From the NCBI GenBank assembly GCA_012031225.1, contig JAAUTZ010000034.1, forward strand, positions 1-36,428: DNA of 36,428 bases, in the 5' to 3' direction. Within the stretch, counting starts at the first letter, position 1; every line of letters starts with the position of its first letter. Both the position numbers and the translations under genes were made by a program. Under the pieces are notes generated by a model. It searched no databases, had not been told where the DNA came from, and worked only from the letters and a program-made list of their open reading frames with translations. The DNA is from Chloroflexaceae bacterium (GTDB taxonomy: Bacteria > Chloroflexota > Chloroflexia > Chloroflexales > Chloroflexaceae). Of the stretch, positions 1-36,428 are shown piece after piece.

Positions 1-15
1 CGCCCGACTCTAGCC

Positions 16-897
16 GTGCCCGCCGCACCCACCCCGACGACTGGTGTGTATGTGTATGGGGTTTTTGCGCCACACCGCGCCGATGCCCTGCGCGACTTGC
101 CCGCCCATGGCGTTGATCCAGCGTATCCGGTATACCTGTTGTGCGGCAATGGGCTGTGTGCGCTGGTCAGCCAAGTTGGGCTGGATCAGTTTGGTGAAGA
201 CGTGATCGAGGCCAACCTGCACGATCCGGCGTGGCTAGAGGCGCAGGTGCGCCAGCATCAGGCGGTGCTGAGTGCGCTGCTGCCACAGGGCACAGTGGTC
301 CCATTCACCTTTGGCACCATCTTTCACAGCGCGGAACGGGTACAAGAGATGCTGCACACACAAGCCCAACACTGGCACACCCGCCTTGCCTATCTGCACG
401 GGCGCGAGGAGTGGGGCGTAAAACTCTTCTGCGATCCTGATGTGCTGCGTACAGCGGTGTTGCGCTCCCAACCCCAAGCCCAACGCTTGCAGGAGCGCAT
501 TACACAGGCGAGTAGCGGCACCGCGTATATGCTCAAGCAGCAGCTCGAAACCTTGACAAAGAATGCGGTAGAGGAGCAAATCCAAATGATTGCCGATACG
601 ATCCACGCCACCTTGCTGCACGATGCCATTGCTGGGGTGCGAAACAACCTGCCTGCACCGGAACTGAACCAGACCCACGAACAGGTGATTCTCAATGCCG
701 CCTACCTCCTCCTCCCCGATCAACTGGATGCGTTCCGCCACGAACTGGAGCAACAGATCAGGGCCTATACCACCTACGGCATCACCGCCGACCTGTCGGG
801 CGCGTGGGTTCCATACAACTTCGCCAACGTGGACTTGCCCGACCACGCCGCCACCCCTATGCCGCTCAACCCAGCGGAGCTACAGGAACAACCCTAA
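16..897 (+). CDS. Gas vesicle protein GvpL/GvpF family
   Basis: GvpL/F proteins are minor components or assembly factors of the protein-walled gas vesicle and are thought to act during nucleation of the GvpA shell. The 293-residue product starts with the family-typical YVYGVF strand. It has PFTFGTIF near residue 100, REEWGVKLF near 130, a GTAYMLKQQ helix near 168 and a C-terminal LSGAWVPYNF block that matches the usual LTGPWPPYNF motif. The GTG at 16 is the first start in view. The frame stays open to the window edge, so a start further upstream cannot be excluded. The stop TAA overlaps the ATG of the next gene by one base, so translational coupling is likely. A second, shorter GvpF/L follows, and such paralogue pairs are normal in gvp clusters. 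The family call is firm; F versus L is not resolved. Confidence 0.9.
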   Translation: MPAAPTPTTGVYVYGVFAPHRADALRDLPAHGVDPAYPVYLLCGNGLCALVSQVGLDQFGEDVIEANLHDPAWLEAQVRQHQAVLSALLPQGTVVPFTFGTIFHSAERVQEMLHTQAQHWHTRLAYLHGREEWGVKLFCDPDVLRTAVLRSQPQAQRLQERITQASSGTAYMLKQQLETLTKNAVEEQIQMIADTIHATLLHDAIAGVRNNLPAPELNQTHEQVILNAAYLLLPDQLDAFRHELEQQIRAYTTYGITADLSGAWVPYNFANVDLPDHAATPMPLNPAELQEQP

Positions 898-1130
898 TGC
901 ACAATCCCAACCGCGCCGCCCCAGATAAAGACCTCGTGCTGCTTGATCTGCTGGATCGTGCGCTTGACAAAGGCGTAGTCTTATCCGGCGAACTCGTTAT
1001 CTCCGTCGCCGATGTAGACCTGATCTATATCGGGCTAAAAGTGCTGCTCACATCAGTAGATACGCTCCAAAACATGTCCACCGATGCGCCACTTGAATCG
1101 CTCAACACACCACCTGAGAGCCAGCTATGA
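897..1130 (+). CDS. GvpA-family minor shell protein (GvpJ/GvpM/GvpS-like)
   Basis: This is a 77-residue protein of the GvpA/GvpJ/GvpM family. The core DLLDRALDKGVVLSG, then ELVISVADVDLIYIGLKV, is the amphipathic helix-strand-strand-helix fold of gas vesicle shell subunits. After the core it has only a short Ser/Pro-rich tail. It is probably a minor shell or nucleating subunit (GvpJ, M or S) rather than the main GvpA, which would be more conserved and usually sits at the operon head. The ATG at 897 overlaps the upstream TAA (TAATG), and the TGA overlaps the next ATG (ATGA), so all three genes should be coupled. An upstream in-frame ATG at 804 lies inside the previous gene and was rejected. The exact letter assignment is uncertain. 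Confidence 0.85.
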   Translation: MHNPNRAAPDKDLVLLDLLDRALDKGVVLSGELVISVADVDLIYIGLKVLLTSVDTLQNMSTDAPLESLNTPPESQL

Positions 1131-1858
1131 GCCTCTACCTCTACGCCATCACCTACGCCGACACGCCCCTCCCGTCCGTAGCGGGTATTGATGGAGCAAT
1201 GGTCCAGCAAATCCCCCACGCCCCGCTTGCGGCAATTGTCTCGCCCCTGACTCACGCTCGGCTTGCGCCCTCGCCCCTGCACCTGTGGCAACACGAAGTC
1301 GTCGTATCTGCGGTGCTGGCCCATGCGCCCGTTTTGCCGGTGCGTTTCGGCACAGCCCTGACCAATCACGATGGCGTGCAGGCCACGCTCACCCAACATG
1401 CCCCGCAGTTCCTTGCCAATCTTGAAGTCGTGCGCGGCTGTGCCGAGCTAAGCCTGCGCGTGCTGTGGGCTGTGCCCGCCCCATCTACCGAGATGCCCCC
1501 AATTCACAGTGGGCGCGACTATATGCACGCCCGCCTTGCCCAAGAGCAAGCCCAGCAGGCATGGCGCGGACACGCCGATACCCTGATCGCCGAACTGCAC
1601 GCCCGGCTTGCACCGCTCTGTCGAGCGCATCAACACCGCCCCTTGCTTACGCCGCGCCTATTGCTGACAGCGGCGTATCTCGTGGAGCACGTACAGATGC
1701 ATTCATTTCAGTATGCGGTTGCCCAACTCGATGCCGACTACCCCGCTTTGTCATTTGCCCTGACTGGGCCATGGGCTGCCTACAGTTTTGTGCAACGCCT
1801 TGCGCCTCACCCCGTATCGCTTATCACGAACACCGAACGCCTAATCCCCGACACCTGA
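1127..1858 (+). CDS. Gas vesicle protein GvpF/GvpL (second copy)
   Basis: This is a 243-residue GvpF/L protein and a paralogue of the gene at 16-897. Diagnostic blocks in order are the N-terminal LYLYAITYAD, VLPVRFGTAL near residue 70, ELSLRVLWAV near 110, SGRDYMHARLAQEQA near 128 and the terminal FALTGPWAAYSFV. The length and motifs agree with canonical GvpF better than the longer upstream copy does. Its ATG overlaps the upstream stop by four bases (ATGA), which suggests coupled translation. The product is cytoplasmic and is expected to take part in gas vesicle assembly. It is followed by a 74-nt spacer with short tandem repeats before gvpK. No frameshift or missing block is visible. Confidence 0.92.
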   Translation: MSLYLYAITYADTPLPSVAGIDGAMVQQIPHAPLAAIVSPLTHARLAPSPLHLWQHEVVVSAVLAHAPVLPVRFGTALTNHDGVQATLTQHAPQFLANLEVVRGCAELSLRVLWAVPAPSTEMPPIHSGRDYMHARLAQEQAQQAWRGHADTLIAELHARLAPLCRAHQHRPLLTPRLLLTAAYLVEHVQMHSFQYAVAQLDADYPALSFALTGPWAAYSFVQRLAPHPVSLITNTERLIPDT

Positions 1859-1880
1859 CACCCGCCACCCACCACCCGCC

Positions 1881-1922
1881 ACCTAATCCCTGAAACCTAA
1901 TCCCTGACACCTAATCCCTGAG
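1881..1922 (+). repeat. Three 14-bp tandem repeats in the gvpF-gvpK spacer
   Basis: Three consecutive units of ACCTAATCCCTGAN (last base A, C, G) occupy 1881-1922. They are preceded by a C-rich CACCCGCCACCCACC stretch. Nothing coding overlaps them. A similar C-rich CCCTGTCACC sequence lies on the other strand near 5321-5368. Too few and too short for a CRISPR array. Confidence 0.8.
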
Positions 1923-1932
1923 TACCTACGCT

Positions 1933-2277
1933 ATGGACAACCGCCTGATCTACGAAACCGAAGACCTTGAAGCCTTTGCCCACGAACTGGAGCAGTTGCG
2001 CCAGCAACACCTGCCCCAGCGCATCAGCACCGATAGCGAGAACATCGAGCGCGGGCTAGCGCAGCTCGTGCTGACGCTCATCGAGCTATTGCGCCAATTG
2101 CTGGAACGCCAAGCCCTCCGCCGCGTCGAATATGGTTCGCTCTCGGATGCTGAGATCGAACAACTCGGCGAAACCTTCCTCAAGCTCAAGCAGCGTATGG
2201 ATGAACTTAAGCAAACCTTCGATCTGACCGATGAGGATCTGAACATCAACTTAGGCCCATTGGGCAATCTCCTCTAA
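1933..2277 (+). CDS. gvpK: Gas vesicle protein GvpK
   Basis: The 114-residue product matches GvpK over its whole length. It has ERGLAQLVLTLIELLRQLLERQALRRVE in the first half, then LSDAEIEQLGETFLKLKQRMDELKQTF, and it ends in LNINLGPLGNLL, the typical GvpK terminus. GvpK is an essential helical accessory protein of gas vesicle formation. The gene lies 74 nt after gvpF on the same strand and is the last gas vesicle gene in view. It converges on the aldo/keto reductase, whose stop is 40 nt away, with no clear U-tract terminator between them. The predicted protein is highly charged, with long helices and no membrane segment. Confidence 0.95.
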   Translation: MDNRLIYETEDLEAFAHELEQLRQQHLPQRISTDSENIERGLAQLVLTLIELLRQLLERQALRRVEYGSLSDAEIEQLGETFLKLKQRMDELKQTFDLTDEDLNINLGPLGNLL

Positions 2278-2316
2278 TCCGCCTGCCATCGGCAACCAGA
2301 GCGGGCCCGCCCCGCC

Positions 2317-3318
2317 TCAGTTCCACGCAAGGCTACTGCGGATGTGCCAATACTCAGGGGCCCGTTCTTGATAGGGCGCAAAAGCCGCTGCCACCGGTGC
2401 ATCATACGCAACCGCCAAAGCCCCCAGATTGGCGTGCAGCTGAGCCACCGTCGCTGCGCCACTCAGCACCACGCTCACGAACGGCTGCGCCAAGACTGCC
2501 GCCAGTGCCAGTGCATCGGCCGTTGTGTGCCGCCGTTCGGCTTCAGCCATCAGGCACTGCACCAATGCCGCATCGGCGGGGCGGGTGTTGCGGGCCGTCA
2601 GCCGCCCATTGGCGAGCGCCTCTTTAATAATCACGCCTAGCCCGGCCTGATGAGCCGCCTGCAAGCTCGCGCCCGCGCTCGGCTCAAGCACGTTCCACGT
2701 AGCCTGCACCGTATCGAAAAGAGCCACCCCATCCACTTGCACAGACAATGCGCGCTCGATCACCTGTGCCTGCTGGGGGCCACTCACCGATAGCCCAATC
2801 GCCACCCCCTGCGCCTTGAGGTGGGCTAGCTCGCGCAGCACCTCGTCCCGTTCAAGTACGCCACTCTCCAGCGTCGCCGAGTGAATCTGATACAGCCGTA
2901 GCGATGGGCCGAGGATGCTATAGCTCTCGTGCCATTGCTGGCGCAAGACAGGCAACGTGTGGCTCTTGACTTCGTGTTGATCGGCGTGTACCTGCCACGC
3001 CGCCGTATACGTGTAGCCCCACTTCGAGCCAACCGTAAACGTGGGCGGATTAAGCTGACGCTGAGCCAGCCACGCCCCCAGAAAAGCCTCGCCGCGCCCA
3101 TACGAACGGGCCGCATCGAAGTAGCGCACCCCCGCCGCCCACGCCGCATCCAGCACGGCATGCGTGCGTGCTTGCATGGCGGCCACATCGTACTCGTGCT
3201 GGAGATCAGCCGCGTGCCCCAGATTGATGTAGCCGGGCCGTCCCAGTGCGGCCAAGCCCAAGCCCAGTGGCGAGACGACCAAGCCGGTTGCGCCGAGTTG
3301 GCGCAGAACATTTTGCAT
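2317..3318 (-). CDS. Aldo/keto reductase (aldose dehydrogenase-like)
   Basis: This is a 333-residue NAD(P)-dependent oxidoreductase of the aldo/keto reductase superfamily, with a TIM barrel. The tetrad is visible: Asp68 in YFDAARSYG, Tyr73, Lys99 in VGSKWG and His146 in YQIHSA. The wording of these motifs resembles D-threo-aldose / L-fucose / L-galactose dehydrogenase-like members, but the substrate cannot be read from sequence. The ATG at 3318 follows the start of the shared intergenic region. The protein begins with the usual strand pair around LRQLGATGLVVSPLGLG, which supports this start. It is divergently transcribed from the molybdopterin oxidoreductase with a 116-nt promoter region between them, and it converges on gvpK. 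It is probably unrelated to gas vesicle function. Confidence 0.9.
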   Translation of the reverse strand: MQNVLRQLGATGLVVSPLGLGLAALGRPGYINLGHAADLQHEYDVAAMQARTHAVLDAAWAAGVRYFDAARSYGRGEAFLGAWLAQRQLNPPTFTVGSKWGYTYTAAWQVHADQHEVKSHTLPVLRQQWHESYSILGPSLRLYQIHSATLESGVLERDEVLRELAHLKAQGVAIGLSVSGPQQAQVIERALSVQVDGVALFDTVQATWNVLEPSAGASLQAAHQAGLGVIIKEALANGRLTARNTRPADAALVQCLMAEAERRHTTADALALAAVLAQPFVSVVLSGAATVAQLHANLGALAVAYDAPVAAAFAPYQERAPEYWHIRSSLAWN

Positions 3319-3353
3319 ACATTCTATTCCTTTTTTACATAGACTGTGTTACG

Positions 3354-3383
3354 ATTATAGTAGTTTCCATTGCAAACTGTCAT
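3354..3383 (-). promoter_or_regulatory. Sigma-70-type promoter for the aldo/keto reductase
   Basis: Read on the minus strand: ATGACA (3383-3378), an 18-nt spacer, then a perfect TATAAT (3359-3354). Transcription would start about 30 nt upstream of the ATG at 3318. Its -35 side overlaps the divergent plus-strand promoter. Confidence 0.55.
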
Positions 3384-3399
3384 CTATGGTATGCATAAT
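3370..3399 (+). promoter_or_regulatory. Putative promoter for the molybdopterin oxidoreductase
   Basis: TTGCAA (3370-3375), an 18-nt spacer and CATAAT (3394-3399), followed by a ribosome binding site AGGAG at 3424-3428. The match is moderate. It overlaps the divergent promoter for the reductase, so the two could not easily be occupied at once. Confidence 0.4.
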
Positions 3400-3434
3400 A
3401 CTATGAAGTCAAGCCAAAGTGAGAGGAGTTGACC

Positions 3435-4049
3435 ATGTTTGATCTTTTCAAGCGTCGCTACGATACCACCCCCGAAGGCACGCATGGGCGCGTCCCGCCC
3501 GGTCAGTACGTCACCGAGAAGTTTCCGGTGCTGCACTACGGCGATGTGCCCCACTACACCAACCTAGAGGAGACGTGGGACTTGCGGGTGTGGGGCAACA
3601 TTGCCGAGCCGAAGCGGTTTAGCTTTGCCGAGTTCCGCGCCCTGCCGACGATTCAGGTGACGATGGATATTCACTGTGTCACCCGTTGGAGCAAGTTTGA
3701 TACGACGTGGGAAGGCGTGCAGTTCAAGGAGTTCCTCAAGCATATTCCAGAGATTGACTCCTCTGCCGCATTTGTGATTGCCCACGCCGAACACAACTTC
3801 ACCGCCAACATTCCGCTAGAGTTCCTGATGGAAGACGATGCCATGCTGGCTTACAAGTATGACGGCGAGGAGCTGACCCCCGAACACGGCTACCCCTTGC
3901 GTCTGCTCGTGCCCAAGAAGTATTTCTGGAAGAGTGCCAAATGGCTGCGCGGGCTAGAGTTCCTGCCGCACGACAAGCTCGGCTTCTGGGAGCGCTACGG
4001 CTACAACAACAACGCCGATCCGTGGAAGGAAGAACGCTACTCATCGTAG
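3435..4049 (+). CDS. Sulfite-oxidase-like molybdopterin oxidoreductase
   Basis: This is a 204-residue soluble protein of the sulfite oxidase-like molybdopterin-binding fold (COG2041 type). The putative Mo-ligating cysteine lies in MDIHCVTRWSKFDTTWEGV, near residue 80, followed by the conserved EFLKHI. The C-terminal half has GYPLRLLVPKKYFWKSAKW and ends LGFWERYGYNNNADPWKEERY, both typical of the small stand-alone bacterial members. It lacks a Tat signal and the dimerisation domain of true sulfite oxidase, so the natural substrate is unknown. A TTG at 3429 is in frame, but AGGAG at 3424-3428 is correctly spaced for the ATG at 3435 and too close to the TTG, so the ATG was chosen. It converges with the 130-aa gene downstream, with a 22-nt gap. 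Confidence 0.88.
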   Translation: MFDLFKRRYDTTPEGTHGRVPPGQYVTEKFPVLHYGDVPHYTNLEETWDLRVWGNIAEPKRFSFAEFRALPTIQVTMDIHCVTRWSKFDTTWEGVQFKEFLKHIPEIDSSAAFVIAHAEHNFTANIPLEFLMEDDAMLAYKYDGEELTPEHGYPLRLLVPKKYFWKSAKWLRGLEFLPHDKLGFWERYGYNNNADPWKEERYSS

Positions 4050-4071
4050 AACCAACACGCCTCGCACCGGA

Positions 4072-4464
4072 TCATTTCGGGCGCGTCTTTTGGAGGCTAC
4101 TAATCATCTCTGAAGCCTGCTGGCTCGTCAACTGATCGAGATCAGTCTGATAGTGCTGGCGGGCTTCAGCCAGTGCATCCACGCCACGCTCGCCAGCCAG
4201 CTTCAGAATAGCCTCACGCTGCCGCTCGGTGCTAGGGCGGCTATCACGGCGGTGGCGTTGCTCCTCGCGCAGCTGCTCCACCTGCTCAGTCACGGCGGCG
4301 TGTTGCGCGGTGTAGATGCGCCAGCCTAGCGCAACCGCCTGCTCGATCTCGGCCTCCGTTGCCGCCAAGCCCAGCGTAATTGTCTCCTCGATAGTCACGT
4401 AATCTTCGCCAATCTTGATTGCCGTGCGGAATGTGCGGGTCACGGTGGGCACGCTATCCGTCAT
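4072..4464 (-). CDS. Conserved-looking hypothetical protein, 130 aa
   Basis: I do not recognise a named family. The N-terminal 45 residues contain IGEDYVTIEETITLGLAA and a LGWRIYTAQ helix. A charged linker follows, with EQLREEQRHRRDSRPST. The C-terminal part runs TERQREAILKLAGERG, then LTSQQASEMISSLQK. That last portion looks like the small helical module often appended to DNA-related proteins, in which an initial helix is followed by a loop and an L-T-x-x-x-A-S helix, but this is only a resemblance. The start at 4464 is well supported by AAAGGAGG seven bases upstream. It lies downstream of pgl on the same strand with an 87-nt gap and could be co-transcribed. The protein is cytoplasmic, with no membrane segment. 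Confidence 0.7.
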   Translation of the reverse strand: MTDSVPTVTRTFRTAIKIGEDYVTIEETITLGLAATEAEIEQAVALGWRIYTAQHAAVTEQVEQLREEQRHRRDSRPSTERQREAILKLAGERGVDALAEARQHYQTDLDQLTSQQASEMISSLQKTRPK

Positions 4465-4551
4465 AAAAAACCTCCTTTCGGTAGCTATCAGGGACCCCGT
4501 GTTATGCTCTGCCAGCCCTGATGCCTGTCACCTCATACTGATCCGCGCCCG

Positions 4552-5277
4552 CTAGCGTGCAGTCGCGGCGGCGGCATCCAGCAGCCACAACACCCGCCCG
4601 TGCGGGGGCTGCACACGAGCCGCAGGCAAGGCCAGATCACCCGCGCGGGACCGTTGCACCGCCGCCGCTTTCTCCGCCCCCGCCACGAGCAACAGCACCA
4701 AGCCCGCCTGCTGCAAAGCAGGCAACGTCAGCGTGATGCGTTGCGGCGGCGGCTTGGGCGAATCATCAATCGCGGTGACAAGCACCGTATCCGGTAGCGT
4801 CAGGGCGGCGTGGTCGGGGAAAAGCGAGGCGATATGCCCATCGGGGCCCATGCCCAGCAGCACGATGTCTAGCTGCCCGGTGCCGCCTGCAAGGATCTGC
4901 TGCACCTGCTGCTGATAGGCGGCAGCGGCGGCGTGCGGGTCGGCATAGGTGGTGGGCATCGGCAACACCTGTGCGGGCGGAATTGGCACATGGTCCAGCA
5001 ACTCGCGCATGGCTATGCCCGCGTTGCTCTGCGGATCGGCAAGCGGTACGTAGCGTTCATCACCCCACAGCACCCACAGCCGCTCCCACGCGATCTGCGT
5101 GCGGTAGGGCAGTTGGGCAAGCAAGCGATAGAGCAACACTGGCGTAGTGCCGCCTGTCAATACGAGGCTACAGCGCGGCTGGGTTGCCAACGTTGCTGCA
5201 ATCTGCTGCACGAGCAGATCGGCGGCGGCAGTGGCAAGCTGTTGCTGATCTGGGTAGGTGGATATGCTTGGTGGCAT
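4552..5277 (-). CDS. pgl: 6-phosphogluconolactonase
   Basis: The enzyme hydrolyses 6-phosphogluconolactone to 6-phosphogluconate, the second step of the oxidative pentose phosphate pathway. The 241-residue product has the DevB/SOL-type signatures. These are LVLTGGTTPVLLYRLLA near residue 40, the phosphate-site WGDERYVPLADPQSN near 75, LLGMGPDGHIASLFPDH near 140, and PPPQRITLTLPAL near 175. AAGGAGGG lies six bases before the ATG at 5277, which supports the start. It has its own likely promoter at 5312-5320 and no neighbouring zwf or gnd in view, so it is not in a complete pathway operon here. The protein is cytoplasmic, and its length agrees with the family norm of about 230-250 residues. Confidence 0.95.
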   Translation of the reverse strand: MPPSISTYPDQQQLATAAADLLVQQIAATLATQPRCSLVLTGGTTPVLLYRLLAQLPYRTQIAWERLWVLWGDERYVPLADPQSNAGIAMRELLDHVPIPPAQVLPMPTTYADPHAAAAAYQQQVQQILAGGTGQLDIVLLGMGPDGHIASLFPDHAALTLPDTVLVTAIDDSPKPPPQRITLTLPALQQAGLVLLLVAGAEKAAAVQRSRAGDLALPAARVQPPHGRVLWLLDAAAATAR

Positions 5278-5311
5278 AGGGCCCTCCTTGCTGTTCGGTC
5301 ATCCTATGCTT

Positions 5312-5320
5312 ATTATACCA
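5312..5320 (-). promoter_or_regulatory. Extended -10 promoter upstream of pgl
   Basis: On the minus strand, TGGTATAAT: a perfect TATAAT hexamer with the extended TGn motif, about 35 nt upstream of the pgl ATG. No recognisable -35 hexamer is present. The position where it would sit is the G/C-rich tract at 5331-5367. Confidence 0.6.
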
Positions 5321-5330
5321 AGAGGTGACA

Positions 5331-5367
5331 GGGGGTAGGGGCGGGTGACGGGGGGCAGGGGACGGGG
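5331..5367 (+). repeat. G-run tract with quadruplex-forming potential
   Basis: Within 37 nt the plus strand has runs of 5, 4, 3, 6, 4 and 4 guanines separated by one to four bases. The C-rich complement on the minus strand lies just upstream of the pgl extended -10 element. The tract is noncoding, between the stop of the phosphotransferase-fold gene and the start of pgl. Confidence 0.7.
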
Positions 5368-5410
5368 AGCAATCCTTGCCGTGTTACCGCCACCACCCTC
5401 CGCCCGCACC

Positions 5411-6427
5411 CTATCCGCTCTGCGTGCCCTGCGTGCCCAAACACGTCCTACCCGCCACCTGCTCCAGATGGGCAAGGGTTGCGGTGTGTGCGGCATCGTG
5501 TGGCAACGCACGCGCATGGCAGTGCAGGCTATGCCAATAGGCGCACAGCAGGCGCAGCAGCGGCAGCCGGGGCCACATCGGCGGGGGCAATGCGCCACTG
5601 GCGGTGTAGCCCTCTAGCAGGCCCTGCTGCCACGCGGCAGGCGTATCGGGGCTGAGCGCAAGGGCAAGATCGAGCATCGGGTCGCCCGCCACTAGCTCGC
5701 CCGCATGCAGGATCGCTTCGAGCCGAGCGGTATCGCCCGCCGTGCAGCGTACCCGTTGCGGCAGGAGCGCAGTGTGGATCAGGTGCGGGGTGACATCCTG
5801 CGTCAGGCGCGGATCGTGCAACACCTGCGCCACCATCGCCTGCTGTTCAGCAGTGTACAGCACCTGTGCGCTCGCCGGATGCGCGTAACGCTGGTGCCGA
5901 TCAAGCAGCACCTGTGGCCAATCCTCAATCAGCCAGCGGGCATGCACAGTCGGGTTGCCCCAGCCCGGCGCGGGGATGGCGTGCAGGCGGCGCAGCACCC
6001 GCCCCGCGTGGCGGGCAACGCCGCGCAGAGGGGTTGGTTCAAGGTGGGTGGCGTTGCTGCCGCCAATGTACTGCTCAAGCAGATACTCAAACGGTACAAG
6101 CGTGCGGCGCAAGTTGGCTTCGTAGATCTGGATCACGGGGATGCCGCGCTGTTGGGCGGTGCGGGCAAACCACAGCAGGGGCGTAAGCTGGGCTTCGGGC
6201 GCAATTCGCAGGATGACATGGTGCTGCGCCAGCGAGAGCCGCACCAGCACCACACTGCGGCTCTCGCGGTACACGCTGACGTGCTGCGGGCGCAGATTGT
6301 GGCTGCGAGCGATCACGGCCGTGTATTCACCGAGCCGCTCTAGCACCCGTACCCACGCCTCGCTGTAGCCACTGTTGGGCGGCACAGCGCGGTTGAGATG
6401 CTCATACTGAGCAGTCCCGATCAGCAT
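5411..6427 (-). CDS. Aminoglycoside-phosphotransferase-fold protein, probable pseudokinase
   Basis: The 338-residue protein has the outline of the APH/choline-kinase family. The N-lobe ends in VILRIAPEA near residue 75, followed by a hinge-like FEYLLEQYIGG at 113-123, then the LRRLHAIPAPGWGNP helix-loop at 145-159. A C-lobe block has the spacing of the catalytic region. The catalytic HGD is replaced by His218-Thr-Ala, and the metal-binding DFG/DFE is replaced by His241-Ala-Gly. The structural GDPMLDLA at 248-255 is intact. Phosphotransfer is therefore unlikely, and a binding or scaffold role is more plausible. The ATG at 6427 was chosen because it follows the upstream stop by ten bases and has AAGG ahead of it; a longer frame would overlap the upstream gene. 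It lies downstream of the two Agl23-like genes and is probably in their operon. Confidence 0.75.
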   Translation of the reverse strand: MLIGTAQYEHLNRAVPPNSGYSEAWVRVLERLGEYTAVIARSHNLRPQHVSVYRESRSVVLVRLSLAQHHVILRIAPEAQLTPLLWFARTAQQRGIPVIQIYEANLRRTLVPFEYLLEQYIGGSNATHLEPTPLRGVARHAGRVLRRLHAIPAPGWGNPTVHARWLIEDWPQVLLDRHQRYAHPASAQVLYTAEQQAMVAQVLHDPRLTQDVTPHLIHTALLPQRVRCTAGDTARLEAILHAGELVAGDPMLDLALALSPDTPAAWQQGLLEGYTASGALPPPMWPRLPLLRLLCAYWHSLHCHARALPHDAAHTATLAHLEQVAGRTCLGTQGTQSG

Positions 6428-6437
6428 GGAGCCTTGC

Positions 6438-9400
6438 TCACTGCGCCGTCTGCACTGGCACAAGCTCCGGTAGCACAAAGCCCCGCACTCGCCCCGCATT
6501 GCGATCTACCACAAACACCGTGCCATCGGGCGCAACCGCCAAGCCGCTCGGCGAGGTAAGTGCAGCCTGATCGTTGCCCGCCCCGCCCCAGCGCAGGATC
6601 GGCGTGCCGGTTTCGGTGGTGGCAAGCACATGCTGGCGGGCGGGCACACTCACGAACACCTCCCCATTCGGGCGCACTGCAATCGAAGGGTCATCGTAGG
6701 TATTGGCGTTCCAGCCGGTAATGCTCCACGTTGCCAGTGGCAGCTCGGAAGTCCGCCCATCTGCGCCTGTCTCAAAGACCTGCACCCGCCCATTCCACGT
6801 ATCCGCCACATACACCCGATCCAGCGAATCAATCGCTACCCCCGTTGGCTCATTGAAGCGGCCCGGCTCACTGCCTTGGGCACCCCACTGATACAGGAAT
6901 GTTCCGTTCGCATCCGTCACGATAATTCGTTTGTTGCCCGTATCGGCAATGTAGATATTGCCGTTGCTGCTGACGGCTAGCCCGCGTGGCCCAAAGAAGC
7001 CCAGCGGATTGGCCGCATTGCCCTCAAGTGTGCCATCCGTGATCGTTGCCAAACGCCCGCCGCCCAAATCCTGCACACCAGTGCCCCACGTTGTCAGCCA
7101 CTCCCCATCTGGGCTGATCTTGACAATCCGGGCATTCCACGTATCCGCCACATACACGTTGTCATCGGCATCTACGGCTAGCCCACGCGGTTCGTTGAAC
7201 TGGTTCTCGCCGCTGCCTTGGCTGCCGAAGGTGCGGATCAGGTTGCCGTTTGCGGCATACAGATGAACGCGGTGGTTTTGGGTATCGGCGACATATACCC
7301 GCCCGCGTCTGTCAATCGTGATCCCCGTCGGTTGGTTGAACTCGGAGGGCGAGCCTAGCTCCTGCACCGCCGCAAGGCGCAGCAAGGGCGCACCACCTGC
7401 CGCTGCCGCCGCACCGCCGCCCGTTCCCGCCGGCGCACCCGCCACAAGGTCGGCGCGAACCCACAGCTCCATATCGCGGGAGCCGGGCTGGAGCGGGGTG
7501 GGCAAGGTGCGGAACACCATGTAGTTCACCGTATCGCCAATGTTGGCGGGCAGGAAGGGCCAGATAAAGGGCATCAATGGGCCGTGCAGTTGATCGGCAG
7601 CAAGATTGCCACACGACTCCTCGATCTGGTTGCTGGTCATCCAGCTATTGAGATAGAAGCGTTTGTAGCCTTGCGCGTCTGGGTCGCACTTGTTGCCTTC
7701 GGGGAACCACCAGTTAAACACGCCCCCCGTACCGAGTGGCTGCACATACTGCCCCTCGATGATGTTGCGCGTTTCGTTGGTGACGTGCGAGCGAAACAGC
7801 ATCAGCACGGGCGCAGGGCCCGTTGAGCCATCCGGCAAGGTGACATCAAAGGTGGTTGGCGAGGGGGTGCGAATCTCCTCCCCGCTTTTCCACACAAGGC
7901 TTTGGAAATCGCGCAGATACCACTGCATGGGCCACGCCAGCGAGCCATCGCCGCTACTGTCGCTGCTGCTAATGACGATGGGCATCGTCAAGCCGCCGGT
8001 CACATCCTCTGCCTTGCGGAAGTTGCGCGTCTGGTTGATCGAAAGCTCGCGCAGGTACTCCACGTAGCGCGGCACGTCGGGCGAGGTCTGGGTGTAGATC
8101 AGTGGCTCAATCGCTACGTCGGGGTGGGTGTAGACCACCAGCCACGTAGAGCGGATCATGTATGCGCCCGTCAAGGCGGCGAGGGTTAAGCCAATCACGG
8201 CAAGCGTCACGCGCACGCTGATCTGCTGGGTGAGCGTGAGCAGGGCATACACACAGCCGCCAAACACCAGCAGGGGGATGAAGCCCTGCAACAGGTTGCT
8301 CTGCCCCACTTGCCCCCCCGCATCACTGTAGAAGCGGGCAAGGGCGACACTGAGCGCGGCAATCATCAGCAGCAACACTGGCGCAACCAGCAACACCTGC
8401 CACGCCGGAAGGCTCCCAGTTGGGCGCGAGTCGGCGGCAGCACCAGTATCGTCACCATCCTGTGGCGTGGGTGACAGCAAATGCAGGGGCGGCACCGTCC
8501 GCAGCAGCTGGGCTAGCACCCACGCCGCGACAAGGTTGCCGGGCAGGGAAATGTGCGTTACGAGCCACGGCATCTTCTCGCCCGCCCACGAGAACATCAC
8601 CAGCGCACTGAAGAACCACGCCACCATTACCAGCGCAAAGAGCGGCATATACTGCGGCATACCGCCCGCATTCACGCGCAGGGTCGTAGCAGCGTCGGGC
8701 AGGGCATACCGCTCACCCGTGGGCAGGGTATCTGCATCAAGGTTAATCGTCGTTTTACTGGCACTGTCGCTGCGGGCGGTGCGGCGACGGCGCGGCGCAT
8801 CAGGTGCGGTTTTGCCGTTGCTGTCATCCGCAAGCATATCGCCCTCGCTCTCGGCAGGCACAGGCTCATTCGCAGCCGCCCGCCCCGGTAGGCGCAGGCG
8901 AAAGCCGCGCGTGAACAGATACAGGGCTGCCCCCAGCGAGGTAATCAAGGCGAGCGGCTCGTAGATGCCCAGCAGCATAACGTAGTAGTACCACGGCTGA
9001 TCGCCGCGGGCAAAGGCTTGCTGGCTGCCCAGCCAATAGGCTAGCCCGGCATACAGCCCATCTATTGCGCCGCGTGGGTAGGCAAAGAAGGTTGTGTACA
9101 TGACCAGATATAGCCCCACCAGAATGCCCGTCGCAATCCACAGCGTCATCCGTTCGTTGCGCCACAGGTGCAAAATACGCGGAATGACAATCGGGGTGGG
9201 GTCCCACACATTGGAACATGCCCACGCCAGCAGCAGCACCGTCAGCACGAGGAACGCTTTCTCGCCGACATACAGCCCTTCGCCGATGGGCAGCGGCAGG
9301 TAGAAGATGATCGTGAGGAAGCTGACGACGGCAAGCACCCCTGTGAGGATCGCCATGCCTAGATTCAAGTGCTTGGCCCAGACGCTCTCGCTGATGATCC

Positions 9401-10052
9401 GCGTAAGCAGCAGAATGCCAAAGATGAAAAAGACGATGTAGTACAGCTCGTGCGTGCCGATAGCGAGGGCAAGGGCGGCCGCCAGCAGGTAGAGAAAGCC
9501 GGGCTTGCCGGTATCGAGGTAGCGAAACAGCCCAATCACCAGCCACAGTTCCCACAGCACCATCAGCCCATCGTGGCGGGCAAAGCGCGTGTAGTAGAGC
9601 AGCGCAGGCGAGAAGCCCAGCAGCACCGCCGCAAGGAAGGCTCCGCGCCGCCCTAGATAGGGGCGCAACCACCAACATGAGGCAACTAGCCCGATCCCTG
9701 CGATGGCCATTGGTAGGCGGGCTTGGGCATCACCATCGCCAAACAGGAAGTAAGCCAGCGCGGTGAACATATACAGGGTAGGCCCGTGATAGACCGGATC
9801 GTAGCAGTAGGTATCGGCGGTATTGCCAAAGGCACAGGTAAAGCCACCTTGGCCCGCATAGAATTTCCAACTCGACCACGCATGGATTGACTCATCGTGG
9901 TGCAGAGCCATTGCGCCTAGCCCCCACAGATGGGCAACCACACTCAGCGTGATCAGGACGACGTAAGCGATGATTTCAAGATTGACCCGCGACAGATCAA
10001 GCGTGCGGTCAAAGATACTGCGCTGGGGGCGCGGCAGAGTCTCAAGTGCCAT
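6438..10052 (-). CDS. Agl23-like (TIGR03663) GT39-type membrane protein with C-terminal NHL propeller
   Basis: The 1204-residue protein has two parts. Residues about 25-640 are a multi-spanning GT-C membrane domain of the Agl23 / dolichyl-phosphate-mannose-mannosyltransferase-like kind. It carries the acidic HHDESIH motif (Asp53, Glu54) in the first loop and conserved PVYHGPTLY, FARHDGLM and SWAGEKMPWLV blocks. Residues about 870-1200 are a run of NHL repeats, for example FNQPTGITIDRRGRVYVAD and FNEPRGLAVDADDNVYVADTWN, which should form a beta-propeller on the outer face. A low-complexity Gly/Ala linker near 865 separates them. The family is associated with glycan or lipid-linked sugar transfer in archaea and Chloroflexota; the substrate is unknown. 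It is a tandem paralogue of the next gene, 107 nt away, and is followed by the pseudokinase-like gene. Confidence 0.85.
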   Translation of the reverse strand: MALETLPRPQRSIFDRTLDLSRVNLEIIAYVVLITLSVVAHLWGLGAMALHHDESIHAWSSWKFYAGQGGFTCAFGNTADTYCYDPVYHGPTLYMFTALAYFLFGDGDAQARLPMAIAGIGLVASCWWLRPYLGRRGAFLAAVLLGFSPALLYYTRFARHDGLMVLWELWLVIGLFRYLDTGKPGFLYLLAAALALAIGTHELYYIVFFIFGILLLTRIISESVWAKHLNLGMAILTGVLAVVSFLTIIFYLPLPIGEGLYVGEKAFLVLTVLLLAWACSNVWDPTPIVIPRILHLWRNERMTLWIATGILVGLYLVMYTTFFAYPRGAIDGLYAGLAYWLGSQQAFARGDQPWYYYVMLLGIYEPLALITSLGAALYLFTRGFRLRLPGRAAANEPVPAESEGDMLADDSNGKTAPDAPRRRRTARSDSASKTTINLDADTLPTGERYALPDAATTLRVNAGGMPQYMPLFALVMVAWFFSALVMFSWAGEKMPWLVTHISLPGNLVAAWVLAQLLRTVPPLHLLSPTPQDGDDTGAAADSRPTGSLPAWQVLLVAPVLLLMIAALSVALARFYSDAGGQVGQSNLLQGFIPLLVFGGCVYALLTLTQQISVRVTLAVIGLTLAALTGAYMIRSTWLVVYTHPDVAIEPLIYTQTSPDVPRYVEYLRELSINQTRNFRKAEDVTGGLTMPIVISSSDSSGDGSLAWPMQWYLRDFQSLVWKSGEEIRTPSPTTFDVTLPDGSTGPAPVLMLFRSHVTNETRNIIEGQYVQPLGTGGVFNWWFPEGNKCDPDAQGYKRFYLNSWMTSNQIEESCGNLAADQLHGPLMPFIWPFLPANIGDTVNYMVFRTLPTPLQPGSRDMELWVRADLVAGAPAGTGGGAAAAAGGAPLLRLAAVQELGSPSEFNQPTGITIDRRGRVYVADTQNHRVHLYAANGNLIRTFGSQGSGENQFNEPRGLAVDADDNVYVADTWNARIVKISPDGEWLTTWGTGVQDLGGGRLATITDGTLEGNAANPLGFFGPRGLAVSSNGNIYIADTGNKRIIVTDANGTFLYQWGAQGSEPGRFNEPTGVAIDSLDRVYVADTWNGRVQVFETGADGRTSELPLATWSITGWNANTYDDPSIAVRPNGEVFVSVPARQHVLATTETGTPILRWGGAGNDQAALTSPSGLAVAPDGTVFVVDRNAGRVRGFVLPELVPVQTAQ

Positions 10053-10159
10053 CGTGCAACCTCTCTGGGTAGGCGATAGAACAGATTACATCGGTAAGCC
10101 GGGCAAATCGCATCGGTATCCAATCTGAATAGCGTATGTCCTCACGAGATAGAGATAGA

Positions 10160-12607
10160 TCATGGTGATGAACCGACACCGGGCCCGATCAGGTCGGCGA
10201 TGCCGGGCCTGACGGCGATCACAAAATCAGTTGAGCCGAGCGGCGCATCGAAGTGGCGATAGACAAGGAACCGCCACGTATCTTTCAAGGTTGCATCAGC
10301 CAATGGATCCCGCAGCACCCGCGCTAGCAGCGACACCGTTTCCGGCGGCGCGGTACGCCAATCCCCATACAGCCCGTACACCGCGCCTTCGGGGAACCAC
10401 CAGCGCAACGGGTAGCGTTGGATCACAAAGCCCGCGCTCTCCAGTGCCTGCTGGTTCTCCGGCGAGAGGTTCTCGCGGAGCAGCAACACCGCCTGCACTT
10501 CTGGGTTGAGCGTGGGTAGCTGCGTGCCCGTGCGCTGGGCGGCGGTGAAGTCGCGCAGATACCACTGCCACACCGTCTCATTGTCATAGATGATCGGCAT
10601 AGACAGGTCTTTGGGGGTGGTGTGGCGGCGCGATACATCTTCAAGGCGGCGCACTACGCGCATCACGTCGGGCGATGTTTGCGTGTAGATCATCATCTCC
10701 GTGGGCACATCGCCGCGCAAGAAGTTGAGGCGGTAGCTATTGCGGACGGTGTAGAAGCTCAGCACTAGCGTCAGGCTGAGAGCCAGCATCGCCACCGACC
10801 AGCGCCAGCCGCGCAACAGGCTACTGGCGACAACCAGCACGCCGGTGAGGGCCAGCATAAGCAGCAGCGTGAGCAGCCAGCGGCCATTGGCGACATCGCC
10901 GGACGTGAGCAGCGCATTGAAGCGCACATGCCCGATGGCGAGAATCCCGATCAGCACGCCCGTAAAAATGATCGCAGCCCACCAGCGCATACGCGGATCG
11001 TCATCCGGCGGGGTGTGGCGTTGCCACCAGTGCCACACATGCTGGAACGCCCACGCCCCAAGCAGCACCATCGGTAGGGCAACATGGACAACGAGCCACG
11101 GCATCTTCTCACCCGCCCACGAGTAGATGCCAAGCGCGGTGATGCTCCACCACAGCAGCAGCAGGGGGAGCAAGCCGGTAGCAGCATAGGCCGGCAAGGC
11201 ATCGCTAGGAGCGGTAGCAGCGTCAGATCCGGTGCGGCGGGACTGCCAGTGCTGCCCGTGCGCCACCCCAATGAATGCTGCGCCCGCTAAAGCCCAGAGC
11301 AGCACCAGTGGCTCATAGATCACCAGCAGCAGCAGGTAGTAGTAGCTCGGCTGCCCGCCGCGCTCAACATTGTGCTGCGCCAGCCAGTAGAGGAGCGAGC
11401 CAGTCGTGCCGGAGATAATCCCGATCAGGTTGGTGAGGAATGCCGTAAAGAACAGCGCGTAGATTACGAAGGCGATGCCAAGTGCGGGCAACAGGAAGCG
11501 GCGCGTGCTGTGATACGCACCAATCACCGGATCCCCGTTGGCGAGCGCACGTTGCCAGCGGCTCTGCCCATCTGCATCGCGCCTGAGCCAGACCTGCCAG
11601 ATCAGCAACGCCGTTGCCGCCAGCCCCAAGCCGATCCCAATCAAGATTGCGGGGTGGCGGAAGAACAGCCCCAGATCGGCAAGGTAGCTGCCCAAGCTCG
11701 CCAGCAGCGTACCATTAGCTGTATCCGCCCGATTTCGCACGCGCAGGGCGTAGGCATTGTCTTCCGTCTCGAGCGGTTGCCAGCCAAAGATGGGGCCCGA
11801 CTCGGCCACCTGCATTGCGCCTGTCGCCGGGTCACGCTGGGCCACATGGCCCGCATCTACCACCGCCTCGCCGGGCAAGATAAACACCAGCAACGCCAAT
11901 GCCACCCCCAGCGCACCAATGACTGCCACCCCGGGCCGATACACGCGCCACAGCATCAGCATCAGCAGGGGCGTGCCAATCATCAGCAAATACAGGTAAC
12001 TAGTCTCTTGATTGACGTACATCAGCGCAAACGCCGCCGCCCCGACAAACAGCCAGAGCGGGCGACGGTCTGCTGCGAAACGAACGACCGCCACCACCAC
12101 GAGCAACTCAAAGAAGACCGAGTAACTATCGTGGCGAAAAAACCGCCCGACATACAGAAAGACGGGCGAGATGAGCAGATAGACCGACGCGGCAAATGCC
12201 GCAACGCGCCCGATCTCACGCCGGATCAGGAACGGCATCACCGTGAGCAACGTGCCAAACACGGCTCCGCTCAGGCGGGCCGTCAGGTCGTTGTCGCCAA
12301 AGAGGGCGAAGGTGAGTGCCCCTAAATGGTAGAGCAGCGGCCCGTGCAGCAACGGATCGTGGATGTAGCCGCGCCCCACATAGATGAACCACGAATACGT
12401 GCCGTGCAGCGTTTCGTCGTGGTGCAAGGCTCGCTCGCCCAACATCCACACATGCACGAAGGCGGACAGGGCGAGTAAAACCATGTACGCCAGATGCTCA
12501 TACGTCAGCCCGACGGCAGTATCAGGCGCACGCACCACGCGCACCGACTCAGGGGCAGGTACAGCCGTCATCGGCGCACGCTCAGATGTTGTTTCAGTCG
12601 TTGTCAT
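10160..12607 (-). CDS. Agl23-like (TIGR03663) GT39-type membrane protein
   Basis: This 815-residue polytopic membrane protein is paralogous to the gene at 6438-10052 but lacks the NHL propeller. The first loop has LHHDETLHGTYSW (Asp64, Glu65), then IHDPLLHGPLLYH, VGRFFRHDSYSVFFE and YSWAGEKMPWLVVH, all aligning with blocks of the neighbour. About 13-15 hydrophobic segments are visible, and a periplasm-facing C-terminal domain ends near FVIAVRPGIADLIGPG. Such proteins are annotated as flippase-activity-associated and belong to the GT-C glycosyltransferase clan. They probably transfer a sugar from a polyprenyl carrier to envelope glycans or proteins. As the first gene of the minus-strand group, its promoter should lie in 12608-12700. 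Only a weak extended -10-like TGGTATACT, read on the minus strand near 12660-12668, is visible there. Confidence 0.85.
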   Translation of the reverse strand: MTTTETTSERAPMTAVPAPESVRVVRAPDTAVGLTYEHLAYMVLLALSAFVHVWMLGERALHHDETLHGTYSWFIYVGRGYIHDPLLHGPLLYHLGALTFALFGDNDLTARLSGAVFGTLLTVMPFLIRREIGRVAAFAASVYLLISPVFLYVGRFFRHDSYSVFFELLVVVAVVRFAADRRPLWLFVGAAAFALMYVNQETSYLYLLMIGTPLLMLMLWRVYRPGVAVIGALGVALALLVFILPGEAVVDAGHVAQRDPATGAMQVAESGPIFGWQPLETEDNAYALRVRNRADTANGTLLASLGSYLADLGLFFRHPAILIGIGLGLAATALLIWQVWLRRDADGQSRWQRALANGDPVIGAYHSTRRFLLPALGIAFVIYALFFTAFLTNLIGIISGTTGSLLYWLAQHNVERGGQPSYYYLLLLVIYEPLVLLWALAGAAFIGVAHGQHWQSRRTGSDAATAPSDALPAYAATGLLPLLLLWWSITALGIYSWAGEKMPWLVVHVALPMVLLGAWAFQHVWHWWQRHTPPDDDPRMRWWAAIIFTGVLIGILAIGHVRFNALLTSGDVANGRWLLTLLLMLALTGVLVVASSLLRGWRWSVAMLALSLTLVLSFYTVRNSYRLNFLRGDVPTEMMIYTQTSPDVMRVVRRLEDVSRRHTTPKDLSMPIIYDNETVWQWYLRDFTAAQRTGTQLPTLNPEVQAVLLLRENLSPENQQALESAGFVIQRYPLRWWFPEGAVYGLYGDWRTAPPETVSLLARVLRDPLADATLKDTWRFLVYRHFDAPLGSTDFVIAVRPGIADLIGPGVGSSP

Positions 12608-12793
12608 GCGTCCTCATCCGCAGGGTAGCCAGTTGGGTGCCGCTCTCCGCATTGCTGACAGTATACCAGATACCAGCAAATTGGGGCATGCGTTGCGAAT
12701 GCTTTGCACCACCGTATATGATACCTGATCCACCCCACACATAGGATGAGGAACAGATGAAACTATGCACCGCAGAGATACTTAAGGATTGAC

Positions 12794-12822
12794 TTGACAA
12801 TCCTATTTGCATTCTGTATAAT
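12794..12822 (+). promoter_or_regulatory. Consensus sigma-70-type promoter for the SufR-like regulator
   Basis: Perfect TTGACA (12794-12799), exactly 17 nt, perfect TATAAT (12817-12822). This is an ideal match and gives a leader of about 140 nt before the ATG at 12973. The rest of the 365-nt gap (12608-12972) is AT-rich. It carries a repeated GATCAGC (about 12884 and 12911), and I see no gene in it. Confidence 0.85.
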
Positions 12823-12972
12823 ATGAACAAAATATTACTCTAACACACAAAAATCTGAACACCGTAATATCTGAGATTGTAAGGATCAGCGTAGTTTCTC
12901 AATATTTCTTGATCAGCACGCACTGCGTGGATTGACTTCGATAGCATGATAGTACAAGGAAGGCATATTGCC

Positions 12973-13647
12973 ATGACCGCCATTAGCCCACCTATTCGCC
13001 TCGCTCCCGTATCCCAAACTGAACGCAAAGAACACGGCACGACCCGCCAGAGCATCCTCCATTTGCTGCGCCGCTATGGGCAACTCACCGCATCCGAATT
13101 GAGCGAGTATCTGCACATCGGCGCAGTTGGTGTGCGCCAACACCTGACCTTGCTCGAACGCGATGGACTCGTCGAGATCACGGGCTTGCGGCGCAGCATT
13201 GGCCGCCCAAGCTACCTCTACACCCTCACCCCAGATGCCGAGCAGCACTTCCCCAAGACGTATGACAGCCTCGCGCTTAGCACAATCAATTTTGTCTCCG
13301 ACAAAATCGGGGTGCGCGGGATCATCGAGCTATCTGAACGCTGGCGCATCGAGCAGTACAATCTGCTTGCGCCACAACTGCACAACCGAGTTGGGGCCGC
13401 CCGCGTGCAGTGCCTCGTCGAATTACTCAATCAGCAGGGCTATATGGCTGAGTACGAAGCTCATCCGAATGGCTCCTACACGCTCAGTAAATATAATTGC
13501 CCAATAGATTGTGTCGCCCGCCAATACCCGCAACTCTGCCAGCAAGAGATCGTCCTCTACGAACAACTGCTGCACGCTACCGTGCAACGCGAAGCCTCGC
13601 TGATGCAGGGCAGTTGCTGCTGCCGCTACCGCATCACCTTCGCCTAG
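12973..13647 (+). CDS. SufR-like Fe-S-sensing transcriptional regulator
   Basis: The 224-residue protein has an N-terminal winged helix (residues 24-90: RQSILHLLRRYGQLTASELSEYLHIG, then VRQHLTLLERDGLVE and GRPSYLYTLT). Its C-terminal domain carries cysteines like those of the cyanobacterial suf repressor SufR. Cys176 and Cys189 keep the C-x12-C spacing of SufR. The third family cysteine falls on Thr203 and is missing. Cys180 and a Cys215-Cys217 triplet (GSCCCRYRI) could supply substitute ligands. It probably senses Fe-S or redox status and may control the sodA gene that follows. The ATG at 12973 has AAGGAAGG ten bases upstream; an in-frame ATG at 12946 has none. No suf genes are in view. The regulator fold is certain; the cluster is an inference. 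Confidence 0.82.
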   Translation: MTAISPPIRLAPVSQTERKEHGTTRQSILHLLRRYGQLTASELSEYLHIGAVGVRQHLTLLERDGLVEITGLRRSIGRPSYLYTLTPDAEQHFPKTYDSLALSTINFVSDKIGVRGIIELSERWRIEQYNLLAPQLHNRVGAARVQCLVELLNQQGYMAEYEAHPNGSYTLSKYNCPIDCVARQYPQLCQQEIVLYEQLLHATVQREASLMQGSCCCRYRITFA

Positions 13648-13668
13648 CGGGTTGGGATCACGCAGCAT

Positions 13669-13693
13669 CACGCGGGGCCGTGCGCTCCGCGTG
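13669..13693 (+). terminator. GC-rich hairpin after the regulator gene
   Basis: Perfect 7-bp stem CACGCGG (13669-13675) and CCGCGTG (13687-13693) with an 11-nt loop, 22 nt past the stop. No U tract follows, so intrinsic termination is possible but unproven. It contains the recurring CGCTCCGCGTG motif. Confidence 0.4.
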
Positions 13694-13851
13694 GGGCTTT
13701 GGGGGGGCCGCCGCCGATCCGCCCCACCATCCCGCGCAACGGGCGTATGCCGCTGCTATGCTGTGGGCCCCGCATATGCTGCGTGGGTTGCGTTCGGGCC
13801 ATATACGGCTCCGGCACTCTGCCACCTCTAGTAGATGGATTGCTTTAGACA

Positions 13852-13860
13852 TGGTATAGT
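13852..13860 (+). promoter_or_regulatory. Extended -10 promoter for sodA
   Basis: TGGTATAGT: a TATAGT hexamer with extended TGn, 70 nt upstream of the sodA ATG. No convincing -35 is present. An AAGGAGAA ribosome binding site follows at about 13918-13925. Confidence 0.5.
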
Positions 13861-13929
13861 AAACGTGTGACAACCTAAACCGAAGATCACGCTGTACTCG
13901 GATTAAGCACACTGTGTAAGGAGAAGACC

Positions 13930-14544
13930 ATGCCATTTGAATTGCCCGCATTGCCCTACGCTGAAGATGCACTCGAACCACACATTGATGCCCGTACCAT
14001 GAACATCCACCACACCAAGCACCACAATGCCTACGTGACCAACCTGAACAAAGCCCTCGAAGGGCACGCTGAGTTGGCTGACAAAAGCCTCCCAGAGTTG
14101 CTCGCCAACCTCGACAGCCTGCCCGAAGCGATCCGCGCTGCCGTCCGCAACAATGGCGGTGGGCACGCCAATCACACCCTGTTCTGGGAGATTATGGCAC
14201 CCGGCGCAGGCGGCGAGCCGACAGGCGCACTAGCTGAGGCGATCACCACGACCTTCGGTAGCTTCGATGCCTTCAAGGAGACCTTTGCGAAAGCGGCAGC
14301 CACCCGCTTCGGCAGTGGCTGGGCATGGCTCGTAGCCCACCCCGACGGGTCGCTCGAAGTAACCAGCACGCCGAATCAAGATACACCCGTGATGGACGGC
14401 AAGCAGCCAATTCTAGGGCTGGACGTGTGGGAGCATGCCTACTACCTGCACTACCAAAACCGCCGCCCCGATTACGTGAGCGCGTGGTGGAATGTCGTCA
14501 ACTGGACCAAAATCAACGAACTCTACACTACAGCCCGTAGCTAA
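13930..14544 (+). CDS. sodA: Superoxide dismutase, Mn type
   Basis: The enzyme converts superoxide to hydrogen peroxide and oxygen in the cytoplasm. The 204-residue product has the four metal ligands His27 (NIHHTKHH), His82 ([12 protein letters not shown]), Asp165 and His169 ([18 protein letters not shown]). The GGGHANH block and Gln150 in the PNQDTPVM block are the pattern of manganese enzymes. Iron-type enzymes carry the second-shell glutamine on the earlier helix instead. It lacks a signal peptide. A good AAGGAGAA lies seven bases before the ATG. It follows the SufR-like regulator on the same strand with its own extended -10 promoter, and it precedes the Met-rich phasin-like gene. The context suggests an oxidative-stress neighbourhood, which would suit a phototroph exposed to oxygen. 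Confidence 0.97.
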
Positions 14545-14558
14545 GGATAACGCTTCTG

Positions 14559-14582
14559 GCTGCGCTCCGTGTGGCTCGCAGC
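14559..14582 (+). terminator. Hairpin downstream of sodA
   Basis: 6-bp stem GCTGCG/CGCAGC (14559-14564, 14577-14582) starting 14 nt after the sodA stop. It carries the recurring CGCTCCGTGTG motif in its arm and loop. There is no U tract. Confidence 0.35.
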
Positions 14583-14605
14583 AACCCTGTTGGAGGTTGA
14601 TGTAA

Positions 14606-14639
14606 CTGACAGGGTGATTCCAACGTTATAATAACGTTG
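14606..14639 (+). promoter_or_regulatory. Promoter with overlapping 19-bp palindromic operator
   Basis: TATAAT (14627-14632) lies inside a perfect palindrome CAACGTTAT-A-ATAACGTTG (14621-14639). A CTGACA 15 nt upstream (14606-14611) may act as the -35. A dimeric repressor bound here would block the -10 directly. The target is the phasin-like gene at 14726, whose leader is then about 85 nt. Confidence 0.6.
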
Positions 14640-14725
14640 TAGGATAAATACGATACCACAATGATGGCAAACACGTAGTTTTTACGGCTAGCGATTAGCC
14701 CAAGCAATGCAGGAGGAGCAGACTC

Positions 14726-15226
14726 ATGACGATGACTGATTGGAACACCCGTGCGAACGACATGGTGAAGATGTGGACTGAATCCCAGAACAAGATGTGG
14801 GAAAACTGGGTCAGCACGATGAAGGGCATGGGCAGCATGGGCACCGCCCCGAATGGCCGCGAGACGTGGATGAAGACCGTCGAGGTGTGGCAGGACTCAG
14901 TCAAGACCGCCCTTGACGCACAGGTAACGTGGACGCAGTTCTGGACCGAAAGCATGGCCTCGATGAGCGGCTCGTCCAAGCAGATGAACGACTGGTCGGC
15001 GCAGACGATGGAAATGACCAAGCAGTGGACGGAAGCCCAGAACAAGATGTGGAACGACTGGTTTGAGTCGCTGAAGACGATGGACACGGCAGCCATGATG
15101 AAGAGCTTCAACCCAGATGAAATGATGAAGCTGATGCAGACATGGCAAGACTCCGCCCGCAAGATGATGGAAACCCAGATGGAAATGGTGCGCTCGATGA
15201 CCAGTGCCCAGATGAAGGGCGAATAA
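14726..15226 (+). CDS. Phasin-like Met/Trp-rich duplicated protein
   Basis: This is a 166-residue helical protein with 27 Met, 13 Trp and no Cys. It is made of two copies of one unit: residues 4-87 and 88-166 align with an offset of about 84. For example, KMWTESQNKMWENW matches KQWTEAQNKMWNDW, and VWQDSVK matches TWQDSAR. The amphipathic helices resemble phasins or PHA-synthase-associated proteins that coat polyhydroxyalkanoate granules. This is an inference from composition, not a family match I can confirm. A strong AGGAGGAG lies seven bases before the ATG at 14726. The gene has its own promoter-operator and ends in a U-tract terminator, so it is a tightly controlled single-gene unit beside sodA. 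Confidence 0.7.
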   Translation: MTMTDWNTRANDMVKMWTESQNKMWENWVSTMKGMGSMGTAPNGRETWMKTVEVWQDSVKTALDAQVTWTQFWTESMASMSGSSKQMNDWSAQTMEMTKQWTEAQNKMWNDWFESLKTMDTAAMMKSFNPDEMMKLMQTWQDSARKMMETQMEMVRSMTSAQMKGE

Positions 15227-15240
15227 CCTTCGCTCTTTTT
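15217..15240 (+). terminator. Intrinsic terminator of the phasin-like gene
   Basis: 7-bp stem GGGCGAA/TTCGCTC (15217-15223, 15229-15235; one G-T pair) with a 5-nt loop containing the stop codon, directly followed by five Ts. The overlap of stem and stop codon is unusual. Confidence 0.75.
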
Positions 15241-15284
15241 GTTGCGCGGCAGTCTTCTGTCCATCCCAGAGCCAAGTAAGGTTG

Positions 15285-15308
15285 CCCCATGCACTGCGGT
15301 GCGTGGGG
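15285..15308 (+). other. 10-bp intergenic hairpin
   Basis: CCCCATGCAC and GTGCGTGGGG (15285-15294, 15299-15308) form a 10-bp stem with one G-T pair and a 4-nt loop. No U tract follows. It lies in the 313-nt gap 15227-15539, which otherwise holds the terminator before it, a pyrimidine-rich stretch (about 15362-15420) and the promoter at 15425. Confidence 0.5.
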
Positions 15309-15424
15309 TGTTACGTTCATCTGGGCAGCGATACGATCCACCGCCTGCACGCTCCGTGTGCTGCCTACCAATCAACCCCTACCCATTTCCGCCCCACCCT
15401 TCCCCTCAGTCTCTTCAGTCTTGA

Positions 15425-15453
15425 TTGACAAAATGGAATTTTCATAGTATTCT
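15425..15453 (+). promoter_or_regulatory. Promoter for the M23 peptidase gene
   Basis: Perfect TTGACA (15425-15430), 17 nt, TATTCT (15448-15453). The transcript would begin near 15460, inside a small hairpin TTGGCG/CGCCAA (15458-15463, 15483-15488). Confidence 0.6.
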
Positions 15454-15539
15454 CAGGTTGGCGATGTGGAAGACACACCCAACGCCAAAAGCATGGAGCA
15501 TACAAAGTCCACGTAAGACTGCTATAACGGATAGCACCC

Positions 15540-17036
15540 ATGATCCAATCACATTGGCAACGTTCGGAATTGCATACATCACGTAGTGCATCTGCGCGTC
15601 AAGCTCTACAACATATCACCAACCCCACTGCTGTATCTGACCCGAGTTCATCAATACACAGCCTCGCTACGCCTATTGCCCAACCTCGCTTCCTGCGCCG
15701 CCTGATCCAAGCCCTTGTCTTTGATCGGCGCGTAACAGCCCGCATCGGTGTCCACGCCCTCATCGCCTTGCTGCTCGCGCTCCTCATCATCGGCGAAGCC
15801 CGCCCACAGCCGCTCCTCACCGGTGTCGCTCTCACCCCGCCCCCCGCCCCAGACACGCCCCATATGGCCTCAGGCGGGATCGGCACTCTACAGGCAGCCG
15901 ACGAAGCAGTCGTGCTCGTCGGAAGTTTCATCACTCCCGCAAGCGGGCAGAGCTACACCCCGCCCGCTGCCCTCACCGATACCGAATTGGATAACGTTGC
16001 GCCCACCGTGCGCGAGGTGGTCGCGGTGACTACGCCCGTGTTCACCACCATTCACACGCTGCAAACCGGCGAGACGCTCGGCAGCATTGCCGAACAGTAC
16101 AACATTCCCCTTGACACACTTGTATGGTCAAATCCAGCGATCAATGGTGAGGTGTTGATTCGCGGGCAAGAGCTTCGCATCGCACGGATGACTGGCATCC
16201 CCTACACGATCCAAGCGGGCGACACGCTCGACAGCATCGCCACCCGCTTTGGGGTCAATGCAGATATGATTGCCGAATTCAAGCCGAACGGAATCAGCGT
16301 CGGTCAACCCCTCCCAGCCGGACGCGAAATCTTCATCGTAGATGGCACAGCAGCCATTCCTGAAAAGCTGCTCAGTGCGTATGGCGGCATGGCTGAGCTA
16401 GCCGCCACCGGCCCCCAGAATGCGGGTATCACCCGGAGCGCGAGTAGCCTACTGGAAGGTCCCGATACCGTGTACGCGGCGAAAGCGAAGGTGGATGGTG
16501 GGCGGCGGGTGAAGCTGATCGGGCAGCACGACGGCTGGGCCAAGATCAGCGTCGGCGACACAACCGGCTGGCTCCCCCTTAGTGCGCTCGATGTTGCTAG
16601 CGACATCCTCGCCCAAGTGCCAACCACCAACGACTTCCCCGCCCCCCCTCCGATGTGGGTCTGGCCGGCGCGGGGAGCCTTCACCTCCGGCTATGGCTGG
16701 CGTTGGGGCGGTTTCCACAATGGTATAGACATTGCAGCCGGGTCGTGGTCGCCGATTGTTGCCGCTCGCGCAGGCACCGTGATGGAAGCAGGCTGGTGCA
16801 GTGGCTACGGCTTCTGCGTCCGCATCAGCCACGGCGATGGAATTCAGACGTTATACGCGCACTTGATAGACTACCCCACCGTCTCGGTGGGGCAGCAAGT
16901 ACCCGTCGGCAGTGTGATCGGGCACATGGGCAGCTCGTATGATCTGGCTGGCGGCGGCTACTCCACCGGCGTACACCTCCACTTCGAGGTGCGCGTCAAC
17001 GGCGTAAATGTTGATCCGTTGATCTACCTACCCTAG
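15540..17036 (+). CDS. Membrane-anchored M23 peptidase with LysM and SH3-like domains
   Basis: The 498-residue protein is predicted to cut or remodel peptidoglycan outside the membrane. In order it has a cytoplasmic N-terminus and one membrane segment near residues 70-86 (IGVHALIALLLALLIIG). Two LysM domains follow, at about 171-214 (HTLQTGETLGSIAEQYNIP) and 221-268 (PYTIQAGDTLDSIATRFGV). An SH3-like domain lies at about 309-352 and an M23/LytM domain at about 378-498. Zinc ligands are His393 and Asp397 (FHNGID), with His479/His481 in VHLHFE and the catalytic His441 in LYAHL, so the enzyme should be active. Cys420 and Cys426 could form a disulfide. The ribosome binding site is weak, but the ATG at 15540 is the first after the promoter. 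A 12-bp hairpin follows the stop. Confidence 0.9.
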   Translation: MIQSHWQRSELHTSRSASARQALQHITNPTAVSDPSSSIHSLATPIAQPRFLRRLIQALVFDRRVTARIGVHALIALLLALLIIGEARPQPLLTGVALTPPPAPDTPHMASGGIGTLQAADEAVVLVGSFITPASGQSYTPPAALTDTELDNVAPTVREVVAVTTPVFTTIHTLQTGETLGSIAEQYNIPLDTLVWSNPAINGEVLIRGQELRIARMTGIPYTIQAGDTLDSIATRFGVNADMIAEFKPNGISVGQPLPAGREIFIVDGTAAIPEKLLSAYGGMAELAATGPQNAGITRSASSLLEGPDTVYAAKAKVDGGRRVKLIGQHDGWAKISVGDTTGWLPLSALDVASDILAQVPTTNDFPAPPPMWVWPARGAFTSGYGWRWGGFHNGIDIAAGSWSPIVAARAGTVMEAGWCSGYGFCVRISHGDGIQTLYAHLIDYPTVSVGQQVPVGSVIGHMGSSYDLAGGGYSTGVHLHFEVRVNGVNVDPLIYLP

Positions 17037-17040
17037 CCCC

Positions 17041-17107
17041 CACGCCGCGCTTAGGTTGCGTGAGCAATCTGCCCGCACAAATGACTACCCAACCCAAGCG
17101 CGGCGTG
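17041..17107 (+). terminator. Long palindromic hairpin after the M23 gene
   Basis: CACGCCGCGCTT (17041-17052) and AAGCGCGGCGTG (17096-17107) form a perfect 12-bp stem, extended inside by GGTTG/CAACC. It starts four bases after the stop codon. No U tract follows, and its outer sequence recurs in the element at 17842-17925. Confidence 0.6.
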
Positions 17108-17136
17108 CGTGGATCGCAACTCAGCAGTCCCACCTA

Positions 17137-17165
17137 TTGCCGCGCCGCCTGCACTGTGCTATAAT
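17137..17165 (+). promoter_or_regulatory. Promoter of the rpsF operon
   Basis: TTGCCG (17137-17142), 17 nt, TATAAT (17160-17165) with extended TG at 17157-17158. It predicts a leader of about 100 nt before rpsF. Confidence 0.8.
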
Positions 17166-17200
17166 CCGTCTGTTAAAAACCAAATTGTACTGACCTTTCT

Positions 17201-17254
17201 GCTTCGCCGTGCCATCGGCATCGCGCTGCTGATTCGTGTTGTATCGAGCGAAGC
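17201..17254 (+). promoter_or_regulatory. Structured 5' leader of rpsF
   Basis: GCTTCGC (17201-17207) pairs perfectly with GCGAAGC (17248-17254) and encloses a small TGCC-ATC-GGCA hairpin at 17210-17220. rpsF leaders in many bacteria bind S6:S18 for autoregulation. Whether this one does is an inference from position only. Confidence 0.4.
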
Positions 17255-17274
17255 ATACCCAGAGGAGGACTCCC

Positions 17275-17832
17275 TTGCGCGTTCGTAGCTATGAATTGAT
17301 GTTTATTGTTAGCCCCCTGCACGCCGATGATGATAGCATTACCAACATCATCAACCGCGTGTCCCAAACGATTGAAGCCGAAGGCGGCGAAATCACGTCC
17401 GTCAATCACAACCCCCCGTGGGGGCGGCGGCGGCTTGCCTATCCAATCCGTGCCTATGCCAGTGGTGAAGCCAGCCGCCGCAACTTCACCGAAGGCTTCT
17501 ATGTGCTGATGCACTTCAACCTCGAATCTGCAAAGGTCTTGACCGTAGATCGAGCGATCCGCTTCATTGACCCGATCCTGCGCCACCTGCTCACCATTAT
17601 CACCGATACCCCGACTGCCAACAGCGACAGTGATGACAGTGGCGGCAAGGCATGGGATAGCACCCCCGCCGATCTCGACGGCGACGATGATGATCTCGAC
17701 GACGACGATGATGATCTCGACGATGACGATGATGATCTCGACGACGATGAGGACGATGACAATGGCGACGGCGACGATGATCCCGATGACGAAGATGAAC
17801 TAAGCGTTGCCGAACACGCCACCGCCAATTAA
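17275..17832 (+). CDS. rpsF: Ribosomal protein S6 with Asp-rich C-terminal extension
   Basis: S6 binds S18 and 16S rRNA in the small-subunit platform. The S6 fold occupies residues 1-105 (RVRSYELMFIVSPLH at the start, then NPPWGRRRLAYPIR and GFYVLMHFNLES). It is followed by an unusual tail to residue 185 that is almost entirely Asp from residue 133 on and contains DDDDDLD repeats. The usual length is about 95-135 residues. The start is a TTG at 17275 with AGGAGG at 17263-17268, correctly spaced. The alternative 13 codons upstream has no ribosome binding site. ssb follows after a structured 149-nt gap, as in the common rpsF-ssb-rpsR order, but rpsR and rplI are absent here. The tail may be a protein-binding or RNA-repelling appendage; its function is unknown. 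Confidence 0.93.
   Translation: MRVRSYELMFIVSPLHADDDSITNIINRVSQTIEAEGGEITSVNHNPPWGRRRLAYPIRAYASGEASRRNFTEGFYVLMHFNLESAKVLTVDRAIRFIDPILRHLLTIITDTPTANSDSDDSGGKAWDSTPADLDGDDDDLDDDDDDLDDDDDDLDDDEDDDNGDGDDDPDDEDELSVAEHATAN
17680..17742 (+). repeat. Three 21-bp tandem repeats coding Asp-rich heptads
   Basis: Units at 17680-17700, 17701-17721 and 17722-17742 differ at only one or two bases, all keep GACGATGATGATCTCGAC and lie in frame within rpsF (residues 136-156). Period 21 nt, so copy-number changes would keep the reading frame. Confidence 0.9.
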
Positions 17833-17841
17833 GTCGCACAA

Positions 17842-17925
17842 AGCGCGGCGCGTGTTCCACTTTTGATCAGCGTGGGCTACCGCAAAGTAGCCCCACTCTT
17901 GGGAACACGCCCGGCCTGCCGCGCT
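17842..17925 (+). other. Nested hairpin in the rpsF-ssb gap
   Basis: Three nested stems are visible. AGCGCGG/CCGCGCT (17842-17848, 17919-17925) is the outer stem. GCGTGTTCC/GGAACACGC (17850-17858, 17902-17910) is the middle stem, with an 8-nt one-sided bulge. GTGGGCTAC pairs with GTAGCCCCAC (17872-17880, 17887-17896; one bulged C) inside. A further CCAAT/ATTGG hairpin follows (17926-17940). There is no U tract, so it is more likely an RNA processing, attenuation or protein-binding element than a simple terminator. Confidence 0.7.
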
Positions 17926-17981
17926 CCAATGAGGAATTGGGCAACACGCGCGAAACGGTGCAACAGAAAGCGAGTGATTGA

Positions 17982-18458
17982 TTGGCAAAAGATTTGAACA
18001 AGGTGCTGTTGATTGGACGGCTCGGCACCGATCCTGAGATGCGCTACACCGCCAGTGGCAGCCCCGTCACCACCTTTCGGGTGGCAGTCAGCCGCCATTG
18101 GAAAGACGGCTCTGGCGATCCCCGCGAAGAAACCGAATGGTTCAGTATCGTGACATGGAACAAGCTCGCTGAAATCTGCCACCAATACCTTTCCAAAAAT
18201 GCCCGGGTCTACCTCGAAGGGCGGCTCCAAACCCGTTCGTGGGAAGACCAGCAGACGGGCCAGACGCGCTACAAAACCGAAGTGGTTGCTAATGATATGA
18301 TTATGTTGGATGGCCGCCGCGATGCCCCCAGTGCAAGCGGCGAACTCACCCCACCGTTCGGCAGTGCCGAGCCGCAACGCACCGAGCCAATCCTGCCCAA
18401 CTTTGATGATGATCTGATTCCCCCCCTTGATATTGGCGATGAGGATATTCCTTTTTAG
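17982..18458 (+). CDS. ssb: Single-stranded DNA-binding protein
   Basis: SSB coats single-stranded DNA during replication, repair and recombination and recruits partners through its acidic C-terminal tip. The 158-residue protein has a complete OB fold. It begins with DLNKVLLIGRLGTDPEMRYT, has TEWFSIVTWNKLAE and YLSKNARVYLEGRLQTRSW in the middle and YKTEVVANDMIML at the end. The short flexible linker is followed by the conserved terminal DEDIPF. The start is a TTG at 17982 giving (M)AKDLNK. No ATG lies nearer, and the upstream ribosome binding site is poor, so translation may depend on coupling or on the upstream RNA structure. It lies between rpsF and a parvulin gene, which starts five bases after the ssb stop, so the three genes are probably one transcript. 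Confidence 0.97.
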   Translation: MAKDLNKVLLIGRLGTDPEMRYTASGSPVTTFRVAVSRHWKDGSGDPREETEWFSIVTWNKLAEICHQYLSKNARVYLEGRLQTRSWEDQQTGQTRYKTEVVANDMIMLDGRRDAPSASGELTPPFGSAEPQRTEPILPNFDDDLIPPLDIGDEDIPF

Positions 18459-18463
18459 AACCT

Positions 18464-19981
18464 ATGGCACAAACACCTAAATCAACACCGCGCCCCACGA
18501 GCAAGGGCACCTCTCAGAAAGAGCAAGCCGCAGCCCAGAAACGTCAAGCCCAAGTTGCCACCGAACGGCGTATGTCGGCCAAGCAGCAGCGTGAGCAGCA
18601 AGAACAACGCCGCTTCATGATGATCATCGGAGCGGTTCTCGGCTTAGCGTTGCTGATCCTCGCCGGTGGCATCACCTACCAGCAAGTCTGGGTGCCTAGC
18701 CGCCCGCTCGCCCAAGTTGGCAGCACAACGCTCACCCGCCGCGACTACTGGCAAGAAAGCCGCATTGCCATTGCCCAAGAGATCGCCCAGAACTTGCAAC
18801 TCCTGCGGCTGTTTGGCAGCGACGCGCAGTTCAGCAGCCAGTTTGCGGGGCGTTCACCCGTCCTCAATCAGCAGGTCGAACTGCTTGGGAGCGAGCCGGA
18901 AAACGAGCAGGTGATTACCCGTTGGATTGATGGGCAGATCATCGAGCAGGGCGCAGCATCGCTCAGTGTACAGGTTACAGACGATCAGATCAACCAAGCC
19001 CTGACCCAGAGCTACGCCGCCTTCCTACCGCCTGCACCCCCACTCGATAGCAGCACCGGCGTAACTGATACGCTTGACTTGGAGGATCAAACCCCACCCA
19101 CCCCCGAAGCAGCCCAAGCCCGCGATCAGGTAGACCAGATCGCTGCGGAAATCTATGCTGGCTTCATCGGTGAGTTGGAACTGACCGGCGTAGAACCGAA
19201 CCTGACCCAAGATGACTTCCGCCAAGCCTTGCTCGAACAGCAACGCCGCCAGAGCTTGCAGGGGGCTGTTGAGGAGCAGCTTGTACCCGAAGCCGCCTTC
19301 TCACCCTCCAGCGAGCCGGAGCGCATACAGGCCCGCCAGATCCTGTTTGCCGTTGAGCTACCGGAAAACCCCTCACAGGGGGTCGTTGATACCGCCTATG
19401 CCGAAGCTCTTGCAGCTGCCGAAGCGACCCTTGCCGAACTGCAAGCGGGAACCGATTTCGCGGAACTCGCGGCGCAACGTTCAGATGATGCTGGCTCGGC
19501 TCAACAGGGCGGCGATGTCGGCTCCTTTGATCGGGACGGTGTAAGCGCAAGCGGTGCAACCTACGCCCCCGAATTTGTTGCGGCGGCATTTGCATTGGAT
19601 GAAGGCGAACTGAGCGCACCGGTGCGGACACAGTTCGGGTGGCACATTATCGAAGTAACCAGCCGTGACGCACCCGACCTAGAGCAGCAGCTACGCGAAG
19701 CCCGCCGCGCGGCGTTCGATACATGGCGCGAAGAGCAGCGCACCGCCTTGAATGCCACCCGCATCCCCGCACCTACGCCAGACCCCGAAGCCGCGCCGAG
19801 CGAGGATCTACCAACCCCTGCCCCTACGTTCCAGCCGGGCCCACCAACTGCACCGGCCCTACCGGATGGGTTTGATCCACAAGGCGAAGGCTTGCAGATT
19901 GAGGGCTTAGAAGGCTTCAGCCAAGAAGAGTTGGAAGGCGACGAACTCCCCCTAGAGTTGGAACCGCCGACTACTCCCTAA
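18464..19981 (+). CDS. Membrane-anchored parvulin-type peptidyl-prolyl isomerase (SurA/PrsA-like)
   Basis: A 505-residue extracytoplasmic foldase. A Lys/Gln-rich cytoplasmic start (residues 1-47) is followed by a membrane anchor near 48-70 (MMIIGAVLGLALLILAGG). A SurA_N-like helical region with RDYWQESRIAIAQEIA spans about 80-275, and one parvulin domain lies at about 285-400. Parvulin landmarks are ARQILFAVEL, DFAELAAQRSDD, QGGDVGSF and RTQFGWHIIEV. The tail after residue 420 is Pro/Glu-rich and poorly ordered. It probably helps fold secreted or membrane-attached proteins, comparable to PrsA. It follows ssb by five bases, which suggests co-transcription with rpsF and ssb although no functional link is obvious. 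The length is longer than PrsA, mainly because of the acidic tail. Confidence 0.9.
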   Translation: MAQTPKSTPRPTSKGTSQKEQAAAQKRQAQVATERRMSAKQQREQQEQRRFMMIIGAVLGLALLILAGGITYQQVWVPSRPLAQVGSTTLTRRDYWQESRIAIAQEIAQNLQLLRLFGSDAQFSSQFAGRSPVLNQQVELLGSEPENEQVITRWIDGQIIEQGAASLSVQVTDDQINQALTQSYAAFLPPAPPLDSSTGVTDTLDLEDQTPPTPEAAQARDQVDQIAAEIYAGFIGELELTGVEPNLTQDDFRQALLEQQRRQSLQGAVEEQLVPEAAFSPSSEPERIQARQILFAVELPENPSQGVVDTAYAEALAAAEATLAELQAGTDFAELAAQRSDDAGSAQQGGDVGSFDRDGVSASGATYAPEFVAAAFALDEGELSAPVRTQFGWHIIEVTSRDAPDLEQQLREARRAAFDTWREEQRTALNATRIPAPTPDPEAAPSEDLPTPAPTFQPGPPTAPALPDGFDPQGEGLQIEGLEGFSQEELEGDELPLELEPPTTP

Positions 19982-20001
19982 GCCAAACGACAGGACGAGC
20001 A

Positions 20002-20919
20002 ATGCGGGCGTGGAAACCAGTTTTGGGGCAGGGCATCTGGATTGCAGCGGGGCTGCTGCTAGTGGCGGCGGCCGCCGCAGCGTGGCTCCTGCTGCGCTTT
20101 GTGCCGCGCTTCACGCCCGCCCCCGAACTCTGGCGCATCACCCCGCTCACGTTTCTGGAAGGAACCGGCGCGGCAATAATGCTCGTGCTCGCAGGCTGGT
20201 TTGGCTACCGCCTGCTCGCCACCCTCACCCTGACCTACACCCTTGACCGCAACGGCATCTACATCAGCTGGATCGGCAACCGCACCGTGATCCCACTGAC
20301 AGAGGTGCAAGAGCTAGCAGTTGCGCCGCACGCCGTCCCGCTGCCGGCCGTGCCGCACCGCAATGTTGGCTACTACTGGGGGCGCATCCCGCTTGGCAGT
20401 GCCACCCCACTGGAACTCTACACCACCCTACCGCCGGCCCAAAGTACCCTGATCCAAACCACGCACGCCATCTATGCCATTGCCCCGCGTGAGCCAGAGA
20501 GCTTCGTGCAGGAGTTTGGGCAACGCCGCGCACTCGGCGTAACCCAAAGCCTGCGCCCCACCTTCCGCGAGGGGCGGCTGTTCTTCTCGGCCTTCTGGAA
20601 CGACCCGATCATTCGCACCGCATTGCTGGCAGGCTTGGCTACCGTGCTATTGCTGCTTGGCTGGCTCTCGTTTGCCTACGCCAATCTGCCGCCCACGATT
20701 GTACTAGGCTTCGATGCGGCAGGTGTGGCCCAAGACCTGCGCCCGCGCCACCAGATCCTGTGGGTGCCCATGTTGGCGATCAGCTTTGCGTTGCTCAATA
20801 CGATCATCGCCCTGAGCATCTTTCAGCGCATGCCCACCAGCGCACGCCTGCTCCAGATTGGCACCGTGCCAATCCTTGTCCTGTTCGCCGTCGGCACAAT
20901 CATGATTGCCACGCGCTGA
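20002..20919 (+). CDS. Membrane protein with PH-like domain
   Basis: The 305-residue protein has two N-terminal membrane segments (about residues 10-32 and 52-75). A soluble domain from about 80 to 185 follows, with TYTLDRNGIYISWIGNRTVIPLTEVQEL; this resembles bacterial PH (DUF304-type) domains. Two or three more membrane segments lie toward the C-terminus (about 212-230, 253-275 and 283-303). The family is poorly characterised. The start at 20002 has AGGACGAG ahead of it and lies 20 nt after the foldase gene, so it may be the last gene of the rpsF transcript. It converges on xseB with a 43-nt gap. A small CCCG/CGGG hairpin near 20946 is the only terminator-like feature. Its function is unknown. 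Confidence 0.7.
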   Translation: MRAWKPVLGQGIWIAAGLLLVAAAAAAWLLLRFVPRFTPAPELWRITPLTFLEGTGAAIMLVLAGWFGYRLLATLTLTYTLDRNGIYISWIGNRTVIPLTEVQELAVAPHAVPLPAVPHRNVGYYWGRIPLGSATPLELYTTLPPAQSTLIQTTHAIYAIAPREPESFVQEFGQRRALGVTQSLRPTFREGRLFFSAFWNDPIIRTALLAGLATVLLLLGWLSFAYANLPPTIVLGFDAAGVAQDLRPRHQILWVPMLAISFALLNTIIALSIFQRMPTSARLLQIGTVPILVLFAVGTIMIATR

Positions 20920-20962
20920 CCGAAAGCAAAGCAGCTTGCCCCAAACCCGCTCGAACGGGGAC

Positions 20963-21160
20963 TTATGCCATCGTGTTGTTTAATGTTGTTACGCGCAACT
21001 CAGCCTGATCGAGGATCTGCTGGCACGCCCCAGCAATATGAATCCCCTGTTCATACAGATCAAGCGTCTCACTGAGCGACAGATTGCCACTCTCCAAACG
21101 GGTGACAATCTCCTGCAACTGTTTGAGCATCTCCTCAAATGTATTCACCCCACTGCTCAT
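20963..21160 (-). CDS. xseB: Exodeoxyribonuclease VII small subunit
   Basis: XseB binds XseA to form exonuclease VII, which degrades single-stranded DNA from both ends to oligonucleotides and works in mismatch and damage repair. The 65-residue helical protein shows the family pattern: TFEEMLKQLQEIVTRLESGNLSL, then SLSETLDLYEQGIHIAGACQQ, then LDQAELRV. The ATG at 21160 overlaps the xseA stop by four bases (ATGA), so expression is coupled, which fits the high XseB:XseA ratio of the complex. It is the last gene of the minus-strand series CHAT-NACHT protein, xseA, xseB. Confidence 0.95.
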   Translation of the reverse strand: MSSGVNTFEEMLKQLQEIVTRLESGNLSLSETLDLYEQGIHIAGACQQILDQAELRVTTLNNTMA

Positions 21161-22389
21161 CGCCTATCTCCTTTCGGTTGGCTTGGTGCCGCCTGTACCT
21201 GCTGCACTTCCACGTGTAGCGTGCCATCATGCAGCGTAATCTGGAGCGCATCACCGGATTGCACCGCCGCGCTCGTGCTAATCAGTGCGCCGCTCTCGGC
21301 CGCGTGCAGCAGGGCATAGCCGCGTTGCAGCGTCGCGTGCGGGCTGAGGGCGTGCAGGCGTGCCCGCAGGCTAATAAAGTACATGCGCTTGCGCTCTTGG
21401 GCTGCTTCAGTTGCCCGATCTGCGCGTTGCAATAGCTCGTCCACCTGCTGCCGTGTTGTCGCAATGCGACTTGTGGGATGATACCGATGCAAGCTCCGAT
21501 TGATCTGGACGATGGCCGCATTCGTGTTGGTGAGATAGCTCTCAATCAGCAGATCAAGCGTCGTGCGATAGCCCCCAATCTGCCCCAGCAAGGCTTGCAC
21601 ATCTGGCGCAACTAGCTCTGCCGCCGCCGATGGGGTCGGCGCACGCACATCGGCTACATAGTCCACAATGGTCGTATCCGTCTCGTGCCCCACCCCAGTG
21701 ACAACCGGCACCGGACTAGCGAAGATGGTGCGGGCGATCTGCTCATCGTTGAATGCCCACAAATCTTCGAGTGAGCCACCGCCGCGGGCCAGAATAATAA
21801 CATCTACGTCGTTGGCATACAGCGTATGCAGAGCCGCACAGATGCTCGCGGGAGCCTGCTCGCCCTGCACGATGCATGGCGCAAGCAGCACCTGCGCCAG
21901 TGGATACCGCCGCCGCAACACATTGAGCATATCTTGATAGGCGGCTGCCTGCGGTGACGTAGCAATGCCGATGCGATGGGGCAGGGGCGGCAGGTCCCGT
22001 TTACGGCTCGGATCGAACAACCCCTCATCGGCGAGGCCCTGCCTGATCGCCTCGAATTGGGCGTGGAGCAAGCCCGCCCCAACCGGCTGCAAGCTATGCA
22101 CATAGAGCTGCATTTGCCCGCTTTTTTCATAGACCGATACCGCACCGCGAGCAAGTACCGCCGTACCATTTGCCGGAATTGCATCCACGCCAAGCCGTTG
22201 CACATTGCTGCGCCACATCACGGCACTGATTGCCGCATCCTGATCTTTGAGCGTGAAGTAGAGATGTCCAGAGCTATGGTGTTTCAGATTGCTCACCTCG
22301 CCATGCACCCACACCTCAGCAAGGCTTGGATCATTCGCAAAAACATCCCGAATATAGCCTACTAAAGCATTAACACTCAAGGTTGTCAT
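21157..22389 (-). CDS. xseA: Exodeoxyribonuclease VII large subunit
   Basis: The catalytic subunit of exonuclease VII, 410 residues. The N-terminal OB-type domain is seen in LAEVWVHGEVSNLKHHSSGHLYFTLKD. The catalytic part has RIGIATSPQAAAYQDMLNVL, DVIILARGGGSLEDLWAFNDE and VTGVGHETDTTIVDYVADVRAPTPSAAAEL, which are the diagnostic exonuclease VII blocks. A coiled-coil region and a C-terminal Gly-rich strand (LQRGYALL) follow. A reading frame extending to 22686 exists, but the family N-terminus MTTLSVNALVGYI begins at the ATG at 22389. That ATG overlaps the stop of the CHAT-NACHT gene by four bases (ATGA), so translation of xseA depends on the upstream gene. Confidence 0.97.
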   Translation of the reverse strand: MTTLSVNALVGYIRDVFANDPSLAEVWVHGEVSNLKHHSSGHLYFTLKDQDAAISAVMWRSNVQRLGVDAIPANGTAVLARGAVSVYEKSGQMQLYVHSLQPVGAGLLHAQFEAIRQGLADEGLFDPSRKRDLPPLPHRIGIATSPQAAAYQDMLNVLRRRYPLAQVLLAPCIVQGEQAPASICAALHTLYANDVDVIILARGGGSLEDLWAFNDEQIARTIFASPVPVVTGVGHETDTTIVDYVADVRAPTPSAAAELVAPDVQALLGQIGGYRTTLDLLIESYLTNTNAAIVQINRSLHRYHPTSRIATTRQQVDELLQRADRATEAAQERKRMYFISLRARLHALSPHATLQRGYALLHAAESGALISTSAAVQSGDALQITLHDGTLHVEVQQVQAAPSQPKGDRR

Positions 22390-25300
22390 GATGTACTCCG
22401 TTCTCGCTCGGCTTGCGGCGGCACGCGCTGGGCTTGGTGCAGGCGTTGGCGAATATCCTGCGCGGCGGTGTGCCATTCGCGGCGCAGTTCCAATTGCCAC
22501 TCGGCAGCGGCAGCGTGCATACGGGCAAGCGTCGTCTCGTCGCCAATCAAGGCGAGGGCTTGGAGCGCGATGCGGCGCAGGTGGATGATCGGCGGCGTAT
22601 GCCCGCGCCGCACGGCTGGATCGGTTTGATCGGTTGCCCCCGCTGTGCCAAACGAAGCCAGTTGATCGAGCGTGGGTGTATGCCACACGGCAACATCGGC
22701 GAGCACGCTCCGCACCGTCTCATCCGAGCTTGCGTCGCTAGCAAAGGGTAGCTTCAGTTCAGCGAGGACAGGATCAAGCCAGCCGAGCGAAGGCTGGGCG
22801 GTGCCAATCCAGCCGAGTGCTTGGATGGCCGCCGCCTTGAGCAACAGATCCGAGTGATCGCGCAGCAGCACCAGCAGCCACCCGATCACCTGCGGCTGGG
22901 TCAGGCGCACCCGCCCCGCAATATAGGCGATGGCACTGGCACTGTGATCGGGGATGGTCGGGATTGCCGGAGCTGGCGGAAAATGCGCCAGCAGCAGATC
23001 GCTGACCCAATCCGCATCGAACATGGTCAACGCATCGGCCATTGCCAGCAATGCTGCCTGCCATTCACGCGGTGCTACATCAGGCGGCGGCAGCGCAACT
23101 ATCGTCTCCAGTAGCAGGGCGGCATCGGTATGTTCAATCGCCACATCGCCCAGCGCAAGGGCTGCGACGCTCCGTTCAAGCGGGCTGAGGGCGGGCTGCG
23201 TCAGGGCGTAGCGCAGGGTGTGCTGCCCTACCTGCATCGTCTGCGCGGTGCCATCAAGGGCTTGGTTCCACGCCAACAGCAGGGGGATCAGGCGGTAATC
23301 CAACGCGGCAAGGCTAGCGGCATACCAGTGCGGATCGCGTCCGTGCGGGCGATCCGGCAAGCGCGGCACAGCCTCGATCTGCTGCATCGGCAGAGCCAGT
23401 TCAAGCTCGTGCCAGTGCTGCCCCACCTGCGTAGCCTGCATCTGGCTCTGGGCTTGCAGCTGCTGCGGAGCGGGCGACGACAGATCGAATGGCATCATTG
23501 CAGGCTCAGCAGATTGTACCATCTCTGCGTCCAGCTGCTCTCGATCAACTTCAGCGCGGGCTTGCTCATACACATCCCACGCAATCGGCTTATCTGCCAT
23601 CGCCTCAAAGATACTTGGCAGGGGGATCTGCACCACTAGGGCCCGTAGCGCCCGCACTGCCGCGAGGCGCACATGCGGGTGGTCATATTCGCAAACTCCC
23701 GCCGCCAGTAAGGTCGGCTGCGTGAGAATGCGGTTTAGCTCTTCAAACACCGTTGGGTGGCGCAAGCGGCCAAGGGCGGTGGCAATCTGGGCCCGCCGTT
23801 CCATCAAGGGTTCGCGTTCGGGATCGAGGCGGGCAACACAAATATCAATGTAGGCAAGTTTGCTGGCTTCATCCAATTGACGGGCGGCTGGCTCCGCTAG
23901 TGCCCGCAACGCCCGCGCCACGAGCAGCGCGTGGGTGCTATTCTGGTCGCGGATCGCCGTCTCCACCAATGGCCCAAGCGGGGCGGGGTGTTCGAGTGCG
24001 CCAGCGAGGGCATAAATCACTTCCTCCCACCACGTCAGGCGCGTAGATACGCCACACAGCGCGATGATGTCATTCAGGCGGGCGTGGAAATCGGGGCGGG
24101 CGTGCAAGGCGAGCGCGGCGGCGTAGGCGTGCAGAGCCGGATACACAAAGCGCACATGCTGCTGCCCCACCTCAGCCAGCAGGCGGTTACTCAGGAACAA
24201 GCGGAACAGGTCTTCGAGCGGGTAGTCGCGTTCGCCGCGCACCGCCGCCATAATCACAAACACGTCGTTCAGGTGCAGCGTATCCACCCCACGCCAGCGT
24301 AGCTCCCACGCCAACGCGGTGATCGTGTGGCGAGCAACGGTGCCTAGCTGAAAGAGATCGGGTAGGTTGCCGAGACTTTGCTCCAGCAGATCTTGCAGCA
24401 GTTGGTTGCGGCTCAAGGCGTTATCGGGCGTAACCCGCAACCGCTCCAAGACAAACAGCAACATGGTTGGATCGGTGGTCAAGTCAATCAAGCGGTTCTC
24501 AAGAATCTGGCGGTAGATGCGCCCACTTTGTGGGCCCACACTCTGGCGCAAGAAGCGTAGCACTTGGCGTTCGGTAAGCGGCTGCATCAGCACAATCGTT
24601 GCCGCATCCAACACCGCCGCCGGAAAGACATCCCGGGTACAGCTCACCAGCACCCGTTCGCGGGGCAGGCGTTGGGCAAGGCTCGCAAGCTCGCGGGCGG
24701 CTTCCGTGCGGTCTGGCTCGGAGATCGTGTCCAGCCCATCGAGCAGAAACACAAAACGTGGCAACGGCTCCGCTTGCTGGTTGGCATCCGGCTGCTGCAA
24801 GAGCTGGCCCACCTCGCGCACGAGGTCTGCCCGGCGCCCACTCAGCCCATCGAGGATCAGTTGGGTCAGGCGATTGCTGCCCCGCTGAAGGGCGTAGCCA
24901 CTCAGATTGATGAACAGCGCAAGCGGAGCCGTAGGCAGATTGGTACGGGCGAACGTGGCCATATCTGCTGTGATGCGCTGCATGGTGGTAGTTTGCCCGG
25001 AACGGGGCTGCCCCAGCAATGCGACCAGATTGGTGGGCGGGTGCAGCTCACCCAGATACAGTTCGCGGTTGATCGCACTGAGCAGATCCATGCTCGGTGG
25101 CGCATCTTCTGGGCGTAGCTCAAAGACGGGCCACGGTTGCCCACGCGGTACAATGATCGCCTCCGAGTTGATAAATTCGTCCGTCTGCCAGCGCGTAAAC
25201 TGCGGATTGTCGAGGATACTCTGGATATACTCCAGCCGCGCATTCGGCGCAAAGATACGCCCGTCGCGGTTTCGCATGTACAGTACGGGTGTACTCCACT

Positions 25301-26390
25301 GCACGCTAGTCGGCGTGTAGATGCGTTGTCGGACCATGCTCACGGCGGTATCTACTACACCATTCCGCAGCAAGTATTCACTTAAGTGGTAGGTAAACAT
25401 CCGCGCCACGCTCAAGTCAAAGAGGCGTTGCATGGCAATCACGGCGGGAATGCCACTCTGCTGGACAAGCTGTGCCGCGAGCGAGGTAGGAACCCGCATC
25501 TGTACCTCAGCGGTAGCCGCTTGTGGCTCCTCGTGCTGGGCAGCGGTATTGCATGCCACCAGAATCAGCAGGCGCGGGCGGGGATTGGCTTGTTGCAAGC
25601 GGCGCACCAGTTCATTGCTATCATACAGTTCGGCTTTGCGCGTCACGCCGTGCTCAAGCACAAGGCGCGTGCCGCGGGTGCGATGGTGCAAGGCATGCCC
25701 AAAGTAGATGATGATGTCGTAGGCTTGATTGATAGCCGCGTGCAGTTGCTCGGAAGAGGCGGGATCAAGCACATCGAGGGCGAGCTGCCCCGCCCGCTGC
25801 ATCGGCGCAAAGCGGCTGCGAAAGTCGCGCTCTTCGGCTGCCCGATCCAACCCAACCAGACCAGTCCAATCTGTTTCCAGATCAACGGGAGCCGCGATCA
25901 CCAGCAGCACCCGTAGCGGGCGTGTTTCGGTAGGGATGCCCGGCGGCTCGGTGCTGCTTAGGTAGCGCGAGAAGCTGATCCGCGCATCGGTGGCAAGCGG
26001 GATCGGGCGGAGCATCCCGCCACTGGCATCATAGTGCAGCAGTTCCCACGGCACCTCGTGCAGGGCGGGATCGTCGCTATTCAGCCAGAGCCGCACGCGC
26101 AAGCCCCGCTGACGGGCCCGGGCGGCGGCGTGGGCTTGCTGGAAGGCATCATCCAGTGGTGCGGCAAATAGGCGCGTAAATAGCTCCAAGCCATACGCCA
26201 CAATCGCCGCCGATTCGCCGCCGGCAATCGTGGGTAGCCCAGCAAGACGCAGCACGCCCTCGAAACTACGCTCGGTCTCTAGCATGATCTGCACCGGATA
26301 GCCCTGTCGTTGCGGGTCAAATGGGGCTACCCGAACTTCTAAATCATCCATCGGCAAGGTAGATGCGGTAGGGCTAGTCGGCAGAAACAT
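22386..26390 (-). CDS. CHAT protease - NACHT ATPase - HEAT-repeat protein
   Basis: This is a large 1334-residue cytoplasmic protein. Residues about 1-390 form a CHAT (caspase-like) domain with the predicted dyad His232 (IIIYFGHALHH) and Cys280 (LLILVACNTA). Residues about 440-640 are a NACHT/STAND ATPase. The Walker A is GQPRSGQT (460-467), in which the usual Lys is Gln466, and the Walker B is FVFLLDGLD (547-554). A helical arm follows with PLTERQVLRFLRQSVG, and then HEAT-like repeats from about 800 to 1330 (for example VRLAAVRALRALV and LLLKAAAIQALGWIG). STAND proteins sense a ligand through repeats and activate an effector. Here the effector would be proteolysis, as in bacterial bNACHT and CHAT defence or cell-death proteins. 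It overlaps xseA by ATGA. Nucleotide binding may be weakened by the Lys-to-Gln change. Confidence 0.85.
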   Translation of the reverse strand: MFLPTSPTASTLPMDDLEVRVAPFDPQRQGYPVQIMLETERSFEGVLRLAGLPTIAGGESAAIVAYGLELFTRLFAAPLDDAFQQAHAAARARQRGLRVRLWLNSDDPALHEVPWELLHYDASGGMLRPIPLATDARISFSRYLSSTEPPGIPTETRPLRVLLVIAAPVDLETDWTGLVGLDRAAEERDFRSRFAPMQRAGQLALDVLDPASSEQLHAAINQAYDIIIYFGHALHHRTRGTRLVLEHGVTRKAELYDSNELVRRLQQANPRPRLLILVACNTAAQHEEPQAATAEVQMRVPTSLAAQLVQQSGIPAVIAMQRLFDLSVARMFTYHLSEYLLRNGVVDTAVSMVRQRIYTPTSVQWSTPVLYMRNRDGRIFAPNARLEYIQSILDNPQFTRWQTDEFINSEAIIVPRGQPWPVFELRPEDAPPSMDLLSAINRELYLGELHPPTNLVALLGQPRSGQTTTMQRITADMATFARTNLPTAPLALFINLSGYALQRGSNRLTQLILDGLSGRRADLVREVGQLLQQPDANQQAEPLPRFVFLLDGLDTISEPDRTEAARELASLAQRLPRERVLVSCTRDVFPAAVLDAATIVLMQPLTERQVLRFLRQSVGPQSGRIYRQILENRLIDLTTDPTMLLFVLERLRVTPDNALSRNQLLQDLLEQSLGNLPDLFQLGTVARHTITALAWELRWRGVDTLHLNDVFVIMAAVRGERDYPLEDLFRLFLSNRLLAEVGQQHVRFVYPALHAYAAALALHARPDFHARLNDIIALCGVSTRLTWWEEVIYALAGALEHPAPLGPLVETAIRDQNSTHALLVARALRALAEPAARQLDEASKLAYIDICVARLDPEREPLMERRAQIATALGRLRHPTVFEELNRILTQPTLLAAGVCEYDHPHVRLAAVRALRALVVQIPLPSIFEAMADKPIAWDVYEQARAEVDREQLDAEMVQSAEPAMMPFDLSSPAPQQLQAQSQMQATQVGQHWHELELALPMQQIEAVPRLPDRPHGRDPHWYAASLAALDYRLIPLLLAWNQALDGTAQTMQVGQHTLRYALTQPALSPLERSVAALALGDVAIEHTDAALLLETIVALPPPDVAPREWQAALLAMADALTMFDADWVSDLLLAHFPPAPAIPTIPDHSASAIAYIAGRVRLTQPQVIGWLLVLLRDHSDLLLKAAAIQALGWIGTAQPSLGWLDPVLAELKLPFASDASSDETVRSVLADVAVWHTPTLDQLASFGTAGATDQTDPAVRRGHTPPIIHLRRIALQALALIGDETTLARMHAAAAEWQLELRREWHTAAQDIRQRLHQAQRVPPQAERERSTS

Positions 26391-26521
26391 GACATGTGCC
26401 TCAGATTGGGTAGAACTCCTCTGAATATGTAGTGTAGCACATGTCGCACACGATGCGGGCAGGCGCGGCTACGGATGCTGCCCGCCCGCCCAACACCCTA
26501 GCCCACCGGCCCAAGCCTAGC

Positions 26522-27976
26522 TTATCCGCCCTCGCCCGCACGGGCAGGCGCGGCTTCGGCGGCAGGCGCAAACAGCGGCATGCGCGGGATGCCCTGTGCC
26601 TCATCGCTGCGCCGCTCGGCAATGAACTGCTGGATGCCGTAGTATGCGGGGCGGGGGCTACCATCCTTGTACAGAATGCTAAACGACCCCTGCTCGTGCA
26701 ACGGATCTACACCGGCTTCATCCTGCACCACCGTGAAGTTCAGGTTCCACACAAACACATTTGAAACCCACTCGTACTCCCGGTAGACAATCTCTAAGGC
26801 TCGCACAAGATACTCACGCTGCGCCTCGTAGCTCGTCACGTTGCCGTATTCGTAGCCGGGAGTGTTGTTCTGCGTTGCCCACCCAAATTCGGTGATCCAC
26901 ATCTGATGTTGACCCAGCCCCATCTGCTCCATCACGCGGCGGTGGTTCTCGATATGGCGGAAGTAGAAGGTCTCGTCGTCATTCCAGCCCAGTGCATCGC
27001 TTGGGTTATCTGGGAATGATGTATCCGGTGGGTTGGCAAAGCCAAACGGGTGGGCCCCCTGCACATCCATATAGTCCCGGATCATGCCGTCGTTGTAGCG
27101 ATACATTGCCTCAAGGTAATCGAGATCCGGCACGGCGATGGTGTGGATGTTGGTGCGGGTGGGAGCCAAGCCGCCCGCCACAACAATGATGCTCGGATCG
27201 GCTTGCTTGATTGCTGTGTATGCCGCCGCCAGCACTTCAACATAGTGGCCCGCATCTTCAAGGGTGACCTCGCCGCCGTTTTCGTGGGCAAGGTTCTGCT
27301 CATTCCAAATCTGGATCGCATGGATTTTGCCGCGGTAGTGGCTCGCCATTGCGCCCACAAACCGCGCCAGATCAGCCGGATTGGCGGGCAAGCCGTCGCT
27401 GCCATTCGCAGTGTACCACTCCGGCGCACGCACCACACTAATCATCACCAGCAGCCCCTGCTGATCGGCTTCAGCCACGATCTTGTCTAGCTCATCCCAA
27501 TAGTATGCGCCACTGCGATCCTCAATGTTGCGCCAGTGGATCTGCTGGCGAATCCACTCAAAGCCGCCCTGTTGAGCTATCGCATAGACCTTCTGCCGAT
27601 CCGTGTAGTAGAAATGCCCCACCACGCCGTAGTTCATGCGATTGAGCCGCAAGGGGTAGGGCAAGCCGCCGGGGCCTGTGCGTAGCACGGGGGCGGGCGG
27701 TTCTGCGCGAGCAGGCGGCGGCGGAACTGGCGTAGCAACGGCAGGAGCGGTTGGCTCCAGTGGCACAGGCACTTCGACCCACGCCGCCACCGTTGGCTTC
27801 TGGATGATCTGCGCCGTTGGGAGCGGCGATGCGGTTGCAGTGGGAATCGGGCTAATCGCCTGAGCGGACGTAGGCCCGGACAACCGCAGCATTACCGCCG
27901 CCATCGCCAAGCCAATCAAGATTGCACCCCAAATCACCAGCCAAAGATATATCGGTTTGCCCAAGAGAGTCTGCAT
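26522..27976 (-). CDS. Membrane-anchored clan-A glycoside hydrolase-like protein
   Basis: The 484-residue protein has a single N-terminal anchor (residues 10-30, YLWLVIWGAILIGLAMAAVML). A Pro/Ala-rich linker follows (about 40-105), then a TIM-barrel glycosidase domain. The acid/base is Glu226 in IQIWNEQN and the nucleophile is Glu363 in WITEFGW. This Asn-Glu and Glu pair is the clan GH-A signature, closest in wording to GH39- or GH5-like enzymes. The substrate is unknown but should be an extracellular polysaccharide or envelope glycan. The ATG at 27976 was chosen over an in-frame one 28 codons upstream because it gives a normal anchor and has GAGG before it. It lies between the CHAT gene (131-nt gap) and the CDF gene, and could tailor the glycans made by the Agl23-like proteins. 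Confidence 0.8.
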   Translation of the reverse strand: MQTLLGKPIYLWLVIWGAILIGLAMAAVMLRLSGPTSAQAISPIPTATASPLPTAQIIQKPTVAAWVEVPVPLEPTAPAVATPVPPPPARAEPPAPVLRTGPGGLPYPLRLNRMNYGVVGHFYYTDRQKVYAIAQQGGFEWIRQQIHWRNIEDRSGAYYWDELDKIVAEADQQGLLVMISVVRAPEWYTANGSDGLPANPADLARFVGAMASHYRGKIHAIQIWNEQNLAHENGGEVTLEDAGHYVEVLAAAYTAIKQADPSIIVVAGGLAPTRTNIHTIAVPDLDYLEAMYRYNDGMIRDYMDVQGAHPFGFANPPDTSFPDNPSDALGWNDDETFYFRHIENHRRVMEQMGLGQHQMWITEFGWATQNNTPGYEYGNVTSYEAQREYLVRALEIVYREYEWVSNVFVWNLNFTVVQDEAGVDPLHEQGSFSILYKDGSPRPAYYGIQQFIAERRSDEAQGIPRMPLFAPAAEAAPARAGEGG

Positions 27977-28104
27977 CGGTTGCCTCGCATTTCGTGTCAC
28001 GGTAGCGTTGGGAAGCACAGCGCATAGCACGCCACACCTCAACAAACGCAAGGCAACCACACACGCACACGATAGCAGGCTGAGAACAAGCTGCGTAGGG
28101 GCTG

Positions 28105-29571
28105 TTAGTTATATGGCAAACCTGAGGCCGAATCGGAGCCGGGGGCACCCGTAGGCGATAGCGCAGCGCGGGGAGCACGGGCGGCAAGGTAATCTTGCGG
28201 TTCGGGATCAATCTGGACCCGCTCCACATTCGGGAGCAGGCGATACAGATCGCTGGCAATCTGCTCCATCGCCGTATGCACATCAGTCAGCGACATGCCG
28301 CCGGGGAAGGCGCAGCGCAGCGTAACAATCGTGCCGGAGTCCGTTAACAGGGCTTCACTCGCTACAACCATAGCCGCATCGGGCAAGCTGGCGATAGCGT
28401 GGCGCACCTGCTCGGTGAGCGGTGCGTAGCGCACGGCGGGCTGCACCTCGTCGCGGCGTGGCTCCAGATGCACCGCTATCGTGCTGCATGCGGGGAGTTC
28501 GGCGCGGATCGCCTGCTCGAACCGCTCGGAGTAGGCATGCGCCTGCTGCAAGGGCATATCGCCGGGCAATTCAAGATCAAGCTCCACGCGCACACAGTCA
28601 GTGAGTTGATAGAGATCAAGGTTATGCACGCGCAAGCCTAGCTCTTGGGCGATTGCATATACCGTTGTGGCATACGGCTCGCCATCGGTGCGGGCAGCTT
28701 CGACATGCACAATCACGTCGGCGTGGTCAAGTTCGTGGCGCACCACCGTCTGCACCCTATTCATCAGCCGTTGGGCATCCTCGATAGACTGCCCGCGTGC
28801 GGTGCCCACCTGCACCTCGACGTGCGGCTGGGCACCAATGAAACGGGTGCGGACGCGGGCACTGTCGGGTAGCACGTCGGGCAGCTCGTGAATGCGGTAG
28901 GTCAGGCGGCGGTTCAAATCAGGGGGCACATCATCCATCAAGGCCCGAACTTCGTGCCGCCCTAGCCGGAGCGCGAGGGTCAGCGCAAGCAACGCCACCA
29001 GCGCGGCAGCAAGGGCATCAGCCCGCTCGACAAACCAGAGCGGGAGGCCCAGCGCATCGCTGAAGGCGATCAGGCTCAGGGCGATCAGCACCAGCACCGA
29101 GCCAACCATATCGGTGCTGAAGTTGACCGCACTTGCCGCCAACGATTGGCTCTGCTCACTAGCACGGCGCAGGAGCACCACGCGCACGAGATTGATGCCG
29201 AGCGAGATGCCGATGACGAGAAATGACCAGACCGTGACGCTGGGGATGATTGGCTCAACGAAGATGCGCTGCCCAGCCTGCCACAGCACCCACACGGCGG
29301 TGATCCCCATCAGGGTGGCTGCACCGAGCGCACCGAGATGATCGGCGCGGGCGTGGCCATAGGGGTGATCGTCATCCGGCGGGCGATCTGCCACTCGCAC
29401 CGCCAGCAGGGTGATGCCGGTGGAGAGTAAATCCATTGCCGCATCCATTGCTTCAGCGAGGATACTGAGGCTTCCGGTAAGCAACGCGACAGCAACTTTG
29501 GCGAGCGTGAGGGCTAGCCCTAAGAAGGCCGAGAGTGCTGCTGTAACTTGCCGATTGAAGCGCATGTTCAT
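28105..29571 (-). CDS. Cation diffusion facilitator transporter with extended cytoplasmic region
   Basis: A 488-residue metal:proton antiporter of the CDF/ZnT family. Six membrane segments lie between residues 12 and 205. The TM2 site is D43-x3-D47 (AEAMDAAMD). In TM5 the usual His-x3-Asp is Asn150-x3-Asp154 (NFSTDMV). Asp-His-rich DDDHPYGHARADHLG lies between TM2 and TM3. A ZT-dimer-like domain follows, and two further similar domains bring the cytoplasmic part to about 280 residues, against about 90 in ordinary members. Likely cargo is a divalent metal such as Zn, Fe or Mn, and selectivity cannot be read from sequence. The ATG at 29571 has AAAGGTGG eight bases upstream. The gene is downstream of purK on the same strand with a 185-nt gap and is probably separately transcribed. 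Confidence 0.88.
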   Translation of the reverse strand: MNMRFNRQVTAALSAFLGLALTLAKVAVALLTGSLSILAEAMDAAMDLLSTGITLLAVRVADRPPDDDHPYGHARADHLGALGAATLMGITAVWVLWQAGQRIFVEPIIPSVTVWSFLVIGISLGINLVRVVLLRRASEQSQSLAASAVNFSTDMVGSVLVLIALSLIAFSDALGLPLWFVERADALAAALVALLALTLALRLGRHEVRALMDDVPPDLNRRLTYRIHELPDVLPDSARVRTRFIGAQPHVEVQVGTARGQSIEDAQRLMNRVQTVVRHELDHADVIVHVEAARTDGEPYATTVYAIAQELGLRVHNLDLYQLTDCVRVELDLELPGDMPLQQAHAYSERFEQAIRAELPACSTIAVHLEPRRDEVQPAVRYAPLTEQVRHAIASLPDAAMVVASEALLTDSGTIVTLRCAFPGGMSLTDVHTAMEQIASDLYRLLPNVERVQIDPEPQDYLAARAPRAALSPTGAPGSDSASGLPYN

Positions 29572-29756
29572 GCGGAATACCACCTTTGCGTGCGAACCAC
29601 CAGCCAGCCGCGCCAGCCTGTTGCTCCCTACTTTCAAGGGTACGCACGGCAATCGGCTTTGTCAAGGCAAAGCGGGAATTTCGGTGTGGCTAAAGTGCGC
29701 GGTGCGCGGCGATAGCATGGCCGGTGCGCGGCAACCTGATAGCCACGACCTGCACC

Positions 29757-30848
29757 CTAGCCCACCACCTGCGCCACATCCGCGAGCATCTGCTGAAGGG
29801 TTGCCGGATCGTCCGCCCGCACGGTGATATGCCCAACCTTGCGCCCAGCCCGGGGAGCCTTGTTGTAGGTGTGCAGGTGAGTACCCGCAAATTTCAGGAC
29901 CGCCGCCAGATCCGGGACACTACCGATCAGGTTGAGCATAGCAACATGCCCGCGCAGGGTGGTTGCCCCAAGCGGCAAGCCGAGTATGGCGCGGAGGTGG
30001 TTCTCGAATTGGCTGGTCTCTGCGCCTTCGATGGTCCAGTGCCCAGAATTATGCACACGCGGGGCCATCTCGTTGATGATCAGATGTCCGTCCAGTTGGA
30101 AAAACTCTAGCACCAATACGCCTACATAGTCGAGCGCATCCAGCACGCGCCGCGCATAGGTCTCGGCTTCCAGTTGCAGCGCGTGTTGGGGTGGCATAGC
30201 CGGCACAAGCGAGCGGTGCAAGATCCCCCCTTGATGCAGGTTCTCGATCAGCGGGTAGTACGCCATCGTGCCGCGCAGCGAACGCACCGCAATCAGCGAG
30301 AGTTCGCGCTCAAAGGGGATCAGCCGCTCGGCCAGCACCGGCTCGCTATTCAATTCCGCCCATGCGTGGGGCAGCTCATCGGCCGTGCGGATAACCACCT
30401 GTCCCTTGCCATCATAGCCATACCGCCGCAGCTTAAACAGCATCGGCAAACCCAATTCGTGCCGGGCATGATCCAGATCGCTGGTATCGTCAATCGGCAC
30501 AAACGGCACAACGGGAATGTTCAGGCGGCTGAAGAACTGCTTCTCGATCAGGCGGCTCTGGGCGGTGGCGAGGGCTGCCGGAGGCGGATACACGGGGCAG
30601 AAGGTGGCCAGTGTCGAGGCGGCATCGAGCGGTACATTCTCAAATTCGTAGGTGACACAATCCAAACCCGCCACAAACTGCGCGAGTACCTGCGGATCGC
30701 TGTAGTCGCCCACGATCAGTTCGCCTACATCACCCGCGCATGCCTGTGGCGACGGATCGAGGAAGCGGAAGCGCAAGCCGAGCGGGTAGCCCGCCAGTGC
30801 CAGCATACGCCCTAGTTGCCCGCCGCCCAGAATGCCGATGGTACGCAT
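29757..30848 (-). CDS. purK: N5-carboxyaminoimidazole ribonucleotide synthase
   Basis: PurK uses ATP and bicarbonate to carboxylate AIR to N5-CAIR, which PurE then rearranges to CAIR in purine synthesis. The 363-residue product is an ATP-grasp enzyme. It has the N-terminal IGILGGGQLGRMLALAGYPLG, the TYEFENVPLDAA block near residue 75, LKLRRYGYDGKGQVV-type residues in LRRYGYDGKGQVVIR near 150, and VLVLEFFQLDGHLIINEMAPRVHNSGHWT near 250. All expected motifs are present. It starts eight bases after the purE stop and is the last gene of the purine group on this strand. Its length matches the family (about 350-390). Confidence 0.97.
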   Translation of the reverse strand: MRTIGILGGGQLGRMLALAGYPLGLRFRFLDPSPQACAGDVGELIVGDYSDPQVLAQFVAGLDCVTYEFENVPLDAASTLATFCPVYPPPAALATAQSRLIEKQFFSRLNIPVVPFVPIDDTSDLDHARHELGLPMLFKLRRYGYDGKGQVVIRTADELPHAWAELNSEPVLAERLIPFERELSLIAVRSLRGTMAYYPLIENLHQGGILHRSLVPAMPPQHALQLEAETYARRVLDALDYVGVLVLEFFQLDGHLIINEMAPRVHNSGHWTIEGAETSQFENHLRAILGLPLGATTLRGHVAMLNLIGSVPDLAAVLKFAGTHLHTYNKAPRAGRKVGHITVRADDPATLQQMLADVAQVVG

Positions 30849-30856
30849 GGTCGGTG

Positions 30857-31363
30857 CTACTCCTCACGCGGATCAGGATGCGCCAGTACCCGTTCGGTCT
30901 GGCGGGTGCGATAGGCTTGCACCGCCGCCTGCAATGCCGGATCGGTGGTGGCGAGGATCGCTACGGCCAGTAATGCCGCATTGATTGCCCCCGCCCGCCC
31001 GATAGCCAGCGTGCCAACTGGGATACCGGCGGGCATCTGGACTATCGAGAGTAGCGAGTCAAGCCCATTCAGCGCGGCAGATTTGATGGGCACACCGAGT
31101 ACCGGAAGGGGCGTTTTGGCGGCGACCATGCCCGGCAGATGTGCGGCTCCACCGGCTCCGGCAATAATCACACGCAGCCCGCGTGCCTGTGCATCGCTCG
31201 CATACGCAAACAACAGATCGGGGGTGCGGTGCGCTGACACAACCCGTACCTCGTGCGCCACGCCTAGCTCGTGCAGCGTGTGGGTGGCGTGCTGCATCGT
31301 CTCCCAATCGCTCTGCGATCCCATAATCACCCCAACTAACGGAAACTCGGCGGCACTGCTCAT
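30857..31363 (-). CDS. purE: N5-CAIR mutase (PurE)
   Basis: PurE rearranges N5-CAIR to CAIR. The 168-residue product begins with [17 protein letters not shown], followed by [17 protein letters not shown] with the catalytic-site His, then [20 protein letters not shown] and LPVLGVPI, and [24 protein letters not shown]. These are the class I (bacterial) PurE blocks, and such enzymes work with a PurK, which is encoded next door. The ATG overlaps the purN stop by four bases (ATGA), so expression is coupled. It is probably an octamer in the cytoplasm. The C-terminal 20 residues are charged and less conserved. No anomalies were noted. Confidence 0.97.
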
Positions 31364-31971
31364 GGCACCAACTCCGGTGTCTGCCGCTCGCTTAGGGCTT
31401 GCCCAACTGCCTGCACCAGCAGGCGATGTTCGGCAGCATGCAGGCGGTCCGCATAGCTTTCTAGCGTGTCGCCCGCGTGGAAGGGCACCGTGGCGGTGGC
31501 GATCACGGGGCCTGCGTCTACTTCCGGGATGGCATAATGCACCATACAGCCACTCACGCTAATCTGCCCCTGCTCATATGCCGCAAACGCCCGCTCAATC
31601 GCGTGGATGCCCGGAAACGCATCGGGCAAAGCCGGGTGCAGATTGATGACCTGCTTGGGGAAGTGGCGCAGGAATGCCGCGCTAAAGATGTGCATCCAGC
31701 CCGCAAGGATAATCAGGTCGGGCTGGTAGGGGCTGAGCTGGCGGGCAAGATCAGCATCATAGGCTTCGCGCTCAGCCCAGCCTTTGCGCGGCGCATACAG
31801 CGTCGGGATGCCTGCCGCCGCCGCCCGCTGCAAGCCGTAGGCGTGCTTGCGATTGGTAACGACTAGCACCACCTGTGCGGCAAGTGTTCCAGCGCGGCAC
31901 GCATCCAGCACGGCTTGCAGGTTCGTGCCGGAGCCAGAGATACAGACAACTAGGCGCGGCAGGTGGCTCAT
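31360..31971 (-). CDS. purN: Phosphoribosylglycinamide formyltransferase
   Basis: PurN transfers the formyl group of 10-formyltetrahydrofolate to GAR. The 203-residue protein starts with [20 protein letters not shown]. The substrate loop [20 protein letters not shown] near residue 90 is followed by [22 protein letters not shown], with the catalytic His in [11 protein letters not shown], and by [17 protein letters not shown] with the catalytic Asp. The start is the ATG at 31971, which overlaps the purM stop (ATGA); an open frame running to 32172 inside purM was rejected. Its stop in turn overlaps purE. The length agrees with the usual 190-220 residues. Confidence 0.97.
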
Positions 31972-32996
31972 GCGATAATCACCCCTGCGTTGCCTTTGAC
32001 CACCTCGCCCACCACCGAGAGGTCTACCGTGAGGGTTGCAAGGGCGCGGGTGGCGTGGCCCGGCGGTACCACGAGGATCATGCCTAGCCCCATGTTGAAG
32101 GTGTGGAATAGCTCGTGCTGGCTGAGTTGCCCACGCTGCTGGATCAGCCCGAAGATTGGTGGCTCGCGCCATGTGCCGCGCCGGATGATCGCCTGCACAC
32201 CATTCGGCAGGATCCGGGGCAGGTTATCAACGACTCCGCCGCCCGTGATATGAGCCATGCCGTGTATGTCAATCCCCGCCCTGAGCAACTTCTGCACCGG
32301 ATCGAGGTAGCTCCGATGCACCGCGAGCAACGCCTCCGCCAGCGTGGTATCGCCAAGTATGCGGTAGGGTTCGGTCCAATCCAGCTCAGCTAGTACGTGA
32401 CGGGCGAGGGTATAGCCATTGGTGTGCAGCCCAGTCGAGGGCAAGCCAAGCAGCATATCGCCCGCTTGGATGCGGCTACCATCAATGATCATGCTGCGCT
32501 CTACCACGCCTACCATCGTGCCCACCAGATCCAGCTGATCGGGCGCGTAGATGTCGGGCATCTCTGCCGTCTCGCCGCCCAGCAGGGCACACTGCGCGGT
32601 GCGGCAGGCGACAGCCATGCCTTTGACAAGCGCGGCAACCACCTCCGGCTGGAGCACTGGCGCGGCGATATAGTCGAGGAAAAACAGGGGATGTGCGCCC
32701 TGCACCAGCAGATCGTTGATGCAATGATTGACCAGATCCTGCCCCAGCGTATCCCAGCGTTGCAACTGCGCCGCCACCATCGTTTTCGTGCCAACCCCAT
32801 CGGTAGTGGCAACCAGCACTGGCTCCTGCATCTGTTGCACCGCCGCAAGGCTGTACAAGCCCCCAAACGCCCCGACATCAGACAGCACTTCTGCACCGTG
32901 CGTTGAGCGCACCGCATCACGCATCAGGCGCACCGCTTCCTGACCTGCGGCAATATTCACGCCAGCACGGGCATACGCATCAAGTTGCTTGGTCAC
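31968..32996 (-). CDS. purM: AIR synthase (phosphoribosylformylglycinamidine cyclo-ligase)
   Basis: PurM closes the imidazole ring: FGAM and ATP give AIR. The 342-residue protein shows YARAGVNIAAGQEAV, GGLYSL, LVATTDGVGTKTMVA, DLVNHCINDLLVQGAHPLFFLDYIA, CALLGGETAEMPDIY and, late, HITGGGVVDNLPRIL with MFxTFNMG-type LFHTFNMGLGMILVV, which covers all PurM blocks. AAGGGGGAG lies ahead of the ATG at 32996. It begins 41 nt after the purD stop and overlaps purN, so it belongs to the purF-D-M-N-E-K group. It is cytoplasmic and dimeric in the family. Confidence 0.97.
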   Translation of the reverse strand: MTKQLDAYARAGVNIAAGQEAVRLMRDAVRSTHGAEVLSDVGAFGGLYSLAAVQQMQEPVLVATTDGVGTKTMVAAQLQRWDTLGQDLVNHCINDLLVQGAHPLFFLDYIAAPVLQPEVVAALVKGMAVACRTAQCALLGGETAEMPDIYAPDQLDLVGTMVGVVERSMIIDGSRIQAGDMLLGLPSTGLHTNGYTLARHVLAELDWTEPYRILGDTTLAEALLAVHRSYLDPVQKLLRAGIDIHGMAHITGGGVVDNLPRILPNGVQAIIRRGTWREPPIFGLIQQRGQLSQHELFHTFNMGLGMILVVPPGHATRALATLTVDLSVVGEVVKGNAGVIIA

Positions 32997-33037
32997 AGGC
33001 TCCCCCTTTTGTCGCTAGAGATCGCAGTAATCACAAG

Positions 33038-34357
33038 TTAGCGTTTCGTCCTGCCGATGTCACGGCGAAAGTGCATATCCTTGAAATGAATCTGGTCAAC
33101 AGCCGCATAACAATGGTCAAGAGCTTCGGGCAAGGTTGCACCAATGCCACTCACGGCAAGCACACGCCCAGCATTGGTGACGATCTGCCCATCGGCGGCA
33201 AGCGCAGTGCCCGCGTGAAACAGCGTGACATGGGGGTAGCTTCGATCCAAGCCAGAGATCGGTGCGCCAGTGGGGTAGGTGCCCGGATAGCCGGGCGCAG
33301 TCAGCACGATAGTGGCACACGCACCTTGCAGTAGCTCCAGATCGAGGCGGGTAAGCGTGCCCTGTACACACGCCTGCAACGTGCCATAGAGATTGCGGAT
33401 CAGGGGCGCAAGCGTTTGAGCTTCAGGATCACCAAAGCGGCAGTTGAACTCCAGCACGCGCAAGCCCTGCTCAGTCAGCATCAAGCCCGCATACAGCACC
33501 CCCACATAGGGTGTACCGCGTGCCGCCATGCCGTCAATCACCGGCTGCAACACCTGCTGCTCAACCGTGTGCAGCAAGCTACTATCCACATCGGGCACTG
33601 GCGTAAACGCGCCCATGCCCCCCGTGTTCAAGCCCTCGTCGCCCTCGTAGACGCGCTTGTGATCGCGCACGGCAGGCAAGGCAATCACCGTGCTGCCGTC
33701 GCTCACCCCCATCACCGAGACTTCAGCTCCCGCAATCCGTTCTTCGATCACGACCCGCTCACCCGCCGCCCCAAACACCCGTTCGACCATTATGCTGTGG
33801 AGCGCAGTCACCGCTTCGGCGGCAGTCGCGCATACCAGCACGCCCTTGCCCGCTGCTAGCCCATCCGCTTTGACCACTACGCCATACGGCTGCGGGGCAA
33901 CCTCACGGGCGCGTTCGAGCAGATAGGCGCGGGCGGCTTCATAATCGGTGAAGCTGGCATACGCGGCGGTGGGGATGCCGTGCTGCTGCATAAAGGCTTT
34001 GGCAAACGACTTCGAGACTTCCAATTCGCTGGCGGCTTGGGTTGGCCCAAAGATCGGCATCCCCGCCGCCTGAAACCGATCCACAATACCTGCCGCGAGC
34101 GGCTGTTCAGGTCCAACCACCGTTAGGGCGATCTGGTTGGCTTGGGCAAACGCAAGCAACGCGGGCAGATCATCGGCGGCAAGGGGGACATTGCTAGCTG
34201 CCGCTGCCGTATCGCTTGCCGCCCAGTGGGTACCGGCATTGCCGGGTGCAACATAGACATGGGCCACATCCAGCGAGTGCGCCAGTGCCCACGCCAGCGC
34301 GTGTTCGCGCCCGCCGCCGCCAATCACCAACACCTTGTCGCTGCGCGTGGTTGGCAT
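33038..34357 (-). CDS. purD: Phosphoribosylamine-glycine ligase (GAR synthetase)
   Basis: PurD joins glycine to phosphoribosylamine with ATP, the second step of purine synthesis. The 439-residue ATP-grasp protein has KVLVIGGGGREHALAWALA at the start and VVGPEQPLAAGIVDRF near residue 80. It continues with YGVVVKADGLAAGKGVLVC near 160, MGAFTPVPD near 250, and VLYAGLMLTEQGLRVLEFNCRFGDPEAQTLAPLI near 300. The length is normal (about 420-430). It starts three bases after the purF stop on the same strand, so translational coupling is likely. No damaged motif is visible. Confidence 0.97.
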   Translation of the reverse strand: MPTTRSDKVLVIGGGGREHALAWALAHSLDVAHVYVAPGNAGTHWAASDTAAAASNVPLAADDLPALLAFAQANQIALTVVGPEQPLAAGIVDRFQAAGMPIFGPTQAASELEVSKSFAKAFMQQHGIPTAAYASFTDYEAARAYLLERAREVAPQPYGVVVKADGLAAGKGVLVCATAAEAVTALHSIMVERVFGAAGERVVIEERIAGAEVSVMGVSDGSTVIALPAVRDHKRVYEGDEGLNTGGMGAFTPVPDVDSSLLHTVEQQVLQPVIDGMAARGTPYVGVLYAGLMLTEQGLRVLEFNCRFGDPEAQTLAPLIRNLYGTLQACVQGTLTRLDLELLQGACATIVLTAPGYPGTYPTGAPISGLDRSYPHVTLFHAGTALAADGQIVTNAGRVLAVSGIGATLPEALDHCYAAVDQIHFKDMHFRRDIGRTKR

Positions 34358-34360
34358 CGT

Positions 34361-35845
34361 TTAGGTTCCCCACACGGCTTCAAACATGAGCTTCTCACGT
34401 TCAGTTTCGAACAGCCACGCCGGAATCTCAATCGGGTAGTGCCCAGAGAAGCAGGCGGTGCAGTGGCGTTCCGGTGCTGACGCACTTCCGCGAATCACAT
34501 CCAGCATCCCCTCAAGGCTGAGGTAGGCGAGACTATCTGCACCGATATGCTCACAGATTGCAGGCACATCCAGCTGGTGCGCGATCAGTTCAGTGTGGGT
34601 GGCCATATCCACACCCATAAAGCAGGGGTGGCGCACAGGCGGCGAGGAGACCCGCACATGCACTTCGCGTGCGCCGCCATCGCGCAGCAGGCGGATCAGG
34701 GGCCCTACCGTGTTGCCTCGCACTATCGAATCATCCACCAGCACCACGCGCTGGCCGTCAAGGTTGGCGGTGAGCGGGTTATACTTCAGGCTCACCCCGA
34801 CCTGACGGAGATGGTCATCGGGCTGAATGAAGGTGCGCCCGATGTAACGGTTCTTGGTGAGGCCTTCGGTGTAGGGCAAGCCGGACTCGCGGCTATAGCC
34901 AATTGCAGCCGGGATCGCTGAGTCAGGCACGCCAATCACCAGATCGGCAGCTGCGGGGGCTTCGCGGGCAAGCTGCTGCCCCAACTGCTGGCGCACCCCA
35001 TGCACCACCTGATCTTCCAGCAGCGAATCGGGGCGCGCAAAGTAGACATACTCAAATGAACACAGGGCCGGCTGGCGGGCGGGAATACCGGGGAGAGAAG
35101 TGATCCCGTGCCGGTTGATCAGCACAATCTCTCCCGGCTCGACTTCACGCACATAACGTGCGCCTACCGTCAGCAACGCACACGACTCGGATGCCACAAT
35201 GTAGCCACCTTCAATCTCGCCAATGCAGAGCGGGCGTAAGCCATGCGAATCGCGCACGGCATACAGGGCATCGCGGGTGAGAATGGCGAGCGAGTAGGCT
35301 CCATCGGCAACCTGCATCAACGCACGGATGCGCTCCACCCAACGTGGGCCAGCCCGCTCATCGGTGTGGGGCGGTAGCCTGCGGGTTACTTCAGGCGGAG
35401 CCGCAAGCATCTGAATAATCACTTCAGTATCAGTGGTAGAGGATAAACCCACACCGCGTTGAAGCAGCTGGTGGCGCAATTCGAGGGCATTGGTCAGGTT
35501 GCCGTTGTGAGCTACCCCAAGTGGCCCATACATAGTCTCGATCACATAGGGCTGCACATTGCGGAGGTGCGATGCGCCTGTCGTTGAGTAGCGCGTATGC
35601 CCAATCGCAATGTGCCCTTGCAGGGGGCGGAGGTTATCCTCGTGAAAGACTTGGGCAACCAAGCCCATGCCCTTCTGCACATAGGTCGCCGTGCCATCGC
35701 AGGTAGCAATGCCCGCACCTTCCTGCCCGCGATGTTGCAGGGCATATAGCCCGAAAAACGTTAGGCGGGCAACGTCGCGGCCCGGTGCATAAATGCCAAA
35801 TACCCCACACTCCTCGCGTGCTCCTGTTCGGTATGCTGCTTCCAC
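34361..35845 (-). CDS. purF: Amidophosphoribosyltransferase, Fe-S type
   Basis: PurF makes phosphoribosylamine from PRPP and glutamine and commits flux to purines. The 494-residue protein starts at a GTG at 35845 with AGGAG five bases upstream. This gives a 12-residue propeptide before the N-terminal nucleophile Cys13 (EECGVFGIYAP). The glutaminase domain has LQHRGQEGAGI and GHTRYSTTG, and the transferase domain has the PRPP loop VVLVDDSIVRGNT. Cysteines in ALCSFEYVYFARPDS, HPCFMGVDM and HCTACFSGHYP match the four ligands of the [4Fe-4S], propeptide-processed Bacillus-type enzyme. A longer frame to 36025 was rejected for lack of a ribosome binding site. It is the first gene of the purine group and is divergent from the rRNA operon. 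Confidence 0.97.
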   Translation of the reverse strand: MEAAYRTGAREECGVFGIYAPGRDVARLTFFGLYALQHRGQEGAGIATCDGTATYVQKGMGLVAQVFHEDNLRPLQGHIAIGHTRYSTTGASHLRNVQPYVIETMYGPLGVAHNGNLTNALELRHQLLQRGVGLSSTTDTEVIIQMLAAPPEVTRRLPPHTDERAGPRWVERIRALMQVADGAYSLAILTRDALYAVRDSHGLRPLCIGEIEGGYIVASESCALLTVGARYVREVEPGEIVLINRHGITSLPGIPARQPALCSFEYVYFARPDSLLEDQVVHGVRQQLGQQLAREAPAAADLVIGVPDSAIPAAIGYSRESGLPYTEGLTKNRYIGRTFIQPDDHLRQVGVSLKYNPLTANLDGQRVVLVDDSIVRGNTVGPLIRLLRDGGAREVHVRVSSPPVRHPCFMGVDMATHTELIAHQLDVPAICEHIGADSLAYLSLEGMLDVIRGSASAPERHCTACFSGHYPIEIPAWLFETEREKLMFEAVWGT

Positions 35846-35886
35846 TCGTACTCCTCGCTGACGATACGACAGATAGTCACACGGAT

Positions 35887-35895
35887 ATTGTACCA
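35887..35895 (-). promoter_or_regulatory. Extended -10 element for purF
   Basis: On the minus strand TGGTACAAT, an extended -10 with TACAAT, 42 nt upstream of the purF GTG. No good -35 is seen at the usual distance. A second weak candidate, TTTCAA with TATTCT on the minus strand, lies near 36030-36060. I see no purine riboswitch aptamer in the gap. Confidence 0.4.
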
Positions 35896-36076
35896 TCAAT
35901 CGCTCGGCCACTGGGCAAGGGTATTGGGTGGGGCGGCAGTAGCGATACGCTGAAGTCGGGCGAAATTGGTTTGGGCAACAAGGCCGCTCAGGAGCCAATT
36001 CGCTATTGGGCTTAGCTGATTCCAAAGGGATAGAATAACCATGAAAAAGTGCTTTGAAATTGGTGTGAAAAACCTA

Positions 36077-36105
36077 TTGACAAACCGTGATCGGGGTGCT
36101 AGAAT
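36077..36105 (+). promoter_or_regulatory. Strong rRNA operon promoter
   Basis: TTGACA (36077-36082), exactly 17 nt, TAGAAT (36100-36105) with extended TG at 36097-36098. Predicted transcription start near 36112 and a leader of about 190 nt before 16S. The 459-nt gap 35846-36304 also holds the purF promoter and a DnaA-box sequence; no gene is seen in it. Confidence 0.85.
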
Positions 36106-36136
36106 GTTATCTTGTACTAAGCAATTAGGCAACACG

Positions 36137-36145
36137 TTATCCACA
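36137..36145 (+). promoter_or_regulatory. DnaA-box sequence in the rRNA leader
   Basis: TTATCCACA, an exact match to the consensus DnaA box, about 25-33 nt downstream of the predicted rRNA start. It is a single site, and chance occurrence of a 9-mer in this window is not rare, so function is unproven. Confidence 0.3.
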
Positions 36146-36304
36146 AGTTAACAATATGAAGCCAAAGCGGAGTACACACATCGGCAAATTGTTTAGATTC
36201 TGTTGATGTGGCTGCACCTTTACAACTGAAGTGTGATGAATACTGTGCGGCCCTTTTATATCAAGGGTCATCAGATTGGAATACAATCAAAATGTACTCC
36301 ACAA

Positions 36305-36428
36305 ACAACGCAGAGTTTGATCCTGGCTCAGGACGAACGCTGGCGGCGTGCCTAATGCATGCAAGTCGCACGCGCACCCTTTCGGGGGTGTGAGTGGCGC
36401 ACGGCTGAGGAACACGTGGGTACCTACC
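36305..36428 (+). rRNA. 16S ribosomal RNA, 5' end (partial)
   Basis: From 36312 the sequence reads AGAGTTTGATCCTGGCTCAG, the universal 5' 16S primer site, followed by GACGAACGCTGGCGGCGTGC and CTAATGCATGCAAGTCG. The GGCGCACGGCTGAGGAACACG segment at about 36396-36416 is also 16S. By alignment with the E. coli 5' end, the mature start is about 36305. The gene runs off the window edge. Sequence features agree with Chloroflexota, but 120 bases are too few for a genus call. Confidence 0.97.

Follow-up and report, generated by a model that had tools for sequence, protein, structure and literature searches.

The stretch of DNA analysed here, referred to as the window, spans 36,428 nucleotides of a Chloroflexaceae genome, and the site under study lies in a 181-bp gap between two plus-strand genes. 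The upstream gene (13930..14544) encodes an Fe/Mn superoxide dismutase (sod; PF00081 and PF02777), and the downstream gene (14726..15226) encodes a phasin-like protein of 166 aa, whose match to Phasin_2 (PF09361, E 0.0009, 19.9 bits) falls below the Pfam cut-off of 24.9. A gene for a SufR-like winged-helix regulator precedes sod on the same strand (12946..13647; 110.3 bits against TIGR02702, cut-off 178.8), and elsewhere in the window, at 17236-17832, is a gene encoding a ribosomal protein S6 whose C-terminal tail is long, acidic and rich in Asp. Within the gap is the palindrome CAACGTTAT-A-ATAACGTTG (in full, CAACGTTATAATAACGTTG; 14621-14639, no strand assigned), in which two 9-bp arms flank one central A. 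The initial annotation had described a perfect 19-bp palindrome that encloses TATAAT and carries two copies of AACGTT, a description that holds in every part, the hexamer lying at 14627-14632 and both AACGTT copies being present. The interval originally reported, 14606-14639, begins at CTGACA (14606-14611, plus strand), a -35-like hexamer that becomes CTGGCA in a genome of the same genus (G001); a promoter scan requiring a spacer of 16-18 bp did not report the CTGACA/TATAAT pair, whose spacer is 15 bp. CTGACA overlaps a further short element, GTAACTG (14602..14608, plus strand). This GTAACT element is flanked by an inverted repeat, ACCCTGT (14584-14590) and ACAGGGT (14609-14615), which is mostly kept in G001 as CCCTGT and GCAGGG and which folds, together with the palindrome, as two hairpins.

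A genome-wide scan, as the initial annotation had proposed, shows no further copy of the palindrome at up to three mismatches in the genome's own assembly (4.21 Mb in 205 contigs, 97% complete). In 358 kb of this genome, a sample of 20 stretches plus the window, a perfect palindrome whose arms are 9 or longer and whose spacer is 0-1 occurs four times, against about 4.8 expected from first-order Markov sequence (10 replicates), and two of the four lie in the window itself. This chance-level density implies some 50 such palindromes per genome, so that length alone is unremarkable and the palindrome is, in itself, ordinary. For the intergenic 181 bp taken by themselves, the Markov model gives such a palindrome a probability of 0.00145. 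Against accidental symmetry, the sample has 67 TATAAT hexamers on both strands, and apart from the present one none is the centre of a palindrome with 9-bp arms and a single one attains arm 7; this narrower test was chosen post hoc with the site already in view.

Comparison with relatives also bears on the symmetry. At the corresponding place in G001, whose phasin is 87% identical, stands TAGCGTTATAATAGCGTTG, in which three of the nine pairs are broken while TATAAT and GTAACT are retained, although this loss of symmetry is a single comparison with a single same-genus genome. Identity between the two genomes is 16/19 (84.2%) in the palindrome, close to the 81.8% of the whole intergenic stretch, and 88% from the palindrome to the start codon. 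Dyad symmetry kept in close relatives, the mark of a conserved local-repressor operator, is thus not found. Among the 41 phasin promoters that could be anchored as described below, an inverted repeat with an arm of at least 6 over the -10 is present in the window's promoter and in none of the 40 others. Across 150 genomes, matches to the palindrome at up to two mismatches occur in five, the window's own included; the matches in the remaining four are all away from phasin genes, three falling within ORFs of at least 224 aa and one overlapping a 392-aa ORF at its end, and these matches, at unrelated places, were rejected as a conserved site. The suggestion that a dimer bound to the palindrome would block transcription is not supported: three pairs are broken in G001, the genome has no second copy, and none of the 40 other promoters has an inverted repeat there. 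The palindrome is real, but its dyad symmetry is most likely accidental, having arisen around a probable -10 element.

That the hexamer is such an element, as the initial annotation also proposed, is very probable. Phasin homologues are found in 47 of 100 genomes, the window's own counted, and 49 phasin upstream regions from 46 genomes were examined, 29 from loci of the homologue search and 20 from a further locus set; locus L015 (G034) was excluded because its contig begins 42 bases upstream, and weak or paralogous matches in G018 and G023 are outside the 49. A TANNNT hexamer stands 25 or 26 bp after GTAAC in 41 of the 49 regions, the eight unanchored regions, some of them paralogues, being L007, L008, L009, L027, L028, L053, L054 and L055. 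The TATAAT of the window (14627..14632, plus strand) lies 25 bp downstream of GTAACT, as in the homologues, and is unchanged in G001; in sequence and in its conserved location ahead of the gene it has the form of a sigma-70-type -10 element, and from its position a transcription start is expected at 14638..14641 on the plus strand.

The same comparison reveals what the GTAACT element is part of. In most of the related genera examined the phasin promoter typically reads GTAACT-N4-TGTAACC, with two half-sites 11 bp apart, and a weak -10 (TACGCT or TACCCT, for example) stands 9 bp past the second GTAAC. Across the 41 family genomes the tandem motif GTAACTNNNNTGTAACC (GTAACTN4TGTAACC) has 36 sites, spread over 32 genomes, against two for a control; phasin genes account for 27 of these sites, each in a different genome. 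Two half-sites with an 11-bp period, the layout of an MtrA/WalR-type box, are present in the family homologues but not at the window site. There, the first half-site, intact in the window's genome, G001, G011 and the promoters of family f4, remains at its 25-bp distance from the -10, the place of the second half-site (14613..14617, plus strand; complete in 11 other genera) is occupied by GGTGA, with one of five matches to GTAAC, and the -10 is the consensus. This combination is not peculiar to the window. Where the second half-site is complete (30 promoters), the -10 always matches the consensus at three of six positions, where it is degenerate (10 promoters) the -10 always matches at five or six of six, and the single promoter with an intermediate second half-site (four of five) has a six-of-six -10. 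By genus, 11 have a complete second half-site, all with three-of-six -10 elements, and four degenerate genera plus one intermediate genus all have five or six of six; since the genomes are related, so that counts are not independent, and since anchoring required TANNNT, these figures are a strong pattern and not a clean test of a trade-off.

On our preferred reading, held with moderate confidence, the site represents the phasin promoter's -10 region with accidental symmetry superimposed on it, the functional parts would be TATAAT at 14627-14632 and the upstream GTAACT half-site at 14602, and dependence on an activator has probably been reduced. In the relatives, the tandem half-sites, one helical turn apart, would occupy about -38 to -21, ahead of a weak -10. 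This is the position occupied by a class II activator such as PhoB, and the geometry would fit activation by a response regulator of the OmpR/PhoB family that substitutes for the -35. In the window's genus, with the second half-site degenerate and the -10 at consensus, transcription is probably less dependent on such an activator, or constitutive. We read the phasin promoter in this genus, from the sequence comparison, as one that may have been released from an ancestral activator.

The best rival to accidental symmetry is a direct repeat at the -10. The sequence carries an imperfect 11-bp direct repeat, CAACGTTATAA / TAACGTTGTAG (14621..14642, plus strand), which overlaps the -10 and could form a genus-specific operator, YARCGTTATAA-TARCGTTGTAG with an 11-bp period, to which a repressor might bind in tandem over the -10; the palindrome would then be a side effect of the repeat, since AACGTT is self-complementary. 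The repeat is common to both species, with 8/11 matches in the window's genome and 9/11 in G001, the two species differing by an identical A/G change in each copy, and no 7-4-7 repeat over the -10 of the remaining 39 anchored promoters exceeds 5/7. A 9/11 repeat at period 11 has a probability of 0.012 in random sequence resembling the intergenic stretch of G001, but the 8/11 repeat has a chance probability of 0.09 in the window's own stretch, and the genome sample contains many period-11 repeats of 9/11 or better (334 positions against 286 expected). The repeat is, moreover, known from two species only and may be a relic of neutral duplication, and we consider such an operator unlikely.

Less probable still is a dimer operator peculiar to this species, at which PhaR or some other local repressor of phasin would bind. 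The palindrome does share certain features with the PhaR site YTKNTGCRNYGCANMAR of Ralstonia, where PhaR is described as repressing phaP1 by binding around its promoter (PMC12849132): a phasin gene follows, the window's genome encodes a PhaR-family protein (PF07879, 86.7 bits, G000:C1:14541-14708), and a palindrome with a one-base centre, perfect in its symmetry, is centred on TATAAT. However, the window's palindrome lacks a TGC...GCA core, its best internal alignment to YTKNTGCRNYGCANMAR has nine mismatches, a poor motif match on which it was rejected as a PhaR site, it has no second site in the genome, and the symmetry is gone in G001, which likewise has PhaR. A scan of the whole window for the PhaR motif stayed at chance level (nine found, 7.46 expected), and exact copies of the core TGCRNYGCA lie in five of the 49 regions upstream of phasin genes, at varying positions. 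Since PhaR is encoded in 37 of 41 family genomes, a genus-specific PhaR behind a genus-specific site was rejected. Nor is PhaR a likely binder of the GTAAC box, given that five sites of the box-plus--10 type described below occur in G021, a genome of 100% completeness without a PF07879 match. The PhaR gene of the window's genome (locus L064, G000:C1:14277-15417) is next to an ORF that resembles, by eye, a granule-associated protein.

An RNA stem-loop in transcripts reading through from sod, serving 3'-end formation or attenuation, is very improbable. All three changes in G001 preserve pairing as G-U, although by a hand estimate three transitions would all do so about one time in eight by chance. 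A 67-nt stretch of the window that includes the palindrome hairpin and a second hairpin folds better than 200 of 200 shuffles (z -3.29), but the fold of its G001 counterpart is ordinary (z -1.06, 32/200 shuffles as good), and the z-scores are -1.53 (14/200) for the window's palindrome hairpin alone and -1.18 (26/200) for the whole intergenic stretch. There is also no T-run after the hairpin, and the stretch overlaps a conserved promoter; the RNA hairpin was set aside as weak on the shuffle tests.

Least credible is the initial suggestion of a SufR-type operator, to which the SufR-like protein, encoded 1.0 kb upstream, would bind. Although the palindrome has the CAAC and GTTG ends of the cyanobacterial site, given as CAAC-N6-GTTG (PMC13421787), and such a gene is nearby, the idea was rejected on a spacing of 11 rather than 6, on a protein that scores below the SufR cut-off (110.3 against 178.8 bits) and on a site that is not conserved, its CAAC end being TAGC in G001 even though a SufR-like gene sits at the corresponding place there. 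No SufR hit above the TIGR02702 cut-off was obtained in any of five genomes searched; in G011 sod and the phasin gene are adjacent, with no SufR-like match on a contig that begins about 1.7 kb before sod.

The promoter architecture, with its GTAAC boxes, extends to genes other than phasin. The pattern GTAAC-N6-GTAAC-N9/10-TANNNT has 160 matches in 40 of 41 family genomes, against 11 for the reversed control, the pattern having been written after the phasin sites were seen and the 160 matches including them; without the -10, GTAAC-N6-GTAAC is not enriched in three complete genomes (40 sites, 47 in the control). A longest-ORF rule was applied to 46 non-phasin box places, 40 of them hand-picked and six from a second set, and nine further non-phasin loci were judged by eye only. 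An ORF follows the box at 40 of the 46 places and none does at six, and at five of the 46 the box lies under an ORF of at least 120 aa. The 40 downstream ORFs fall into clusters of 9, 9, 9, 5, 2 and 2 plus four singletons. Pfam searches with eight cluster representatives identified isocitrate lyase (PF00463, E 1.4e-102), a GNAT acetyltransferase (PF00583), a DUF3141 protein (PF11339), a family we take to be related to PHA synthases, one DUF4032 protein and, below cut-off, two PhaE-like proteins (PF09712, E 5.7e-5 and 3.6e-4) and a receiver domain (PF00072); one of the eight had no hit. The GNAT protein of the box set stands beside a thiolase-like gene.

The window's own genome has four sites of box plus -10, all with counterparts in G001, upstream of isocitrate lyase (G000:C10:11653-11683), the DUF3141 protein (G000:C22:34252-34283), the receiver-domain protein (G000:C80:2529-2560) and a small protein without a Pfam hit (G000:C154:4338-4368). 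At the PhaE-like gene neither this genome's locus nor the sister locus has a tandem box, only single GTAAC words, which counts against a regulon complete in every species. The chances seem to us evenly balanced that these genes form a family carbon-storage regulon, comprising phasin, PhaE-like, isocitrate lyase, GNAT, DUF3141 and receiver-domain genes, under an MtrA/WalR-like regulator acting through GTAAC-N6-GTAAC boxes at an activator position, with a trade-off between half-site and -10 and with the phasin-like gene of the window as an escaped member.

Two further observations concern individual box sites. In genus g10 a promoter of the form GTAACC-N4-TGTAACTTCATGTGGTATATTTCACA is closely conserved among L217 (G038), L221 (G029) and L129 (G033); a gene of the GNAT cluster follows it in L217, and no ORF was picked in L221. 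In G029, identical GTAAC box sites stand on opposite strands 8 kb apart (G029:C1:2052607-2052638 and 2060954-2060985), perhaps within a duplicated or mobile element.

Tandem boxes resembling this one are described for response regulators. The predicted consensus for Streptomyces MtrA is given as GTAACCNNNNNGTAACC (PMC12323332), and both its GTAAC half-site and its 11-bp period recur in the relatives' box. The window retains a single half-site, however, and the genes identified here are mostly carbon-storage or acetate-related. The WalR/VicR box, given as TGTWAH-N5-TGTWAH or TGTWAHA-N4-TGTWAHA (PMC4168254), is a direct repeat, as is the 7-4-7 box of the relatives, and sites starting TGTAAC fit its six-base consensus, although the first half-site in the relatives often begins with C or A. 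The targets described for WalR are cell-envelope genes, unlike the genes here. For Chloroflexus aurantiacus, the genome paper reports higher isocitrate lyase activity on acetate (PMC3150298), and neither 'phasin' nor 'polyhydroxy' occurs in its text. Among the listed titles and abstract openings from open-access literature, none deals with the control of these genes in this group.

A comparison that began with a palindrome thus exposes a strict promoter architecture at several carbon-storage and glyoxylate-cycle genes in one family of the Chloroflexales, and the conserved set of GTAAC promoters is an unexpected result of that analysis. A -10 that is strong where the second half-site is degenerate and weak where it is complete would represent a natural case of a promoter shifting its dependence on an activator.
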